Shown piece by piece: positions 1 to 64,000 of a stretch of DNA of 64,000 nucleotides. Position 1 is the stretch's first letter, and each line of letters opens with the position of its first letter. The notes under the pieces were generated by a model. That model did not search any database, had not been told where the DNA came from, and was given only the letters and a program-made list of their open reading frames with translations. The translations under genes and the position numbers were made by a program. Origin of the DNA: Spirochaeta cellobiosiphila DSM 17781 (GTDB lineage: Bacteria > Spirochaetota > Spirochaetia > DSM-17781); NCBI RefSeq assembly GCF_000426705.1, contig NZ_AUFW01000018.1, positions 1 through 64,000 on the forward strand, given 5' to 3'.

Positions 1-141
1 TCCCCAACTTCTAGGTAGATCACCTACGTGTTACTCACCCGTTCGCCACTCTCATCAAGTGCAAGCACTTGAATCCCGTTCGACTTGCATGCTTAAAACG
101 CGCCGCCAGCGTTCGTTCTGAGCCAGGATCAAACTCTCCAT
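1..141 (-). rRNA. rrs: 16S ribosomal RNA, 5' end (partial)
   Basis: The reverse complement carries the universal 16S start (GAGTTTGATCCTGGCTCAG at about 117-136) followed by the GGCGGCGCGTTTTAAGCATGCAAG segment region typical of spirochaetes, and then the GTGAGTAACACGTAGGTGATCTACC area. Only the first ~140 nt are inside the window; the gene runs off the left edge. The exact 5' end is estimated by analogy with other bacteria. Confidence 0.97.
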
Positions 142-347
142 TATCTATTTACTCATCATAAAGATGAGCTTTTCTTTATTCTAATAAAGAGTATTTGCAT
201 CTGTTTGCTCTTTAAAGAGTTGTGTCTCTTTAACTCTTAGAAACCTCTCAAGGTTCCTTCTCTCCCTTCCCTATCTCTTTGTCAAATAACAATTTAGCCT
301 TTCAATGCAAGACTTAAAAAAGCCCAACTATCTAAGGCACGTCAACG
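142..347 (-). other. rRNA operon leader
   Basis: This is the transcribed leader between the rRNA promoter and mature 16S. It holds several short inverted repeats, for example GCTCATCTTTATGATGAG just before 16S and CTCTTTAAAGAG further up, which could serve RNase processing or antitermination. No protein gene is visible here. Assigning a boxA/boxB role would need comparison with other rRNA leaders of the genus. Confidence 0.6.
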
Positions 348-377
348 AATATACCTTGCATCTACTTTTTATGTCAA
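348..377 (-). promoter_or_regulatory. rRNA operon promoter
   Basis: On the minus strand, TTGACA (372-377) is followed after 18 nt by TATATT (348-353). This is a strong sigma70-type promoter placed about 200 nt upstream of 16S, as expected for an rrn operon. Confidence 0.8.
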
Positions 378-421
378 CCAAGATTTTCGATTTTTTTTAT
401 GGTAAACCTAAGTTTTAAAAC

Positions 422-1000
422 CTATTTACTAGATTGCATTTTAAGGAATACCCGAAAGTAGTCAATAAAAGACAATACAGAGCTCAAAGCAGCTAAAATA
501 AAGACCACTAAAGTAACTCCATTCATAAGGGGATAGCTATTGGAACCTATGCCAACATTAAGCATTGTGTAATAGATCAATCCAATGAATCCAGAGAAAA
601 AGTAAAACCAGGCCTTAAGCTTACCACCTATACGAGCACCTTGGGCCTTACCTTTACCAAGCATCATCATTCTAAGAAATGTAATACCTAGTTCCCGATA
701 TATAATAATAGCAAAAATCCAAACAGGCATCATCCCAACATGAGTCAAACACAAAAACATTGTTACCCGACTAATGACATCCGCAAAGGGATCTAATAAC
801 TTGCCTACATCACTTACTAAGTTATACTTACGAGCAATATACCCATCTAGAATATCGGAAAATTCTCCTGCTAGATAAAGCAACCAAAGCAATGATAATA
901 AAACAATATTACCTGGATGGCTTTTGATAAAAAGAAAAAGCCCCAAGAAGACAGGCGTTGAAATGATTCTGGAAATAGTTATTTTGTTTGGTAAATTCAT
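422..1000 (-). CDS. pgsA: CDP-diacylglycerol--glycerol-3-phosphate 3-phosphatidyltransferase
   Basis: PgsA makes phosphatidylglycerophosphate from CDP-diacylglycerol and glycerol-3-phosphate, the committed step to phosphatidylglycerol, in the cytoplasmic membrane. The CDP-alcohol phosphotransferase signature D-G-x2-A-R-x8-G-x3-D-x3-D is complete at residues 52-74 (D52, G53, A56, R57, G66, D70, D74). Hydrophobic segments surround it, and the 192-residue length is normal. The ATG start is supported by N-terminal MNLPN, typical of the family. There is no Shine-Dalgarno sequence; a promoter ends 6 nt before the ATG, so the mRNA is probably leaderless. The gene lies between ssrA and the rRNA operon, all on the minus strand. 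The substrate assignment within the CDP-alcohol family is inferred. Confidence 0.92.
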   Translation of the reverse strand: MNLPNKITISRIISTPVFLGLFLFIKSHPGNIVLLSLLWLLYLAGEFSDILDGYIARKYNLVSDVGKLLDPFADVISRVTMFLCLTHVGMMPVWIFAIIIYRELGITFLRMMMLGKGKAQGARIGGKLKAWFYFFSGFIGLIYYTMLNVGIGSNSYPLMNGVTLVVFILAALSSVLSFIDYFRVFLKMQSSK

Positions 1001-1006
1001 TCTACA

Positions 1007-1035
1007 AAAATAGAATTACCAAATGACTTTGTCAA
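1007..1035 (-). promoter_or_regulatory. pgsA promoter, leaderless type
   Basis: TTGACA (1030-1035), a 17-nt spacer, then TATTTT (1007-1012), followed by 6 nt and the pgsA ATG. The expected transcription start coincides with the start codon. Confidence 0.75.
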
Positions 1036-1051
1036 TAGAAGATATACAAAC

Positions 1052-1078
1052 AAAAAAAGACCCTGATATACAGGGTCT
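1052..1078 (-). terminator. ssrA rho-independent terminator
   Basis: On the minus strand the stem AGACCCTG/CAGGGTCT has a 5-nt loop and is followed by a run of seven T. It starts 5 nt after the tmRNA 3' end. Confidence 0.9.
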
Positions 1079-1082
1079 ATAT

Positions 1083-1438
1083 TGGAGGCGACGGGAATCG
1101 AACCCGCGTCCTAAAGGGCCGAATCCAGGCATCTACAAGTTTAGTTCTTTAATTTTTTTATTCGGAAAAAGCTATGCTAAAGAACCAACCTACTTTCTCT
1201 ATATCTCAACTATAATTTCCTTCTTAGCCGCTGAGCAACACTAAGAAGTAAGCCCTGGTTTCTTGCGATCTACAAAGCCCTCAGAGCGGCGTGCTAAGCA
1301 GATCGTAGCAGACTAAATTATGCTGCTAATGCGAAGTTATCTTCAGCATTTATAAAAGGTTACCAAGTTTAAGGAGATTGATAACTCCACCTGCAACCGG
1401 GACTCTGACAATCCTCCAGTCGAAACCAGGGCGCCCCC
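1083..1438 (-). ncRNA. ssrA: transfer-messenger RNA (tmRNA)
   Basis: tmRNA rescues stalled ribosomes by trans-translation with SmpB. The 3' end folds into the alanine-tRNA-like T arm (GGACGCGGGTTCGATTCCCG), and its acceptor strand CGCCTCC (1084-1090) pairs with 5' GGGGGCG (1432-1438), including one G-U pair. The 5' segment has the conserved GCCCTGGTTTCGACTGG. The tag frame ends at a TAA (1318-1320) and reads ...NAEDNFALAA, a typical ALAA-ending degron. The resume codon is uncertain (GCT at about 1345 or one of the two codons before it). The CCA end is not encoded: the discriminator A is followed by ATA. Confidence 0.95.
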
Positions 1439-1450
1439 ATAAGCTGTTCT

Positions 1451-1479
1451 AATCTAACAAGACAATTATCTATGGTCAA
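1451..1479 (-). promoter_or_regulatory. ssrA promoter
   Basis: TTGACC (1474-1479), a 17-nt spacer, then TAGATT (1451-1456), placing the start a few nucleotides upstream of mature tmRNA. The promoter lies partly inside the 3' end of the Nudix gene. Confidence 0.65.
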
Positions 1480-2374
1480 TATACAATTGATACTTTTGAG
1501 CATTCAATTGTAAAAATCTCAGACTATCAATCATTCCCTTTTGGTCAATTAAGGAAAAGGCTGTTTGGATATCTACCACCTTTCTCTGGCGAAAACGTTC
1601 CTCCAGCCATTTCTTCTTTATACTGTTAACTAATATTGGATAAGCCAACAAATTAATACTCTTATCACCTTTGGAATAAGGAATTAATATAGGACAATCA
1701 TCCACGATGATGCCTTCAATACCTGCTTCTTCGTTAGCTTCCATTAATGCTACTTCTTGCATGGTCTTATTCTTTTCAATAGAGCCTTTAGGAAAAATCC
1801 AGTGATTCCCTCTTCTATTCGTGACCAGTACGACTTTAAGAACTCCTTCTTCCCATAAGAACGGAATAGTTCCAACACTGAGATCACGAATTCCTTTATC
1901 GCTTATTACTTCAACCGCAGAACGTGGTGTTTGTATCATATTTTTGTAAAAAAAACGGGAATCGAAAGTCACTTCTGCGGTAAAAAAAGGCTGCTTTTTA
2001 TATTTGATAGATTCCTCTATGTTTTCAAATATCAATTCACAAACGGCAAAGGATTGATAACCAAAAGAATACTCAATAATGAACATATTTACAGAGTCGA
2101 TTGTTAAATAATATACATCACCTTCAAGATAGCGATTGCGAATTTTATCCCAAAGCAAATGAAAATCTCTTTTATTCATTTTTTCAATATCTTTATGAGG
2201 GACTAGGCCAGAACGGTCTATTGTAACTAAGTTGCTTTCGAAACCACTTTTTTGAATAATAATAATTTGATCAGGATGAAGATGGAGAACTTTCTGTTCC
2301 CACTTAATTCCCTTTTTTTTATATTCTTCTGGAATATCATGAATTAAGAATTGTCTAAAAAAATAAGATCTCAT
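1466..2374 (-). CDS. CYTH-like/Nudix hydrolase fusion protein
   Basis: The protein has 302 residues. The C-terminal half carries a Nudix box at about residues 197-219 (GSIEKNK...EANEEAGI). It keeps the metal-binding E-x2-E-E core but has Lys and Met where the consensus has Glu and Arg. The N-terminal ~150 residues resemble a CYTH triphosphate tunnel fold: a start motif RQFLIHDIP and a late strand AEVTFDSRF that looks like the family's E-V-T-x-D-x-R-F. Substrate is unknown; a nucleoside or inositol polyphosphate type is possible. The second ATG was chosen because GGGAGG lies 6 nt before it. The start sits right behind the terminator of the upstream transporter operon, so it is probably expressed by read-through or its own promoter. 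Nudix is firm; CYTH is an inference from motif order. Confidence 0.75.
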   Translation of the reverse strand: MRSYFFRQFLIHDIPEEYKKKGIKWEQKVLHLHPDQIIIIQKSGFESNLVTIDRSGLVPHKDIEKMNKRDFHLLWDKIRNRYLEGDVYYLTIDSVNMFIIEYSFGYQSFAVCELIFENIEESIKYKKQPFFTAEVTFDSRFFYKNMIQTPRSAVEVISDKGIRDLSVGTIPFLWEEGVLKVVLVTNRRGNHWIFPKGSIEKNKTMQEVALMEANEEAGIEGIIVDDCPILIPYSKGDKSINLLAYPILVNSIKKKWLEERFRQRKVVDIQTAFSLIDQKGMIDSLRFLQLNAQKYQLYIDHR

Positions 2375-2385
2375 TGAGACCTCCC

Positions 2386-2414
2386 ATAAAAAAAGGAGCA
2401 AAATATTTGCTCCC
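2386..2414 (-). terminator. Terminator of the nucleoside transporter operon
   Basis: A perfect 8-bp stem GGAGCAAA/TTTGCTCC with a 3-nt loop, followed on the minus strand by seven T. The T run directly abuts the GGGAGG ribosome-binding site of the Nudix gene. Confidence 0.85.
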
Positions 2415-2419
2415 TTTTA

Positions 2420-3367
2420 TTAACGTTTACCTTTATCAAAAGGCTCTCCAGATGCCTTTGGGGCTTGAGTAGTCTTAGAAAAGAAAACCAAAGCGAATAA
2501 AGTAACTACATATGGGAATATCTTCAATAAAATAGGAGGTATTGAAGACAAGCTTGGCATAACTTGAGAAACATTAGCAATAGTACTAGCAAAACCGAAA
2601 AAGAATGTAGCACCTAAAATACCTAAAGGTTTCCATTGCCCAAAAATAAGAGAAGCTAGTGCTAAGAAACCTAACCCTGCAACACCACCATTGAATTCCC
2701 CACTATAAGTAACTATTATAATAGCACCACCCAAAGCAGCAAAAGCACCAGATACGACAACACCAACATAACGGATGGCATATACATTTATTCCGGCGGC
2801 ATCTGCGGCATGCGGATTCTCTCCACAAGCACGTATTCTCAAACCCAAAGGGGTTTTATACAAAACATACCAGCCAGCCAGAAGTATTAATAAAACAAGC
2901 CAGGTTGTCATATAAGCCTGTGAAAAGAACAATGGACCTAAAAAGGGAATTTTACTTAATAGGGGGATATCCAAACGGTCTAAACCAAACTTGATTTGTA
3001 TGTTTCCACTTCCTGTTATATTTCTAGCAATATATACAGTAAGGGCAGCAGCCATCATATTAATTGCTGTACCACTTATTACTTGATCAGCATTAAGGTT
3101 AATACTCGCAAAAGCATGGAGTAAAGAAAAAATAGCACCAGCTAATACGGCTGCTAATAATCCTACCCAGACAGCCCCGCCAGGCATAATATCTTGCAGT
3201 ACAGAAATAATGAAAGCAGAAGTAAAGGCTCCTACTATCATTAATCCCTCCAAACCAATATTAACAACCCCACTTCGTTCACTAAACAAACCACCCAAAG
3301 AAGTAATCAGCAAAGGAACAGTATAGGCAATGGCATAAGGAAATATTTGTTCAATTATTTGGTACAT
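2420..3367 (-). CDS. Nucleoside ABC transporter permease (NupC/YufQ type)
   Basis: This is an integral membrane subunit of a BMP-family nucleoside importer. It has 315 residues with about eight hydrophobic segments, the N-terminal LFSERSGVVNIGLEGLM stretch and the GENPHAADAAGI cytoplasmic loop characteristic of the branched-chain amino acid/ribose permease superfamily as used by nucleoside importers. It is the last gene of the transporter set, begins with no gap after the other permease, and is followed by a strong terminator. Purine nucleoside specificity is inferred from neighbouring deoB, deoC and thymidine kinase genes. Confidence 0.88.
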   Translation of the reverse strand: MYQIIEQIFPYAIAYTVPLLITSLGGLFSERSGVVNIGLEGLMIVGAFTSAFIISVLQDIMPGGAVWVGLLAAVLAGAIFSLLHAFASINLNADQVISGTAINMMAAALTVYIARNITGSGNIQIKFGLDRLDIPLLSKIPFLGPLFFSQAYMTTWLVLLILLAGWYVLYKTPLGLRIRACGENPHAADAAGINVYAIRYVGVVVSGAFAALGGAIIIVTYSGEFNGGVAGLGFLALASLIFGQWKPLGILGATFFFGFASTIANVSQVMPSLSSIPPILLKIFPYVVTLFALVFFSKTTQAPKASGEPFDKGKR

Positions 3368-4429
3368 TTACTTGACCACCTCTTTTCTCTTGGCAAATCT
3401 ATTAATCAATCTCTCTATCAATACACTCGTTGCCGCAAAGTAAATAATAATGGCTATTATGGTATCTCCTATCTCAGGAGGTATATCAGTCATAGCATTC
3501 ATAAAACCCTTGCCAGAATGGAGTAGCCCAAAGAAAAGTGCTGAAGCTAAGACCCCAAAGGGAGCATTTGCACCGAGAAGCGATACGGCGATGCCATCAT
3601 AGCCCTGGGAAGGTAATATACCAATTTGCATATTACTAGCATAACCTAGGTAATGGGTTGCTCCTGCTAAACCTGACAAGGCACCAGCAATGACCATGGA
3701 GACAACAATATTACGTTGAACATTCATTCCTGCATATTCTGCACCATGACGATTAAATCCGGCGGCTTTCAATTCGAAACCCATTGTTGTTTTATTTAAT
3801 ACGATCCACACAAAAAGGATGGATAATAAAGCCACAAGTAAACCTAAGTTTATATAGGAACCATGAAAAAGATTGGTTAGCCATTCCACTTTTAGTGATG
3901 CAGCATCTGGGATTTTTCTAGATTCCGTCTCTAAATAAGCCCCTTTAAAGAAGGCAGGTACGGAATAGTAAACAACCCAATAGGCCACCCAATTCATCAT
4001 TATTGAAGAAACAACTTCATTAACATTAAACCGAGCTTTTAGAAGACCAGGAATAGATCCCCAAATACCCCCACCAATAATAGCAGCAACTAAGATAAGT
4101 GGTAGTAAAATAACTTTTGGTACAGCTATTGTTAAAGCTACAGAAGTAGCTGTGAGGCCTCCTATAAGCATCTGTCCTGGTGTACCTATATTAAATAAAC
4201 CTGTTCTAAATGCAAAGGCAACAGACAATCCAGTCATTATTAACGTGGTAGCTGTGGCAATAGTATTACCTAAACGTTCAACATTCATCAAACCGCCACG
4301 AAATAAATACCAATACCCCATAATGGGGTTATTTCCAGAAAATAACATCAAAATGGCACCAGCTAAAAGCCCCAGTAAGACGGCTATTAACCCTATTACA
4401 ACCTGTCTATTTAGTTTCACTGCTTTCAC
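3368..4429 (-). CDS. Nucleoside ABC transporter permease (NupB/YufP type)
   Basis: This is the second permease of the importer, 353 residues. It contains the FRTGLFNIGTPGQMLIGG motif (residues ~73-90) and the AAGFNRHGAEYAGMN loop, both typical of the long permease of BMP-type nucleoside systems. Membrane segments fill most of the protein. The first 23 nt overlap the end of the ATPase gene, indicating translational coupling. Confidence 0.88.
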   Translation of the reverse strand: MKAVKLNRQVVIGLIAVLLGLLAGAILMLFSGNNPIMGYWYLFRGGLMNVERLGNTIATATTLIMTGLSVAFAFRTGLFNIGTPGQMLIGGLTATSVALTIAVPKVILLPLILVAAIIGGGIWGSIPGLLKARFNVNEVVSSIMMNWVAYWVVYYSVPAFFKGAYLETESRKIPDAASLKVEWLTNLFHGSYINLGLLVALLSILFVWIVLNKTTMGFELKAAGFNRHGAEYAGMNVQRNIVVSMVIAGALSGLAGATHYLGYASNMQIGILPSQGYDGIAVSLLGANAPFGVLASALFFGLLHSGKGFMNAMTDIPPEIGDTIIAIIIYFAATSVLIERLINRFAKRKEVVK

Positions 4430-5939
4430 CTTTACGAATACCAGCCATCATAATACCTACTTCGTTTTCATTAGTTTCTTTTGCATTAACCAATCCAACC
4501 AATTCACCACAGTTTATAATGGCTATTCTATCAGATAGATCAAGAATCTCATCCAATTCTAATGAGACTAAAAGGACAGCTTTTCCATTATCCCTCAACT
4601 CTACAAGCCTTTTATGAATATATTCAATACTTCCTACATCCAAACCGCGTGTTGGTTGTACAGCAATCATGACTTCTGGGTCGTTATCTATTTCACGTCC
4701 AACAATAGCTTTTTGCTGGTTTCCACCTGACATAGATCTGGTAATAGTTTTAGGTCCTTTACCTGAACGGACATCAAAGAGATCAATAATTCGATTAGCC
4801 TGTGCTGTAATGGCTGCTCTTTTCAGGAACCCCTTTTTGCTGTAGGGTTCATTTTTATAGTTTTCCAGGATAATATTATCTTCTAGGGAATAGTCGAGGA
4901 TAAGGCCACGTTTCTGTCTGTCTTCAGGGATATGGCCCATACCCATAGCAAGACGTTCTCGAACACTAAAAGAACTAATATCCGTACCATTAATAGTGAT
5001 TTTACCAGACTCAATAGCTCTCAAACCAGATATAGCTTCAACTAATTCCGTTTGTCCATTACCATCAACACCAGCTAAACCCAAGATTTCACCCGCTTTA
5101 ACTTCGATGGCGAAATCCTTAACAACAGGTACATTCCTGTTATCATTAACATTTAAACCTTCAATAACTAATACAGAATCACCTGCTACCTTATCTTCTT
5201 TATCAACGGTAAAATTAACAATACGGCCTACCATCTTTTCAGCCATTTCAGCTTCGGTGGTGTTTTTTACTTCAACCGTATCGATCAATTGCCCTCTACG
5301 AATAATGGAGCATCTATCAGCTACAGATTTTATCTCTTTTAGCTTGTGGGTGATTAAGATGATTGATTTACCTTCTTGACGTAAAGTATCAATGATCTTC
5401 ATTAGTTCCTTAATCTCTTGAGGTGTTAAAACAGCCGTGGGCTCATCAAAGATAAGAACTTCAGCATCCCGATAGAGCATTTTAAGAATTTCAACACGTT
5501 GTTGCATTCCAACACTAACATCTTCTATCTTGGCATAAGGATCAACATTTAGGTTATATTGTTCACTTAAGGCTTTAATTTTTTTTGCAGCACTATCAAG
5601 ATTAAGAGACAGACCTTTCTTCGGTTCCATCCCCAAAACAATATTCTCAGTAATAGTAAAGTTGTGAACCAACTTAAAATGCTGATGGACCATTCCAATG
5701 CCTAAATCATTAGCTAGATTAGGATTGGTAATACTCACCTCTTTTCCTTTAATTTTAATGATCCCTCTATCGGGTTGGTACAAACCAAAGAGAATACTCA
5801 TTAAAGTAGACTTTCCTGCCCCATTTTCGCCTAATAATGCCAACACTTCACCTTTATTCAGACAAACTGTGATGTCATCATTTGCGACAATGCCCGGAAA
5901 TTCTTTCCTTATATTTAACATTTCAACAACAAAACTCAT
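4407..5939 (-). CDS. Nucleoside ABC transporter ATPase, two domains (NupA/YufO type)
   Basis: The protein has 510 residues with tandem ABC domains, as in ribose/nucleoside importers. Domain 1 has Walker A GENGAGKST (~37-45), a degenerate signature VSVGMQQRVE and Walker B LIFDEPTAVLT. Domain 2 has a degenerate P-loop GVDGNGQTELVE, the signature SMSGGNQQKA and a Walker B region (MIAVQPTRGLD) lacking the usual catalytic Glu. The asymmetry is normal for RbsA-like proteins. It is separated from the BMP gene by a hairpin and overlaps the downstream permease by 23 nt. Confidence 0.92.
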   Translation of the reverse strand: MSFVVEMLNIRKEFPGIVANDDITVCLNKGEVLALLGENGAGKSTLMSILFGLYQPDRGIIKIKGKEVSITNPNLANDLGIGMVHQHFKLVHNFTITENIVLGMEPKKGLSLNLDSAAKKIKALSEQYNLNVDPYAKIEDVSVGMQQRVEILKMLYRDAEVLIFDEPTAVLTPQEIKELMKIIDTLRQEGKSIILITHKLKEIKSVADRCSIIRRGQLIDTVEVKNTTEAEMAEKMVGRIVNFTVDKEDKVAGDSVLVIEGLNVNDNRNVPVVKDFAIEVKAGEILGLAGVDGNGQTELVEAISGLRAIESGKITINGTDISSFSVRERLAMGMGHIPEDRQKRGLILDYSLEDNIILENYKNEPYSKKGFLKRAAITAQANRIIDLFDVRSGKGPKTITRSMSGGNQQKAIVGREIDNDPEVMIAVQPTRGLDVGSIEYIHKRLVELRDNGKAVLLVSLELDEILDLSDRIAIINCGELVGLVNAKETNENEVGIMMAGIRKGESSETK

Positions 5940-5974
5940 TTCTAAATCAAACTCCTAAAATTAAAGGAAAAGAA

Positions 5975-5996
5975 AAGGGGTGTTTTATCACCCCTT
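5975..5996 (-). other. Intercistronic hairpin between BMP protein and ATPase genes
   Basis: Perfect stem AAGGGGTG/CACCCCTT with a 6-nt loop and a poor T tract afterwards (TTCTTTTCC). It is likely a partial terminator or mRNA stabiliser giving more binding protein than ATPase/permease. Confidence 0.6.
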
Positions 5997-6015
5997 AATA
6001 TTTAAATGATAAGAA

Positions 6016-7092
6016 TTATTTAATTAAATCACCTTGCTCAGCAGATACTGTAATAGCTCCTGCTTGAAGCTTAGCAAAAACACTAGCTACTTGAGCTTGC
6101 ACATCTTCTGACAGATTGGGATTTTCTTGTGGAATACCAACAGCATTATGAGTGGCATCATAACGAAGGACTTGTCCACCAGGGAAGCTACCTTCTAATT
6201 CAGCAGCTACCATCTCAGTAGTTACAACATCAACTCTCTTCATAGCAGAAGTAAGAATTACAGATTTAGTTCCTTCATATATACCATCATTATATTGATC
6301 ACTATCAACACCGATTACCCAAACATCGCTACCAGCTTTAACTCTTGTTTTAGCTTCATTAATAGCACCAATACCTACTCCACCTGCCGCTGTAAAAATA
6401 ACTTTTACACCTTTAGCATACATTTGAGCAGCGATTTGTTGACCACCTGCTACATCATCAAAAGTACCTTGATATATAACATTTTCTGGATTAAGTGTGA
6501 TTTTAGTTCCTAAGTTTTCATTAGCATACTTAAGTCCCTGTTGGAATCCCCAGTTGAATTTTTGTACAGCAGGAATTTCCATACCTCCTATAAAACCAAA
6601 TTCTGCTTCTTTCATTTGAAGGGCAGCAGCAACAGCAGCTACAAATCCAGACTCTTGTTCAGAAAAGTAGATAGCTACAACATTGTCATTTATCCGGTAT
6701 TCACTATAATCAGCACTATGTGGTTCGCCATCGATAATAACGAATTTTGCATCAGCATATTTATCTTGTGCAGCAAAAATAGCAGATTCGAATTTAAAAC
6801 CTGGAGTTACAATAAATTTAAAACCGGCATCATAAAGGTTACCAATTTCCTTAAGGTAATCCGCTTCAGTAGTTCCAACGGGCTTCAAATACTTAGGAGC
6901 TATACCATAGTTTTCTTGAGCTTTTAAAATACCTTCCCAAGTTCCTTGGTTGAATGATTTGTCATCAATAGTTCCTGAGTCAGTAACCATACCAACTTTT
7001 AAACCTTTTTTAGCAGAGCCCTCTTGAGCCCCATTCGCGAACAATCCGCCTGCAAGACACAACGTCATTAGCAAAGCAAGTGTTTTCTTCAC
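6016..7092 (-). CDS. BMP-family nucleoside-binding protein (TmpC/PnrA type)
   Basis: This is the substrate-binding protein of the nucleoside ABC importer, 358 residues. After a signal peptide (VKKTLALLMTLCLAGGLFA) comes NGAQEG and the family core: KVGMVTDSGTIDDKSFNQGTWEG (start at about residue 32) with the conserved DKSFNQ, then FKFIVTPGFKF, FIGGMEIPAVQKF and VIGVDSDQ. The cleavage region lacks a clear lipobox Cys, so whether it is a lipoprotein is open. A GTG start at 7092 was chosen because AAGGAG precedes it by 6 nt and it begins the signal peptide; the longer ATG at 7149 would put a charged extension before it. It has its own promoter with a palindrome. Confidence 0.9.
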   Translation of the reverse strand: MKKTLALLMTLCLAGGLFANGAQEGSAKKGLKVGMVTDSGTIDDKSFNQGTWEGILKAQENYGIAPKYLKPVGTTEADYLKEIGNLYDAGFKFIVTPGFKFESAIFAAQDKYADAKFVIIDGEPHSADYSEYRINDNVVAIYFSEQESGFVAAVAAALQMKEAEFGFIGGMEIPAVQKFNWGFQQGLKYANENLGTKITLNPENVIYQGTFDDVAGGQQIAAQMYAKGVKVIFTAAGGVGIGAINEAKTRVKAGSDVWVIGVDSDQYNDGIYEGTKSVILTSAMKRVDVVTTEMVAAELEGSFPGGQVLRYDATHNAVGIPQENPNLSEDVQAQVASVFAKLQAGAITVSAEQGDLIK

Positions 7093-7108
7093 ATTATTCT
7101 CCTTATCC

Positions 7109-7121
7109 CTCGATGGTCGAG
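7109..7121. promoter_or_regulatory. Inverted repeat in the BMP gene leader
   Basis: CTCGA-TGG-TCGAG, a perfect 5-bp palindrome with a 3-nt centre, lies between the -10 box and the ribosome-binding site of the BMP gene. It may be an operator or small mRNA hairpin. Confidence 0.4.
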
Positions 7122-7130
7122 TTTTTTCTA

Positions 7131-7159
7131 ATTCTACGGCCTCCACCATTGGTGGTCAA
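7131..7159 (-). promoter_or_regulatory. Promoter of the nucleoside importer with internal operator
   Basis: TTGACC (7154-7159), a 17-nt spacer, then TAGAAT (7131-7136). The palindrome CCACCATTGGTGG (7143-7155) fills the spacer and touches the -35 box, a classic repressor position. The expected leader of ~30 nt contains AAGGAG before the GTG start. Confidence 0.65.
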
Positions 7160-7176
7160 TAGATACTCGACAAATA

Positions 7177-8349
7177 TTAAATGGCTTTTCCTGTCTTCAT
7201 GGACGGAATCCCATAATATTTACAAAGGGATTGGGCAATATCAGAAAAGCTAGTTCGAATGCCCAGATTCTGTCCTGCTTCAGTCTTATTAAGCCATAAA
7301 AGTGGTACAAACTCTCTAGTATGGTCAGAACCTTTATAAGTAGGATCACAGCCATGATCCCCTGTAATAATAAGAACATCCCCATCAGGAAGATTATCAA
7401 CAATATCGGCTAACCAATCATCAGTAGCTTTAACCGATTCATAATAACCAATAGGATCTCTTCTATGACCATAAACCATATCAGTATCAACTAAATTTAC
7501 AAAAACAAACTCATTATCATCACTATCATGGTCTAACAATTCTTTTGTTCTAGCTAAACAGGCAGGATTACCTTTATCAGGATAACTATTATCAAAACCT
7601 ATGCCGGCAAAAATATCACTAATCTTACCAACAGCAATTGTCTTCACACCATTATTCTGAAGATGTTCCCCTAAAGAGATACTAGGCAAGGCAATAGAAT
7701 AATCATGTCTTCCAGCTGTTCTAGTAAAATTCCCTGGAGATCCTATAAAAGGCCTGGCAATAACTCGGGCAATACCATATTCATTACACAACTCTCTGGT
7801 AATCTCACAAAGTTTATAGAGCTCTTCCACAGAAATAATATCTTCATGAGCAGCAATCTGAAAGACAGAATCAGCGGACGTATAACATATAGGTTTACCT
7901 GTCTTCATATGTTCTTCCCCTAATTCGTTAATGATAACTGTTCCACTGGCAGCTTTATTACCTAAAATATCTAGACCAGTTCGTTCTTTAAAAACAGCGA
8001 TTAGTTTATCTGGAAAACTGGGGTATTCTGGAGGAAATGTATAGAAGGCTTTCTCAAGGGGCATTCCTGCTATCTCCCAATGCCCCGTCGTTGTATCTTT
8101 ACCAGGAGATTTTTCTGACATCACTCCATAACTGGCTAGAGGAGAAGCAACAGCTTCACAACCGGGAAGATTAGGACCCAATACCTGGCTGGCATTGCCT
8201 AATCCCAGTTTTTTTAAAGTAGGCCAAGATTTACCTTGGTTTGATTCTAATATATGTAAAGCTGTATTAGCACCCACATCACCATACTTATCAGCATCAG
8301 GCATAGCCCCTATACCAAAACTATCAATAACCAGAATTGTGGCTCTCAT
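7177..8349 (-). CDS. deoB: Phosphopentomutase
   Basis: DeoB converts (deoxy)ribose-1-phosphate to the 5-phosphate in nucleoside breakdown. It has 390 residues, the family length. Metal-binding alkaline-phosphatase-superfamily motifs are clear: [11 protein letters not shown] at residues 9-19, the catalytic Thr motif [13 protein letters not shown] (~83-95), and late [15 protein letters not shown] and [19 protein letters not shown]. The ATG lies inside the end of deoC (26-nt overlap) with AAGGAG just upstream, so it is translationally coupled. DeoC then splits the product. Confidence 0.97.
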
Positions 8350-9013
8350 TCACTACTCCTTGCATTTCTTTAATAATTGCTACACCAGCACTCGCACCTA
8401 TACGGTCAGCACCGTTGTTTATCATTGTTAAAGTATCTTCCAAAGTCCGTATTCCACCGCTGGCTTTTACTTTTGCTTTTCCTTTTACGGTGGAAGCCAT
8501 TAGTGCTACATGTTCTTTGGTAGCTCCACCAGTTCCAAAACCAGTTGAAGTCTTAACAAAATCAGCACCAGCTTGTACGGATAGTTCACAGGCCTTTACG
8601 ATTTGTTCATTATTTAAATAACAAGTTTCCAGGATAACTTTTACCAGTGTACCATTAGCGGCTGTCACAACAGATTGAATATCTTTAAGAACCAAGTTGT
8701 CATTACCTTCTAATAAGGCTCCAACATTGATCACCATGTCGACCTCTTGAGCTCCTTCTTTAATGGCTTGTTTGGTTTCAAAAGCTTTGACGTCAGAATG
8801 ATTAGCTCCCAGAGGAAAACCTATTACAGTACAAACCTTAACATTTGTTCCTTTAAGTGTTTTAGAACAAAGACTTACCCATGCAGGATTAACACAAACA
8901 GAAGCAAAGTCATATTCCTTCGCTTCTTCACAAAGTTTAACAACATCTGTTTTTGTAGCTGTTGCCTTCAGTATTGTATGATCAAAGTAGGAAACTAATT
9001 CTTTAACATCCAT
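8324..9013 (-). CDS. deoC: Deoxyribose-phosphate aldolase
   Basis: DeoC cleaves 2-deoxyribose-5-phosphate to glyceraldehyde-3-phosphate and acetaldehyde. The 229-residue class I aldolase shows FDHTILKA near the N-terminus, the Schiff-base segment [10 protein letters not shown] with the active Lys, and [13 protein letters not shown] with the second conserved Lys. The ATG at 9013 was chosen over an earlier in-frame start because AGGAG lies 8 nt before it. It starts 10 nt after the thymidine kinase gene and overlaps deoB. Confidence 0.97.
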
Positions 9014-9023
9014 ATAACAACTC

Positions 9024-10145
9024 CTATAATTGGACAAATCGGCCATTATCTCGTAACCGGTCCTGTATGTAATTTTTATTCAAATTCAAACGATTCACAA
9101 AATCTTTCAATATATCTAATGATAGAAGATTCCATTCACTAAATAAATAAATTAACGCCTTTTCTGCAATATAAGAGACCTTCAAGGCATTCATATTGAT
9201 TTCTCGTGGTTGGGGAACATCTACATATCGAGAAAAAAGGTCTTGAAACAATCGGCTCTCTTCAATTTTATTTTTCAGTGCATCCATTTCTTTATACAAC
9301 AATTCTGTATCCCCTTTGGTAGCCGCCTCACCAATAGGTTTAAGAAAAAGATAGGTATATTCCTTTCCAGGCAAATGATGATGTTCATCACACCTCGTAC
9401 AGTAATTGGGCTCTTCCGGATTGTCTTTTTTAACATCTCCCCCAATGATAATCAATGGATCGAAATACAAAGAAGGGCACTCATCACCATTAATAGTATA
9501 ATACCGGTAAGTGTGAAAACTGTCTGTTAAACAATCTGGATGCTCACAATAGGCTGTTAAAGGAAAGACATCTGTAGCATTTTCAACTAGTAATCTAGCG
9601 GTTGAGTTAAAAATTTCATTACGAAAGTTCAAGGTTAATGTGGGAAATACAAAATTGAGGCCTCTCAATTCGGAAGCTTGTTTGACCATATAAACAAGGC
9701 GTTCATCATAAAAGGAGGCTTCATCAATTATCCAGGTACCGATCTCTATTCGACTATTAATAATGCGTTCCATTTCAAAACTATTCTTAACAACAAAAAG
9801 ATGATCACCGAGACTAATGTATCCTCCACGATAAGCTAGAGAGTCCTCAGGATAATCAGGAAAACGGTTGACATCTAGATAATTACGAAAAAAACCGACC
9901 TCTCTTCTATCTGCTGATCCAGACATGGTGTGATGCTTGACAAAAGAATTCTTTTTTAGGACTACTTGTGAGTCCCGCCATATCTTTGCAGAATATTCTG
10001 TTTTGCCAGACCCCATTGGTCCTATAACAAGTATTCTTCTACCTGGTTTTGTAAAATCATAGTGATTGGCAGGGTGATGAATCTGTACTTGGGGAAAACC
10101 AAGACTTTTTAGAAAATAATTAGTAGGTTCATTGGAAATAGACAT
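9024..10145 (-). CDS. Thymidine kinase-like protein, large class II form
   Basis: The protein has 373 residues, nearly twice normal class II TK length. The P-loop GPMGSGKT is at residues 42-49, Walker B/DEASF at 140-145, and the lasso region has PLTAYC(200)...C(205) and C(249)TRC(252), a plausible structural zinc site. The insert between them and the ~110-residue C-terminal helical extension are unusual. It probably phosphorylates thymidine or deoxyuridine. It heads an operon with deoC and deoB, so salvage (kinase) and catabolism (aldolase/mutase) are co-expressed. There is no Shine-Dalgarno; a -10 box ends 8 nt before the ATG. Function is inferred from motifs and context. Confidence 0.82.
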
Positions 10146-10153
10146 AGTATTAG

Positions 10154-10182
10154 ATTATATGATGAAAAAAGGAGTGTGAGAA
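10154..10182 (-). promoter_or_regulatory. Promoter of tdk-like/deoC/deoB operon, near-leaderless
   Basis: TTCTCA (10177-10182, 4/6 to consensus), 17-nt spacer, then perfect TATAAT (10154-10159), 8 nt before the ATG. Confidence 0.6.
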
Positions 10183-10186
10183 TCCT

Positions 10187-10810
10187 ATGTTACAAATTCC
10201 CTTAATAGAATGGTTAGGTTTTTTAGCATCTTTGATAGTTGCTGTTAGCTTAACGATGACATCTGTTGTTAGATTAAGAATCATCAATACCATTGGATCA
10301 TTAATTTTTTCCATTTATGGATTTATAATTGGAGCCTATCCCGTATTTGTGCTCAATGGTTTTATTGTTATTGTAAATGTCATCTATTTGATAAAAATGT
10401 ACAGAACCAAAGATTTCTTTGAAATCATCGATTGTTCTCAACAAGATGCTTACATGAGTTATTTTGAAAAGCACTATAGTCAGGATATTATGCACTTTTT
10501 TCCTGATAGTGGTAAAGAAGCAACAGCTGATGTGAATTCCTATTTAATACTAAAGAATAGTCAACCCATTGGTCTATTAAAAGGTGTCAACAATGATTCT
10601 AATTTTGTTATAGATGTTGACTATGTTATCCCTGAATATCGTGACTTTAAAACAGGAAAGTTTCTATTTCACTATAACAAACAGTTCTTTGCAGACAAAG
10701 GTATTAGGGTTGTCTCTATATCCACTGATCAGCCAAATCATATCGCCTATATAAAACGTCTGGGATTTACCCAAAAAGAGTCCAAAAACCTGTATCAACT
10801 GAATATTTAG
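10187..10810 (+). CDS. Membrane protein with YgjV-like N-terminus fused to a GNAT domain
   Basis: Residues 1-80 hold about three membrane segments (IEWLGFLASLIVAVSLT, IINTIGSLIFSIYGFIIG, VFVLNGFIVIVNVIYLI) resembling YgjV/PnuC-type half transporters. Residues ~85-207 look like a GNAT acetyltransferase: VDYVIPEYRDFKTGKFLF, then VVSISTDQPNHIAYIKRLGF, the typical GNAT end with N-x-x-A-x-x-x-x-x-x-L-G-F. A ribosome-binding GGAG is 13 nt upstream of the ATG. The substrate is unknown. It is divergent from the thymidine kinase operon. Confidence 0.65.
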   Translation: MLQIPLIEWLGFLASLIVAVSLTMTSVVRLRIINTIGSLIFSIYGFIIGAYPVFVLNGFIVIVNVIYLIKMYRTKDFFEIIDCSQQDAYMSYFEKHYSQDIMHFFPDSGKEATADVNSYLILKNSQPIGLLKGVNNDSNFVIDVDYVIPEYRDFKTGKFLFHYNKQFFADKGIRVVSISTDQPNHIAYIKRLGFTQKESKNLYQLNI

Positions 10811-10926
10811 TTAATTGTTTTTTAACATAGGTGAATAAATGTAAAAAAAAAGTTTTTTTGTGGAAAAAGCAATAAAAAAGAGCTAGACTGCAACATATTA
10901 TTGTAATGTTATTTAAAGGAGTTAAC

Positions 10927-11610
10927 ATGACCTATTCTATCGAAAACCAGCCAGTTTTCACGACAGTAACTGTTAAGCTTGATGCTGGAGAAACAATTAA
11001 GGCAGAAGGTGGAGCCATGATATCTATGACTTCCAATATAGACCTTAAATCCAAATCTTCAGGTAAAGGTATTTTCGGCATGATTAAAGCCGCTATAGGT
11101 GGAGAAGGATTGCTTCAAACTCATTTTACTGCGGAAGGAGAATCAGGTGAAGTGACTTTTGCTCCTAAAGCTCCCGGAGATGTTCTAGCTGTGGATGTGT
11201 CTGATAAAACAATCTTTGCACAAAACGGTGCATGGATGGCTGGATCTACAGAAGTTCAGATGTCTGCCCAGGGTTCTCTTAAAGCTATGGCTTCAGGAGA
11301 AGGATTATTCCTTCAAAAGATCTATGGTAAAGGAACAGTGTTTCTAAGTTCTTTTGGTTCTATTATTGAAAAAGAACTAGCTCCTGGTGAAACATACATT
11401 TTAGATACTGGAAACATGTTGGCATATGAAGAAACAGTTTCTCAGAGAGTAAGAAAAGCTTCCAAAGGCTTGATTTCTTCCTTTACATCCAAAGAAGGAC
11501 TAGTAGCCGAGTTCACAGGACCAGGAAAAGTATGGATGGAAACACGTAACCTTAAAGGTTTTGCAGGTGTTATTAGTAGTCTTACTGGTTCAAAGTTCTC
11601 TGTTAAATAA
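10927..11610 (+). CDS. AIM24/TIGR00266 family protein
   Basis: The 227-residue protein is rich in beta strands and glycine. It matches the TIGR00266 pattern: an N-terminal Y-x-I-E-x-x-P segment, EGGAMISM, the GGEGLLQTHFTAEG stretch, APGDVLAVDV, the GEGLFLQKIYGKGTVFLSSFG core and ELAPGETYILDTGNMLAYEE. The function of this double-stranded beta-helix family is poorly known; the yeast relative AIM24 is mitochondrial. The ATG at 10927 has AAAGGAG 6 nt upstream and was preferred to the earlier in-frame codon. A terminator follows. Confidence 0.85.
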   Translation: MTYSIENQPVFTTVTVKLDAGETIKAEGGAMISMTSNIDLKSKSSGKGIFGMIKAAIGGEGLLQTHFTAEGESGEVTFAPKAPGDVLAVDVSDKTIFAQNGAWMAGSTEVQMSAQGSLKAMASGEGLFLQKIYGKGTVFLSSFGSIIEKELAPGETYILDTGNMLAYEETVSQRVRKASKGLISSFTSKEGLVAEFTGPGKVWMETRNLKGFAGVISSLTGSKFSVK

Positions 11611-11623
11611 ACACTTTACGAAT

Positions 11624-11656
11624 GGCTTGGTTTCTTCGGAAACCAGCCTTTCTTTC
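11624..11656. terminator. Bidirectional terminator between AIM24-like and M50 genes
   Basis: Stem GGCTtGGTTTC/GAAACC-AGCC with one bulge and a short loop, followed by TTTCTTT on the plus strand. It separates two convergent genes. Confidence 0.75.
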
Positions 11657-12285
11657 TAATTAGAAAAGAATAATCCAATCACTAGATTAACAAATTTACC
11701 GATAGGAAGAATGTCATAACCACTTTGACTTTCTAATATGATGAGAATAAAAAGAGCTATTCCACCATATGTTGTTATTTTTTGTTCAAGCTCAGGACTA
11801 AATTGAAAACTAGAAAAAACTAAATGGCTTCCATCTAAGGGTGGTAAAGGAATCAGGTTAAATAAGAATAATCCCAAATTTACTGCTGAAAATCTAATAA
11901 GGAAAGTAAATATAAAGGATTGAGAAAGCAATAATTTACCAGGTAGGAACTGATAATTCAGCCTTAACAAACTAAGGGTTATTAAAGCTAATACTAAATT
12001 AGAAAATGGACCTGCCATGGATATTAGAACCCTATCACGACTTTCATTTTTAAGTTCCCCAGGCACAAATCTAACGGGTCTAGCCCAACCAAATCCGGCG
12101 ATGACAACAAACAACATTCCTAAAGGGTCGATCTGCTTTAAGGGATTTAAAGTTAAACGCCCCTCCTGTCTTGCTAAAGTATCCCCAAGTTTGTCAGCAA
12201 CTATGGCATGAGCCCATTCGTGGACTGTGAATCCAATAATAACTGCTGGTACTATATATATTAATCGTTCTATTGAAAAATTCAT
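11656..12285 (-). CDS. Site-2 protease family (M50) membrane metalloprotease
   Basis: This is a membrane protein of 209 residues with the zinc motif HEWAH (residues 22-26) at the start of the second half of a transmembrane helix, followed by the second M50 motif NLIPLPPLDGSH, whose Asp completes the metal site. It resembles small YwhC/YdaL-type S2P proteins without a PDZ domain. The substrate is unknown. It has a strong ribosome-binding site (AAAGGAG) and is transcribed alone. Confidence 0.9.
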   Translation of the reverse strand: MNFSIERLIYIVPAVIIGFTVHEWAHAIVADKLGDTLARQEGRLTLNPLKQIDPLGMLFVVIAGFGWARPVRFVPGELKNESRDRVLISMAGPFSNLVLALITLSLLRLNYQFLPGKLLLSQSFIFTFLIRFSAVNLGLFLFNLIPLPPLDGSHLVFSSFQFSPELEQKITTYGGIALFILIILESQSGYDILPIGKFVNLVIGLFFSN

Positions 12286-12894
12286 CTATACTCCTTTGAG
12301 TTGTCTTGTCAATATAGCTTATCTATTTAGGTCGATCAATTCTATTATAGATAAATTGAGGGAAAACTAAGAAGTTCACCGCCATTTTGTCATAATGTTA
12401 TTCCCTATAAGTGGATCTTATTTCTCTAAGAGTTAAACGACAAAACAACAATCAGTAGATTAGCAGTTACTAAATGAGGACTTCCCTATCCTTAATGGGG
12501 AATTTAGCTAGGCACAAGTGTGACCTAAAGAATTTCCCACTTGAAGATTGGTGTCACCCACACTTGTCAGGTGGTATCACCCACACCTGTGGGTGTGGGT
12601 GTATGACAGGCTGATTTGGTGTCATTGTCAAGTGACGATTGGTGTAGATGACAGGCCAGAATGGTGATGCTGTCAATTGATGTTGGGGGATGGGGACAGT
12701 ACTGCTTCTGGCAAGAGTGGAAGGGTCAAGACATAGGTAACACTTTTAGCATGGTATCGTTACACTTTGGAGGTGTTTCGGTGCCCTGGATGGAGAAAAA
12801 AACTATGGATCTGAAAGAGGAATTTTAGAGAGTGTAAATTAATTTGTGTAAGGCTCTAAAATTGACGGTGACCTGCTGTAAAAGAAAATCCAGG
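12286..12894. other. Intergenic DNA with G+C-richer imperfect repeats and IS debris
   Basis: No intact gene is visible. Around 12550-12680 the base composition shifts toward G/C, with repeated elements of the type GGTGTCA..., TGACAGGC and CACCCACAC. A perfect hairpin CCCACACC-TGTG-GGTGTGGG lies at 12580-12599. At 12781-12828 the plus strand reads VPWMEKKTMDLKEEF then stop, which resembles the start of IS481-family transposases, and GTCAAGACATAGGTAACA (12727-12744) resembles their upstream region. At 12841-12872 there is an IS66-like end. Confidence 0.5.
12580..12599. repeat. Perfect GC-rich hairpin
   Basis: CCCACACC and GGTGTGGG form an 8-bp stem with a TGTG loop. There is no T tract, so it is not an obvious terminator. 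Confidence 0.6.
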
Positions 12895-13355
12895 ATCATT
12901 CATGTTGGCTGTTTGGCCCATGTACGCCTTAAGTTTATAAATCAGTAAAAATCAAGAAAAAGAAAGGAACCGCCTGGGAAGTTTTAGAGAAAATCAAAGT
13001 ATTCTATCAAGTAGAAAAGGACCTTAGATTACAGAATCTATCTGCTTCAGAATTTCTTCACAAACAAAAAGAACTATTAGATGAACATGTTAAGGAATTC
13101 AGAAATTGGCTGGAAGATAAAGGAATTCAAATACCGCCTTCAACACCAACGGGAAAAGCTATTACTTATGCCTTATCCCAGTGGTCAAAGGTTATAAAAT
13201 ATCTAGAATGTGCAGAATTGACGCCAGAGACAAATCAAGCAGAGAATGCGATTAGACCTTTTGTTGTTGGTCGAAAGAATTGGTTATTTTCAAGAAGTCC
13301 AGAAGGGGCTAAAGCCTCATGTATTGTCTATACGTTTTTTGAAACAATTAGATAA
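12895..13355 (+). pseudogene. IS66 transposase (TnpC) remnant, C-terminal part
   Basis: The remnant begins in one frame with IHVGCLAHVRLKFIN then a stop. It then continues in another frame for ~130 codons, including WEVLEKIKVFYQVEK, the segment GKAITYALSQW, the DDE-region TNQAENAIRPFVVGRKNW and FSRSPEGAKASCIVYTFFETIR, all diagnostic of IS66 TnpC. The 5' two thirds are missing and the 3' end is cut by the IS256 element. It is non-functional. Confidence 0.88.
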
Positions 13356-14697
13356 CGTACAATCAAGTTCGCAATTTAAATAATTGAAAGAAGCCATCGA
13401 ATTCTCCAATATGGTAATGCACTACTAAAACCAAAGGAGAAAATACGATGGCCAAGAGTAATAATAATGAGAGCTTGGAAAAAATGCTACTACAGTTTAT
13501 TGGAGAACCAGACCCCATTCAAAGTTTATTGAAGTGGTTGTTGGAACAAGCTAATGGAAATATAAGCCGCCAACAAATTAGGAGCAAAGAAAGGAAGACA
13601 TGATTCATCTCAAGCGACCTATTTTTCAGGTTATAGACCTCGCCGTTTTGATACACGACTTGGAACACTCTACCTACTAGTCCCAAAGCTTAGAAAAGGT
13701 TGTTACATACCCTTTTTTGTTACATAAAAGAAAAGATCTGAACAAGCCTTAATTCAAGTTGTTCAGGAAGCTTTTATTAATGGAGTCTCAACACGTAAAA
13801 TTGAAAAGCTAGCTCTTAGTCTCGGTATTGAAAATATATCAGCTAGTCAAGTGTCACAGATCAATAAAGGACTTGATGAACAGGTAGCAGACTTCAGAGA
13901 TAGACCGCTCGAAGAAGAATATCCTGTCATTAGTGTTGATGCTCTTTATGAGAAAATACGCGAATCAGGAAGAGTAAAGAATATGGCTGTATTAGTGGTT
14001 ACAGGAGTTAATTCTCTAGGCTTCAAAGAGGTATTAGCTGTGAGACCTATGTTAGAAGAGTCAGAGGAAACCTATACAGCTTTATTCCGATCACTAAAAG
14101 CCAGAGGCTTTAGAAACACTTGGCTATGTGTGTCCGATGCTCATCTAGGACTTCAAACAGCCATACGAAAAGATTTGGTAGGGTGCTCCTGGCAGCGATG
14201 TAAAGTTCATTTCATGAGAAATATACTTTCCCATGTATCTTCCAAAGATAAGGAATTCTTAGCAAGTAAAATAAAGCAAATATGGAATCTGCCTGATGGA
14301 AAATCAGCTCTTACTTATGCTAACAGATTAATTGATGAATTGGAGGAAAAGTATCCTAAAGCCATGGCTAATCTAGAAGCAGGAATAGAAGATTCTCTAC
14401 AATTTTATGAACTCTCAGAAATTGATGGTAGAAAGATATCATCTACAAATCAATTAGAGAGATTAAATAAAGAGATAAGACGTAGAACTCGTGTTGTTGG
14501 TGTATTTCCTAGCATAGAATCCTATATTCGATTAGTAAGCTGTTATTTAATTGAATACTCTGAAGATTGGGCTACAGGAAAAAGATACATAAGTGATAAA
14601 GCTCTTATTGAGCAAAAATTAAAATTAAGAGAGGTTGCCTGATAGGAGTTTTCGATGGTTTCTATATTAGAAATTGCGAACACGTCTGTACACTATC
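13352..14697 (+). mobile_element. IS256-family insertion sequence (degenerate)
   Basis: The ends form imperfect inverted repeats of ~26 bp: the left end contains GTACA...GTTCGCAATTT and the right end, read in reverse, GTACA...GTTCGCAATTT. One transposase gene lies between them. The element cuts an IS66 remnant on its left, and another IS66 remnant lies directly on its right. No clear target duplication could be identified. Confidence 0.75.
13448..14642 (+). pseudogene. IS256-family (Mutator-type) transposase, disrupted
   Basis: The start MAKSNNNESLEKMLLQFI fits the family N-terminus. A frameshift at ~13570 and an in-frame TAA at 13725-13727 interrupt the gene. The last ~263 codons are intact and contain the DDE Asp regions ISVDALYEK and LCVSDAHLGLQ, the C-x2-H box WQRCKVHFMRN, and the Glu region TNQLERLNKEIRRRTRVVGVFPS. 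Total length without lesions is about 398 codons, normal for the family. Unless rescued by recoding, it cannot transpose. Confidence 0.9.
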
Positions 14698-14709
14698 TCT
14701 AAAGGTTTC

Positions 14710-14901
14710 CTACCCCTTTTTCTTTTGTGTCGGATCAATCTTTTCACTAGAGCGGCCGAATTTTCTAAACTTGGCAAGTTTAAGTTTTTCTTGAAGCTGT
14801 TCTACTTCTACACTGAGTAATGTATTGCTTCGCTCTAGAGCGTGTATATAATTTTTTACGTTGTCAGGTAAGTCCTGAAAGTCTTTAAGCTCCATACTCA
14901 A
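14710..14901 (-). pseudogene. IS66 TnpC N-terminal fragment
   Basis: The fragment encodes 63 residues with the leucine-zipper-like helix (NTLLSVEVEQLQEKLKLAK) and the conserved FRKFGRSSEK motif at the IS66 TnpC N-terminus. It ends abruptly with a stop next to the IS256 right end. It follows the TnpB fragment on the same strand, as in an IS66 operon. This is not the same copy as the plus-strand C-terminal remnant unless a local inversion has occurred. Confidence 0.82.
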
Positions 14902-14941
14902 AAAGGAGTATAACTTTTAAAAGGTCTTTATAAAATACCTT

Positions 14942-15231
14942 TTAGGAAACTTCTTCAAAATAGATTTCTTTGTGTGCCTTCCAGAAATGAATCCCATCAA
15001 GAAAGAGCTTGAGTTGTTGCGTAGTTATTTGGCTAGCTGTTTCTTCTGATTCAGGCTAGGGGAATTTATCTCTTTCAAGTCTTTTCTGCCAAAGACAGAA
15101 GCCATTCCTATCCCAATAAAGTACTTTTATTAATTTACGATTTCTACCACAGAACAAAAAGAGTGACTGTGATAGAGGATCTTTTTCCATAACTTGTTTA
15201 TTATTTGAATTTTCTACAAATATCGACTCTT
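14942..15231 (-). pseudogene. IS66 TnpB (Orf2) remnant with in-frame stop
   Basis: On the minus strand the frame reads MEKDPLSQSLFLFCGRNRK, then KVLYWDRNGFCLWQKRLE, matching the TnpB core. A TAG at 15056-15058 interrupts it before the C-terminal helix ITTQQLKLFLDGI and stop. The N-terminal ~25 codons of the family are missing or diverged. Confidence 0.8.
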
Positions 15232-15275
15232 AATTTGGGGGGGATTACATATATTTAAAGAGGAACGCTATAATC

Positions 15276-15314
15276 ACTCATTAGAGGTTTCCTCCTCTTA
15301 AAATTGAAAGTTAC
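15276..15314. repeat. IS66 terminal repeat, copy A
   Basis: This segment resembles three others in the island (12841-12872, 16848-16886, 18963-19001). The shared pattern is roughly TCAATTAGAGGTTTACC, a short variable part, then AATTGACGGTTAC. It lies on the outer side of the TnpB remnant, as expected for an IS66 end. Confidence 0.6.
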
Positions 15315-15362
15315 TTATCTTTTTCATTTCTTATAAAGTTAAGTATATAAGAGGAAATGAGA

Positions 15363-15671
15363 TTATTCCCATTTCCCCTTATATAATAGAAAGACCATAG
15401 CTATTATACCACCGATAATTATTTTACTTGAGAATGGATTTCTTCCATATACATAATGCAAAAAAAATATTATCAATACGGTTATAGATATTATAAGCAA
15501 ACCCAAATTAAAATTTATATTGTAATTCACAAATAATCCAACAATTATCACTAGACTGACAATACTTTTGATTACATAAAACTCATCACTAAGACCAAGA
15601 AAAAATGTAACCAGTATTAATATTATACTGAAAAGAATAAATCCAATTATACAATAATTTAGAAGTTTCAT
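15363..15671 (-). CDS. Small membrane protein, possible immunity to adjacent Rhs tip
   Basis: This 102-residue protein is almost wholly hydrophobic, with three to four predicted membrane segments (YCIIGFILFSIILILVTFFL, the SIVSLVIIVGLFV region, LGLLIISITVLIIFFLHY, and a final IIIGGIIAMVFLLY). It starts 24 nt after an Rhs C-terminal module with a good AGGAGG site. That position is where cognate immunity genes sit, and a membrane immunity protein would suit a membrane-acting toxin. The family is not recognised. Confidence 0.6.
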   Translation of the reverse strand: MKLLNYCIIGFILFSIILILVTFFLGLSDEFYVIKSIVSLVIIVGLFVNYNINFNLGLLIISITVLIIFFLHYVYGRNPFSSKIIIGGIIAMVFLLYKGKWE

Positions 15672-15695
15672 ATCATAAGACCTCCTAACATCTCA

Positions 15696-16633
15696 TTATT
15701 TTCCTGTATTTGTATCTGTATCATTAAAAAAACTATTATCAAAGAAATTATAATTTTCTAATACTTTATCAATTGCTGCTAAATCTTCTTCTGTAAAGTC
15801 AGATTGAGGAGGGCCATTACTTATAGTTTTTTCTGAATCAGATTGATCTTGTAATTGTCCATATGATTCAATAAATGGTTTCACATATTCTGACAAAAAA
15901 TATACGCCAACGATAATCCCAAGACCAACTTTTTCAAACTTATTATTAAAGTCAAATTTCGGATGGTTTCCATTTCCATCACCCTCTGGAGGTAAACTAC
16001 TTCCCCATTTTGTTAATGGCTTTCCAACAGTTGGTGCAACTGGCATATCAGCCCATGGATCTCTATGTTTTATAAAACTAAAATCGGCGAATAGAGCAGC
16101 ACTACCAAAAATAGTTATTAGTAATATATCATCAGCTATGACTATTTTACCATCAGGATCTAAATTATTTATCGGATTATTATAGGCATACAAATACCAG
16201 TTAGACCCATCTCTTATAGGATCTTCTGATATAAACCTTCCAAGTTCAGCATCATACCAACGGGCATTGGAGTAATAAAGACCAGTGTCTTCATCAATAT
16301 CTTTACCTGTGTATTTGAAGCTAATATCAAGATCCGAATCTACATTAGCATAATCCCCAAAAGGAGTAGCATCTGCGCTCCAAACAACTTCTCCCTTCTC
16401 ATCTGTCATTAAGACTGTAGCGTTTGTAGAGTCAACTCCGTAGTAGAGGGTTTGATCATTCTCTATTCTGGCAAGATGTCTTGATTTAAGGAACACATAA
16501 CGAACAACCGTGTCATCACTATGTTCTTCTAGGACTTTTCCTTCCTGATCAAACACATAATCAGTGACCTGTCCATCGCCACCTTCTCGTCTAACTCTTA
16601 ATCCATCAATGTTATAGGTGTAGCTTGCCTTTA
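15696..16633 (-). pseudogene. Rhs C-terminal module 1 (5'-truncated), unknown tip
   Basis: The conserved Rhs core end is present: YTYNIDGLRVRRE, TGLYYSNARWYDAELGRFISEDP and LDPDGK, after which sequence diverges as in all polymorphic Rhs tips. The tip (~140 residues) has a hydrophobic stretch ILLITIFGSAALF and KHRDPWADMP but no catalytic motif I recognise. The frame is open from the stop back to ~16633, where an IS66 fragment replaces the rest of the core. A GTG at 16556 could start a 286-residue protein. It may be an orphan module serving as a recombination donor, or simply decayed. Confidence 0.75.
16185..16558 (-). repeat. Rhs core repeat, copy 1
   Basis: About 370 bp nearly identical to 18510-18886 in the same orientation. 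It covers the core from FDQEGKVLEEH to SNWYLY. The two copies differ at only a small fraction of positions by eye. Confidence 0.9.
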
Positions 16634-16886
16634 GTTATTGGTCGAAAGAACTGGTTCTTTTCAGGAAGTCCAGAAGGGGCTAAAGCCTCATGTATTGTCT
16701 ATACGTTTTTTGAAACAATTAAATTAACGATCTTAACCCATTTTAGGTATATGAAAATTTAACTTCTTGAACTTGAACTTGAACTTCATGGTGATAAAAC
16801 TGAGTTGGAAAATTTTTTCCCTTGGGCTGTTTCAAAGGAGAAAGTAACTCAATTAGAGGTTTACCGCCCTTAAGATTGATGATTAC
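16634..16886 (+). pseudogene. IS66 TnpC C-terminal remnant, second copy
   Basis: The sequence encodes VIGRKNWFFSGSPEGAKASC and VYTFFETIK, nearly identical to the copy ending at 13355. After a frame change it encodes LENFFPWAVSKEKV, the usual IS66 C-terminus. It ends with the IS66-like terminal repeat at 16848-16886, so this is the genuine right end of an element whose left part was lost. Confidence 0.8.
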
Positions 16887-17072
16887 AAATTGACTGTAAC
16901 TTTATTATGGATCGGTATAAATGATTAAAAAAAATCCAAACTAAAAACCCTGGCTCAGAGTTTCCTATATTTTGTTGAAAAGGTAAGGGGATATAAAAAT
17001 CCCCCTTTTAGAAATAAATATTTTCTTATATGTAAACAGTAAAATCATCGATGAAAAATATAAAACTTCTTT
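16887..17072. other. Intergenic segment with hairpin
   Basis: No gene is visible. The segment AAGGGGAT/ATCCCCCTT at about 16985-17007 forms a hairpin downstream of the minus-strand immunity gene and may terminate it, although the T tract on that strand is weak. Confidence 0.5.
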
Positions 17073-17717
17073 TTAATTATCTTCAAAACGAATACTGTTG
17101 ATTGTTTGCCCTGGTTTAAGTTTTTTTGTCCTATGTAATAGTTGAATACAAATTTCAATATAGACTTCTGTATTTGTAATTTCAAAATTGTGAAAATCAT
17201 CATCGCCACCCAGAAATAAAGGAACTTTGTAACCAACACATTCATCAAATCCAATTACTGTCTTTGAAATATTGAACCATTCATTAAAGGATTCTGCTGC
17301 TAAAGCATCCTGAGCCAGATTAATTAATATATAATTAAAAAAGCCTTCAACACCTGCAGGAATAAGTAAATGTTCACCAGACCCCGGTTCTAGTAGAAAA
17401 GTTTGATCTTCTGTAGAATTCTTCCCAGTATAATCTATTGCAAAATGCCTTCCTAACCAATCAAACGCAAATACTAGGATATTATCTTTACCATTGCTAT
17501 ACATTTTCTCAAAACAACGAGTTAATTTATAGGCCCCTTTTTTAGTGCACACACGTACAAGCCCATTATTAAAAGTTTTACCACCTAATCGACTAAATAA
17601 GTCCTCTAATGTATTAATTCGTTCAGTTAATAAATCATTACTCTCTAAATCTTCATCATCAAAGACTCGCAATTCTTCATTTTCTGTGTACTTACTCAAG
17701 AAAGTATCAAAATTCAT
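17073..17717 (-). CDS. Tdi1/DUF1851-like immunity protein
   Basis: The protein has 214 residues. The arrangement (N-terminal GAD-like region, then a C-terminal half ending in VPLFLGGDDDFHNFEITNTEVYIEI) resembles DUF1851 proteins, the family that includes the T6SS DNase immunity protein Tdi1. It begins 9 nt after the HNH-type Rhs tip with GAGGT upstream of the ATG, the standard toxin-immunity order. It should neutralise that nuclease in the cytoplasm. The family assignment rests on motif resemblance and position. Confidence 0.65.
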   Translation of the reverse strand: MNFDTFLSKYTENEELRVFDDEDLESNDLLTERINTLEDLFSRLGGKTFNNGLVRVCTKKGAYKLTRCFEKMYSNGKDNILVFAFDWLGRHFAIDYTGKNSTEDQTFLLEPGSGEHLLIPAGVEGFFNYILINLAQDALAAESFNEWFNISKTVIGFDECVGYKVPLFLGGDDDFHNFEITNTEVYIEICIQLLHRTKKLKPGQTINSIRFEDN

Positions 17718-17726
17718 ATATTACCT

Positions 17727-18905
17727 CTACTCAATTTTAAAATTTTCAATAACAGTACCTGCTGGTACATCTTTAAGTGCCTGATAAATTTGAGCTCCTA
17801 AACTTCTATTGACAGACTTATCTAGTGACCACATGTTCTCTAATATATCCAAACCGCCAAGTTGTAAATCAATAAGATGATCTACTTCTACATTTTGTTC
17901 CAATGAATTAGATTTTCTAAATATATTTGCAGTGCTCTTCCTTGGTCCAACTACAGTTTTTCTTGTGAAAGCTTCAGTCAAAGCTTGTACTTTTAAATCA
18001 GCCGCCGCACACTGTACATCATTCCAATCATCTTTATATTTAAGCACAATATCAATGGCTTCTAAAACATCAGAAGATTTAGCTATTCCAACTAATTTGT
18101 CTAAGTGTTTTATCTCTCCAAGAAGAAGAAATCCTGATAATTTTTGCCAATTATTAAGTTTCTCACCATCAAAAGAATACCCAGCTATACTTTCACCAAA
18201 ACCTTTAGCATCACCCAGTAAAGGAATAAAATCCATACCAGCCGATATCATTGCCATTTCTTGTTGTGTTAACTTTATTTTTCCATCTTTACCAGGAATT
18301 ATTGTATAGCGTCCACCATAGAATTCAAATTCAGTATCTTGTTTAAAATCTATACTTGACCAATCAAAATTGGGATCTTCAAAATCAATTTGAGGAGTAG
18401 GTATATTTTTTTGCAAAAATCCTTCACCAGAGTCATATATAATGCCATTATCCAACTCGATTTGTGTATCAATCAACCCCGTAGGATCAATCAAAACAAG
18501 CGGATTATTACTAACGTACAAATACCAGTTAGACCCATCTCTTATAGGATCCTCTTATATAAACCTTCCAAGTTCAGCATCATACCAACGGGCATTGGAG
18601 TAATAAAGACCAGTGTCTTCATCAATATCTTTACCTGTGTACTTGAATCTAATATCAAGATCGGAATCCATATTAGCATAATCTCCAAAAGGAGTAGCAT
18701 CTGCGCTCCAAACTACTTCTCCCTTCTCATCAGTCATTAAGATTGTAGAGTTTGTAGAGTCCACTCCGTAGTAGAGGGTCTGATCATTCTCTATTCTGGC
18801 AAGGCGTCTTGATTTAAGGAACACATAACGAACAACAGTGGAATCACTATGTTCTTCTAGGACTTTTCCTTCCTGATCAAACACGCGATAAGTGTGCAGT
18901 TGACT
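17727..18905 (-). pseudogene. Rhs C-terminal module 2 with PT-TG and HNH-type nuclease tip; premature stop
   Basis: The Rhs core fragment (FDQEGKVLEEH to DAELGRFI) is interrupted by TAA at 18555-18557; the homologous codon in module 1 is TCA. The frame then continues through EDPIRDGSNWYLYVSNNPLV and IDPTGLID into the tip. The tip has a pretoxin segment MDFIPLLGDAKGFGESIAG and ends in an HNH-like nuclease, VDHLIDLQLGGLDILENMW and DKSVNRSLG. The toxin part (17727-18521) is intact and could be made from an internal TTG, or after recombination onto a full Rhs. The 5' end is lost near an IS66 end. The DNase role is inferred from the motif. Confidence 0.8.
18510..18886 (-). repeat. Rhs core repeat, copy 2
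   Basis: This is the second copy of the ~370-bp core repeat described at 16185-16558, in direct orientation. It carries the TCA-to-TAA nonsense change. Confidence 0.9.
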
Positions 18906-19150
18906 TCAGACACAATTAGTGGGATAGTCTTTTACATTAGGTTGTTTAAAAAGATTAATTTACTCAATTAGGGGTTTACCACACCCAATATTGACGGTTA
19001 CACCTAAATCAAAAAAGAGAACGGTTATAAAACACGGGATGAGGTTAACAGAAAAAGCATTACTGGGCGGAGGCATGATGCCGGAGCCCTCAGCCTGTAG
19101 ATTACACGGTTTGATTGTGTTTTAGGAGTTCATCTTTTAAGGAAGGCATT
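18906..19150. repeat. Junction region with IS66 terminal repeat
   Basis: An IS66-like end lies at 18963-19001 (TCAATTAGGGGTTTACC ... ATTGACGGTTAC) without any adjoining transposase sequence. The rest, including a G+C-richer patch around 19060-19100, shows no gene. Confidence 0.55.
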
Positions 19151-19708
19151 ATGGATTCAAAACTGACACAGATTAGCAAATTTTTAAGTTATATACTTCG
19201 ACATAAGCCTGATGCAATTGGCATAACACTCGACCAAAACGGATGGGCTTCCATCGATGACTTGTTACTGAAGAGTAGAGATTCTGGAACCGATATTTCT
19301 CGTGAAGATTTCTTTGCTGTTGTCGAACAAAATGACAAAAAGCGATTTTCATTGTCAGATGATAGGCAAAAAATAAGAGCTGCTCAAGGGCATTCACTTG
19401 ATGTTGATCTTGCTCTTGAAGCCCAAACACCACCACAACATCTTTTTCATGGAACAGCGACCCGATTTTTGGAATCTATCATGAAAGAGGGTATTAATTC
19501 AGGATCAAGGCAGAAAGTCCACTTGTCCACAGATAAAGAAACGGCCCTAAAAGTAGGACAGCGCCATGGAAAACCAATTGTATTAACAATATCTGCATCG
19601 CAAATGCATAAAGATGGATTTAGATTCAATTTCTCAGAAAATGGTGTATGGTTAACTGATAAAATACCAACAGAGTATATAAACACTGAAAACATATCAC
19701 TCAAATAA
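19151..19708 (+). CDS. kptA: RNA 2'-phosphotransferase (Tpt1/KptA family)
   Basis: KptA/Tpt1 moves an internal RNA 2'-phosphate to NAD+, giving ADP-ribose 1''-2'' cyclic phosphate. The 185-residue protein shows the family set: SKFLSYILRHKPDAIGI with GWASIDDLL (N-terminal winged-helix-like domain), NDKKRFSL, IRAAQGHS and LFHGTATRFLESI in the ADP-ribosyltransferase fold, then VHLS. The conserved Arg-His-Arg-Arg type residues appear present. The ATG at 19151 has AAGGAAGG upstream and was chosen over an earlier in-frame start. It sits inside the Rhs/IS island and overlaps the tail of a convergent SUKH immunity gene by 12 nt. It could repair cleaved, religated RNA or act on a toxin product; both ideas are speculative. 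Confidence 0.9.
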   Translation: MDSKLTQISKFLSYILRHKPDAIGITLDQNGWASIDDLLLKSRDSGTDISREDFFAVVEQNDKKRFSLSDDRQKIRAAQGHSLDVDLALEAQTPPQHLFHGTATRFLESIMKEGINSGSRQKVHLSTDKETALKVGQRHGKPIVLTISASQMHKDGFRFNFSENGVWLTDKIPTEYINTENISLK

Positions 19709-20014
19709 TATCATTTCATTGATCGCGTATTTAAACCAATCCCAAAAAGTAGGAAAAACTTGCCTTTGCTCAAATCCGGGGGTTGCAAAATCATGTATTA
19801 TTTTGATTTCATCTTCTTTTCCTTCTTCAAAACATGCAACATCATCATTATCATCACGTTTTGCAAAAGGTATAAGTCGACGAGAAGGGAATCTGTCTTT
19901 AAAACCTTTTTGACGTTGTTTAATTTGATCTTCACTTAATAAAAACCACGGTTCTAAATTAATCAAATTCAAATCAATGACTCGTTGGTATGACTTGTTC
20001 AATATTAAACTCAT
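19697..20014 (-). CDS. SMI1/KNR4 (SUKH) family immunity protein
   Basis: The 105-residue protein has the SUKH core: an N-terminal region, SRRLIPFAKRDDNDDVACF, a central IIHDF and a C-terminal FPTFWDWFKYAI segment. SUKH proteins are immunity proteins for many nuclease toxins. The ATG at 20014 shares one base with the TAA of the adjacent toxin remnant, so the two were a translationally coupled toxin-immunity pair. The toxin is broken but this gene is intact, making it an orphan immunity gene. Confidence 0.78.
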   Translation of the reverse strand: MSLILNKSYQRVIDLNLINLEPWFLLSEDQIKQRQKGFKDRFPSRRLIPFAKRDDNDDVACFEEGKEDEIKIIHDFATPGFEQRQVFPTFWDWFKYAINEMILFE

Positions 20015-20800
20015 TAGTTTCCACTCCATCCTGTGAAAGGAGAACCTGTAGGGTAAGTTGTCCTATAAAGAGAATTTTGACTTCCAATTCTATTCAGCAC
20101 AGCGTCTCCCCATGTTGAAGGGACACCGCCTCTTTTCGTTGTGAACCTTTCTATCATATTGTGGGAAGAGATGAGGATCCATCACGCACAATGGCTTGAA
20201 CATCTATTCCAGCTTGACGAGCAGCAAGTAATCTTGTGTTGTCTAGCGTTACTAATGATCCATCTGACATTCTAACAAGATCTATTGGATCGCCTACCGA
20301 ACCATCTGCCTTCATACTTGTTATGATTTCATCAGCACCATTTACAGAATTTTGACTAAAAGGATTTCTGCTGGATTAAGAGCTACACCCTCCTCAACGG
20401 CTTCCTTCCCAGCAACTATATCATCTATACTATTTAATATGCTAGAGCCCTTGTTTAATACATATGTACCTGCGAACTCACTGCTGATCATAAACATTAA
20501 CCGCTCTAATGCAAAAGCCTGGTTAAAAAATGGGATCATCATCAAATCTTCTCGTAGACCCATCCCAGTCAATGAAAGGTCATCATCTATCCGATCATCA
20601 ACACTGCTATACCATCGTTAAAATATCCTAAAGTATTTGTAACTGTATTAACTGAATGAGCAAATACATTGTAAATATTTGAAGGACCACTAACCAAATT
20701 ATCTAGCAAAAAATTCGAATTTTGTCTCAAATAAGGTAAGAAATCATATTTTCCTAAGTTATAAAATTCGGACTCCAACCCCATAGGATCAATCAAAAAA
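20014..20800 (-). pseudogene. Rhs C-terminal module 3, RNase-like tip, frameshifted
   Basis: The remnant starts with the core-end motif IDPMGLE (20775-20796) and has no upstream core. The tip is split by at least three frame changes (near 20600, 20350 and 20155). Pieced together, it contains SSEFAGTYVLN, ADEIITSMKADGSVGDPIDL, VRMSDGSLVTLDNTRLLAAR, QAGIDVQAIVR and finally VPSTWGDAVLNRIGSQNSLY then TYPTGSPFTGW. This order resembles the BECR-fold RNase tips of contact-dependent inhibition and Rhs toxins. Its paired SUKH immunity gene follows. Function is lost. Confidence 0.7.
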
Positions 20801-20919
20801 AAGAAGATTATAAAAATACAGAGACCAATCAGTAAAAAATATATTATATGCTACACTGGTGGTCTCTACTTACTGGAGGTTGTATTTTAACTATACTTAT
20901 AGATATAAGACTGTATAAA
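20801..20919. other. Short intergenic region bordering the island
   Basis: The segment contains an inverted repeat GAGACCA/TGGTCTC (about 20820-20868) with a long A/T-rich loop. No gene is visible. It marks the left limit of conserved housekeeping genes after the island. Confidence 0.4.
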
Positions 20920-21921
20920 TCACCATCTATAAGTCTTGCTAAATATAGTCATCTTAATTCTCTCACCATCACCTACATTAGCAAGAGGTTTTATATACGT
21001 TCCAGAAGTTGTTTCTGCCACTAAACTACCTTGAATAACAGAGTCTTTCACAGGAACTTTCAATTCGAGCTTTTCCAAATATTGAAGTGGATACTCTAGA
21101 ATAGAAATAGCTTCCTCTTTGTTTGTTTTCCCCTCTGGTAAGTAATACAAGGCAGACATCCCCTGACTAATCGCACAAGTAAATATAATATTAGCTTCAT
21201 TAGGTTGAACTTGAGGCACTTGGGCAATGTTATCAGGAATATCAAGTGGTTGCCCTTCTTTATCAAAGAAGGCAAAAGCAGATCTAATAACATCATCAGG
21301 AGGCAATTCATGAGCTCCCTTAAAATACATAATAGGTGTCTCACTATCAGAAGCTGTTATTAATTTATAGGCATAGCCCATTCCATTCCGTCTAACAATA
21401 GCATCACTATTTCCTATAGAAAAGAAATAATGAACATTCCCCTTTGTGTATGCATAACTACATCTAGACCCCATCACAATAGCATAGCTGAAGAAGGTTG
21501 GATTTCGATTACTTAAAGCCCAAGAGAGATCACCACCAAGGGAATAACCCATTAAAACTCTCTTTTTGGGAAGGGCCCCTAATTCAGCCTTTACTTGCTG
21601 GAGACCTCTGATGACTAGTTTTTCATAGTTTTCAATGTATGTTGTAAAATCGGGAAGATAATGAGAATACTGAGGTCGACCTGGAGGTAGTACCCAAACA
21701 TAATCAGCTGGCAATCCTGCTTTTTTTAGGTATGTGTACCACTCTTGGCTTGTCCCAGTCGTATAGGGAATGAGAATCACAACTCCTTTTGGTGTATTCG
21801 TGTCAGGATAGACAACGTCACAATCTTCATCAAAATAACTTTGGTACTCCTGTGCCCAAATACCCATACTCGACAGTATCAATAAAAATAAACTAATAAT
21901 TTGAAATTTAAACTTTTTCAC
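20920..21921 (-). CDS. Exported alpha/beta-hydrolase-like protein
   Basis: The protein has 333 residues with a signal peptide (KKFKFQIISLFLLILSSMGIWAQ). The nucleophile elbow MGYSLGGDL (G-x-S-x-G) is at ~142, with a likely catalytic His in KGAHELPPDD (~218). It resembles esterase/PHB-depolymerase-like folds, but the substrate is not evident. The C-terminal ~90 residues are not recognised. The GTG at 21921 is preferred because GAGG lies 6 nt before it; an in-frame TTG at 21927 is the alternative. It overlaps the 3' end of the upstream pseudouridine synthase gene by 14 nt. Confidence 0.7.
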   Translation of the reverse strand: MKKFKFQIISLFLLILSSMGIWAQEYQSYFDEDCDVVYPDTNTPKGVVILIPYTTGTSQEWYTYLKKAGLPADYVWVLPPGRPQYSHYLPDFTTYIENYEKLVIRGLQQVKAELGALPKKRVLMGYSLGGDLSWALSNRNPTFFSYAIVMGSRCSYAYTKGNVHYFFSIGNSDAIVRRNGMGYAYKLITASDSETPIMYFKGAHELPPDDVIRSAFAFFDKEGQPLDIPDNIAQVPQVQPNEANIIFTCAISQGMSALYYLPEGKTNKEEAISILEYPLQYLEKLELKVPVKDSVIQGSLVAETTSGTYIKPLANVGDGERIKMTIFSKTYRW

Positions 21922-22588
21922 TTTCAACCTCTTTTTTTCTTACAATGTTTTTTATAAATAAATCCCAAATGGCATCATCTAAGGGATAATCAAATATAGT
22001 AATCTGTTTATTAACAAAAGGGTTATGAAAGGACAAATAGTATGAGTGTAAATGTATCCCCCCACCCTTATTATAACGTTGATAACCATACTTTCTATCG
22101 CCACGAATAGGACAGCCCATATGAGCTAGTTGTGATCTGATTTGATGGAATCTACCTGTTAATAATTCAATATCCCAGCAATATAATGTGTCACTTTGAT
22201 CTAACAGACGATATCTTAGCCTACTTAACTTGGCGTCAGACCATTTCTCGTCCTTCACAAAAGACTTCTTATACCGGCCATCTCTCTTTATATAGTGTTC
22301 CAAAACACCACTATCATTTTGCAGTTTATTTGATGTAATGGCTAAATACTTTTTAGAGGTATTATTTTGAGTAAAGACTTCCCTCCCTTTATTCTGGGCT
22401 TCAGGATTCTTACCAAATAAAACAAGACCCCCTACGACCTTATCTACTCTATTTATTGGTGCTATAAGGGGATAGTTGGATCTTAACAATTCTACCAGAG
22501 ATACTGTTTTGGTTAGATCTGGTTGTACTGATTCTTGATTTGTCTTTGCTACTACCAAGAACCACTGATCTTCATATACTATTTTCAC
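21908..22588 (-). CDS. RluA-family pseudouridine synthase
   Basis: The 226-residue protein contains the RluA catalytic motif INRVDKVVGGLVLFGK, with the active Asp after Arg (~52), and the late motif LLTGRFHQIRSQLAHMGCPI with DRKYG. It lacks an S4 domain. It should isomerise uridine in rRNA or tRNA; the exact site cannot be told. The start is GTG. No Shine-Dalgarno is clear. Confidence 0.88.
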   Translation of the reverse strand: MKIVYEDQWFLVVAKTNQESVQPDLTKTVSLVELLRSNYPLIAPINRVDKVVGGLVLFGKNPEAQNKGREVFTQNNTSKKYLAITSNKLQNDSGVLEHYIKRDGRYKKSFVKDEKWSDAKLSRLRYRLLDQSDTLYCWDIELLTGRFHQIRSQLAHMGCPIRGDRKYGYQRYNKGGGIHLHSYYLSFHNPFVNKQITIFDYPLDDAIWDLFIKNIVRKKEVESEKV

Positions 22589-22663
22589 GGCCTAATAAGT
22601 ATAACGAATTTTTTCTTTTAACAAAAGCAAATAAAATACTAATTTTATAAACAATCATCTTTC

Positions 22664-22692
22664 TTGTTTAATTCTTCTTGTTAAGATATTAT
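22664..22692 (+). promoter_or_regulatory. Leaderless-type promoter of the membrane protein/M23 operon
   Basis: TTGTTT (22664-22669), 17-nt spacer, TATTAT (22687-22692), then 6 nt to the ATG at 22699. Confidence 0.7.
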
Positions 22693-22698
22693 TCAGGC

Positions 22699-23130
22699 AT
22701 GAAATTATTAAAAGACACTATTAAAGGTTATAAATTCATACTAGGAAAAGCTTTAAATATTGTTATCTTCTTTGCAATATCAGCATTCCTTAGTTTAGTT
22801 GTAGTTACTCCTTTGTGGTACTTAAGCCAAAATCATGGAAGGATATTTACAACTATAGTGCTACTACTTGTATTTTTAACGATATTCTTCTCCCTTTGGA
22901 ACATGGCAAGCAAACAAGTAAAGGAAACAGGAAGTTGGATAAAATGGATAAATAAGAATGTACTACCTATCGTAAGTAAACTAGCAGTTATTATTTTATT
23001 TATCATATCCTTAGCTCTTATTGTATTTGCACTTAATGGCCATATTCCTTTATATATCATCATTCCTGCTGGTTTTGTTGCTTTTTTGGTTATTGGGAAG
23101 ATGCTCTATGGATTTCAAGTTAATAAATAG
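22699..23130 (+). CDS. Four-helix membrane protein of unknown function
   Basis: The protein has 143 residues with about four membrane segments (LNIVIFFAISAFLSLVVVTP, IFTTIVLLLVFLTIFFSLW, VSKLAVIILFIISLALIVF and LYIIIPAGFVAFLVIGKM). I do not recognise the family. The ATG at 22699 was chosen because a promoter ends 6 nt before it. The stop overlaps the following M23 peptidase gene by 23 nt, so the two are coupled and may act together at the envelope. Confidence 0.65.
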   Translation: MKLLKDTIKGYKFILGKALNIVIFFAISAFLSLVVVTPLWYLSQNHGRIFTTIVLLLVFLTIFFSLWNMASKQVKETGSWIKWINKNVLPIVSKLAVIILFIISLALIVFALNGHIPLYIIIPAGFVAFLVIGKMLYGFQVNK

Positions 23131-24013
23131 TATTATTTTATTCTGTCTTTCTATTCAAATAGGGGGACAAAGCTTTTATCCACAAATAAAGCAGACTATT
23201 GGCAAAAAAGACCTGCTATTTGTCCAGTTAGAAAAAGAAGTAAAACAATACTATCTATATGAAGCAGCCCAGCAAAAAGCTCCACCTTTGAAAATATATG
23301 AATATGTTTTAGAAAGAAATATGGATATATTCGATATATCAAGCTACTTTGGTCTACCTTATGAAGCGGTTGTTACCTTAAACCAGTATGAGAATAATAG
23401 AGCACTCATAAAAGGAAATACTGTTCTCATACCTAATCAACCAGGATTGTTTACATCAATTAAGGGGAGAAACTCACTGGAACAGATGATAATATTACGC
23501 CTATCACCCAAAAAAGAACCACAAAAGCTCAAGTTACCAATAAATAATCATTTAGAAACAATACTATTTTGGTCAGGCGATAGATTCCATCCCATAGAAC
23601 GTTCTTATTATTTAAAAATTCTCTTTCAGCCTCCTTTATCGACTTATCATCTAACGAGCCATTATGGATATAGAGCCAATCCATTTACGGGACATCAACA
23701 GTTTCACAATGGTGTAGATTTGGCAGCACCAATAGGAACAGAAGTTTATGCAGCGGCAGGAGGAGTGGTCTATGACTTGGGAAATAACAATATATTAGGT
23801 AAATACATTATAATAGATCACCAAAACGGTTATAAAACAGTATATGGTCACCTAAAAAAAATAAATGTCTTCTTGAATCAAGATATAACGTCAGGTATGA
23901 TTATTGGAGTAGTAGGAATGACTGGTATGACGACAGGTCCTCACTTACACTTCGAAATACGTAAAGATGACAAAAGTCAGGATCCTATGAAGCTAATGAG
24001 GGAAGACAATTGA
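23108..24013 (+). CDS. M23 family metallopeptidase with LysM-like domain
   Basis: This is a secreted peptidoglycan endopeptidase-like protein of 301 residues. A signal peptide (FKLINSIILFCLSIQIGGQS) is followed by a LysM-like segment (MDIFDISSYFGLPYEAVVTL ... NTVLIPN, ~70-115) and a C-terminal M23 domain with the zinc motif HNGVDLAAP (H-x3-D, ~203), VYGHLKK and GPHLHFEIR. All metal ligands are present. The ATG at 23108 begins the signal peptide; the earlier in-frame codon lies inside the previous gene. It probably remodels the cell wall or activates another hydrolase. Confidence 0.88.
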   Translation: MDFKLINSIILFCLSIQIGGQSFYPQIKQTIGKKDLLFVQLEKEVKQYYLYEAAQQKAPPLKIYEYVLERNMDIFDISSYFGLPYEAVVTLNQYENNRALIKGNTVLIPNQPGLFTSIKGRNSLEQMIILRLSPKKEPQKLKLPINNHLETILFWSGDRFHPIERSYYLKILFQPPLSTYHLTSHYGYRANPFTGHQQFHNGVDLAAPIGTEVYAAAGGVVYDLGNNNILGKYIIIDHQNGYKTVYGHLKKINVFLNQDITSGMIIGVVGMTGMTTGPHLHFEIRKDDKSQDPMKLMREDN

Positions 24014-24969
24014 GAAAGATTTTATTATTACTGTTGTTACTCCTAATGGGAATGTCTGCCTTCTCTGATAATATAAGAGGACCTATCAAAGGGAATATTG
24101 ACCCGAAAACAGATCTAATGCTAGGACTGGAAGAACTAGCGATCCTGAATATCCACTCTGACCCCTTCACACAAGGATATATGTTAAAGATTTCCATTCC
24201 AAAGTCTTATCAACGTTACGAAAATAGTTATGCTATCAGTCTTTATTCCAATGTATATCCAAAACCTTCTGTCAATAATCGTTATTACACTGGTACTCGA
24301 GAGTTTAGAGAAATATTACCAACAAAAGATGAGGTTCTGATCTACTTTCCTTGTGACTCAACAAATAATAAAATATTGAAGGACTTTGCCCTTTCCAGGT
24401 TATTACGAGAAGATGAAGATCCTTTGATCTTTACATTTTTACCATTAATGAAAGGGTTACCAGAAGATGCAGGTGGAATCAGAATCAACCTAAGCATTGA
24501 AAAGATCAGTAAAAACAAAGGTGCTGTAGTCTTTGATTATAGTAAGGTGCGGGAAGAATATCGCAATAGTCTAAATATTCAAATAAATGGCAATACCTAC
24601 TATAGTCCGGATGCTCCTATTATGCTTGATAACAAGGAATATACAGCAATCATAACTAGTCCCTATCATGAAAAAACAGTTTATGAATTCGAAGTACCAA
24701 AGGGAGAAACCTTAACAATCCCTATTGAAATAACAGAGAAGAAACCCGTCATTTCTTTCGATGTACCCGAAGGGACTTCAGTTATCATTGATGGAACAAA
24801 ATACTCTGATAAATTAGAGGCTCCTTTAAGCTTTGAAGAAGGCGAACATAGCTTCTTTTTTACTTTAGGGGATCATCAAGTATCACGTAGTCTCTATTTA
24901 CAAGGTGGAAAGGAATATAAAATAAGTATTTTTCTAGATATTTTGATAGAAGAAGCTAAAATCCAATGA
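24010..24969 (+). CDS. Exported protein with C-terminal PEGA-like domain, function unknown
   Basis: The protein has 319 residues with a very hydrophobic signal peptide (KILLLLLLLLMGMSAFS). The body is mostly beta. Near the C-terminus, ISFDVPEGTSVIIDGTKYSD and LSFEEGEHSFFF resemble a PEGA surface-type repeat. The start TTG overlaps the M23 stop (TTGA), so the genes are coupled. It is likely an envelope protein working with the M23 peptidase. A terminator follows. Confidence 0.65.
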   Translation: MRKILLLLLLLLMGMSAFSDNIRGPIKGNIDPKTDLMLGLEELAILNIHSDPFTQGYMLKISIPKSYQRYENSYAISLYSNVYPKPSVNNRYYTGTREFREILPTKDEVLIYFPCDSTNNKILKDFALSRLLREDEDPLIFTFLPLMKGLPEDAGGIRINLSIEKISKNKGAVVFDYSKVREEYRNSLNIQINGNTYYSPDAPIMLDNKEYTAIITSPYHEKTVYEFEVPKGETLTIPIEITEKKPVISFDVPEGTSVIIDGTKYSDKLEAPLSFEEGEHSFFFTLGDHQVSRSLYLQGGKEYKISIFLDILIEEAKIQ

Positions 24970-25044
24970 AATCATGTCGATAAGTTTAATGTCGAGGCTT
25001 TAGTTCCCCTCCCAGTTAACTATAGTCCGACTCCCTTTTGGGAT

Positions 25045-25072
25045 GACCGGCACCCCCCCGTGCCGGTCTTTT
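25045..25072 (+). terminator. Rho-independent terminator
   Basis: Perfect 9-bp stem GACCGGCAC/GTGCCGGTC with a six-C loop, followed by TTTT. It ends the 22699-24969 operon and sits just before the PBP1A promoter. Confidence 0.92.
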
Positions 25073-25076
25073 AATC

Positions 25077-25105
25077 TTGACATTAACTGATCACTGACGT
25101 ACTGT
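25077..25105 (+). promoter_or_regulatory. PBP1A promoter, leaderless type
   Basis: TTGACA (25077-25082), 17-nt spacer, TACTGT (25100-25105), then 7 nt to the ATG at 25113. There is no Shine-Dalgarno sequence. Confidence 0.7.
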
Positions 25106-25112
25106 ACAGATT

Positions 25113-27683
25113 ATGACTTTTACAGGCAAAAAACGGATATTATTTATAAGCTTTTTTAGTGTAACAATTTTTTCTGCCATATTCATTGGTAGCCTTTTAG
25201 GTTGGGCTTTGGGTTCCAGTCAAAATATTCAAAACAGTGAAAAATTTGGACAATCCAACCCCGCTTTGCCAACACAAATTCTTGACATTAATGGAAACTT
25301 AATTACGGAATTCTTCTCTGATGAAAAGAGAGAAATCGTACCAATTACCCAGTTACCAGATAATTTAGTTAAATCACTAGTCACAAGAGAAGACCAGAAC
25401 TTCTTCAAACACTCTGGATTCGATATTATGGGTTTTTCCCGAGCCCTGGCAAATATTATTTTAGGTCGATATGTCTCTGGTGGTAGTACTTTGAGTCAGC
25501 AATTGGCTGGTAATATGTACGCAGACAGAACAAAACTAACGATAACCAGAAAGGTTCGTGAGTTATGGTGGGCTTTTCAACTTGAGAGAAAACTATCCAA
25601 ATGGGAAATCCTTGAAAATTATGTTAATAAGATGTATTTCGGGCACTCAACATATGGTGTTGAAGCAGCTAGTCAATTCTTCTTCAAGCATTCTGCCAGA
25701 TCTCTAAGTTTAGCGGAATCAGCTATGTTAGTTATTCAACTTGTTCGTCCAGAATTATATAGTCCAATTAAAAGGCCTAATTCTGCAAAGAAGATTCAAC
25801 ATATCCTCTTAGAACAGACAGTGGCAGCAGGTTTATATTCCCAGGAATATGTAGATCAAAGTTTTGAAGAATACTGGACCAATTATGACTGGCAGAGAGA
25901 TTCTACAGCCACTGCTTTCTTTGAAAGGGAAGATCAGTCTCCATATTTCTCAGAATATATTCGTGGAGAGTTGGACAACATTATTTATGGGGCACAAGAT
26001 ATATACAAAGACGGATATATTGTTCACACCACTCTTAATTTGGATTATCAGCGTCAAGCAGAAGAAATTATGTCAAGACGTATTAAAGAAGTTAACAACC
26101 AATATCAACGGGAAACTTTTCATAAAATGGACTTTGTCAATGATGAATATGTGCCCATCGTTGATTTACTATCTCTAGTCTATAATATAAATGATATACG
26201 TGTAGCAGGAGCCAAAAACAAGGCAAAAGCTAGACAACATTTTAAAGAAGATCTAACCCCTACACTGGATATATTAGCAACTGTATTTGGTATGACAGAT
26301 ATCAAAGACGTGGCCATCCGCTCAGTGTACCAAAGTCGACAGGATTCTAAGAAAAATGAAGTAGAAGGAGCCTTGATCACTTTAGATAACCGTACAGGTT
26401 ATATTCTAGCCATGGTAGGTGGTTCTAAATTTGATACTCTTAATCAGTTCAACAGAGCTGTTCAAGGAAAAATGCAACCGGGATCCTCTTTTAAACCACT
26501 TTATTATTCTGCTGCTATCTCTAGTCGAAAGTATACGCCCGCTACACGAATTGAAGATAAACCCATCGTTTTCTATAATGATGACGGGTCTTGGTACACA
26601 CCTTTAAATTATAAGGGAGAATGGGAAGGTTCTGTTCTACTGAGACAAGCCTTGGCCCACTCTATGAATGTACCAGCGGTCCAGGTTCTTGATGGAATTG
26701 GATTTGATGCGGCTATTAATAGAGCAAGCCGTATGTTAGGAATAACTGATCCAGAGGAAATCGCAAGAGTTTTCCCCAGAAAATACCCCCTAGCATTAGG
26801 TGTAATATCAGTATCACCCTTACAAATGGCTAGAGCATATGCAACGTTTCCCAATCAGGGAATGGAAGTTGATCCATTATCTATACGCTATGTTGAAGAC
26901 AGAGAAGGTAATATAATTGTATCTCCTGAAAAAGAATTAAGAGAACAACAGAAGTCAAGAGGCAAGTCATTACAAATAATGACACCACAAGAAGCCTATA
27001 TAATGGTAAGCATACTAAAGACAACAGTCAAAGAAGGTACATTAAGATGGGCGACTCATGACTATCTAACATATCCCTATTACAAAGGCTATAAAACAGG
27101 GCTTCCCATGCCAATGGCTGGTAAGACAGGAACAACTCAAAACTGGTCAGCAGCATGGACTGTTGGTTTTAGCCCCTATGTAACAACGGCCATATGGTTT
27201 GGATTTGATAAGTCAGGAAGCTCTTTAGGTTTGTATCTAACAGGAGCGACAGCAGCTGGTCCCACATGGGCAGAATATATGAGATCTATACATCAAGAAT
27301 TAGAACCTGTTGATTTTCCAAGACCAGAAAATGGACTTGTGGAAGTAAATATTGACTCCGAAACCGGAATGAGACCTACAGAATATTCGAAAGGAAAGGT
27401 TATCAAGGAGATATTTCTCTCAGGTACAGAACCAAGGGCTAACTCACAGGATATAGCTAAATATGAACATGATAGAGATGATGATTTGATTGAATCTATG
27501 AAGCAAGGAATATCTGCACAAATTTTACCTCTTGATGACTTAGATTTAAATATCACTACTAACCTTGATGATAATTACAGTTCTAACGATCTAGACTATG
27601 CTCTGGATTTAGATTTTGATTTTGATAGTGATTCATCCAGTTCGGCTGATCAAGAAGAACCTATAAACTCTCTATTGGACTAA
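25113..27683 (+). CDS. Bifunctional penicillin-binding protein 1A
   Basis: This is a class A PBP of 856 residues that polymerises and cross-links peptidoglycan. The N-terminal membrane anchor (~8-33) is followed by a GT51 glycosyltransferase (REDQNFFKHSGFDIMGFSRA, with catalytic Glu ~92; GGSTLSQQLAGNMY). The transpeptidase has MQPGSSFKPLYY (SxxK), AHSMNVPAVQ (SxN) and AGKTGTTQNWSAAW (KTG). The ~60-residue C-terminal tail is very acidic (DLDLNITTNLDDN..., DLDFDFDSDSSSS), which is unusual. It is transcribed alone or with the ParB-like gene. Confidence 0.95.
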   Translation: MTFTGKKRILFISFFSVTIFSAIFIGSLLGWALGSSQNIQNSEKFGQSNPALPTQILDINGNLITEFFSDEKREIVPITQLPDNLVKSLVTREDQNFFKHSGFDIMGFSRALANIILGRYVSGGSTLSQQLAGNMYADRTKLTITRKVRELWWAFQLERKLSKWEILENYVNKMYFGHSTYGVEAASQFFFKHSARSLSLAESAMLVIQLVRPELYSPIKRPNSAKKIQHILLEQTVAAGLYSQEYVDQSFEEYWTNYDWQRDSTATAFFEREDQSPYFSEYIRGELDNIIYGAQDIYKDGYIVHTTLNLDYQRQAEEIMSRRIKEVNNQYQRETFHKMDFVNDEYVPIVDLLSLVYNINDIRVAGAKNKAKARQHFKEDLTPTLDILATVFGMTDIKDVAIRSVYQSRQDSKKNEVEGALITLDNRTGYILAMVGGSKFDTLNQFNRAVQGKMQPGSSFKPLYYSAAISSRKYTPATRIEDKPIVFYNDDGSWYTPLNYKGEWEGSVLLRQALAHSMNVPAVQVLDGIGFDAAINRASRMLGITDPEEIARVFPRKYPLALGVISVSPLQMARAYATFPNQGMEVDPLSIRYVEDREGNIIVSPEKELREQQKSRGKSLQIMTPQEAYIMVSILKTTVKEGTLRWATHDYLTYPYYKGYKTGLPMPMAGKTGTTQNWSAAWTVGFSPYVTTAIWFGFDKSGSSLGLYLTGATAAGPTWAEYMRSIHQELEPVDFPRPENGLVEVNIDSETGMRPTEYSKGKVIKEIFLSGTEPRANSQDIAKYEHDRDDDLIESMKQGISAQILPLDDLDLNITTNLDDNYSSNDLDYALDLDFDFDSDSSSSADQEEPINSLLD

Positions 27684-27692
27684 TAGAGAGTT
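27666..27692 (+). other. Hairpin over the PBP1A stop codon
   Basis: An 11-bp stem AACTCTCTATT/AATAGAGAGTT with a 5-nt loop includes the stop codon and precedes the ParB-like gene. The T tract is weak (CTTT), so it may be a partial terminator. Confidence 0.5.
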
Positions 27693-27710
27693 CTTTAGTA
27701 AAATAGGAAT

Positions 27711-28103
27711 ATGAAAGTTCCTATTAATCAAATCAAAGTAAGAAAACGTCTGAGAAAAGATTTAGGTAATCTGGAACCCCTAATAAATAGTCTCAAAAAG
27801 AACGGATTAATAAATCCCATACTAGTAACATCTGATTATTGTTTAATAGCTGGAGAAAGGAGACTTACGGCAGCAAAGAAACTAGGTTGGAATCAGATTC
27901 CAGTGTTAATTATTTCAGAAGCAACTAGTCTTACATTATTGGAATTAGAAATTGAAGAGAATCTACATAGAAAAAACCTATCCACAGAAGAACTCAAGGA
28001 AGGTTATCAAAGACTAGAACGTCTTCGTCGTCCTTCCTTAATCAATAGAATCAAAACCTTTCTAATGAACTTCTTTCATAGTATTTTCAAAAAAAAGGAT
28101 TAA
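27711..28103 (+). CDS. ParB N-terminal domain protein
   Basis: The 130-residue protein consists of a ParB/Srx-type domain only: an N-terminal VPINQIKVRKR, NPILVTSDYCLIAGERRLTAAKKLGW with the GERR box (CTP-binding in chromosomal ParB) and EIEENLHRKNLS. The central HTH and dimerisation domains of Spo0J/ParB are absent; the C-terminus is a short basic helix (INRIKTFLMNFFHSIFKKK) that could be amphipathic and membrane associated. A role with the neighbouring PBP1A is conceivable but unproven. It ends 4 nt inside the convergent pyrBI gene. Confidence 0.8.
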   Translation: MKVPINQIKVRKRLRKDLGNLEPLINSLKKNGLINPILVTSDYCLIAGERRLTAAKKLGWNQIPVLIISEATSLTLLELEIEENLHRKNLSTEELKEGYQRLERLRRPSLINRIKTFLMNFFHSIFKKKD

Positions 28104-29668
28104 TTCCATATTTCATCAAAACTATAGGATTTTTCACAGAACTTACAAACATATCTATCTTCGGAAGATCTATAAAACATTGTTATTATAGGCTCGTTAT
28201 GACTTTTATGGCTAATACAATTAGTATTTCGGCAACTTATTTGATCAAAATTATATATACGTGGAGGCATTAATAATCGATATTTCTCTTTAACTTCTTG
28301 ATTTTTGACAATATTTACAGTACATCCAGGAGCAATAGCTCCTAACATTTTCATTTGACGCCTATCAAATGACAGGATATTAGGTAAGCTGATTATTCCT
28401 TTATACTGATCAATATTCCGTGAAGAAAATACACCATGAGAACTGGAATAATTAAGCTCCATTGTCTTTCGTATTTTATCAATTTGATTCCATATTTTTG
28501 GAATTGGCGCTCCAAACCCAATATGATCTATAACAATACCATTTTCAACTGGTTTGATTCCCGTCTTAACATCTCTTACTGGTTTCTTTTTAATTGGTGC
28601 ACCAATAACAAACTCTTCATCTTTGTATATTACTTCTTTTGTAGCACCGGTAAAATCCTCACCGAGAGCACCACCAAGTAAACCAATTTCAATAATCCTT
28701 GTTAAATATCCATTTACAGATTGTTCATCATAACCATTTAAGTCAGTGGAATCTAACCATGGGGGAATTACTGGGTAGACTCTATGTCTAGGTAAGGGAT
28801 GATAGAATTTTGTTCCCTCAGGTATATCCTTAAGATATTGGCGTTTAAAAGTTACTGAAGATCTTAAGCTATCAGCTTTATCTAGAACTTTGTCCCCCAT
28901 TCTTTCCAGTTGCAATCTTGTGAAATACCATATTTTAGCCACATCTTGTTGAGCTAAATATGACTCTATAGATTGAAATTCTCTAATTTTGAATCCATTA
29001 CTTTTCATTATTTGTATATAGTTACTAGGCATTGAAAGCTCTGCAGGAGCAATTAGGTCTACTGAAACATTATTGAATATTTTTAGTCCATTAGCTTTAG
29101 AGTGAACAGTCCTTCCGTGAAATAAATCCCCTACCAGAGCAATATGAATGGAGTCTCTATTCCATTCGTTTTGTTCAAGAAAGCTAAACTCATCCAGGAA
29201 TTCCTGGGTAGGATGTTCATGTTTTCCATCTCCTGCATTGATAAATGATGGTTGAATAAAGTCCATTTTCTCAGCATAGTCTCCAATGTTTGTTTCAAGC
29301 ATACGGCAAACACCTTCTTGAGGAGATCGAATGATGAATAAAGACTTTTCTGAATAACCTGTTAACATTTTAATAGTATCAGTTAGACTTTCCTTTTTAT
29401 TGAATGATGAACTGTTTGCATCAAATACATTTAATCTGCATCGATGAAAGAGTGCAGCATTACGAAAAGATTCCTTTGTTCTAGTGGAATCTTCAAAAAA
29501 CATTAAATACACAGAGAACTCTGGATCATTTATTCGAAAAGATGATACATCTTTTCCTTCCTTTAAAGATCTTTTTAATTTTGCTGTCTGTTGGTACATA
29601 TACCATTGTTCATCTAATGATAGGTCTTCGACTACAGATATAGTTCTTCCTTTAAAAGGATGATTCAC
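28100..29668 (-). CDS. pyrBI: Aspartate carbamoyltransferase, fused catalytic and regulatory chains
   Basis: The enzyme condenses carbamoyl phosphate with aspartate in pyrimidine synthesis. The 522-residue protein joins PyrB (residues ~1-345: FEDSTRTKESFRNAAL carbamoyl-phosphate loop, HPTQEFLDEF, FTRLQLERMGDK, HPLPRH) to PyrI (~370-522: allosteric domain and C-terminal zinc domain with CRNTNC ... CKFC). In most bacteria these are separate chains. The GTG start has GAGGT upstream. It lies 14 nt after the P83/100 gene. Confidence 0.93.
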   Translation of the reverse strand: MNHPFKGRTISVVEDLSLDEQWYMYQQTAKLKRSLKEGKDVSSFRINDPEFSVYLMFFEDSTRTKESFRNAALFHRCRLNVFDANSSSFNKKESLTDTIKMLTGYSEKSLFIIRSPQEGVCRMLETNIGDYAEKMDFIQPSFINAGDGKHEHPTQEFLDEFSFLEQNEWNRDSIHIALVGDLFHGRTVHSKANGLKIFNNVSVDLIAPAELSMPSNYIQIMKSNGFKIREFQSIESYLAQQDVAKIWYFTRLQLERMGDKVLDKADSLRSSVTFKRQYLKDIPEGTKFYHPLPRHRVYPVIPPWLDSTDLNGYDEQSVNGYLTRIIEIGLLGGALGEDFTGATKEVIYKDEEFVIGAPIKKKPVRDVKTGIKPVENGIVIDHIGFGAPIPKIWNQIDKIRKTMELNYSSSHGVFSSRNIDQYKGIISLPNILSFDRRQMKMLGAIAPGCTVNIVKNQEVKEKYRLLMPPRIYNFDQISCRNTNCISHKSHNEPIITMFYRSSEDRYVCKFCEKSYSFDEIWN

Positions 29669-29682
29669 AATACTACCTCTAA

Positions 29683-31134
29683 TTAACGTAATGTCTTGGG
29701 ATCAAGGGATAAGATGCTACCATTCTGACTTTGAAGATATAACTTACCCTCAGCGAGTTCCATCGCTGTGTAAGGATATACTTTTTCTTCCGATTCTACT
29801 ACCAATTTTAATTCAGAATTTAACAATCCTAACACCCAATCAGAACCTGATTTAACAACAGCATATATATTTTGACCATCCTGCAATAATAAAGTATTTC
29901 CAAAGACTTCCACATCGCTTTCCAAGATCATTCCAAGTTCACTGGAATCAAGTAGGATTAGTTTTACAGCCCCTCCCCGATCTTCTCTACCAGCGACAAC
30001 CAGTATAGAATTACCATAGTATTCAAAACGTCGTCCTCTCACTGTATTCAGGGCAGATTCTTTGATTTTATCTTTCGTTTCTGCATTAATGATAACAAGT
30101 TGAGCATAGGCTTGTTCGCCTTGACCATTTACCTCTAAGAATAAAACCTTTTTAATATCCTGTTGAATAGACGGATCATTATTATCAGTATTTTTAGCAG
30201 CTTCCTGTTCGTTTTGTATTTTTGCCTGTTCCTCTTGGGCAATATCATCTCTTTCCTTTGCTAACTGTTCTTCCCTCTGTGCAATATCCGCTTTAGCTTC
30301 ATCAACTTCTGTTTTTTCCTGATTGATAGCTTCTTGTTCTTCTTGTTTATCTTTGACTGACAAATTTTGTTCATTATTATCAAGAGCTTCTTGACGTTGT
30401 TGTAATTCTTCTTCCTTTGCGTCAACAGCTTCTTTATCTTCCTGTATTTCATTTTCCTTTAATTCTGTAATGTCTTTTCGTGTTTCCAAACCTTCATCAG
30501 AGTTACCTATATCATTTATAACATCCTGTGTTGTTAGACTATCCGTATCTAACTTGCTATTATCTCCACTACTGAAAGAATTACGTAAAGGAACAATAAT
30601 CTGACTATGCCCTGCCCAGTCTTCCCAATGAGTTGATAAACCAACATTTTCTTCTTCCAGAGAACGACTCAAAGATGGTACGTAGTTATCTATGAAATAA
30701 GTGAGTTTTTTTCTATACACAGCATTGTAGATTGTCACTACTTTAGCTAATAAAAGGGCCTCTTCCGGATTGTATTCATAGGCTTGTTGGAAGTAACCAC
30801 TCAGAATACGTCTCAGATTATCTATATCGTCTACTTCTGCTTTTGACGTAATAGAGATCACATCCCCATTAAATCCAGATGATTCTTCTATATAACGATT
30901 AACAATATATTTATCTGCATAATTAGCTTTATTGTCAGAAGACGATTCCCTTCCAAGATAGGATCCAATAGAAGCTATACTATTAGCAGACTGGATAACA
31001 GAATGAGGCCCTACATAGCGAGTAAACTCAATTGCTTTATCAGCAACTGATTCTAATTCATTCCTGGCAACATCCTGTGAATAAAGATTGTTCGCAAAAA
31101 AAATTAAGATAACAGATAACATTACTTTGTACAT
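29683..31134 (-). CDS. P83/100 family protein
   Basis: The protein has 483 residues with a signal peptide (VMLSVILIFFANNLYSQ). It then has a spirochaete-specific P83/100 N-terminal region (LESVADKAIEFTRYVGPHSV), a long Glu/Lys/Gln-rich coiled coil (~215-330) and a C-terminal beta-rich part that may be a propeller-like fold. The Borrelia homologue is a known antigen associated with cells and vesicles. The ATG at 31134 begins the signal peptide; the upstream TTG would add a polar leader. It follows the beta-propeller gene by 39 nt and precedes pyrBI. Confidence 0.82.
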   Translation of the reverse strand: MYKVMLSVILIFFANNLYSQDVARNELESVADKAIEFTRYVGPHSVIQSANSIASIGSYLGRESSSDNKANYADKYIVNRYIEESSGFNGDVISITSKAEVDDIDNLRRILSGYFQQAYEYNPEEALLLAKVVTIYNAVYRKKLTYFIDNYVPSLSRSLEEENVGLSTHWEDWAGHSQIIVPLRNSFSSGDNSKLDTDSLTTQDVINDIGNSDEGLETRKDITELKENEIQEDKEAVDAKEEELQQRQEALDNNEQNLSVKDKQEEQEAINQEKTEVDEAKADIAQREEQLAKERDDIAQEEQAKIQNEQEAAKNTDNNDPSIQQDIKKVLFLEVNGQGEQAYAQLVIINAETKDKIKESALNTVRGRRFEYYGNSILVVAGREDRGGAVKLILLDSSELGMILESDVEVFGNTLLLQDGQNIYAVVKSGSDWVLGLLNSELKLVVESEEKVYPYTAMELAEGKLYLQSQNGSILSLDPKTLR

Positions 31135-31173
31135 AGAAATAACTAACTCCCAATAATTATTATAAGGCAAAAG

Positions 31174-32901
31174 CTAATTGAATACATTAAGATTATTTTT
31201 TTTGATTTCTTCAAAAAGACTTAAAGCAAGTGCTCTCGTATGCGGTAAATAGGGCCCCTGAAATAAGTTTGCTAAGGAATCAAGCATCATAGAATCTGTT
31301 GGACGCCCATTATAGGCTACTATCTGTCGAAAAGCTTGAATCCCACTTTGAGCAATTTGATCATTTTCTGTGTTTCTCTTTATGGCCTGTGAGATGGAAC
31401 GTGAAATCCCACCATCATAATCATGACCAATAGATCCCAAGGCGTTGATACAACTAACAATAGCCGATGTATCGTATTCATGATTTAAGGCATCGATTAA
31501 GTAATCCCGACATCCTATATTTCCTATTACCCCTAATAATTCATAAGCTTTTCCCCGTGTTAATGGAAAATCATTATCAATTCTTTTCTTATGATAATTA
31601 GGATTTATTAGCCCTTCTCTAGCAATATCTATAAGCAAGGACGTTGCATAGGGCATTTTCTGGATCCATTCTGGATCCTGTAATGTTTCTTCGATATACG
31701 ACAATACTTGCCATTTTCCCGTATCACCTGTGCTATGAATTAGTTTTTTATAATATTGGTATTGAGGGTTATCTTTAAAATATTCATCATAATAAGTAAA
31801 GAAACCATTTCTATGACTCAAACCTGTATTGGAACTATCACTTCGCAAGACACTCCATGAGGTAAAAGTGCTAGGCTCTCCCTTAAATGCATAGAGAATC
31901 CAATCAGAACCTCCTGCGACTATGATAGGACCAGGAGTCGTCATAACACTTTGAAATGGTCTATCTGATAAATAAGTCCATAATATAACGCCATCTAATG
32001 ATATGGCCTTAATTTGGTAATCTGAAGTGGGAATGTATAATATGCCCGAATCTGATAAGCTACCATAACCAGACACATCAGACATTAAACTTGTCTTCTT
32101 TATAATATTCCCCTTTGAAGACAAAACAGATATTTCTCCTGATTGATCCAAACTTATCAATTGATTATTCATTGATATGAACAATTGTTTTAGAGGCAGA
32201 TTGTTATCTGAGATTTTATGTGACCATAAAATCTCCCCCCCCTTTCCTATAGCTGTGAGACTTCCCTGATCTGTCCCAAGATAGAGAATACCTTTATTTC
32301 CAATAACCAATGAAGTTGTAATTCCTGGTATTGTAATACTCCAACGCCTCTTTCCCCAACTATTTAGGCTTAAGAGCTGTTTATTGTTCAGAGAGATATA
32401 CATCGTACCATCATAATCCATAACAGGTGAGATGCTAGGCTTATTTGGAAGTTGGATACTAAAAGATAGTTGTCCATTAGGAGATATAACAATTATAGAA
32501 TCTTCTATGGTTGTAATCCAAATCTGTCCTGCCGGAGAGACTAAAATATCTCCCCTGAGAGGGGATGATAATTTATAGGTCCAGATAATATTTCCATTTA
32601 AATCCAATAAATAAAGTAATCCTTTAGTATTCGAAATAATAATTTTATTATCTGAAGTAAGAGCTATCGTTTCAGACCAAGGGTCTTTTGAAGCAAACTG
32701 CCACCTCATTTCCCCTTGAGGAGAGACCGAATACAATTTTCTATCTTCACTAATAGTATAAACATTTCCTTCTGGGCCAATTACTGGTTGGCTTAATATT
32801 CTACCACCAGTGACAACACGCCATAAAGGCGTGTGATTAGCTTGAGAAAAAGCAAACGAATTAAGTAATAAGAAAAAAATTAAAAACCTATGTCGTTTCA
32901 T
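31174..32901 (-). CDS. Exported PQQ-type beta-propeller protein with HEAT-like C-terminus
   Basis: The protein has 575 residues with signal peptide (FLIFFLLLNSFAFSQ). Residues ~25-340 contain at least six propeller blades with the repeated W-x-x/G-x-I/L-Y pattern, for example GNVYTISEDRKLYSVSPQGE and GILYLGTDQGSLTAIGKGGE. Residues ~430-575 form helical HEAT-like repeats (RGKAYELLGVIGNIGC, VSCINALGSIGHD). It is likely a periplasmic scaffold, but partners are unknown. The ATG overlaps the upstream methyltransferase gene by 14 nt. Confidence 0.8.
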   Translation of the reverse strand: MKRHRFLIFFLLLNSFAFSQANHTPLWRVVTGGRILSQPVIGPEGNVYTISEDRKLYSVSPQGEMRWQFASKDPWSETIALTSDNKIIISNTKGLLYLLDLNGNIIWTYKLSSPLRGDILVSPAGQIWITTIEDSIIVISPNGQLSFSIQLPNKPSISPVMDYDGTMYISLNNKQLLSLNSWGKRRWSITIPGITTSLVIGNKGILYLGTDQGSLTAIGKGGEILWSHKISDNNLPLKQLFISMNNQLISLDQSGEISVLSSKGNIIKKTSLMSDVSGYGSLSDSGILYIPTSDYQIKAISLDGVILWTYLSDRPFQSVMTTPGPIIVAGGSDWILYAFKGEPSTFTSWSVLRSDSSNTGLSHRNGFFTYYDEYFKDNPQYQYYKKLIHSTGDTGKWQVLSYIEETLQDPEWIQKMPYATSLLIDIAREGLINPNYHKKRIDNDFPLTRGKAYELLGVIGNIGCRDYLIDALNHEYDTSAIVSCINALGSIGHDYDGGISRSISQAIKRNTENDQIAQSGIQAFRQIVAYNGRPTDSMMLDSLANLFQGPYLPHTRALALSLFEEIKKNNLNVFN

Positions 32902-33985
32902 CTCTTTTTAAAACAGATAGACATTCCAAGTGAGCTGTTTGAGGATTAAAATCATAAACTTGTAAGACATCCAGTTTATATCCATTTTGTAGTAATTCAG
33001 CCATGTCTCTTGCATGTGTAGCAGGATTGCATGATAAGTAAATAAGGTTTGCTGGTTTCTTTTCAATAAAGAACTTTCGAACACTTTTATCTAAACCTGT
33101 TCTCGGAGGATCAACCATAACCCAATCATCTGAGCCAAATGCACCATTAAACTTCTTTAACCAATGTTCAATCCGGGTTGTAAATATTTTTTTAGATCCT
33201 TTTATGTTATTATTGGCATAGGCCTTTATCTCTTTATAAGATTCGACAACAACAAAATTATTGAATTGCTCTTCAAGTACTGTACTAAAAGTCCCAACGC
33301 CCCCATATAAATCATAAAAAGTTTTTCCCTTTGCTATAGATCTAATATATTTTAAGACTTTTGTTATTTCTGTGATATTCGATTGAAAAAAACCTTTATT
33401 GGGGAATTGAATCTCTTTACCCAGAATATTGATATTAACCTTTTCCTCTTCTTGATAAACTTTGTTATCGATACCAAAGTAATTTTTTCTTCCCACATGC
33501 TGGTAACTATCTTTGAAGAGTTTATTTAATACAGGAATCAACACGGCACAGGATTCAATAGGTATAACAGTATGGCTAGAGCCTGACATATATCCTAAGT
33601 GTCCCTTGTTACTATGTAGTTGAACACGATTTCTATATTCCCAATTTGTATCAGCTTCTATCCATTGAATATCCGGAGAGAATCCACCATTTCTTTGATA
33701 GAGCTCTATCAACATTTCTTTAAGGAAGTCTATACGTTTTTGTGGGGCAATATGTTGTAGATTACAGCCACCACATTTCATGTAATAAGGACATGGAGCC
33801 TCTATTCGAGCCTTACTTGGCTCTACAATTTTAACGATGTTTCCAACCATATAGTTTTTCTTATCTTCAACTATATTAATTTCTAAGATATCACCAGGAA
33901 CAGAATAGGGAACAAAAACGGCTTGTCCATCTACAAAACCTAATCCATTGCCATTGTTTATTATTTTTTCTATATTAACTGTCAT
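32888..33985 (-). CDS. 23S rRNA (uracil-5-)-methyltransferase, RumA/TrmA family
   Basis: The 365-residue protein has an N-terminal TRAM-like domain, an iron-sulfur motif CPYYMKCGGC with another Cys later (ESCAVL), a SAM-binding site FYDLYGGVGTFS, the DPPRTGLDKSV motif and the catalytic Cys in LSCNPATHARD, followed by VQVYDFNPQTAHLE. It methylates C5 of a uridine, most likely in rRNA. It is short but complete. It heads the minus-strand group with the propeller, P83/100 and pyrBI genes. Confidence 0.9.
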   Translation of the reverse strand: MTVNIEKIINNGNGLGFVDGQAVFVPYSVPGDILEINIVEDKKNYMVGNIVKIVEPSKARIEAPCPYYMKCGGCNLQHIAPQKRIDFLKEMLIELYQRNGGFSPDIQWIEADTNWEYRNRVQLHSNKGHLGYMSGSSHTVIPIESCAVLIPVLNKLFKDSYQHVGRKNYFGIDNKVYQEEEKVNINILGKEIQFPNKGFFQSNITEITKVLKYIRSIAKGKTFYDLYGGVGTFSTVLEEQFNNFVVVESYKEIKAYANNNIKGSKKIFTTRIEHWLKKFNGAFGSDDWVMVDPPRTGLDKSVRKFFIEKKPANLIYLSCNPATHARDMAELLQNGYKLDVLQVYDFNPQTAHLECLSVLKRDETT

Positions 33986-34068
33986 ACAGATTTAGTATAT
34001 CAGTAATATAGTTTTAAATATATGCAGATTTCAATCTCTCATCCAAAATGTTGATCATAATTAAAATC

Positions 34069-34097
34069 TTGCTATATTCAATAAAAAATTATATAAT
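34069..34097 (+). promoter_or_regulatory. rex promoter
   Basis: TTGCTA (34069-34074), 17-nt spacer, perfect TATAAT (34092-34097). Unlike the leaderless examples it has a ~30-nt leader with AAAGGA before the ATG. Confidence 0.75.
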
Positions 34098-34134
34098 TAC
34101 TGGACCTATACTCATCATTTTTAAAGGATAATAA

Positions 34135-34785
34135 ATGACCGGTTTTGATAAATGGAAAGAGGTAGATCGAGGATTGGCTAGTTCCCCTACAATTAGAAGA
34201 TTACCTTCCTATCTACATGTAGTTAGATTAATGGCTAAAGAAGATATTGAGGTGGTATCTGGTACTGTTATTGCCAGAGAATTAGGTCTCGAACCTATTC
34301 AAGTACGTAAAGATTTATCTGTGACTGGTATTGTTGGTAAACCTCGCGTTGGATATGTAGTGCTTGAATTGATAGATGCTCTAGAAAACTTTCTACGATG
34401 GAATATTGTTCATGATGCCATTCTTATCGGTCCAGGAAACTTAGGTTCAGCGTTACTTGGATATAAAGCCTTCCCCAAAAATGGATTAAATTTTGTAGGA
34501 GCTTTTGATACAAACACAGATAAAATTGGTAAAATCATTAACGGTGTCCAAGTATACAGTATGGATAAACTGGAAGAGGAAGTCTCGGGAAAAGACATTA
34601 AAATTGCTGTTTTAACGGTTCCCAATCGATATGCACAAGAAGCTGCTGAAAGGCTAGTATCACTTGGGATCACAGCATTGTGGAACTTTACTAATGTTCG
34701 TTTACGTGTTCCAGAGAATGTTACTGTTCGAAGGGAAGACCTTTCCAGTGGATATGCAGTCTTATCAGTAACAAGCGGTTTATAA
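34135..34785 (+). CDS. rex: Redox-sensing transcriptional repressor Rex
   Basis: Rex senses the NADH/NAD+ ratio and represses fermentative or respiratory genes. The 216-residue protein has the N-terminal winged helix with PSYLHVVRLM and the recognition segment GLEPIQVRKDLS, followed by a Rossmann domain whose motif here is IGPGNLGSALLGY (canonically G-x-G-x-x-G). The C-terminal NFTNVRLRVPENVTV is also typical. Single gene with its own promoter and terminator. Targets are not visible in this window. Confidence 0.95.
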   Translation: MTGFDKWKEVDRGLASSPTIRRLPSYLHVVRLMAKEDIEVVSGTVIARELGLEPIQVRKDLSVTGIVGKPRVGYVVLELIDALENFLRWNIVHDAILIGPGNLGSALLGYKAFPKNGLNFVGAFDTNTDKIGKIINGVQVYSMDKLEEEVSGKDIKIAVLTVPNRYAQEAAERLVSLGITALWNFTNVRLRVPENVTVRREDLSSGYAVLSVTSGL

Positions 34786-34802
34786 CCTTTTTGACTAAAG
34801 CA

Positions 34803-34841
34803 AAAAGGCTGTTGCACATATCAATTTTGCAACAGCCTTTT
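34803..34841. terminator. Bidirectional terminator between rex and the ABC-F gene
   Basis: 13-bp stem AAAAGGCTGTTGC/GCAACAGCCTTTT, A/T flanks on both sides, between convergent genes. Confidence 0.9.
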
Positions 34842-34847
34842 GTATTC

Positions 34848-36479
34848 TTACAAACTAAGTCTTTGATGACCCTTATAATATTCATGACGTAATTCTGTAA
34901 CATCCTTGTTACTAAGATATTCTTCGAATTTCATTCTTCTATCGATAATACCACTTGGAGTAAATTCAACAATCCTATTAGCAACAGTTTCAATAAACTG
35001 ATGGTCATGACTTGTAAAAAGCAATACTTCCTTAAAATCAATGAGGCCATTATTCAAACTTGTGATGCTTTCCAAATCTAAGTGGTTAGTAGGTTCATCC
35101 AGGATGAGGACATTAGAATTTGCCAGCATAGTCTTGCTTAACATACAACGTACTTTTTCTCCACCTGAGAGAACAGTAACCTTTTTAAGAGCATCTTCAC
35201 CAGAAAATAACATTCTTCCTAAAAATCCACGAATATATGTCTCATCCTGTTCTTCAGAAAATTGCCGTAACCAATCAATAAGATTTATATCTTCACTGAA
35301 ATACTTACTATTCTCTTTTGGTAAGTAACTATGACTAATCGTCACACCCCATTCGATATCACCATTCTGGGGAACAACCTCACCAGAAATGACATCAAAA
35401 AAAGCAGTTTTTATATTACCATCACCTAAAAAAGCAACTTTATCACCTTGCTCTAACTGGAAGTCATAGTTATCAAAATATTTAACACCATCAACTTCCA
35501 AGTCCAAACCTTTTACCGATAATACACTTCTTCCACATTCACGCTCAGGTTTAAACGCAATGTAAGGGAATCTTCTAGAAGAATGTGGTAAATCAGTTAG
35601 ATCCAGTTTATCTAACTGTTTTTTTCGACTTGTGGCTTGTTTTGCTTTAGAAGCATTAGAGGCAAATCTCTGAATAAAGGCCTTTAGTTCAGCAGCCTTT
35701 TCCTCAGTTTTTCTCTTTTCATCTCTTTTTTGTTTAGATACTAGCTGACTAGCCTCATACCAAAAATCATAATTTCCTACATACAAGTTCACTGCGGCAT
35801 AATCAATATCTGCAATATGAGTACACACTTGATTCAAAAAATGCCTATCGTGAGAAACAACTATAACAGTATTTGAGAAACGACTAAGAAAATCCTCAAG
35901 CCATTTAATAGATTCAATATCCAAGTGGTTAGTAGGCTCATCAAGAAGTAGAATATCTGGGTTACCAAACAAAGCTTGTGCCAATAGAACACGAACCTTT
36001 TCTCCACCTTCCAGATCTTTCATCAATTTTTCATGGAAATCATCACCAATACCAAGGCCAGCTAATAAAGCAGAGGCCTCTGCTTCCGCTTCCCATCCAC
36101 CAAGCTCAGCAAATTCACCTTCTAACTCACTGGCTCTCATTCCATCTTCTTCAGTAAAATCTTCTTTTTCATAAATAGCATCTTTTTCCATCATAATGTC
36201 ATAGAGCTTTTTGTGCCCCATAATAACAGTATGAAGAACTTGGCTATTATCAAATTTGAACTGATCCTGTTCCAGAACAGCCATACGTTGGTTTTTGTCA
36301 ATAAAGATATCACCTTCATCAGAAGGGATAACACCTGATAACACTTTAAGAAAAGTTGATTTACCAGCACCATTAGCACCAATTAAACCATAACAGTTAC
36401 CAGGAGTAAATTTAATATTAACATCTTTGAAGAGCGTCCTTTCTCCAAAGGACAAAGTAACATTTGATACAGTAATCAA
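34848..36479 (-). CDS. ABC-F family ATPase (YbiT-like)
   Basis: A ribosome-associated ABC protein without membrane domains, 543 residues. Domain 1 has GANGAGKST (~35), a signature LEGGEKVRVLLA and LLDEPTNHLD. A linker rich in Lys/Arg (~240-290) separates it from domain 2, which has VLSGGEKVRC and LILDEPTNHLD. The second P-loop reads GDGNIKTAFF, lacking the last Gly of the motif while keeping Lys-Thr. The start is TTG with AGAGG upstream. It probably assists translation of difficult peptides; antibiotic resistance is possible but not indicated. Confidence 0.92.
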   Translation of the reverse strand: MITVSNVTLSFGERTLFKDVNIKFTPGNCYGLIGANGAGKSTFLKVLSGVIPSDEGDIFIDKNQRMAVLEQDQFKFDNSQVLHTVIMGHKKLYDIMMEKDAIYEKEDFTEEDGMRASELEGEFAELGGWEAEAEASALLAGLGIGDDFHEKLMKDLEGGEKVRVLLAQALFGNPDILLLDEPTNHLDIESIKWLEDFLSRFSNTVIVVSHDRHFLNQVCTHIADIDYAAVNLYVGNYDFWYEASQLVSKQKRDEKRKTEEKAAELKAFIQRFASNASKAKQATSRKKQLDKLDLTDLPHSSRRFPYIAFKPERECGRSVLSVKGLDLEVDGVKYFDNYDFQLEQGDKVAFLGDGNIKTAFFDVISGEVVPQNGDIEWGVTISHSYLPKENSKYFSEDINLIDWLRQFSEEQDETYIRGFLGRMLFSGEDALKKVTVLSGGEKVRCMLSKTMLANSNVLILDEPTNHLDLESITSLNNGLIDFKEVLLFTSHDHQFIETVANRIVEFTPSGIIDRRMKFEEYLSNKDVTELRHEYYKGHQRLSL

Positions 36480-36548
36480 TTAATAAACCTCTTTTTATTC
36501 CTATCTCCTACACATTTAAGAGACTAAAGACTGAATTGTCAAGGATGC

Positions 36549-37067
36549 TTACTTGAGAATCTCCTCAACCAAACTATCAATTTCACTTTGTTCCGCATCA
36601 AGTCGGCGTTCATAGGCCAACTCTTGGTTTGACTCCCTTAGCTTTCTAAGCAAACCATGGATTACGATCATTAAAACTTTCACACCGCTACTGGCATTTG
36701 CATTAATAAACTGTATTAATTGCTGGCGGTGTATCTTAAAAATTAGAGACTCACCCCTACTTCTAATTGTAGCGGTACGCTTCATTTTCAAAAAAATCCC
36801 AGCTTCACCAAAGACTTCCCCGCTTCCAATAGAAGATATGTAGACCTCCCCTTGTCCTTGCTTATTAACATGAACAGTAACAGTTCCTTCCATGACAGCA
36901 AAAAAGTGTAAGCTATCATCATGTTCTACAACAATATCCTCTAAATCTTTATATTTTATGAAGTCTCCTGCACTTTTCAAGCTTCTTAGTACATTATCAT
37001 CTAGGTATTTAAAGCATAATACTTTTTTTAAGAGAGCTATTTGATCTTTTTCTTCTTTTATTTTCAT
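36549..37067 (-). CDS. Cyclic nucleotide-binding domain protein without HTH
   Basis: The 172-residue protein has a CNB/Crp-like jelly roll (residues ~15-140) with IEDIVVEHDDSLHFFAVMEG-type strands, the phosphate-cassette-like region GSGEVFGEAGIF and TATIRSRGESLIFKI. No DNA-binding helix-turn-helix follows; the C-terminus is a coiled helix with RRLDAEQSEIDSL. It may be a regulatory subunit or membrane-event sensor. The mRNA is predicted to be leaderless. Confidence 0.85.
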   Translation of the reverse strand: MKIKEEKDQIALLKKVLCFKYLDDNVLRSLKSAGDFIKYKDLEDIVVEHDDSLHFFAVMEGTVTVHVNKQGQGEVYISSIGSGEVFGEAGIFLKMKRTATIRSRGESLIFKIHRQQLIQFINANASSGVKVLMIVIHGLLRKLRESNQELAYERRLDAEQSEIDSLVEEILK

Positions 37068-37073
37068 ATTTTC

Positions 37074-37102
37074 ATTTTAGATAAAATCATGTAGTTTTTC
37101 AA
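37074..37102 (-). promoter_or_regulatory. Promoter of the cNMP-binding gene, leaderless type
   Basis: TTGAAA (37097-37102), 17-nt spacer, TAAAAT (37074-37079), then 6 nt to the ATG. It overlaps the divergent mnmD start, which itself has a weaker candidate TTTTCA-N17-TAGTTT ending 6 nt before its GTG. Confidence 0.7.
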
Positions 37103-37103
37103 A

Positions 37104-37781
37104 GTGAAGAATGAAGATTTAGAATATACATACAAAAACTTAAGATCAAAGAAGTTTGATGACATTTATTATAATAAAGATACAGGTCTTGAAGAATCTA
37201 GATACGTGTTCATTAGTGGGAATTCATTAGAAAACAGAAATTTTAATCAATCCCTAACGATTGGAGAGACAGGGTTTGGAACAGGATTGAATTTCTTAGC
37301 AACCTGGGATCGTTTTCGCAATGGTTTCATTAATGCCTCTCAGTTGCACTATCAATCAGTAGAACTAAATCCTATCGAAAGAACTGATTTAACTTCAATT
37401 TTAGAAGACTGGATGGAACTAGATACTATAGTGGCACTATTTCTTGAGCAGTGGAATATTGAAGGAAAGACTTCTATTCATCTGGAATGGCCGGAAGAAA
37501 GAGTAAAGCTAACAGTATATTTTGGAGAAGCACAAAAAAATATTAATAAATTCAATATTTGTGATGCTTGGTATTTGGATGGCTTTAATCCTGAATCAAA
37601 TCCGTCCTTGTGGAATAAGAACATCTATTCAATGATATATGACAAATCCCTAGAGGGAACGACCATAGCTACTTATACCTCAAAAGGGACAGTTAAAAGA
37701 GAACTAAGAGATGCAGGTTTTACAATTAAAAGACTGAAGGGATATGGGAAAAAACGTCACATGATCCATGGAATAAAATAA
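37104..37781 (+). CDS. MnmD-like tRNA 5-methylaminomethyl-2-thiouridine methyltransferase
   Basis: The 225-residue protein is a DUF752/MnmD methyltransferase, which makes the last methylation of mnm5s2U34 in tRNA. Key segments: ETGFGTGLNFLATW (SAM site, ~55), DAWYLDGFNPESNPSLW (~155) and TYTSKGTVKRELRDAGF followed by GYGKKRHM. The MnmC oxidase domain is absent, so it is the stand-alone form. The start is GTG (37104), without clear Shine-Dalgarno. Confidence 0.88.
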   Translation: MKNEDLEYTYKNLRSKKFDDIYYNKDTGLEESRYVFISGNSLENRNFNQSLTIGETGFGTGLNFLATWDRFRNGFINASQLHYQSVELNPIERTDLTSILEDWMELDTIVALFLEQWNIEGKTSIHLEWPEERVKLTVYFGEAQKNINKFNICDAWYLDGFNPESNPSLWNKNIYSMIYDKSLEGTTIATYTSKGTVKRELRDAGFTIKRLKGYGKKRHMIHGIK

Positions 37782-37869
37782 GTAAAATCTCTATTCATAA
37801 CTTGCCATGATTTTGAGATTTGTATAGAATCATTTTCTGCATATTTTTACATCTACCGAAAGGACTTCC

Positions 37870-38595
37870 ATGACTTTTTTAATAGACCGATTCAAACCAA
37901 AAGAAATTCTACATGTAGTAGGTATATCTAACAAATTAAAAATCCTTAATACAGATGAGAAAAAGTATTTATTAGCAGTAAGGATGGGAACTCCTTATTC
38001 TGAAGGACAGTATGAACTTGAATCAGGAGAAAAAGAAAAATTTCTACCTATTTTCATGAAATTTATAAACCAATTCCCAATGAACTACTACTGTGACAAG
38101 GATGATTGTCCAATATGTGAAAGACTTAAGGATATTAAATTTGATTTTCAGGGGAATCAAGAGTCCATTGAGTATGAACTATTAATGCAGTGGTTATCTG
38201 CTAAAGTTCCCGAAGAAAAACAAATAGAAACAGAAGCTCAAAGTGAAAAGGTAGAAGAGATAAAGGATCCTGAACAAATAAAAGTAACGGAAGAGCAAAA
38301 GGAGGAACCTTTTCTAACTTTTGCCTTTAATCAGGAAGAAGCTGAGTCAGAAGATAATGGTTCAGATATCAATGATTTACTTAAGACAAACCTGGACCTA
38401 CTAGATGAAACGGCACTAAGAAGATACACACTGCAACTAAGAAAACAGTTACAATTGGTATTACAAGCACGAGAAATCTTATTTGAACAGGAAAAAGATC
38501 CATTACGTAAGTTAGCAATAAAAGAAATGCAGGATAGTCAACAAAAAGTACTTGATATATTACTGAGTAAAATAAGAAAGGGCATCCCAGCTTAA
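37870..38595 (+). CDS. Conserved hypothetical protein with CPIC motif and C-terminal coiled coil
   Basis: The protein has 241 residues and the family is not recognised. The N-terminal ~105 residues are globular with a possible metal site YYCDKDDCPICERL (three Cys). The middle (~115-160) is acidic and likely disordered. The C-terminus (~175-241) is a helical coiled coil (RRYTLQLRKQLQLVLQAREI). AAAGGA precedes the ATG. It is monocistronic, ended by a strong terminator. Confidence 0.7.
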   Translation: MTFLIDRFKPKEILHVVGISNKLKILNTDEKKYLLAVRMGTPYSEGQYELESGEKEKFLPIFMKFINQFPMNYYCDKDDCPICERLKDIKFDFQGNQESIEYELLMQWLSAKVPEEKQIETEAQSEKVEEIKDPEQIKVTEEQKEEPFLTFAFNQEEAESEDNGSDINDLLKTNLDLLDETALRRYTLQLRKQLQLVLQAREILFEQEKDPLRKLAIKEMQDSQQKVLDILLSKIRKGIPA

Positions 38596-38630
38596 AAAAA
38601 GGCTTTTCTTTATTAGAAAAGCCTTTTTTT
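38594..38630. terminator. Bidirectional terminator
   Basis: Stem AAAAAAAGGCTTTTCT/AGAAAAGCCTTTTTTT with a 5-nt loop, between convergent genes. Confidence 0.92.
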
Positions 38631-38637
38631 ATCTAGT

Positions 38638-39663
38638 TTATAGATACTTACTTATAGAAGCCTTATCTTCTAACTGTTGTAGATAGTCTTCATAAGCAGC
38701 CTGGTATTTCTTTTGATTCATAGCATCTATGATCTTACCTTTATAGGTATCAAATGGAATCAATTGAGCTGCTTTTTTATCAAATACTTTGATGATATGA
38801 TAGCCAAATTGAGTTTCAACTATATCTGAAACTTCACCAACATCTAATGCAAAGGCTGCTTCTTCAAAAGCAGGTACCATCTGCCCTCTTCCAAAATAGT
38901 TTAAATCACCACCATTTGGTCCAGAAGGGCCTTCTGAATATTCTTTTGCTAAATCACCAAAATCCAAACCTTCTTTGACTTTCTCTAACACGGCTTCAGC
39001 TTTTTTATATGCTTTTGTCTTTTCATCATCAGAAGCGTTAGAGGCAACCTGTATTAATATATGGCTCGCTCTAACTTGCTCAGGCTGAGTAAACTCTTCC
39101 GGATTAGCGGTGTAGTAGCTACGAGCTTCGTCTTCCGTAATTTGAACCATTTTTGATCCAACTTCCTGCTGTATTAATTGATTAATTCTGATTCCAGAAG
39201 CGATGTCTTTTTGTAGATCCTCTTTTGAGTATCCCTGCTTATTCAATTCTGCAACGAAGGCTTCATCAGATCCAAACTGACTGGCATAACCCTGCATTTG
39301 AGCGTCAATTGTCTGCTGATCAGCTGTTATTCCTAAAATATCTGCTTGTTGAGTTAAAACAATTTGTTTAATCAAAGAATCAAGTAACTGTTTTTCAACT
39401 TCCTTAATCTGATCAGCGTTTAATTGTTGACCTTTTTGAGCATAGGAAGCCTTGATTCTCTCCATTTTATCATTGAATTCAGTTTGTGTTATGTCAACAT
39501 CATTAACTGAAGCAACAACATCATTATTAACACTAATTTGTGTACTTTGCTCCATCATTTCATCTGTAATTTTTTCACTTTCAGTATCTTTTTGCCCACC
39601 TGCAAAAAGAGAAGTAATCATAAATGACAAACAAAAAAATAGAATTGTTAGCTTTTTTAACAT
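38638..39663 (-). CDS. Exported peptidylprolyl isomerase (SurA/PrsA type)
   Basis: This is a 341-residue extracytoplasmic chaperone. A signal peptide (LTILFFCLSFMITSLFA) is followed by GGQKD, a SurA-N-like helical region (~45-190), and one parvulin domain (~195-300) with VRASHILIQV, FGDLAKEYSEGPSGPNGGDL, YFGRGQMVPAFEEAAF and ETQFGYHIIKV. It has no lipobox Cys at the cleavage site. It should help outer-membrane or secreted protein folding. Ribosome-binding site AAGGAG. Confidence 0.9.
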   Translation of the reverse strand: MLKKLTILFFCLSFMITSLFAGGQKDTESEKITDEMMEQSTQISVNNDVVASVNDVDITQTEFNDKMERIKASYAQKGQQLNADQIKEVEKQLLDSLIKQIVLTQQADILGITADQQTIDAQMQGYASQFGSDEAFVAELNKQGYSKEDLQKDIASGIRINQLIQQEVGSKMVQITEDEARSYYTANPEEFTQPEQVRASHILIQVASNASDDEKTKAYKKAEAVLEKVKEGLDFGDLAKEYSEGPSGPNGGDLNYFGRGQMVPAFEEAAFALDVGEVSDIVETQFGYHIIKVFDKKAAQLIPFDTYKGKIIDAMNQKKYQAAYEDYLQQLEDKASISKYL

Positions 39664-39778
39664 TCTAACTCCTTATTTATGTTTCATGTATCTTGACAGT
39701 TACTCTACCTATTGTAAAGAGCCATATCATTCTAGATAAGTAAACAACAGGAGTATAAATGTATTACAAAACGATCAT

Positions 39779-40345
39779 TTAAATCATACCTTCATTTTCT
39801 AATTTACTAAGATGTTTCTTTGCCATAATTCTAAATGATGCTGGAATATTATCACCTTTTATAGCTTCAAGGAGTCTTCCTGCTTCTTTATATTCACCTT
39901 GTTCTACATATACACTGGCTAGAGCATAAGAGGTTTTATAATCTTCTGGATCAATTTCAAGTGATTTTTGTAAGTTTCTTTTCGCAACATCAGAATTATC
40001 TAATTTAATATGCACAACACCTAAATTTCTTAAAACCGAAGAACTGGCAGGAACAAAAGCAAGCGCTGTATTTAAATGATCAAGAGCCTCAGTATAATTT
40101 TCTTTTTTGTATTCAATAACACCTAAACCTTCCAAACTGATAGGATTAGTAGGATCTAACTTGATAACATAAAGAAAAGTCTTATAAGCTTTTTCTATTT
40201 CTTCTAACTCAGTGAATGCCACTCCTAATAATGAAAGCACTTCAATGTTATCAGGTTCTTCATATAAGATAGATTGAAGAAAAGGAATGGCCTCTTCCAT
40301 TTTATTAGCTGACATTAATTCCTTGGCAAAATTAAGCTCTATCAT
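39779..40345 (-). CDS. TPR repeat protein
   Basis: The 188-residue protein is made of about five tetratricopeptide repeats (for example NIEVLSLLGVAFTELEEIE, ISLEGLGVIEYKKENYTEA, SSVLRNLGVVHIKLDNSD, KTSYALASVYVEQGEYKEA). There is no signal peptide, so it is a cytoplasmic scaffold. Partners are not evident. It has a strong AAAGGAGG site. Confidence 0.88.
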   Translation of the reverse strand: MIELNFAKELMSANKMEEAIPFLQSILYEEPDNIEVLSLLGVAFTELEEIEKAYKTFLYVIKLDPTNPISLEGLGVIEYKKENYTEALDHLNTALAFVPASSSVLRNLGVVHIKLDNSDVAKRNLQKSLEIDPEDYKTSYALASVYVEQGEYKEAGRLLEAIKGDNIPASFRIMAKKHLSKLENEGMI

Positions 40346-40406
40346 TGAAAACCTCCTTTAATTGCTTACTCATATAATAATAATAAATACAATACTATCA
40401 AAGCTA

Positions 40407-40435
40407 TTGATGTTAAATAAAAAGATTTCTATAGT
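40407..40435 (+). promoter_or_regulatory. Chorismate mutase promoter, leaderless type
   Basis: TTGATG (40407-40412), 17-nt spacer, TATAGT (40430-40435), then 5 nt to the ATG at 40441. Confidence 0.7.
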
Positions 40436-40440
40436 AAACT

Positions 40441-41172
40441 ATGAAGTTAGACTTGGATAAAATTGCTGCAAGACTTAGAAGTCTGGAAGAAGAAATCATT
40501 TATAAACTTATTAATAGGGTTCAGTATCCTCTAAACCTATGTGTCTATACTGATGGACAGAGTGGTTTTGCTCCTCACCAAAATGAGAGTTTGTTCGATC
40601 TAAGATTACGTTATCAAGAGGAAATGGATTCAATTTTTGGCAGATTTCTTGTTCCTGAAGAACGACCATTTTTTAATGGATTACCTAAATCAAGACGCGA
40701 ATTTAATGCTCATAATCCTTTGGATCTCAAAAATCTAAATGTTGTAAACCTAACTAGTGATCTAAAAAGTAGATATTTGGATATTGTTAGGCTATTTTGT
40801 GAAGATAAAGATGATGGTAATTATGGTTCAAGTGTCGAACATGATATTGCCCTTTTTCAGGCAATTATGCGACGAATACATTATGGATCACTATACGTGG
40901 CAGAAAGTAAATATAGACAAGCTCCAGATAAATACAAAGAGTTAATAAAACAATCTAAAAAACAAGAATTGTTAGTTTTATTAACCCGACAAGAGGTTGA
41001 GAATTCCATTCTGGACCGTATCGAAACAAAAACAAAAGAAATACAAAAAGATGTAGATAATAATTTACGTAATTTGGTTGATCCTAAATTAATGCGTACA
41101 TTATATGAAGAAACAATTATACCTCTTACAAAAGAAGGGGAAATCATCTATCTATTACAGAGGTCAATATGA
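40441..41172 (+). CDS. Chorismate mutase, eukaryotic AroQ-beta type
   Basis: Converts chorismate to prephenate for Phe/Tyr synthesis. The 243-residue length and motifs match the allosteric yeast/plant enzyme rather than the ~90-residue bacterial AroQ: LRSLEEEIIYKLINRVQYP at the N-terminus (active-site Arg), DDGNYGSS (the Gly-Ser of the yeast effector site), RRIHYGSLYVAESKYRQAP (active Arg and Lys), ELLVLLTRQEVENSILDRIE and the C-terminal IIPLTKEGEIIYLL (active Thr/Glu region). These correspond to yeast R16, R157, K168, T242 and E246. It is coupled to an HDAC-like gene by an ATGA overlap. A leaderless promoter precedes it. Confidence 0.9.
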   Translation: MKLDLDKIAARLRSLEEEIIYKLINRVQYPLNLCVYTDGQSGFAPHQNESLFDLRLRYQEEMDSIFGRFLVPEERPFFNGLPKSRREFNAHNPLDLKNLNVVNLTSDLKSRYLDIVRLFCEDKDDGNYGSSVEHDIALFQAIMRRIHYGSLYVAESKYRQAPDKYKELIKQSKKQELLVLLTRQEVENSILDRIETKTKEIQKDVDNNLRNLVDPKLMRTLYEETIIPLTKEGEIIYLLQRSI

Positions 41173-42161
41173 AATTTTTGTACCATCCAGAACTTCGGGT
41201 TGAAATGTGGAATTATGGCATAGAGATTCCTGTTAGAGACAGTCGTGTCTCCAAGAGCTGGAGTTATCTTAGTAAACATTCTTTATTCAACAAGCCATTA
41301 CTCCTTGATAAACCAAGCACTAATCTAAAAAAAGAAGACTTTCTACGTGTTCATGAAGATAATTACATTCAACGATTGTTTGAGACAAACACCAGAGAAG
41401 AAATTATAAAAGTATATGAGTTAATCGATGAATCAGGGAATTATAATCGCTATAACCCTAATGACGCGAAGAAGGATTTACCTGGTATTTTAGATGAAAT
41501 TGTGAGAGTAGCTTCAGGTACTTACCATGCAGCGCATTCATCACTTACAGAAAAGTTTGTATTTTATTTTGGTGGTGGTATGCATCATGGACACTATGAT
41601 CACGGATCAGGTTTTTGCGCCATTAATGACATTCTGACAGCAATTAGAAAATTACAAGCAGAAGGTTTCATTAAGACTGCATGGATTATAGATGTTGATG
41701 CCCATAAAGGTGATGGAACAGCAGCCATTACAGCACAAGATGATAGTATTACGACTTTAAGTGTTCACATGGCCGAAGGATGGCCTTTGGAACCAAAAGA
41801 CAATTATCCAAATAATCCAGCTTTTATACCAAGTAATATTGATGTACCTATCCATTCTGGTCAGGAAGGTAAATATAATGAGTTACTAAAAGAAGCCCTG
41901 GACAAATTAATTTCAATGGGTAAGCCTGATATTGCTTTAGTAGTTGATGGATCTGACCCCTATGAGAAGGATGAATTACCGTCTACACAATGTTTGAATT
42001 TAAGTCTAGAACAATTATTAGAACGAGATATTTTAGTCCATAAGTTCTTACAGAAAAACAATATACCAGCGACTTTCTTAATGGCAGGTGGTTATGGTGA
42101 GAGTAGCTGGCAGGTTTATACACAATTTTTTGATTGGCTTCTCAATCAAAAAGAAAACTGA
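41169..42161 (+). CDS. Histone deacetylase family (AcuC/HdaH-like) protein
   Basis: This is a zinc amidohydrolase of 330 residues. The signature residues are present: GGMHHGHYDHGSGFCAINDI (His-His pair and C-A-x-N-D), VDAHKGDGTA (metal Asp and His), and DGSDPYEKDEL (third metal Asp). The final Gly-Gly-Tyr motif MAGGYGES replaces the usual catalytic Tyr loop. Substrate is unknown; bacterial members deacetylate proteins, polyamines or small molecules. Its ATG overlaps the chorismate mutase stop. Confidence 0.9.
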   Translation: MKFLYHPELRVEMWNYGIEIPVRDSRVSKSWSYLSKHSLFNKPLLLDKPSTNLKKEDFLRVHEDNYIQRLFETNTREEIIKVYELIDESGNYNRYNPNDAKKDLPGILDEIVRVASGTYHAAHSSLTEKFVFYFGGGMHHGHYDHGSGFCAINDILTAIRKLQAEGFIKTAWIIDVDAHKGDGTAAITAQDDSITTLSVHMAEGWPLEPKDNYPNNPAFIPSNIDVPIHSGQEGKYNELLKEALDKLISMGKPDIALVVDGSDPYEKDELPSTQCLNLSLEQLLERDILVHKFLQKNNIPATFLMAGGYGESSWQVYTQFFDWLLNQKEN

Positions 42162-42182
42162 ACCTATAAATAGGTTCAGTTT
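42155..42182. terminator. Bidirectional terminator
   Basis: Stem AAACTGAACCTA/TAGGTTCAGTTT with a 4-nt loop and T runs, between the convergent HDAC-like and Mrp genes. It overlaps both gene ends. Confidence 0.88.
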
Positions 42183-43477
42183 TTAAGATTATTGAATATC
42201 TCTTCTAACTTTGAATAAGGATAGATACTGGATGAGTGGCCATCACTCCAGGTAATAGATACGGCATAATTACCCAATGGAACTGATGATTTTCCGTGTA
42301 TACTGTCAGGAATACTGTTTATATCAATGATCTTTTGCCCAGAGTACTCATCAACACACAGAGCACAACCGCAGGAATCACGTAATATCTTGTTAGGTAT
42401 ATTCCAAATTCTACCATCTTCCCATTTAAGAGTAACTTCCGCTTCAGAAAATTCGACTGTGGGAGGTATGATTTTTTCATATCTTCTCTTACCTAATTCA
42501 CGAATCATTGTTTCAACTAAATCTTGATTAGTTTCATTCGTATCATAATTGTCAAAGCTCCCACCTCTGGAGTTCTCAATTGGGATTTCGGCCAATAAAG
42601 GTAAACCAAATCGTTCTGTGAGATTAACCCTGGAGTTGCCAAATAGATAATGCTTTTTATCACAATTGTCACAAATAAAGTAGGACATATTTTCTACAGC
42701 CCCTAACATGGGAACTCCTACCTTCTCAAACATAAGAATACCTTTTGTTACATCAACTAATGACAGATTGGCACGAGTCGTTACAATAACAGCACCATCC
42801 AATTGCAAAGTCTGACTTAATGTTAGTTGTATATCACCAGTACCAGGAGGCATATCAATTAGTAGGTAATCTAATTCACCCCAGTCAACTTGTGTCAAAA
42901 TTTGTTGTAGATATCCAGAGACCATGGGCCCTCTCATAATAGCAGGGGAATCACCGAATAAAAAACCAAAGGATAGAAACTTCATGCCATCCTTTTCAAT
43001 AGGCATAATCCATTTCTCTCTTTGGTATATTTGTGGATTATGGATATTAAATAAAGTTGGTAAACTTGGACCATACAAATCGACATCCAATAGTCCCACT
43101 TTGAATCCTTGATCAGCTAATTCACTGGCAATAGTAGCTGAAATAGTAGACTTCCCAACGCCCCCTTTTGCAGAAGCAATAGCTATAATAGCATTTACTT
43201 TGGCTAACCCTTCTAATTTACCACCATTTACGGAACCTTGGGCTGTCATGTTAACATGTACTTTACTAACTCCATCTAAAGCAAGAACAAGCTCTTCTGC
43301 CTGTTGTTTAAAATGATTTTTCATGGGACAAGCTGGTGTAGTTAGATTTACAGAAAAGCTAACTATATCTTTATCGATCACAAGTTCTTTTACGAAACCA
43401 AGAGATACAATATCTTTATTTAAATCGGGATCGATAATCACAGATAAGGCTTGTAAGACATCTTCTTTAGTTGCCAT
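42176..43477 (-). CDS. Mrp/ApbC iron-sulfur carrier with MIP18 and DUF971 domains
   Basis: A scaffold/carrier ATPase for Fe-S cluster assembly, 433 residues. N-terminal MIP18/DUF59 (~1-80, with TPACPMK), central P-loop ATPase with the deviant Walker A SAKGGVGKST (~107), DMPPGTGDIQLT, the cluster Cys pair YFICDNCDKKH (~260), and a C-terminal DUF971 domain (~345-430, ending LGNYAVSITWSDGH and IYPYSKL) with an extra CGCALC. This three-domain order is that of plant HCF101. Start ATG with GGGAG upstream. Confidence 0.92.
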   Translation of the reverse strand: MATKEDVLQALSVIIDPDLNKDIVSLGFVKELVIDKDIVSFSVNLTTPACPMKNHFKQQAEELVLALDGVSKVHVNMTAQGSVNGGKLEGLAKVNAIIAIASAKGGVGKSTISATIASELADQGFKVGLLDVDLYGPSLPTLFNIHNPQIYQREKWIMPIEKDGMKFLSFGFLFGDSPAIMRGPMVSGYLQQILTQVDWGELDYLLIDMPPGTGDIQLTLSQTLQLDGAVIVTTRANLSLVDVTKGILMFEKVGVPMLGAVENMSYFICDNCDKKHYLFGNSRVNLTERFGLPLLAEIPIENSRGGSFDNYDTNETNQDLVETMIRELGKRRYEKIIPPTVEFSEAEVTLKWEDGRIWNIPNKILRDSCGCALCVDEYSGQKIIDINSIPDSIHGKSSVPLGNYAVSITWSDGHSSSIYPYSKLEEIFNNLKN

Positions 43478-43509
43478 ATGTACTCCCTATTATTATTATG
43501 TATTAGTAT

Positions 43510-43860
43510 ATGAAAACACTAAATACGTTAGAAGATCTTAATACAATAATACAAAAGAGTACATTCTTATTTCTTTATATATCCAATGAAGATTGTGGAG
43601 TGTGTAAAACTCTGAAACCCAAAATTATCAACATGCTTCAAAAATATGAAAATATTGATATTTATTATGTGGACACAGATATTGCACCTGAAATAGCCGC
43701 ACAATTATCCGTATTTACCATCCCGGGAATGCTTTTCTATATAGATCAAAAAGAGATGATCAGAGAAGCTCGTTATGTATCAATCGAGGAACTTGATAGC
43801 CGTATCAATCGGCTATACTCTCTTCGATCGGAAGCAAGGCCTCATACCCCTTTTTTATGA
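43510..43860 (+). CDS. Thioredoxin-like protein
   Basis: The 116-residue protein has a thioredoxin fold with active site DCGVCKTLKPK (C-x2-C at ~29-32) and the cis-Pro loop FTIPGMLFY. The last ~18 codons overlap plsC on the other strand. It is divergent from the Mrp gene, with which it may cooperate. There is no good Shine-Dalgarno; TTGCCA-N17-TATTAT ends 10 nt before the ATG. Confidence 0.85.
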   Translation: MKTLNTLEDLNTIIQKSTFLFLYISNEDCGVCKTLKPKIINMLQKYENIDIYYVDTDIAPEIAAQLSVFTIPGMLFYIDQKEMIREARYVSIEELDSRINRLYSLRSEARPHTPFL

Positions 43861-44557
43861 TAGCCCCAACTTCAGAAGCTAAAGTTTTCAATTGTTCAGA
43901 ATCAAGAGACTTGGTTTCAATGGGTTGATGTATCCTAACTTTAATCTTACAACCTTGAACATGCCCCAGTTCTTCAAAGAACTTGTATGTTCCAACCAGA
44001 GAGATAGGTAATATGACAGCCTCAGCTTTAGTAGCAAGTTTTAGACTCCCCTGTTTAAAATCTTTTATACCTTTTCCACGACTACGAGTTCCTTCAGGAA
44101 AAATCACCATAGGATGTTCATTTTTTATAGATCGAACCCCACCAAGAATGGCGTCCATTCCACTACGCAGTGATTTTCTATCGATAAAAAAACAACCAAT
44201 CTGCTTCATCCATATATTTAGAAAGGGAATTTTAAGTAATTCCTTTTTTGCAATAAACCCTATAGGAAAAGGAATTATTGCTAACAAGGTTAAGATATCA
44301 GCTAATGCTTCATGATTAGATACTATACAGATATTTCTATCATTGGGAATATTATCTAAACCTTCTACTAAAACATTACCACCACCAAGTTTCACCATCA
44401 TACTGGCATACTTTTTTGCCAACAGACAGGCTCTTTCTTCTGCTTTTCTTTGGTATCCCATCTTTTTAAGAAAAAAGGATGGGATAAACAAAAACCAAGA
44501 ATGACTCAATAATGTAAATATAGCTGTTTGTCTAAAAAAGATTCCTATTTTTGTCAT
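43805..44557 (-). CDS. plsC: 1-acyl-sn-glycerol-3-phosphate acyltransferase
   Basis: Acylates lysophosphatidic acid at sn-2 in phospholipid synthesis. The 250-residue protein has an N-terminal membrane helix, the NHEALAD motif (H-x4-D, ~78), FIDRKSLRSG, and FPEGTRSRGKG (~138). The ATG at 44557 is preceded by GAGG; an upstream in-frame TTG was rejected. It follows prfC by 15 nt and overlaps the convergent thioredoxin gene by 56 nt. Confidence 0.9.
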   Translation of the reverse strand: MTKIGIFFRQTAIFTLLSHSWFLFIPSFFLKKMGYQRKAEERACLLAKKYASMMVKLGGGNVLVEGLDNIPNDRNICIVSNHEALADILTLLAIIPFPIGFIAKKELLKIPFLNIWMKQIGCFFIDRKSLRSGMDAILGGVRSIKNEHPMVIFPEGTRSRGKGIKDFKQGSLKLATKAEAVILPISLVGTYKFFEELGHVQGCKIKVRIHQPIETKSLDSEQLKTLASEVGAIIKKGYEALLPIEESIAD

Positions 44558-44572
44558 ACAAATTGACCTCAA

Positions 44573-46156
44573 TTAATCTGATGTTGTTGCAAAAGTAAGT
44601 TCAGGATATTCTTCCTTTGTCCGTTCAAAGACCCACTTATTACTATACATATAAACTAACTTATCAGTTTTATCCTTAGCTAAATGACTATAAAAGAACT
44701 TCTCAAACTTATTAAGCTGTTCTTTATTTGATGAACTAACCCAACAAGCACCTATATATTCTACAGGAATAAAGTTACACTTGGCCTTATATTCATTATC
44801 CAATCGATATTGAATAACTTCTAATTGTAAAGGTCCAACTACCCCAATAATTCTTTCTTTTGTGCTTACTTTATAGAATACCTGGGCAACACCCTCTTCA
44901 GTTAAATGTTGTAAGCCTTGATCAAATTGCTTTGATTTTAAAGGGTCTTTGTTTTGTGCTATTCGAAAAATGGAAGGGGCAAAGTTAGGAATCCCTGTAA
45001 ATTGTAGCTTTTCACCTTCTGTTATGACGTCTCCAATTTTGAAGGTACCAGTATCATGAAGCCCAATAATGTCCCCAGGAAAAGCTTTGTCAATAATCTC
45101 TCTATCTTGAGCCATAAACGCTGTTGGATTTGCTGCTTTATATGTTTTACCAGAACGAACGTGAGTATAAGCTTTATTGCGTTCAAAAATACCAGAGTTT
45201 ATTCTCATGAAGGCGATGCGGTCTCTATGTCGAGGATTGAGATTAGCATGTATTTTAAAGATTAATCCTGTGAACTTGTCCTCATCTGGGCTGACAATTC
45301 TTGACTCAGTAGCTCGAGGTAGAGGCTCAGGAGCAATATCAACCATACTGTCAATAAGTTCCCGAACACCAAAATTATTAATGGCTGAACCAAAAAATAC
45401 AGGAGTAATTTTGGCCTTTAAGTATTCATCCTTATCAAATTCAGGATAGACACCGCAAACCAATTCTAGTTCTTCACGTAAGCGCTTAGCTAAAGTTTCT
45501 CCTATAGCATCATCAAGAGCAGAATCATTTATATCTGTTATCTCAACTACTTCTGACGAAGTATCTAAGGTTTCCCGTGGATTAAATAGAATTATTCTAT
45601 TCTCATAAATACTATAAACACCTTTAAATTGTTGCCCCTGTCCTATAGGCCAACTTAATGGACAAGCTTTTATTTTTAATTCCTCTTCGATTTCATCAAG
45701 TAATTCAATTGGTTCTCGGCCTTCTCTATCCATCTTATTGATGTAGGTAATAACCGGGGTAGCCCGCATCGCAGTTATTTCACAGAGTGTTTTGGTCCTC
45801 TCCTCTACCCCTTTTACGGAGTCAATAACCATAAGTGCAGAGTCAACTGCAGTTAACGTTCGGTAGGTGTCTTCTGAAAAGTCAGCATGACCTGGTGTAT
45901 CTAAGAGTCTAACCTCTCTTCCTTTATAATCAAAACCCATAACAGAAGTAGATATTGATATACCTCTCTCTTGTTCCATTTTCATAAAGTCAGAAGTAGT
46001 TTTTGTTGAATTTCTTTTACTTTTTACAGCACCAGCCATATGAATTGCTCCCCCAAACAGGAGTAGTTTTTCTGTAATTGTAGTCTTACCAGCGTCTGGG
46101 TGGCTGATTATAGCAAAGGTAAGACGTTTATTTAATTCTTCTGTAAGTTCAGACAA
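44573..46156 (-). CDS. prfC: Peptide chain release factor 3
   Basis: GTPase that recycles RF1/RF2 after termination. The 527-residue length fits. Motifs: G1 SHPDAGKTTITEKLL (~18), switch II DTPGHADFSED, NKMDREGREP (G4), and the RF3-specific region KFTGLIFKIHANLNPRHRDR. The TTG start has AAGGA upstream. It heads a two-gene unit with plsC. Confidence 0.95.
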   Translation of the reverse strand: MSELTEELNKRLTFAIISHPDAGKTTITEKLLLFGGAIHMAGAVKSKRNSTKTTSDFMKMEQERGISISTSVMGFDYKGREVRLLDTPGHADFSEDTYRTLTAVDSALMVIDSVKGVEERTKTLCEITAMRATPVITYINKMDREGREPIELLDEIEEELKIKACPLSWPIGQGQQFKGVYSIYENRIILFNPRETLDTSSEVVEITDINDSALDDAIGETLAKRLREELELVCGVYPEFDKDEYLKAKITPVFFGSAINNFGVRELIDSMVDIAPEPLPRATESRIVSPDEDKFTGLIFKIHANLNPRHRDRIAFMRINSGIFERNKAYTHVRSGKTYKAANPTAFMAQDREIIDKAFPGDIIGLHDTGTFKIGDVITEGEKLQFTGIPNFAPSIFRIAQNKDPLKSKQFDQGLQHLTEEGVAQVFYKVSTKERIIGVVGPLQLEVIQYRLDNEYKAKCNFIPVEYIGACWVSSSNKEQLNKFEKFFYSHLAKDKTDKLVYMYSNKWVFERTKEEYPELTFATTSD

Positions 46157-46507
46157 TGCTTTTCCTTATATGTAAGTAATAAAATATGCTTTCCTGATTT
46201 TAACATAAAACCTATAATAGGGTTTAGTGACTGTCAAGCTACTGTTTATAGATCTATTCTTGTTAGTTATAGAATTATAAATATAGATACTCCCGTTATC
46301 AGTATTCATGATAAGAAAAAGTCTAATCAAGCTATAATCATGTTATAATACATGAGCAGAGATTGTCCTTAATAATGTATCAACACCAGAATTTAAGGCT
46401 AATTTGTAAAGGGAAGAACCTAAATGTTAGCTTTGAATAAGATCTAAACAGCTTATATTGCTCTTTTTATCTACCATCAGTATATTTTTCAAAACTAGGA
46501 GGATGTT
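46157..46507. other. Intergenic region between prfC and the membrane repeat protein
   Basis: No gene is visible. There is a palindromic segment CCTATAATAGG (46211-46221) and a TATAAT at 46346-46351 that may be the -10 box of the rightward gene, but no convincing -35. A TTGACA on the minus strand (46232-46237) could serve prfC, with only a weak -10. Confidence 0.4.
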
Positions 46508-47968
46508 GTGGCTGGAAAAAAAATATATGCCTTTAATGTCAATAAAGTAAAAAAACAACTAGTCAGGTCCTTTAGAAAACAGAAAAATCAAGGAACTATT
46601 GCTGACCTTATAAATTATACAGGCTTGCCAAAAGTACAAGTAGAAGAGACTATACCGGTTATTTTAAAAGAGTATAATGGCCATCTTAAAGTAAATAATC
46701 AAGGAGATATTCTCTATCATTTTCCTCACGGAATGATAAGTAATGAAAAAAGTTTTTCAGCTCGAATAAAGAAATTTTTATCAAAGGGACTTTCAATATC
46801 TAAAAAAATACTATCCTTTGCTTTTAAAATCTGGATAGTAGTTATGCTTGTAGGATATTTTATCCTCTTTTTAGCATTATTCCTTGCTGCACTGGTCGCA
46901 TCTATTGCTGCCTCTGCATCGAATCGTAATGAGAACAGAAGAGGTTCAGGCTTTGGAGCCTTTTGGTTGTCTTCCCGTCTTATTGATGTGTTTATTAGAG
47001 TTTGGTTCTATTCTGGTATGGTTAGACAAAGAAGCAAAAGAGGTAACCCTTTACATAAATCAGTATTTGCCTATGTATTTGGAGAGGAAGATCCTAATGA
47101 AGATTGGGAAGTAATTGAGAAAAAGCTATTTTTCTTTTTTATTCAAAAAAATAAAGGAACCATTACAATAGAAGAATTTATTCAATTAACAGGGTACGAT
47201 CGAGATTTGGCCCAAGATAGACTAAACCGATATCTATTGGAGTTTGAAGGAGAACCACAAGTAACAGAAGGTGGTCAAATCATCTATTATTTTGAGGAAT
47301 TACTTAAGACCACAGCAAAGCTTGACCCACCCCAACATAGAAATAAAGTGTTTTATAATTTCAACAACAATAAAAAAAGCTTAAATACATGGATAACGGC
47401 AATAAATGGAGTTAACCTATTAACCTCAGTCTACTTTTTATATTACACATTACATCTTACTTCTGTTACAGGCAGAGGCTTCTCTTTTGTCTATTATTTT
47501 ACTTTTACCTTGTTTAGAAACCTAATAAATGCTAATCCAGCTAATTTCATTTTTTGGATATTAGGAACTATCCCAGGACTATTCTCTTTATTATTCTATC
47601 TCATTCCTTTAATAAGGAATCAATTCAATAATAGCAAGAATGAACAGATCAGAAGAGAAAACTATCGCAAACATGTCTATACAGAATTACTTAGTTCAGA
47701 TGGAACGATACAAGACCTTGATTTACAGCCAATAGGAGATGTTGACAAACCTTTCAATTGGAAAAAAGAAAAGGACAAGGAAATTAATAGATTAAGTTTA
47801 GATAATGAGATGAATATTGAAAATAAGGGAACACAAAATTATCATTATATATTCCCTCATTTTAAAGAAAAACAGGCAGATCTAAAGAACTATAGGGCTA
47901 GTATAAAAAATAAAAACTATGATTTTGGGGAATCTATTTTTGATTCCAATAATGAGGAAATAGGATAG
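46508..47968 (+). CDS. Membrane protein with two winged-helix-like repeats, function unknown
   Basis: The protein has 486 residues and the family is not recognised. Two ~60-residue segments resemble each other: residues ~14-74 (KQKNQGTIADLINYTGLPKV ... NNQGDILYHF) and ~203-262 (QKNKGTITIEEFIQLTGYDR ... TEGGQIIYYF). Each looks like a helix-turn-helix followed by a beta hairpin. A strongly hydrophobic segment lies between (~97-135), and two or three more at ~300-380. The C-terminal ~100 residues are charged. GTG start with AGGAGG 5 nt upstream. The Gfo/Idh gene follows 3 nt later. Confidence 0.65.
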   Translation: MAGKKIYAFNVNKVKKQLVRSFRKQKNQGTIADLINYTGLPKVQVEETIPVILKEYNGHLKVNNQGDILYHFPHGMISNEKSFSARIKKFLSKGLSISKKILSFAFKIWIVVMLVGYFILFLALFLAALVASIAASASNRNENRRGSGFGAFWLSSRLIDVFIRVWFYSGMVRQRSKRGNPLHKSVFAYVFGEEDPNEDWEVIEKKLFFFFIQKNKGTITIEEFIQLTGYDRDLAQDRLNRYLLEFEGEPQVTEGGQIIYYFEELLKTTAKLDPPQHRNKVFYNFNNNKKSLNTWITAINGVNLLTSVYFLYYTLHLTSVTGRGFSFVYYFTFTLFRNLINANPANFIFWILGTIPGLFSLLFYLIPLIRNQFNNSKNEQIRRENYRKHVYTELLSSDGTIQDLDLQPIGDVDKPFNWKKEKDKEINRLSLDNEMNIENKGTQNYHYIFPHFKEKQADLKNYRASIKNKNYDFGESIFDSNNEEIG

Positions 47969-47971
47969 AGG

Positions 47972-48958
47972 ATGAGATATTTACTCATAGGAACTGGTAA
48001 TATTACTAAGACATATATACAAGCTATCGAAGATATTGCTGATTCCAGTATTGTTGGATGTATATCAAGAACAGGGAAAAGACCTGAACAAATGCAAAAC
48101 ATACCTGCGTGGACACAAATAGAAGATGTTAACCAGGAATATGATGCCATCATAATAACGACCCCCAACGGAACGCACCATAAATATGCCATAAAAGCAG
48201 CACAGCTGGGTAAACACGTACTCACTGAAAAACCAATAGATATACATTTGGATGCAATTGACACAATGATTTCAGCCTGTAAAAAACATAATGTTAAGTT
48301 AGCTGTTGCTTTTCAAAGAAGAATCACACCTGATAACAGGGAAATTAAAAAACTTTTAGAGACAAAACAGTTAGGACGAGTTTTTAGTGTCAATTTGCAG
48401 TGTTTCTTTTGGAGGAATCAGGCTTATTACGATTCTGCCTCCTATCGAGGAGGTTATGCTGTAGATGGCGGGGGGCCCTTTATTCAACAGGCCATTCATA
48501 ATATTGATACTTATCAATGGATGTTTGGAATGCCTCTAAAAGTAAAGAGCTTTTTGGGACGGTTCCTTCATGACATTGAAGCAGAAGACCATGGTGCTAC
48601 AATATTAAAACATGAAGATGGAATGATTAGTACAATTACAGCATCAACTTGTACTAGTCCAGGATTTCCAGCAAGAATGGAAGTCTATACTGATAAAGGC
48701 TATTTTATTACCCAAAATGACAGTATTATAAAATGGAATATAAAAGGCATAGCAAATCCCACTAAGACGTTGTTTTCTATGGCAGATTTAGGCGGTAATA
48801 CTCCTCAATTAAATAATTACGATAGACATAAATTAATACTTCTTGATTTTGAAGAGGCTGTTTCAAAAGATAAAGCCCCCTTTGTTACTGGGGAATCAGC
48901 CAGGAAATCAACAGAACTTGTATTAAAGATCTACGGAGACGATAACTTAGAGGATTAA
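47972..48958 (+). CDS. Gfo/Idh/MocA family oxidoreductase
   Basis: An NAD(P)-dependent sugar or inositol dehydrogenase-like protein of 328 residues. Rossmann motif LIGTGNITKTY at the N-terminus, VLTEKPIDIHLD with the conserved Glu-Lys-Pro (~91), and the catalytic-type VDGGGPFIQQAIHNID (~167) with the family His/Asp. Substrate is unknown; the nearby sugar ABC importer suggests a sugar. It ends 3 nt before the sensor kinase gene. Confidence 0.88.
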   Translation: MRYLLIGTGNITKTYIQAIEDIADSSIVGCISRTGKRPEQMQNIPAWTQIEDVNQEYDAIIITTPNGTHHKYAIKAAQLGKHVLTEKPIDIHLDAIDTMISACKKHNVKLAVAFQRRITPDNREIKKLLETKQLGRVFSVNLQCFFWRNQAYYDSASYRGGYAVDGGGPFIQQAIHNIDTYQWMFGMPLKVKSFLGRFLHDIEAEDHGATILKHEDGMISTITASTCTSPGFPARMEVYTDKGYFITQNDSIIKWNIKGIANPTKTLFSMADLGGNTPQLNNYDRHKLILLDFEEAVSKDKAPFVTGESARKSTELVLKIYGDDNLED

Positions 48959-48961
48959 GTT

Positions 48962-50221
48962 TTGCATGATGATGACATTTTATTAAATAAACAGCCACTG
49001 TTTAGACGAATAGTTTTTTTAGTTTTGTTGTTATGTTATTTTGCAGTATTATCCCAATTTTTTCTTTATAGACCCACCTATATCTTTCCTTTGCGTTGGA
49101 CATATCAATTCATAGGTATCCTGACAGTCTTTTTTGCAATTACTGTTATATTTTTGTTTTCACCCAAAAATGAAAGTCTAATCTTATCTTTATTCGTGAT
49201 TCAGTTGATGTTGAAATATATAATGACAAAGCCTTTCAGTCAAAATATTTGGTTTGATTTTTTTTTGATATCAATCATGCTTTTTGAAGGTGTACTCATT
49301 CTTAACACAGAAGAATTACTTATGCTTGCTGGAATACTTAGCTTAACATCTTTTACTGTGAAGCATGGTGGTATGTTTTGGAATGTTCAATTTCATTCAA
49401 GATCTTGGGATGTTAGATTTAGTCTTTTCATATTAACAATTGTAATGTCTTCTTTGTGTATTATTATCATCACTACATATAAAATTATTCGCAACTATTC
49501 ACAACTCATTAGTAATCAAAAAATTGTCATAAAAAATCTAGCGAATGCTAATTCAGGATTACAGCAATATGTGAATCTGGCTGAAGAAAAAAGCATCATT
49601 AAGGAGAGAATGAATATCACTCGTGAACTTCATGATACTGTAGGTTATACATTAACAAACTTATTAATGATGTTAGAAGCCAGCACGGATCTCATCCATA
49701 CAGATGCTAGAAAACTAGAATCCTTATTAAACAAAGCTTTAGGTATCATAAAAACAGGACATAAAGATATCCGACAAGTTCTATATACTTTACGGAAAAC
49801 AAAACCACGTGAATATAGCAGTATAGATTCTATTCAAAATCTTACTAGAATTTTTACTGAATCTACTGGTATAACTGTAAATGTCAGATATGGGAATCTA
49901 CCATGGCGGCTCAATAAAGAACTCGACCATGTCATCTTTCGCTTATTACAAGAAGGAATGACAAACTCCTTGACTCATGGAAATGCCTTACAAATTGATG
50001 TGTACTTTCAGTTATTAAATGATTTCATCAGTGTTGTTATTGAAGATAATGGAAAAGGAAGTCATACCGTCACTGAAGGGATTGGTATAAGTGGAATGAA
50101 GGAACGTGTTGAAAAAGTGGGTGGCTATTTAACTTATGGGAATACAATAACAGGATTTGCAATCAAAGCAAATATACCGTGGATTAGTAGAGAGAATCAG
50201 AATGAACTTATTAATAGTTGA
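48962..50221 (+). CDS. Sensor histidine kinase, NarL-type (HisKA_3)
   Basis: The protein has 419 residues with about six membrane segments in residues 1-185 and no obvious extracytoplasmic sensing domain. The phosphoacceptor is in NITRELHDTVGYTLTNLLM (His ~223). The ATPase domain has LLQEGMTNSLTHG (N box) and IEDNGKGSHTVTEGIGISGM (G boxes). TTG start with GAGG upstream. The 3' end overlaps the regulator gene by 20 nt. Confidence 0.9.
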   Translation: MHDDDILLNKQPLFRRIVFLVLLLCYFAVLSQFFLYRPTYIFPLRWTYQFIGILTVFFAITVIFLFSPKNESLILSLFVIQLMLKYIMTKPFSQNIWFDFFLISIMLFEGVLILNTEELLMLAGILSLTSFTVKHGGMFWNVQFHSRSWDVRFSLFILTIVMSSLCIIIITTYKIIRNYSQLISNQKIVIKNLANANSGLQQYVNLAEEKSIIKERMNITRELHDTVGYTLTNLLMMLEASTDLIHTDARKLESLLNKALGIIKTGHKDIRQVLYTLRKTKPREYSSIDSIQNLTRIFTESTGITVNVRYGNLPWRLNKELDHVIFRLLQEGMTNSLTHGNALQIDVYFQLLNDFISVVIEDNGKGSHTVTEGIGISGMKERVEKVGGYLTYGNTITGFAIKANIPWISRENQNELINS

Positions 50222-50837
50222 TGATCAGATATTATTTGCAGAGAGCTTAAAGACAGTTCTTGAAAATAGAACTAACGATATGAAAGTTATCGCTATTGGC
50301 AGTAATGGTATGGAAGCTATTGAACTAAACCATAGTTATCAACCGGATATCATACTCATGGATATACGAATGCCGGGGATGAATGGAGTGGAATCAATAA
50401 AGCACATAAAATCTTTTGACAACAAAACTTGTATTTTAGTCCTGACTACTTTCGAAGATGATGAATATATCTACAGTGCTCTTAATAATGGAGCAGCAGG
50501 ATATATTCTTAAGGATACTCCTCCTGAAGAACTAATTCAGTCTATAAGAGCAGCATATAGTGGAGTTATCCAATTATCAAAACAAATAATGCCACATCTC
50601 ATGATTGAGAAACGACAAAAAGTAGACCAAGGATTATTGAATAAAATAGAAGATCTAAGTAAGCGCGAACGAGAAGTTCTTAAATTACTAGGTACAGGAA
50701 AAAATAACAAAGAAATATCTGAGATGCTATATCTAGCAGAACAAACTGTAAAAAATCATGTCAGTCTCATATACTCAAAACTCAATATTCATGATCGTTA
50801 TAAAGCAATAGAAATATCACAAAAATTATTTAATTAA
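50202..50837 (+). CDS. LuxR/NarL-type response regulator
   Basis: The 211-residue protein has a receiver domain (LLIVDDQILFAESL; phosphorylated Asp in ILMDIRMPGMNG, ~54; LVLTTFEDDEY, KDTPPEE) and a C-terminal LuxR helix-turn-helix LSKREREVLKLLGTG with EQTVKNHVSLIYSKL. The ATG at 50202 begins the receiver; the earlier in-frame codon lies in the kinase gene. It probably controls the sugar importer downstream. Confidence 0.93.
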   Translation: MNLLIVDDQILFAESLKTVLENRTNDMKVIAIGSNGMEAIELNHSYQPDIILMDIRMPGMNGVESIKHIKSFDNKTCILVLTTFEDDEYIYSALNNGAAGYILKDTPPEELIQSIRAAYSGVIQLSKQIMPHLMIEKRQKVDQGLLNKIEDLSKREREVLKLLGTGKNNKEISEMLYLAEQTVKNHVSLIYSKLNIHDRYKAIEISQKLFN

Positions 50838-50851
50838 ATAAATAGTACCAA

Positions 50852-50874
50852 AATCAGTACTACAGTACCTATTC
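50852..50874 (+). promoter_or_regulatory. Repeated TAC heptamers upstream of the sugar importer
   Basis: Between the regulator and the binding protein there are three GTAC elements within 23 nt (GTACCAAAATCAGTACTACAGTAC region). TACCTAT matches the NarL heptamer TACYYMT exactly and TACCAAA/TACTACA are close. This could be the site for the adjacent NarL-type regulator. Confidence 0.4.
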
Positions 50875-50928
50875 TTTTCAATTTCACTCTTCTTACAATG
50901 AATCAAGACTTACTAAAAGGAGCTAAGG

Positions 50929-52188
50929 ATGAATAAGGCAATCCTATTTCTTCTCCTTCTGATCTGTACCACAACAATGGTAATGAGTGAAGGACAGAAA
51001 GAAAATTCCAGCAACAAAGTTAAACTAGTGTTTACTAGCTGGCGAACTGAAGATATTGATCGAATGAATAGAATAAATAAAACATTTACGAAACAACATC
51101 CTAATATTGAAATAGACTTTCAACCAATCAAAGATACTGAATATGATGCTCAGCTAAAACAATCACTAGCAGCTGGAACTGGAGCTGATATTATTTTTCT
51201 AAGATCATATGATTCTGGATATCAAATATATAAAACAGATTCATTGATTGATTTAAATAAAATGATTCCAGAATTAGACAGCTTTCCCAAAGCAGCCGTT
51301 GATGCTTGGTCCACTCCTGAAAATATTCATTATGGTATACCAGCAGCAGGCGTTGTACACGGTGTGTATTATAGAAAAAGCATTTTCGAAAAATACAATT
51401 TACCCATTCCAAAAACATGGAATGAGTTCATTACTATTTGCAATACTCTCCAGTCAAAAGGGGAAACTGTATTTGCCCAAGGAACTAAAGATAACTGGAT
51501 GCTATATGAAGTCATATACTCAGGTTTAGGGGCCAATTTCTACGGAGGAGAAGAAGCAAGACAAAGGCTTCTCTCTAAAGAAGCACATATAACAGATACC
51601 AACTTTTTAACGGCTTTTGAGAAAATTAATGAACTGAAAGAATTTTTCCCTGAAAGATTTGAAGGTATTGATTATGTAACTATGCAACAAATATTTGGAA
51701 CTGGAAATGCAGCTATGTTTATCGGTGGAAGTTGGGAAATAGGTATATTTGAGGATCTGGGAGGACTTGATGATGTTGGGTATTTCGCACCCCCAGTAGC
51801 TGAAGATGGAGATCTTTTGCAATATTGTTTTCATGTTGATGCTGGTGTTGCGATGAACAAGAATACAAAATATCCAGAAGAAGCTAAATTGTACATGACA
51901 TGGTTAGCTTCACCTGAATTTGCTCAGCTGTATATGAATGAATTACCTGGTTTCTTTAGCTATACACCTGGAGAGTATGAACTTACCAATAAACTGGCTA
52001 AAGAAATGGAAAGTTATGTACCCGGATCTGAAGCCACAGTTCGAACAGTATGGGAAAAACTTTCAGCTCAAGCCCCAAGTGGCAATGAGTTGATGGGAGA
52101 AGCTATTCAAAAAATGTATGCTGGAGAACTAACACCAAACGAGGCTGCTGAATACGTAGATAAGGGATTATCCTGGTACTATGAATAA
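50929..52188 (+). CDS. Sugar ABC transporter substrate-binding protein
   Basis: Family 1 extracellular solute-binding protein of 419 residues. Signal peptide (KAILFLLLLICTTTMVMS) followed by EGQKEN; the fold begins VKLVFTSWRTEDIDRMNRI, then DIIFLRSYDSGYQIY, GIPAAGVVHGVYYRKSIFEKY and MFIGGSWEIGIFE. Substrate is unknown, probably an oligosaccharide. AAAAGGAG before the ATG. A hairpin follows before the permease genes. Confidence 0.92.
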   Translation: MNKAILFLLLLICTTTMVMSEGQKENSSNKVKLVFTSWRTEDIDRMNRINKTFTKQHPNIEIDFQPIKDTEYDAQLKQSLAAGTGADIIFLRSYDSGYQIYKTDSLIDLNKMIPELDSFPKAAVDAWSTPENIHYGIPAAGVVHGVYYRKSIFEKYNLPIPKTWNEFITICNTLQSKGETVFAQGTKDNWMLYEVIYSGLGANFYGGEEARQRLLSKEAHITDTNFLTAFEKINELKEFFPERFEGIDYVTMQQIFGTGNAAMFIGGSWEIGIFEDLGGLDDVGYFAPPVAEDGDLLQYCFHVDAGVAMNKNTKYPEEAKLYMTWLASPEFAQLYMNELPGFFSYTPGEYELTNKLAKEMESYVPGSEATVRTVWEKLSAQAPSGNELMGEAIQKMYAGELTPNEAAEYVDKGLSWYYE

Positions 52189-52202
52189 CTAGACATAACT
52201 TT

Positions 52203-52225
52203 GGGATTGGTAAAATGCCAATCCC
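52203..52225 (+). other. Intercistronic hairpin after the sugar-binding protein gene
   Basis: Perfect stem GGGATTGG/CCAATCCC with a 7-nt loop. It lies between binding protein and permease genes and probably raises binding-protein mRNA over permease mRNA. Confidence 0.65.
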
Positions 52226-52250
52226 AGTTTCAATTTACACAGGAGTTATT

Positions 52251-53174
52251 ATGTTGAAGGCAACTAAAGCACATACTAGATTTTTGTTCTTATTCATTTT
52301 TCCGGCATTATTTATCTATACCGTCTTCATGCTAATACCAATTATCAATTCTATGAAATACAGCTTATTTACAGGTGATGGATTAATTCCTGATAATTTT
52401 GTGGGATTAGACAATTTTGTTAGTCTCTTTACGGAAAAAAGATATTATAGCAAATTTTGGAATGCCTTTGGAAATAACATAAAGTTTTTCTTTATTGTGA
52501 CTATTGTACAGAATGTGTTTGGATTTTTAATGGCTGTGCTGATAACACGTCCCTTTAAAGGCAACAAAACAGTGAGGAAAATCAGTTTTTTACCAACAAC
52601 ACTTTCCGTTTTGGTAGTTGGTTATATTTTTAAGTTGATACTAAACCCCTATTACGGAGTTTTTGATAATTTTTTGGCTCTAATAGGTCTAAAAGAGTTT
52701 ATTTTGCCTTGGTTAGGAGATCCCAGAACAGCTCTACCTGTTGTAGCATTCGCTGTAAGTTGGCAGTTCTTCGGGGAATCAGTTCTGTTCTATACATCAG
52801 GTATTGATAGTATTGATAGATCAATAATTGAAGCAGCTAAAATAGACGGAGCGGGTATCTGGAGAGAAATGATTCATATTATCCTTCCTTCTATACTTCC
52901 TATTGTTGGAATTGTAACTATCCTCATATTCATAGGGGACTTCACCCAATTTGATATTATCTTTGCCATGACAGGAACAAGAGGTGACCCCTCTTATAGT
53001 ACAGATTTATTTGGCTCCTTATTTTACAGAACAGCCTTTGCTTCCTCTGAGAGAGGTGGCTGGGGTACAGGAATGGGGGCCGCCGTGGCAACGATGATGT
53101 TTATCATAGTATCCATGGGTGTTGGTGGATTTTTGTACTTTTTCAGCAAGAAAAAAGAGGGGTATGACAAATGA
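52251..53174 (+). CDS. Sugar ABC transporter permease (MalF-like)
   Basis: The 307-residue protein has six membrane segments, including LFLFIFPALFIYTVFML, and the cytoplasmic EAA loop IEAAKIDGAGIWREMIHIILP (~204). The ATG at 52251 was chosen because AGGAG lies 6 nt before it and the first membrane helix follows at once; the earlier in-frame ATG overlaps the hairpin. It pairs with the next permease (4-nt overlap). Confidence 0.92.
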   Translation: MLKATKAHTRFLFLFIFPALFIYTVFMLIPIINSMKYSLFTGDGLIPDNFVGLDNFVSLFTEKRYYSKFWNAFGNNIKFFFIVTIVQNVFGFLMAVLITRPFKGNKTVRKISFLPTTLSVLVVGYIFKLILNPYYGVFDNFLALIGLKEFILPWLGDPRTALPVVAFAVSWQFFGESVLFYTSGIDSIDRSIIEAAKIDGAGIWREMIHIILPSILPIVGIVTILIFIGDFTQFDIIFAMTGTRGDPSYSTDLFGSLFYRTAFASSERGGWGTGMGAAVATMMFIIVSMGVGGFLYFFSKKKEGYDK

Positions 53175-54004
53175 TCAATAAAAAAAGCATAGGGAAAAAG
53201 ATACTCATTTATACCATTGTCGTTTTTTATGGTTTAACCATATTTCTCCCCCTCATTATTATGATACTTACCTCATTTAAAAGTAATGCAGAGATATTCA
53301 ACAATCCCTTTGGATTACCTTCATCATTTAATTTTGATGCTTATAAGAGCTTATTCATAATATCTAATTATAGTAGATACTTTATCAATAGTGTCGCAGT
53401 TGCGTTAATATCTCTGACCATTGCCTTAATTTTGTCAGGTATGGCATCATTTGGATTGGCAAAATATGAGTTTAAATACTCAAAAGCTATATATTTCTAC
53501 TTCGTTCTAGGATTAATAGTTCCTATCAAACTAGGGACAATAGATATTATGATTACAATGGTTAACCTTAAAATATACGACACGTTGGGTGCGCTAATCA
53601 TTGTTTATACAGCTATGGCAATACCCTTAAGTATTTTCATAATGTATGACTATATTAAAATGATTCCAGAAGAACTTCTTAGTGCTGCAAGAATAGATGG
53701 TTGTTCAGAAACGAAAATTTTTCAACTAGTAATACTACCTTTATTAAAGCCCGGTATAGCTGCAGCAGGAATAATCAGTTTTATCCCAAATTGGAATGAA
53801 TTCTGGTTTCCTCTAGTTCTTATAAAATCTCGAACGAATTTTACAATACCACTAGCAACGGGACAATTATTTGGACAATTTGATACAAAAATAAACTTGG
53901 TGTTTGCTGTGTTATCGCTTGCAAGCATACCAGTGATTATCATATATCTCCTTTTGTCTCAGTATTTCCAAGAAGGATTATCAGCTGGAGCTTTAAAAGG
54001 CTAA
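53171..54004 (+). CDS. Sugar ABC transporter permease (MalG-like)
   Basis: The 277-residue inner-membrane permease has six segments and the EAA loop LLSAARIDGCSETKIFQLVILPLLKP (~167). The ATG overlaps the stop of the upstream permease. No ATPase gene is in the operon, so a shared MsmK-type ATPase encoded elsewhere is probably used, as is common for these importers. Confidence 0.93.
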   Translation: MINKKSIGKKILIYTIVVFYGLTIFLPLIIMILTSFKSNAEIFNNPFGLPSSFNFDAYKSLFIISNYSRYFINSVAVALISLTIALILSGMASFGLAKYEFKYSKAIYFYFVLGLIVPIKLGTIDIMITMVNLKIYDTLGALIIVYTAMAIPLSIFIMYDYIKMIPEELLSAARIDGCSETKIFQLVILPLLKPGIAAAGIISFIPNWNEFWFPLVLIKSRTNFTIPLATGQLFGQFDTKINLVFAVLSLASIPVIIIYLLLSQYFQEGLSAGALKG

Positions 54005-54022
54005 ATAGAATAAAGGCCATAA

Positions 54023-54069
54023 GACAATACGAATGAGTTCTAAAAAAGATAGCTTCCTTTCGTATTGTC
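54023..54069 (+). terminator. Inverted repeat after the sugar importer operon
   Basis: 11-bp perfect repeat GACAATACGAA/TTCGTATTGTC with a 25-nt loop. It lacks a T tract; the convergent MocR gene follows. It may be a terminator or mRNA 3' stabiliser. Confidence 0.5.
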
Positions 54070-54108
54070 AATAAGCTTCTTATTTGCCTACACACTAGTA
54101 TGAGAGTT

Positions 54109-55539
54109 TTATCTATATTTTTGTTTTACAATAGAACCTAAGGTTATAATAGCTTTTTCAATGGACTCATTAATAGGACTAGCAAAGGATATTCTAAGAA
54201 AATTACTGTATTTATTCTCTGCAGAAAAAGCTTGTCCTGGAACGACACTGATTCCATGCTCTAAAGCTTCTTCAAATATTTCCAGACTGTCTATTTCATT
54301 GGAAAGCTCAACCCAAAGGTAATACCCTCCTTTAGGTTGAGAGATTCTAATATTATGAGGAAAATGTAATAGAATAAGACTAGTCATTTGTTTTGATTGA
54401 TAACACATAGTTTTTTGAAGATGAGCTAATTGCTTATGATATTGTTTAGTATTAAGATACTGTGCAATAGCTTTTTGTATTAATCCATTAGTACCTAATG
54501 TAGTCGCAAACTTTAAATCACGACATTTCTTATGTAATCTACCACCTAAAATCCAGCCAATGCGACTTCCAGGAGATATTGTTTTTGATAGAGAAGAACA
54601 ATACAGGACCTCCCCTTCTTTGTCATAACTTTTAATAGGTAATTCATTTTTATTATAAAATCCACAATCATTATAGACATCATCTTCGATAATATAAACT
54701 TTATGTTCCATCCCTAATTTAACTATTTTTTCTCTATTTTTTTCTGGCATAACATAGCCAAGAGGATTTTGATATAAGGAAGTCACAATGAAGGCTTTAA
54801 CATCTTCCTCTTTCAAAACGTTGCTCAGGATTTCCAGGTCTATACCATTTTCTGACGAAGTTGGAATAGAAATAATCCTACGTTTTAATTCCTTAAGAAG
54901 TTGAATTGTACCTAAAAATACCGGGCTTTCGATGGCAATAATATCCCCAGGATGAGAACATGATTGTATAGCCATAGAAAGAGCTTCTATACAACCATTA
55001 GTTATTGTTATCTCTGAAGGGTTTACTTCAACACCACGGAAACTCATAAGTTCTGCTACGGAAATACGTAAGTCAAGATCACCTTGTGCATGAGTATAAT
55101 CAACCAAACTACTAGGATCGTTAGTTAGCAATTTGTTAATTCGACTCTTTATAGCATTCAGAGGTAAATAGGTAGTGTCAGGAACGCCCGCACCAAGAGG
55201 TATAATACTATGATCATTGCTTGCTTCCACTACTCGTCCTAGAATACTTAGAGGAATGGCCTCCTTAGATGATAAAGTGAACCCTTCCCGTTCATTTGTG
55301 GGTAAGGGAATGTTTATTTGATGAGATACATAGTAACCTGATTTTTCTATTGAATATATTTTACCTTGACCTTCCAATATGGAATAAGCTTGCATTATGA
55401 CAGAAATAGAACAATTGTATTTTTGGCTTAATATACGAAGAGATGGTAACTTGCTTCCCCTGCTTATTATCTCTTTATCTATTGAATTATTAATATCATC
55501 AGCGATGTCTTCGTATAAGTATTGATTACTATTCACCAT
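54109..55539 (-). CDS. MocR-type transcriptional regulator (GntR HTH + aminotransferase domain)
   Basis: The 476-residue protein has an N-terminal GntR winged helix (~8-72: GSKLPSLRILSQKYNCSISV) and a PLP-dependent aminotransferase-like domain (~100-476) with SSLSKTISPGSRIGW, where the Lys would bind PLP. Such regulators (PdxR, GabR) sense PLP or amino compounds. It is divergent from a LysE-type exporter and has a perfect palindrome over its own promoter and start codon, suggesting autoregulation and control of the exporter. Confidence 0.9.
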   Translation of the reverse strand: MVNSNQYLYEDIADDINNSIDKEIISRGSKLPSLRILSQKYNCSISVIMQAYSILEGQGKIYSIEKSGYYVSHQINIPLPTNEREGFTLSSKEAIPLSILGRVVEASNDHSIIPLGAGVPDTTYLPLNAIKSRINKLLTNDPSSLVDYTHAQGDLDLRISVAELMSFRGVEVNPSEITITNGCIEALSMAIQSCSHPGDIIAIESPVFLGTIQLLKELKRRIISIPTSSENGIDLEILSNVLKEEDVKAFIVTSLYQNPLGYVMPEKNREKIVKLGMEHKVYIIEDDVYNDCGFYNKNELPIKSYDKEGEVLYCSSLSKTISPGSRIGWILGGRLHKKCRDLKFATTLGTNGLIQKAIAQYLNTKQYHKQLAHLQKTMCYQSKQMTSLILLHFPHNIRISQPKGGYYLWVELSNEIDSLEIFEEALEHGISVVPGQAFSAENKYSNFLRISFASPINESIEKAIITLGSIVKQKYR

Positions 55540-55562
55540 AACAGAACAGTAATCTGTTATGG
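55536..55562. promoter_or_regulatory. Palindromic operator at the MocR start
   Basis: CCATAACAGA-N7-TCTGTTATGG, a perfect 10-bp inverted repeat (55536-55545 and 55553-55562). It covers the -10 box and ATG of the MocR gene. A further half-site ATCTGTTATTG lies at 55583-55593 toward the LysE gene. Confidence 0.7.
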
Positions 55563-55574
55563 TATAATTGTCAA
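55546..55574 (-). promoter_or_regulatory. MocR promoter, leaderless type
   Basis: TTGACA (55569-55574), 17-nt spacer, TACTGT (55546-55551), then 6 nt to the ATG. The operator overlaps it. Confidence 0.7.
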
Positions 55575-55640
55575 TTTTCTGTATCTGTTATTGTTACAAA
55601 ATGAAGTTTATAATCATGTAATCAATAAGGAGCTTATAAA

Positions 55641-56246
55641 ATGAATACAATGTCCATTATTCCACTTATTTTATTTGTCATAATGATGACTTTGACACCA
55701 GGTCCTAATAATATGTTATTAACAGCAACTGGAGCCCAATTTGGTTATAAGAAAACGATACCTCTTATCATGGGAATTATTATTGGTGTATTAAGTCTAT
55801 TACTGCTAAGTGCATTAGGATTAGGTATACTTTTTACAAGGTATGAGATTATACATAAAATACTAAAAGTTCTGGGGATTTCTTACATTTTGTATCTATC
55901 TTTAAAGATACTCTTAAGCTCTTCTGCTAAACATACAAATGTTGTAGAAGAAAACAAGCAAGCACCGGGAATAGTAAATGGCCTATTTCTGCAATTTTTT
56001 AACCCAAAAGCCTATCTAATGACCATTACAGCCACCTCTGTTTATGGACAGATACATCCAAGTTATACAACATCCATACTAGTTATATTTCTTGTTTTTT
56101 TCATTATTACCCCTTTATCCATTTCCTGTTGGGCAATATTTGGCTCCTCATTAAAGACTATAATGACTGATAAGGTTTGGAATAAACGCTTAAAAATAAG
56201 TCTTTCCGTGTTAACAGCCTTATCAGGTATTTTTATTATACTATAA
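55641..56246 (+). CDS. LysE/RhtB family amino acid exporter
   Basis: The 201-residue membrane protein has about six hydrophobic segments and the N-terminal family signature MTLTPGPNNMLLTATGAQFGYKK region (~13-35). It exports an amino acid or related compound, not identifiable by sequence. AAGGAG precedes the ATG. The end overlaps the convergent hypothetical gene by 11 nt. Confidence 0.9.
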   Translation: MNTMSIIPLILFVIMMTLTPGPNNMLLTATGAQFGYKKTIPLIMGIIIGVLSLLLLSALGLGILFTRYEIIHKILKVLGISYILYLSLKILLSSSAKHTNVVEENKQAPGIVNGLFLQFFNPKAYLMTITATSVYGQIHPSYTTSILVIFLVFFIITPLSISCWAIFGSSLKTIMTDKVWNKRLKISLSVLTALSGIFIIL

Positions 56247-56706
56247 TATTTATACCTTCAAATTGAAGATGATGAATTATTTCTCTTATTATCAGTATTA
56301 GTGCAAAATGATCTTTCTGATATTGGATATTTTCAGAACGGGCTGGTTTTCCCATGGATAGTGATGCCCATCGGTTAAATAGATCCTCAATTTGTTGTAC
56401 AGACAAATAGGATGATTCCCCGAGAATAGAAAAAACAAAATTGGATTGTGTGTACAAAGAGTTCTGGCTATCATTAACTAATTGCTTTTTGGTCATCAAT
56501 ATATCTTCAATATAGTTTATAGCATTCTCAACTTCCCCTTCACTGGGAATATCACTTACAAAATACTTTCTTGATATATATCTGTATCCAAGGTCCAAAG
56601 GAAGTTCTTGGAGTACTTTGCCTTTTTCAATCCAGGCAAAGCGAAGAAAATCCTCACCAAGTGTCAGATATCGGTATGAAGAAGTGTTTGTGATAGCGTT
56701 ATCCAT
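56236..56706 (-). CDS. Hypothetical protein
   Basis: The 156-residue soluble protein is not recognised. It has no signal peptide or membrane segment. The N-terminal half is mixed alpha/beta (YRYLTLGEDFLRFAWIEKG) and the C-terminal half helical (HFALILIIREIIHHLQFEG). AGGAG lies 10 nt before the ATG. It is monocistronic between convergent and divergent neighbours. Confidence 0.6.
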   Translation of the reverse strand: MDNAITNTSSYRYLTLGEDFLRFAWIEKGKVLQELPLDLGYRYISRKYFVSDIPSEGEVENAINYIEDILMTKKQLVNDSQNSLYTQSNFVFSILGESSYLSVQQIEDLFNRWASLSMGKPARSENIQYQKDHFALILIIREIIHHLQFEGINIIV

Positions 56707-56819
56707 TATATGACATCTCCTATACTTAATATTAACGACTGAATATAGAATAAAATAAGTGAAACTATTCCCAATATTACATAGTTATTATAAATTGGAC
56801 GGCTCAAGGAGCTCTATTA

Positions 56820-57683
56820 ATGAAATTTATTATCGTTGCCACTTTAGTAGGTGGGTTTATTTCTGTAATGGTCGCCATCAATGGTCAATTACAATCCCTT
56901 ACTAATCCAATGATATCTCTCCTATTTATTTACCTTTCTGGATATATCACAAGTTTTATTGGGAATCCTTTCATTAAGCCTTATAAAAAATTAGAAAAAA
57001 AACCCCCTCTTATTTATAACTTATCAGGAGTATTAGGTTTAGGAATCGTTTATCTAAATAATATTGTATTCCTTAAAGGAGGTGTTGTACTAGCTTTAAC
57101 AGGGATGCTAGCAGGACAAACTTTAGTAGCTACAATACTCAGTCCTCATAGAAAGAATGCCCTATTCGGAATGCTCTTTATTGTTGTTGGGTCTTTGATT
57201 ATTGCTCTATCAGCGCACATAAATATCGTGTGGATTATGGTGGCGTGGACTTGTGGAGCTGCACTTATGTTTCAAATATACATGAACACAAAAGTAGGAG
57301 AATATTATGGGCAAAATAAAATGTTACAGCGATTGTACCTAAGCGGACTAATAGGAATAAGCTCTATTATTGGAATCACGAATTCTGAGTTGTTTCATAT
57401 AAATAATATAAAACCGATACTTTATCAGGTACCTTTTTACCTCTTAATAGGGGGAGGTGTTATTGGTGTATTAATAAATGCTGGTCAAACTATGCTTATG
57501 AGAATGATGAAACCTGTTCAAATGATTTTATCGATTAATTTAGGTCAATTACTCTTGGGAGTCGTTATAGATTTTTACATAAGATCAAGCCTATCATTTA
57601 TTCATTTAGTAGGGATAGCACTAGTTATCATTGGTCTTATTGTGGATACAATTACTGGGAAAAAAGTTGACTCCCTTACTTAG
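56820..57683 (+). CDS. DMT superfamily transporter, duplicated DUF606 (YdcZ) domains
   Basis: The 287-residue protein has about ten membrane helices. Two halves resemble each other: GGFISVMVAINGQLQSLTNP (~10-30) and VIGVLINAGQTMLMRMMKP (~215-235), the DUF606 signature; most DUF606 proteins are single units of ~150 residues. The substrate is unknown. Ribosome-binding site AAGGAG. Confidence 0.82.
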   Translation: MKFIIVATLVGGFISVMVAINGQLQSLTNPMISLLFIYLSGYITSFIGNPFIKPYKKLEKKPPLIYNLSGVLGLGIVYLNNIVFLKGGVVLALTGMLAGQTLVATILSPHRKNALFGMLFIVVGSLIIALSAHINIVWIMVAWTCGAALMFQIYMNTKVGEYYGQNKMLQRLYLSGLIGISSIIGITNSELFHINNIKPILYQVPFYLLIGGGVIGVLINAGQTMLMRMMKPVQMILSINLGQLLLGVVIDFYIRSSLSFIHLVGIALVIIGLIVDTITGKKVDSLT

Positions 57684-57726
57684 GCTTATTATCTTCAACT
57701 AGTATAATTACTTATGAGGATTACTA

Positions 57727-58386
57727 ATGAAAATTGATATATGGTCAGATCATGTATGTCCCTTTTGCTACATAGGCAAGAGAAGACTGGAAAAAGCACT
57801 TGAAAATACTAAATTAGATGAGGATGTTGAGATTGAATACCATTCTTTTGAATTGAGCCCCCAATCTCCAAAAATATCAACAGAGAATATACATCAAGCA
57901 TTAGCTAGAAAATATGGAATGTCAGAGGAACAAGCAAAGTCTTCAAATGAACAGGTAGGTAATATGGCCCGAGAAGAAGGACTAAATTACGATTTTGATA
58001 ATATGAAATATACGAATACATTTGATGCTCATCGGCTGTGCCATTTAGCGAAATCTCAAGGGAAAGACAAAGAACTAATAGAACTTCTAATGAATCATTA
58101 TTTTACTAAGGGTAGTTTAATATCCGATCATGACATTCTAATCACTCTAGCAAAAAAAGTAGGATTAGAGGAAGATCAGGTAAGACTTGTATTAGAAACA
58201 GACAGATATGCTAAAGAAGTTAGAGAAGACGAATATCTGGCCCAAACTCATCACATTGGAGGAGTCCCATATTTTATAATTGATGACAGTTATACTATAT
58301 CAGGTGCTCAACCGTTAGAAGTATTTACTGAAACGTTAAAAAAAGCCGGAAGCTCTAGTAAGCTACCTAAATTAAAGTTATTTTGA
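57727..58386 (+). CDS. DsbA family (FrnE-like) oxidoreductase
   Basis: The 219-residue cytoplasmic thiol-disulfide protein has no signal peptide. N-terminal WSDHVCPFCYIGKRRLE (C-P-F-C at ~11-14), helical insert, and a C-terminal HHIGGVPYFIIDD with the cis-Pro and AQPLEVF. FrnE relatives act in stress responses. GAGG before the ATG. It is 60 nt upstream of the alcohol dehydrogenase. Confidence 0.93.
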   Translation: MKIDIWSDHVCPFCYIGKRRLEKALENTKLDEDVEIEYHSFELSPQSPKISTENIHQALARKYGMSEEQAKSSNEQVGNMAREEGLNYDFDNMKYTNTFDAHRLCHLAKSQGKDKELIELLMNHYFTKGSLISDHDILITLAKKVGLEEDQVRLVLETDRYAKEVREDEYLAQTHHIGGVPYFIIDDSYTISGAQPLEVFTETLKKAGSSSKLPKLKLF

Positions 58387-58446
58387 CATAACAATTTTGT
58401 TGCGTATATCCATTCTTCCCTTTACTCTGATATAAGGAGAAAGGGA

Positions 58447-59616
58447 ATGAATAATTTTGAATACTATAATCCAACAAGGATTATTTTTGGTAAAGATACA
58501 CATAATCAGGCAGGCTCATATACTGCTAAATATAGTAAGAATATTCTTTTACATTATGGAAGTTCTTTTGTTAAACAATCTGGTTTACTAGATAAAATAA
58601 AGAGTTCACTAGATAAGGCTAATGTTAATTATACTGAATTGGGAGGAGTTAAACCAAATCCTCGATTGTCACTGGTACATGAAGGCATTAGCATATGTAA
58701 AGAAAGAAAGATTGATTTTATCCTCGCATTAGGCGGGGGAAGTGTCATTGATTCTGCAAAGGCTATCGCAATGGGAGTATTATACTCTGGTGATGTTTGG
58801 GATTTTTATATGGGAACTAGTCAACCTAAAAAGGCTTTACCCATAGGAACTATACTAACGATACCTGCTGCGGGAAGTGAATCAAGTACTGGCACAGTAA
58901 TCACTAAAGAAGAAGGTGATTTAAAAAGAGCGGTTAATTCTGAACTTCTTTATCCCCAATTTTCTATACTTAATCCTGAGCTAGCCTATAGTTTACCCAA
59001 GTACCAAGTAGCCTGTGGCGCCACTGACATTATGGCACATCTTATGGAACGGTACTTTACAAATACAACACATGTTTCCTTTATAGATCGTTTACTTGAA
59101 AGTACAATGATTACCATTAAAAATACTGTACCTAAATTATTGAAGAACTCCAATGATTATGACGCATGGTCACAGTTCATGTGGGCAGGAACTATTGCAC
59201 ATAATAATTTGTTAAATACAGGTCGTGTTGGAGATTGGGCTTCCCATGATATAGAGCATGAAATTAGTGGAATATATGATGTGACCCATGGGGCTGGTTT
59301 AGCTGTTGTATTTCCAGCATGGATGAAGTACACGATGAAACATGATATTAATCGTTTTGTTCAATGGGCTTCCCGTGTTTGGGATGTTAATCTTGACATG
59401 TTTGATCTTGAAGGTACTGCCTGTGAAGGTATAAGACGATTGGAGGAATTTTACCATTCTATAGGACTTGGAACAAGACTCATAGATCTAAATATAAAAG
59501 ATGATAGACTTCAAGAAATGGCGGATAAATGCACTAGCAATAATACAAAAAAAATAGGGAATTTTGTCAGTTTAGATTCACACGCCATTTATGAAATCCT
59601 ATGTTTGGCTCAATAA
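58447..59616 (+). CDS. Iron-containing alcohol dehydrogenase (butanol dehydrogenase/YqhD type)
   Basis: The 389-residue enzyme reduces aldehydes with NAD(P)H. Signature segments: NPTRIIFGKDT, ALGGGSVIDSAKAIAMG (cofactor site, ~96-112), TIPAAGSESSTGTVIT, CGATDIMAHLMERYF (metal Asp and His, ~193), and DVTHGAGLAVVFPAWM with the conserved metal His (~274). It probably serves fermentation or aldehyde detoxification. AAGGAG upstream. Confidence 0.93.
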   Translation: MNNFEYYNPTRIIFGKDTHNQAGSYTAKYSKNILLHYGSSFVKQSGLLDKIKSSLDKANVNYTELGGVKPNPRLSLVHEGISICKERKIDFILALGGGSVIDSAKAIAMGVLYSGDVWDFYMGTSQPKKALPIGTILTIPAAGSESSTGTVITKEEGDLKRAVNSELLYPQFSILNPELAYSLPKYQVACGATDIMAHLMERYFTNTTHVSFIDRLLESTMITIKNTVPKLLKNSNDYDAWSQFMWAGTIAHNNLLNTGRVGDWASHDIEHEISGIYDVTHGAGLAVVFPAWMKYTMKHDINRFVQWASRVWDVNLDMFDLEGTACEGIRRLEEFYHSIGLGTRLIDLNIKDDRLQEMADKCTSNNTKKIGNFVSLDSHAIYEILCLAQ

Positions 59617-59675
59617 AGAGTTTTAACCTATTTCTAACTAATTAGTTAAGCAATATAGGTTACACTTTCTTTCAT

Positions 59676-60854
59676 ATGAAGGTTAGGTACTTAAGTTTTT
59701 TAGTTGATGTTTTGCTATGTTCTTTGTCCGCATTTGGCGGACCAGAAGTCCACATAAGTGTCTTTATTAATAATTTATCCATAAAAAAAGGATATCTTAA
59801 AGAAGAAGAAGTTCTTGATCTATTAGCTTTATGTAGCATACTTCCTGGTCCAACAAGTACTCAAACAATTACAGCTATAGGATATAAATTAGGGGGTCCT
59901 CTTTTGGGACTCCTTACATTATTGATTTGGACTATTCCAGCAATTACTATAATGACATTATTAGCTTTTCTTTATATCCATTATTACATATCAATAACAT
60001 CGATAACTGAAAGTACTAAACTTCTTGGGGCAATGGCTATTGGATTTATAATATTAGCCAGTATTAAATTAGGTAAAAAAGTCATAATAAATAAATTAAC
60101 CTTTCTAATATTCTTACTATCTGGTTGTGCTTACCTGCTTATAAAGAGTCCTTGGTTGATTCCTTTATTATTAGTAATCGGAGGGTTAATAACAGTTATA
60201 TTTTACCAAAATAAAACAATTCAAAAACCGATAAAGAAAAATTATGTCTTTCATTGGCCTTATATAATTATTTTTATTCTATTAGCTCTATCAGCTTTCT
60301 TTATCAGTCATGGACAATATCCTATTTTCCTAACGATATTTGAAACATTCTATCGCTATGGTTACTTAGTCTTTGGAGGAGGACAGGTTGTTATACCAGT
60401 GATGTTAACAGAGATGGTAGATATAAAAAGCTGGATAACTATAGATCAATTTTTAACAGGGTATGGTCTCGTACAAGGTTTACCTGGCCCAATGTTCAGT
60501 TTTGCAGCTTTTGTCGGAGTATTTATTTCCACCTCTTATAATAGTTTGAATCAAATACTTAGTGGAGTACTAGCAGGAATCAGTATATTTTTACCTGGAA
60601 CATTGTTGATCTATTTTATTTATCCAATATGGGAAGAAATACGAGATAACAAGTATATTAAGTCATCTCTATATGGAATTAGATCCTCAGCAGGAGGATT
60701 ATTAGCCTCATCAGCAATCAGACTACTATATGATAATGATTTTACCATTCCCAATTTGTTAATAACAGCTGTAACAGTCTTATTGCTTACAGTAATAAAA
60801 TTTCCTGCCCCTTTAATTGTCCTACTTGTATTAATAGTAGGTATAATTATATGA
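59676..60854 (+). CDS. Chromate transporter (ChrA)
   Basis: The 392-residue long-chain ChrA has two homologous halves. N-terminal half: AFGGPEVHISVFINNL and CSILPGPTSTQTITAIGYKLGG; C-terminal half: YLVFGGGQVVIPVMLTEMV and GLVQGLPGPMFSFAAFVG. These are the family signatures. It may expel chromate or another oxyanion. The ATG has no Shine-Dalgarno; a TACACT box ends 9 nt upstream but its -35 is weak. It precedes the ACR3 gene. Confidence 0.93.
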   Translation: MKVRYLSFLVDVLLCSLSAFGGPEVHISVFINNLSIKKGYLKEEEVLDLLALCSILPGPTSTQTITAIGYKLGGPLLGLLTLLIWTIPAITIMTLLAFLYIHYYISITSITESTKLLGAMAIGFIILASIKLGKKVIINKLTFLIFLLSGCAYLLIKSPWLIPLLLVIGGLITVIFYQNKTIQKPIKKNYVFHWPYIIIFILLALSAFFISHGQYPIFLTIFETFYRYGYLVFGGGQVVIPVMLTEMVDIKSWITIDQFLTGYGLVQGLPGPMFSFAAFVGVFISTSYNSLNQILSGVLAGISIFLPGTLLIYFIYPIWEEIRDNKYIKSSLYGIRSSAGGLLASSAIRLLYDNDFTIPNLLITAVTVLLLTVIKFPAPLIVLLVLIVGIII

Positions 60855-60885
60855 TTTTTACCATATTCAACGACAAGGAGTCCTT

Positions 60886-61932
60886 ATGAGCAAAGGGAAA
60901 ATTGGTTTCTTTGCAAAATATTTATCCATATGGGTATTAATGTGTATTATACTTGGTGTTGCAATTGGTCATTTTTTACCTATAGTTCCCAAGTCATTAC
61001 AATATTTTGAGATAGCTAATGTATCTTTACCAGTGGCCATACTTATATGGCTAATGATATATCCAATGATGTTAAAAGTAGACTTTAAAAGTATTCTATC
61101 TGCTGGTAAAAAGCCAAAAGGATTGGTTATAACACTTATCATAAACTGGCTTATCAAACCTTTCACAATGTATGCTATTGCCTGGTTATTTTTGAAGATA
61201 ATATTTAAAGCTTGGATTCCAGATAATTTAAGTACAGAATATATTGCTGGTGCTGTTTTATTAGGGGCTGCCCCCTGTACAGCCATGGTATTTGTTTGGA
61301 GTTATCTATCTGAAGGGAATCCTAGTTATACAGTTGTACAGGTAGCTATCAATGATTTGATTATACTGTTTGCTTTTGCACCCATCGTAGCATTGCTTTT
61401 AGGAGTATCAAATGTGCAAGTACCTTTGATGACCCTTTCCTTATCAGTAGTGCTATTTGTACTAATCCCCTTAGTGGCGGGTATGCTTTCTAGATCTATA
61501 TTAATAAAAACAAAAGGCTTAGATTGGTTCAACAATGTTTTTACCAAAAAATTTGATGGCATTACAGAATTGGGTCTGTTGCTTACTTTAATAATTATTT
61601 TTTCTTTTCAAGGCGATAAAATACTTTCCTATCCTTTAGCCATTATTCTCATAGCTGTACCTCTCATTTTTCAAACGTATTTTATTTTTTTCTTAGGATT
61701 CATTGTCTCACGTTTTGCTCGTTTACCATACAATATTGCCGCACCGTCTTGTATGATAGGTGCTTCAAATTTTTTTGAATTGGCTGTAGCGGTTAGTATT
61801 AGTCTCTTTGGGATAGCTTCTGGTGCTGCCTTAGCTACAGTGGTAGGTGTTTTAGTAGAAGTTCCAATAATGCTTAGTCTTGTCGCTATTATGAATAAAT
61901 CAAAATTATCCTGGCAAACTAAGGAGCTATAA
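60886..61932 (+). CDS. Arsenite efflux transporter ACR3
   Basis: The 348-residue ten-helix membrane protein has the ACR3 signatures GAAPCTAMVFVWSYLSEGNP (conserved Cys, ~132) and QVAINDLIILFAFAP, plus FELAVAVSISLFG near the end. It exports arsenite and possibly antimonite. AAGGAG precedes the ATG. It ends 4 nt before the disulfide reductase gene. No ArsR or ArsC gene accompanies it here. Confidence 0.94.
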   Translation: MSKGKIGFFAKYLSIWVLMCIILGVAIGHFLPIVPKSLQYFEIANVSLPVAILIWLMIYPMMLKVDFKSILSAGKKPKGLVITLIINWLIKPFTMYAIAWLFLKIIFKAWIPDNLSTEYIAGAVLLGAAPCTAMVFVWSYLSEGNPSYTVVQVAINDLIILFAFAPIVALLLGVSNVQVPLMTLSLSVVLFVLIPLVAGMLSRSILIKTKGLDWFNNVFTKKFDGITELGLLLTLIIIFSFQGDKILSYPLAIILIAVPLIFQTYFIFFLGFIVSRFARLPYNIAAPSCMIGASNFFELAVAVSISLFGIASGAALATVVGVLVEVPIMLSLVAIMNKSKLSWQTKEL

Positions 61933-61936
61933 TTAA

Positions 61937-63592
61937 GTGAAAACCATTATAATTGGAGGTGTAGCTGCAGGTACATCGGCAGCTGCAAAATTAAGAAGAA
62001 CTAGTGAAACTGAAGACATTGTTATCTATGAATCAGGTCAATATATATCCTACTCTACTTGTGGAATGCCTTACCTAATAGGTAGGGAAGATGTAAATTT
62101 ACAAAACCTAACCCCACGAGATCCTCAATGGTTTTTAGAACGTTACAATATTAATATAAAAATTAATCATGAAGTTTTGGAAATTACTCCAGACAATAAA
62201 TCAATCCAAGTTAAAGATTTACAAACAAGTCAAATATTTACAGATTACTATGACACATTGATATTAGCTACTGGGAGCAAAGCTTCTCTACCACCAATAG
62301 AAGGACTAGCTTTATCTCACGTTTTTACCATTAAAAATATGGACGATACGATCAAACTCCAAAAATATTTATCTAATCATAATATTGAAAACGCTTTGAT
62401 CATGGGAGCAGGTTTTATAGGTATTGAAATCTTAGATAATCTTTTACAAAAGGGCATACGGACTTCTGTCATTGAAGCAGGTAAGCAATTAATGCCCCCC
62501 CTTGATGATGACATGAGTATTTGGTTGGAAGATTATCTTACAAAGAAAGGGATTTCTTATCACCTTGACTCAAAAGTTACTCGAATAGATAAAAACAAAG
62601 TAACTTTATCCAATAATCGAATCCTTCCAGCTGATTTAGTGGTTATAGCAGTGGGAATCACTCCGGAAGTATCTTTAGCTAATGCTATTGGAATAAAACT
62701 CGGTAAAACAGGTGCCATACTAGTTGATGATAATATGAATACCTCCCATAAAAGCATAAAGGCAATAGGAGATTGTACAGAAATTTGGTCATCCATTGAT
62801 CATCAGGCATTATACCGACCTATGGGTTCTACAGCTAATAAAATGGGAAGAATAAGTACAGGTTTATTATATGCACAGTATCCCCTAAATTTCAGAGGAG
62901 TTTTAGGAACGGGAATCATGCAATTCAAAGAACTAACTATTGGATTTACAGGATATTCAGAAAAGCTAGCACGAGATTTTGGATATGATGTGGAAATTAT
63001 CCATAATATCAAGGAAAACCAAAGTAAGTACCTGCCAGAATCACGGGAAATGATAATAAAAGGAGTAGCTGATCGAAAGACAGGGCGTCTCTTAGGAGCA
63101 CAACTAATAGGAGAAAGAGGAGTCGATAAAAGACTAGATGTATTTGCTACTGCCATATCTTTCAAAGCAAAAGTAGAGGACCTATTTCATTTGGATCTAT
63201 CTTATGCACCACCCTATTCTACAACCAAAGATCCTGTCCACTATACTGGTATGATATTAGCTAATGCCATTTATGATTATCGAAAAATAATAACACCAAG
63301 TACACTTATAGGACATGAAGAGGAATATCTAATAATAGATGTGAGATCTCCTAAGGACTATGAAAAAGGACATATTTCCCAAGCTATCAATATTCCATTA
63401 GCTAAATTACGGTCACAACTTACAAGCTTGAATCCAAAAAAAGAAATTATAACCCATTGTAATAAAGGTGTGACAGGAAACGCTGCTCAAAACATACTAA
63501 TCAATAATGGATTTGATAAAGTATATAATCTGTCTGGTGGCTATAAAAACTATAGTTTATATTCTAAATACAGATCCAACAGGAATGATTAA
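61937..63592 (+). CDS. CoA-disulfide reductase-like protein with C-terminal rhodanese domain
   Basis: The 551-residue flavoprotein. FAD motif GGVAAGTSAAAKLRR at the N-terminus, the single redox Cys in SYSTCGMPYL (~43, as in CoA-disulfide reductase), NAD motif MGAGFIGIEI (~150), FAD site AIGDCTE (~277), and a C-terminal rhodanese with its active Cys in THCNKGVTGN (~510). Such fusions reduce CoA disulfide or polysulfide. The GTG start has AAGGAG upstream. Linked to ACR3 and ChrA, it may support thiol balance under metalloid stress. Confidence 0.92.
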   Translation: MKTIIIGGVAAGTSAAAKLRRTSETEDIVIYESGQYISYSTCGMPYLIGREDVNLQNLTPRDPQWFLERYNINIKINHEVLEITPDNKSIQVKDLQTSQIFTDYYDTLILATGSKASLPPIEGLALSHVFTIKNMDDTIKLQKYLSNHNIENALIMGAGFIGIEILDNLLQKGIRTSVIEAGKQLMPPLDDDMSIWLEDYLTKKGISYHLDSKVTRIDKNKVTLSNNRILPADLVVIAVGITPEVSLANAIGIKLGKTGAILVDDNMNTSHKSIKAIGDCTEIWSSIDHQALYRPMGSTANKMGRISTGLLYAQYPLNFRGVLGTGIMQFKELTIGFTGYSEKLARDFGYDVEIIHNIKENQSKYLPESREMIIKGVADRKTGRLLGAQLIGERGVDKRLDVFATAISFKAKVEDLFHLDLSYAPPYSTTKDPVHYTGMILANAIYDYRKIITPSTLIGHEEEYLIIDVRSPKDYEKGHISQAINIPLAKLRSQLTSLNPKKEIITHCNKGVTGNAAQNILINNGFDKVYNLSGGYKNYSLYSKYRSNRND

Positions 63593-64000
63593 AGGAGTAT
63601 TGGTTATTGGATCATCTATAATATGAGCCTTAAGACTAAAGACTTCCTGTATAAAGAGGTGATCAACAACGTCTTTAGGATGGCCTACCTTTATGATTCG
63701 TCCTTCCTTCATTGCTATGATATGGTTAGCATATCGACAAGCCATATTTATATCATGCAAAACCAATATTATTGTACGACCATCTCTATTAAGCTTCTTT
63801 AATAGATCTAATATTTCTATTTGGTATTTTAAATCCAATGCACTTGTAGGTTCATCCATCATAAGAATTTCACTCTCTTGTGCGAGTGCCATGGCTATCC
63901 ATGCACGCTGTTTTTGTCCACCTGACAGATTATTAATATTACAATGTTTAATATCATTGAGATCACAAATTGATAGGGCCTCCCTCACAGTCTTCCTATC
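63557..64000 (-). CDS. Iron(III)/siderophore-type ABC transporter ATPase (partial)
   Basis: The C-terminal ~147 residues of a FecE/FepC-like ATPase are in the window; the N-terminus with Walker A lies beyond the right edge. Visible: NLSGGQKQRAWIAMALAQ (signature), ILMMDEPTSALDLKYQIE (Walker B, D-loop), LVLHDINMACRYANHIIAMKEGRI (H-loop). The stop overlaps the convergent reductase gene by 36 nt. Substrate is inferred from the family. Confidence 0.9.
   Translation of the reverse strand, partial: DRKTVREALSICDLNDIKHCNINNLSGGQKQRAWIAMALAQESEILMMDEPTSALDLKYQIEILDLLKKLNRDGRTIILVLHDINMACRYANHIIAMKEGRIIKVGHPKDVVDHLFIQEVFSLKAHIIDDPITNTPLIIPVGSVFRI

Follow-up and report, generated by a model that had tools for sequence, protein, structure and literature searches.

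What does it mean when a gene without a usable Shine-Dalgarno (SD) site has its promoter almost on top of its start codon, and how general is this arrangement in the genome and in the class to which it belongs? The question is raised by the gene for a PBP1A-family bifunctional transglycosylase/transpeptidase (25113..27683, + strand; TIGR02074, 584.7 bits), whose −10 element ends 7 nt before the ATG. Leaderless starts are a recognized minor mode of translation initiation, often regarded as rare except in Actinobacteria, Deinococcus, and archaea. The window, i.e., the whole stretch of DNA analyzed (64,000 nt, 35% GC), opens contig 4 of a genome of 3.95 Mb, and the closest PBP1A relatives are in Spirochaetia. 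On sequence evidence, we consider it very likely that close-set sigma-70 promoters start RNA at or near the ATG, that the resulting mRNAs are leaderless, and that such genes are widespread in the class Spirochaetia. Promoter architecture, its enrichment, the absence of SD sites, two terminators, and conservation were observed directly; where the transcripts truly begin, and that they are translated without a leader, we infer from these.

Close-Set Promoters in the Window

Seven genes in the window had been flagged in an earlier note as carrying such promoters, and all seven sites are present where it placed them, each consisting of a TTGACA-like box, 17 nt, TAnnnT, a further 5–8 nt, and an ATG, without a usable SD site. 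The spacer is 17 nt and the −10 matches TAnnnT in 7/7; four of the seven promoters are on the minus strand. A perfect TTGACA is found at pgsA (1007..1035, − strand; TTGACA-17-TATTTT, 6 nt to the ATG at 1000), at PBP1A (25077..25105, + strand; TTGACA-17-TACTGT, 7 nt to the ATG at 25113), and at a MocR-family regulator gene (gene 54109–55539, promoter 55546..55574, − strand; TTGACA-17-TACTGT, 6 nt to the ATG at 55539). Two further promoters belong to a cNMP-binding-domain gene (gene 36549–37067, promoter 37074..37102, − strand; TTGAAA-17-TAAAAT, 6 nt to the ATG at 37067; score 10.7) and a chorismate mutase gene (gene 40441–41172, promoter 40407..40435, + strand; TTGATG-17-TATAGT, 5 nt to the ATG at 40441). 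The −35 is weak at a thymidine-kinase-like gene (10154..10182, − strand; TTCTCA-17-TATAAT, 8 nt to the ATG at 10145; score 9.0) and at a gene for a small membrane protein (22664..22692, + strand; TTGTTT-17-TATTAT, 6 nt to the ATG at 22699), the latter being the weakest of the seven with a score of 6.1. Leaderless-type genes make up 7/59 genes in the window vs. 47/981 elsewhere (p = 0.03).

Some of these genes have further features of their own. The thymidine-kinase-like protein (9024..10145, − strand; 373 aa) scores 24.8 bits against the Pfam TK model (cutoff 20.6) and 40.6 against the NCBIfam TK model, below its cutoff of 183; it is 53–66% identical across many Spirochaetia despite these weak matches, and is possibly a distinct P-loop family. 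The chorismate mutase belongs to the plant/yeast type (TIGR01802, 169 bits against a cutoff of 170.9), which is patchy in Spirochaetia (14/60 genomes). At the MocR gene, an 11-bp perfect inverted repeat, ACCATAACAGA-N7-TCTGTTATGGT (55535..55563), spans the −10 and the start codon; it is a likely MocR operator, with a putative role in autoregulation, and takes in the initiation codon of a predicted leaderless gene. A third half-site lies at 55584–55594, toward a divergent LysE-like gene at 55641.

Enrichment Across the Genome

Upstream regions were surveyed in a sample of 1.225 Mb (31%) of the same genome containing about 1040 genes, whose starts were predicted by home-made gene calling from coding potential alone, with promoter and SD signals unused. 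A peak of −10 elements 5–8 nt before the start codons of genes lacking AGGAG had been predicted, and it was found sharply at 6–8 nt. With d denoting the number of nucleotides between the −10 and the start codon, TANNNT ended at d = 6, 7, and 8 in 24, 33, and 15 of 282 operon-first non-SD genes (about 10 at neighboring distances), compared to 5, 5, and 2 of 341 operon-first SD genes, where −10-like motifs become frequent again only at about 14 nt and beyond. An alternative start-choice rule gave the same distance profile. The confinement of the peak to non-SD genes, with SD genes alongside, agrees with the proposal that both initiation modes operate in one genome.

The expected enrichment over shuffled upstream sequences was likewise obtained. 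A full promoter at d = 5–8 (sigma-70 weight matrix, score of at least 7) was present in 54/279 non-SD genes vs. 3.7 ± 2.2 (at most 9) over 60 rounds of dinucleotide shuffling, and at a stricter score of at least 9 the counts were 26 vs. 0.6. The predicted leaderless genes have a −10 ending 5–8 nt before the start, lack an SD site, and begin with ATG (54/54). About 5% of genes, or one in twenty, appear from these counts to be leaderless, with most of the seven flagged genes among them, beside a dominant SD mode. A strict TATAAT/TTGA pattern showed no excess in this genome (6 vs. 6 at a control distance), probably because the −10s are degenerate, and gene-based counts therefore took over from strict TATAAT pattern counts.

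Spacing and Promoter Type

Among the 54 predicted sites, the spacer is 17 nt in 38, 16 in 7, 18 in 7, and 19 in 2. When TTG upstream of a TANNNT at d = 6–8 was simply counted, with no promoter model, a spacer of 17 had 22 occurrences, followed by 18 with 8 and 16 with 4, vs. about 1.7 at other spacers. The earlier note had stressed a spacing of exactly 17 nt, which stands for all seven flagged sites and as the mode genome-wide, but not as a constant; the uniformity among the seven partly reflects which sites were noticed. Seventeen nucleotides is the modal sigma-70 spacing and no exclusive rule. In having a TTGACA-like −35 and a TATAAT-like −10 separated by 16–18 nt, these are sigma-70 promoters; what sets them apart is their unusual position relative to the start codon and a −10 often reduced to TAnnnT. 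Replacement of the −35 by an extended −10 (TG) is slight at most (10/98 vs. 27/501 elsewhere).

Predicted Transcription Start and Leader Length

We propose that these housekeeping sigma-70 type promoters lie so near the start codon that transcription would begin on the A of the ATG or no more than 1–2 nt from it. Since +1 usually follows the −10 by 7 nt, a distance of d = 6 would place +1 exactly on that A. The resulting mRNA would have neither a leader nor an SD site, and translation would initiate at the 5′-terminal AUG, in a 70S- or IF2/fMet-tRNA-dependent manner as in other bacteria. If +1 is the A, a pyrimidine is expected at −1, because this is the normal preference before a start site; one is found in 34/42 leaderless-type genes vs. 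297/640 SD genes (p = 1e−5).

The alternative that survives best is a very short leader of 1–5 nt, translated via an S1- or AT-rich-driven mechanism, and we regard it as possible, with a clear minority share of the probability. Distances of d = 7–8 in part of the set could place +1 at −1 or −2, and AT-rich non-SD signals have been discussed (PMC3160421; PMC5397173). The modal d of 6 and the pyrimidine/A step at −1/+1, however, indicate the A itself, and S1 sites have no room in 5 nt or less.

The PBP1A and pgsA Loci

At PBP1A, just 8 nt separate the −35 from the end of the strong intrinsic terminator of the preceding transcript (25045..25068, + strand; −19.8 kcal/mol, z −4.45). The pgsA gene, encoding CDP-diacylglycerol–glycerol-3-phosphate phosphatidyltransferase (422..1000, − strand; TIGR00560, 133 bits, cutoff 109), has an intrinsic terminator directly upstream of its promoter as well: that of a tmRNA (1058..1078, − strand), a stem followed by a T-run, with the stem about 22 nt before the −35, T-run included. 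Because terminators directly precede both −35s, no other, leadered promoter fits downstream of them.

The tmRNA gene itself (1083–1438, − strand; tag AEDNFALAA) lies just upstream of pgsA, and the contig begins, at an assembly break, within the 5′ end of a 16S rRNA gene (1–144, − strand). Just after PBP1A is a gene for a small ParB/Noc-like protein (27711–28103). A putative leaderless promoter of this gene coincides in part with a hairpin, ACTCTCTATT...AATAGAGAGT, which may be the PBP1A terminator.

Conservation Across Spirochaetia

Orthologues of PBP1A, pgsA, and the thymidine-kinase-like, cNMP, and chorismate mutase genes were compared using a strict test that undercounts variants, namely TTGACA (at least 5 of 6)-(16–18)-TAnnnT-(4–9)-start. 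Of the 104 Spirochaetia loci whose PBP1A start could be read, 76 have the architecture, vs. 0.6% of random ATGs in the same loci. For pgsA, 18 of 29 orthologues have it, spread over several families (null 0.8%); both are above the null range of 0.3–0.8%. Within the conserved PBP1A loci, the spacer is 17 nt in 68, d is 6 in 43, and the start codon is ATG in 73, while an SD of 5 or more occurs in 1 of the 28 remaining loci. For pgsA, the remaining 11 orthologues comprise four with an SD site and seven with neither by these rules.

The sequence logo of the 68 PBP1A loci with a 17-nt spacer is shaped by the test, which admits only loci with a TTGACA match and TA...T. The −35 is extended as TTGACAA(A), the trailing As being unselected by the test. 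Little information lies in most of the spacer, constraint is weak at the central positions of the −10, and the flanking sequence varies freely. We also considered whether the pgsA promoter might be conserved as a by-product of a conserved neighbor. Adjacency of a tmRNA gene to pgsA was not found in 28 relatives, which rules this out.

The other three genes behave differently. Under the strict test, the architecture was found in 0/29, 1/24, and 0/13 orthologues of the thymidine-kinase-like, cNMP, and chorismate mutase genes, respectively; most have an SD site or neither, with SD sites in most cNMP orthologues. Leaderless status was shared by 2/7 reciprocal-best-hit orthologues vs. 6/100, a difference that is not significant with only seven pairs (p = 0.085). 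Gene-based profiles nevertheless show a −10 peak at d = 6 in three other families (genomes G023, G025, and G024), and class-wide pattern counts exceed a displaced-distance control in many genomes (e.g., 55 vs. 24 in G139, 38 vs. 7 in G148, and 39 vs. 16 in G023). Some lineages (G139, G102, G148, G023, and G134) have several-fold more leaderless-type promoters than others. On these comparisons the leaderless mode appears to be widespread in the class and its use labile at most genes, PBP1A and pgsA being unusual in keeping it.

Such long-term retention at PBP1A and pgsA, together with a predicted leaderless murA in this genome, would suit a dedicated regulon in which PBP1A, pgsA, and others are kept leaderless for coordinated, stress-dependent control of translation. 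We think this improbable: the rest of the predicted set includes genes for a PTS enzyme I-type protein, Rex, PyrG, an AspS-type tRNA synthetase, TrmE/MnmE, TypA, and MarR and AraC regulators, most orthologues beyond PBP1A and pgsA vary, and no regulator was seen. The set is one of mixed housekeeping functions with no obvious regulon.

It is quite unlikely that the promoters are real and the true start codons lie further downstream, which would give ordinary leaders. The start codons were predicted, and wrong starts are enriched among non-SD genes; yet the N-termini of PgsA and PBP1A align across families from the proposed ATG, which in pgsA (start MNLPNKIT) precedes a conserved MNLPNK(I/L)T in relatives. 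Downstream candidate codons usually lack an SD site, and in many genes the −10 sits at exactly d = 6–7, which misplaced starts would not produce.

Chance, i.e., seven good sites picked from an AT-rich genome full of TAnnnT and TTG look-alikes, is least credible of all and is refuted as a general account by the excess over shuffles, the limitation of the peak to d = 6–8 and to non-SD genes, and the class-wide conservation at two genes, although with 35% GC, loose motifs, and weak −35s at the 22699 and thymidine-kinase-like genes it could still explain individual weak sites such as that at 22699.

Relation to Known Leaderless Genes

Leaderless genes are already known for this phylum, both as predictions (PMC3160421) and as transcripts mapped in Leptospira (PMC5243855). 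In Leptospira interrogans, dRNA-seq identified about 440 mRNAs with a 5′UTR of <10 nt, including 170–184 with a start site on the start codon (PMC5243855). That spirochaete likewise has leaderless beside leadered genes, but it belongs to a different class and its starts were mapped experimentally; our results are predictions, and add the retention at PBP1A and pgsA across Spirochaetia. Zheng et al. (2011) described “TA-led” genes, in which TAnnnT precedes the start codon by about 10–12 bp; among 18 spirochaete genomes, they detected such genes in 6, where these made up 1.8–6.9% of the total (PMC3160421). Our estimate of about 5% falls within that range; whereas they used the −10 alone, we add the −35, the 17-nt spacing, flanking terminators, and conservation at single genes. 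In mycobacteria, the −10 is juxtaposed to ATG or GTG and orthologues often share leaderless status (PMC4633059). The −10 adjoins the start codon there as it does here, but leaderless genes are much more common and use GTG too, in contrast to about 5% of genes, only ATG in the predicted set, and a marked TTGACA −35 in the present genome. A literature search, with most subscription journals outside its reach, found no prior report of class-wide retention at PBP1A or pgsA.

One practical consequence is that gene callers that depend on SD sites may misplace starts in Spirochaetia. More broadly, a low-GC spirochaete genome that mixes SD and leaderless genes, with two core envelope genes that have kept the predicted leaderless state across many families, offers a clean natural system in which to ask whether that state is under selection or drifts. 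A tentative reading, which we hold to be possible though far from favored, is that selection has maintained the leaderless state at PBP1A and pgsA from an early point in the history of the class, and that this would make envelope synthesis follow the state of the ribosome (e.g., the availability of 70S or the levels of initiation factors), as it would not with an SD leader.
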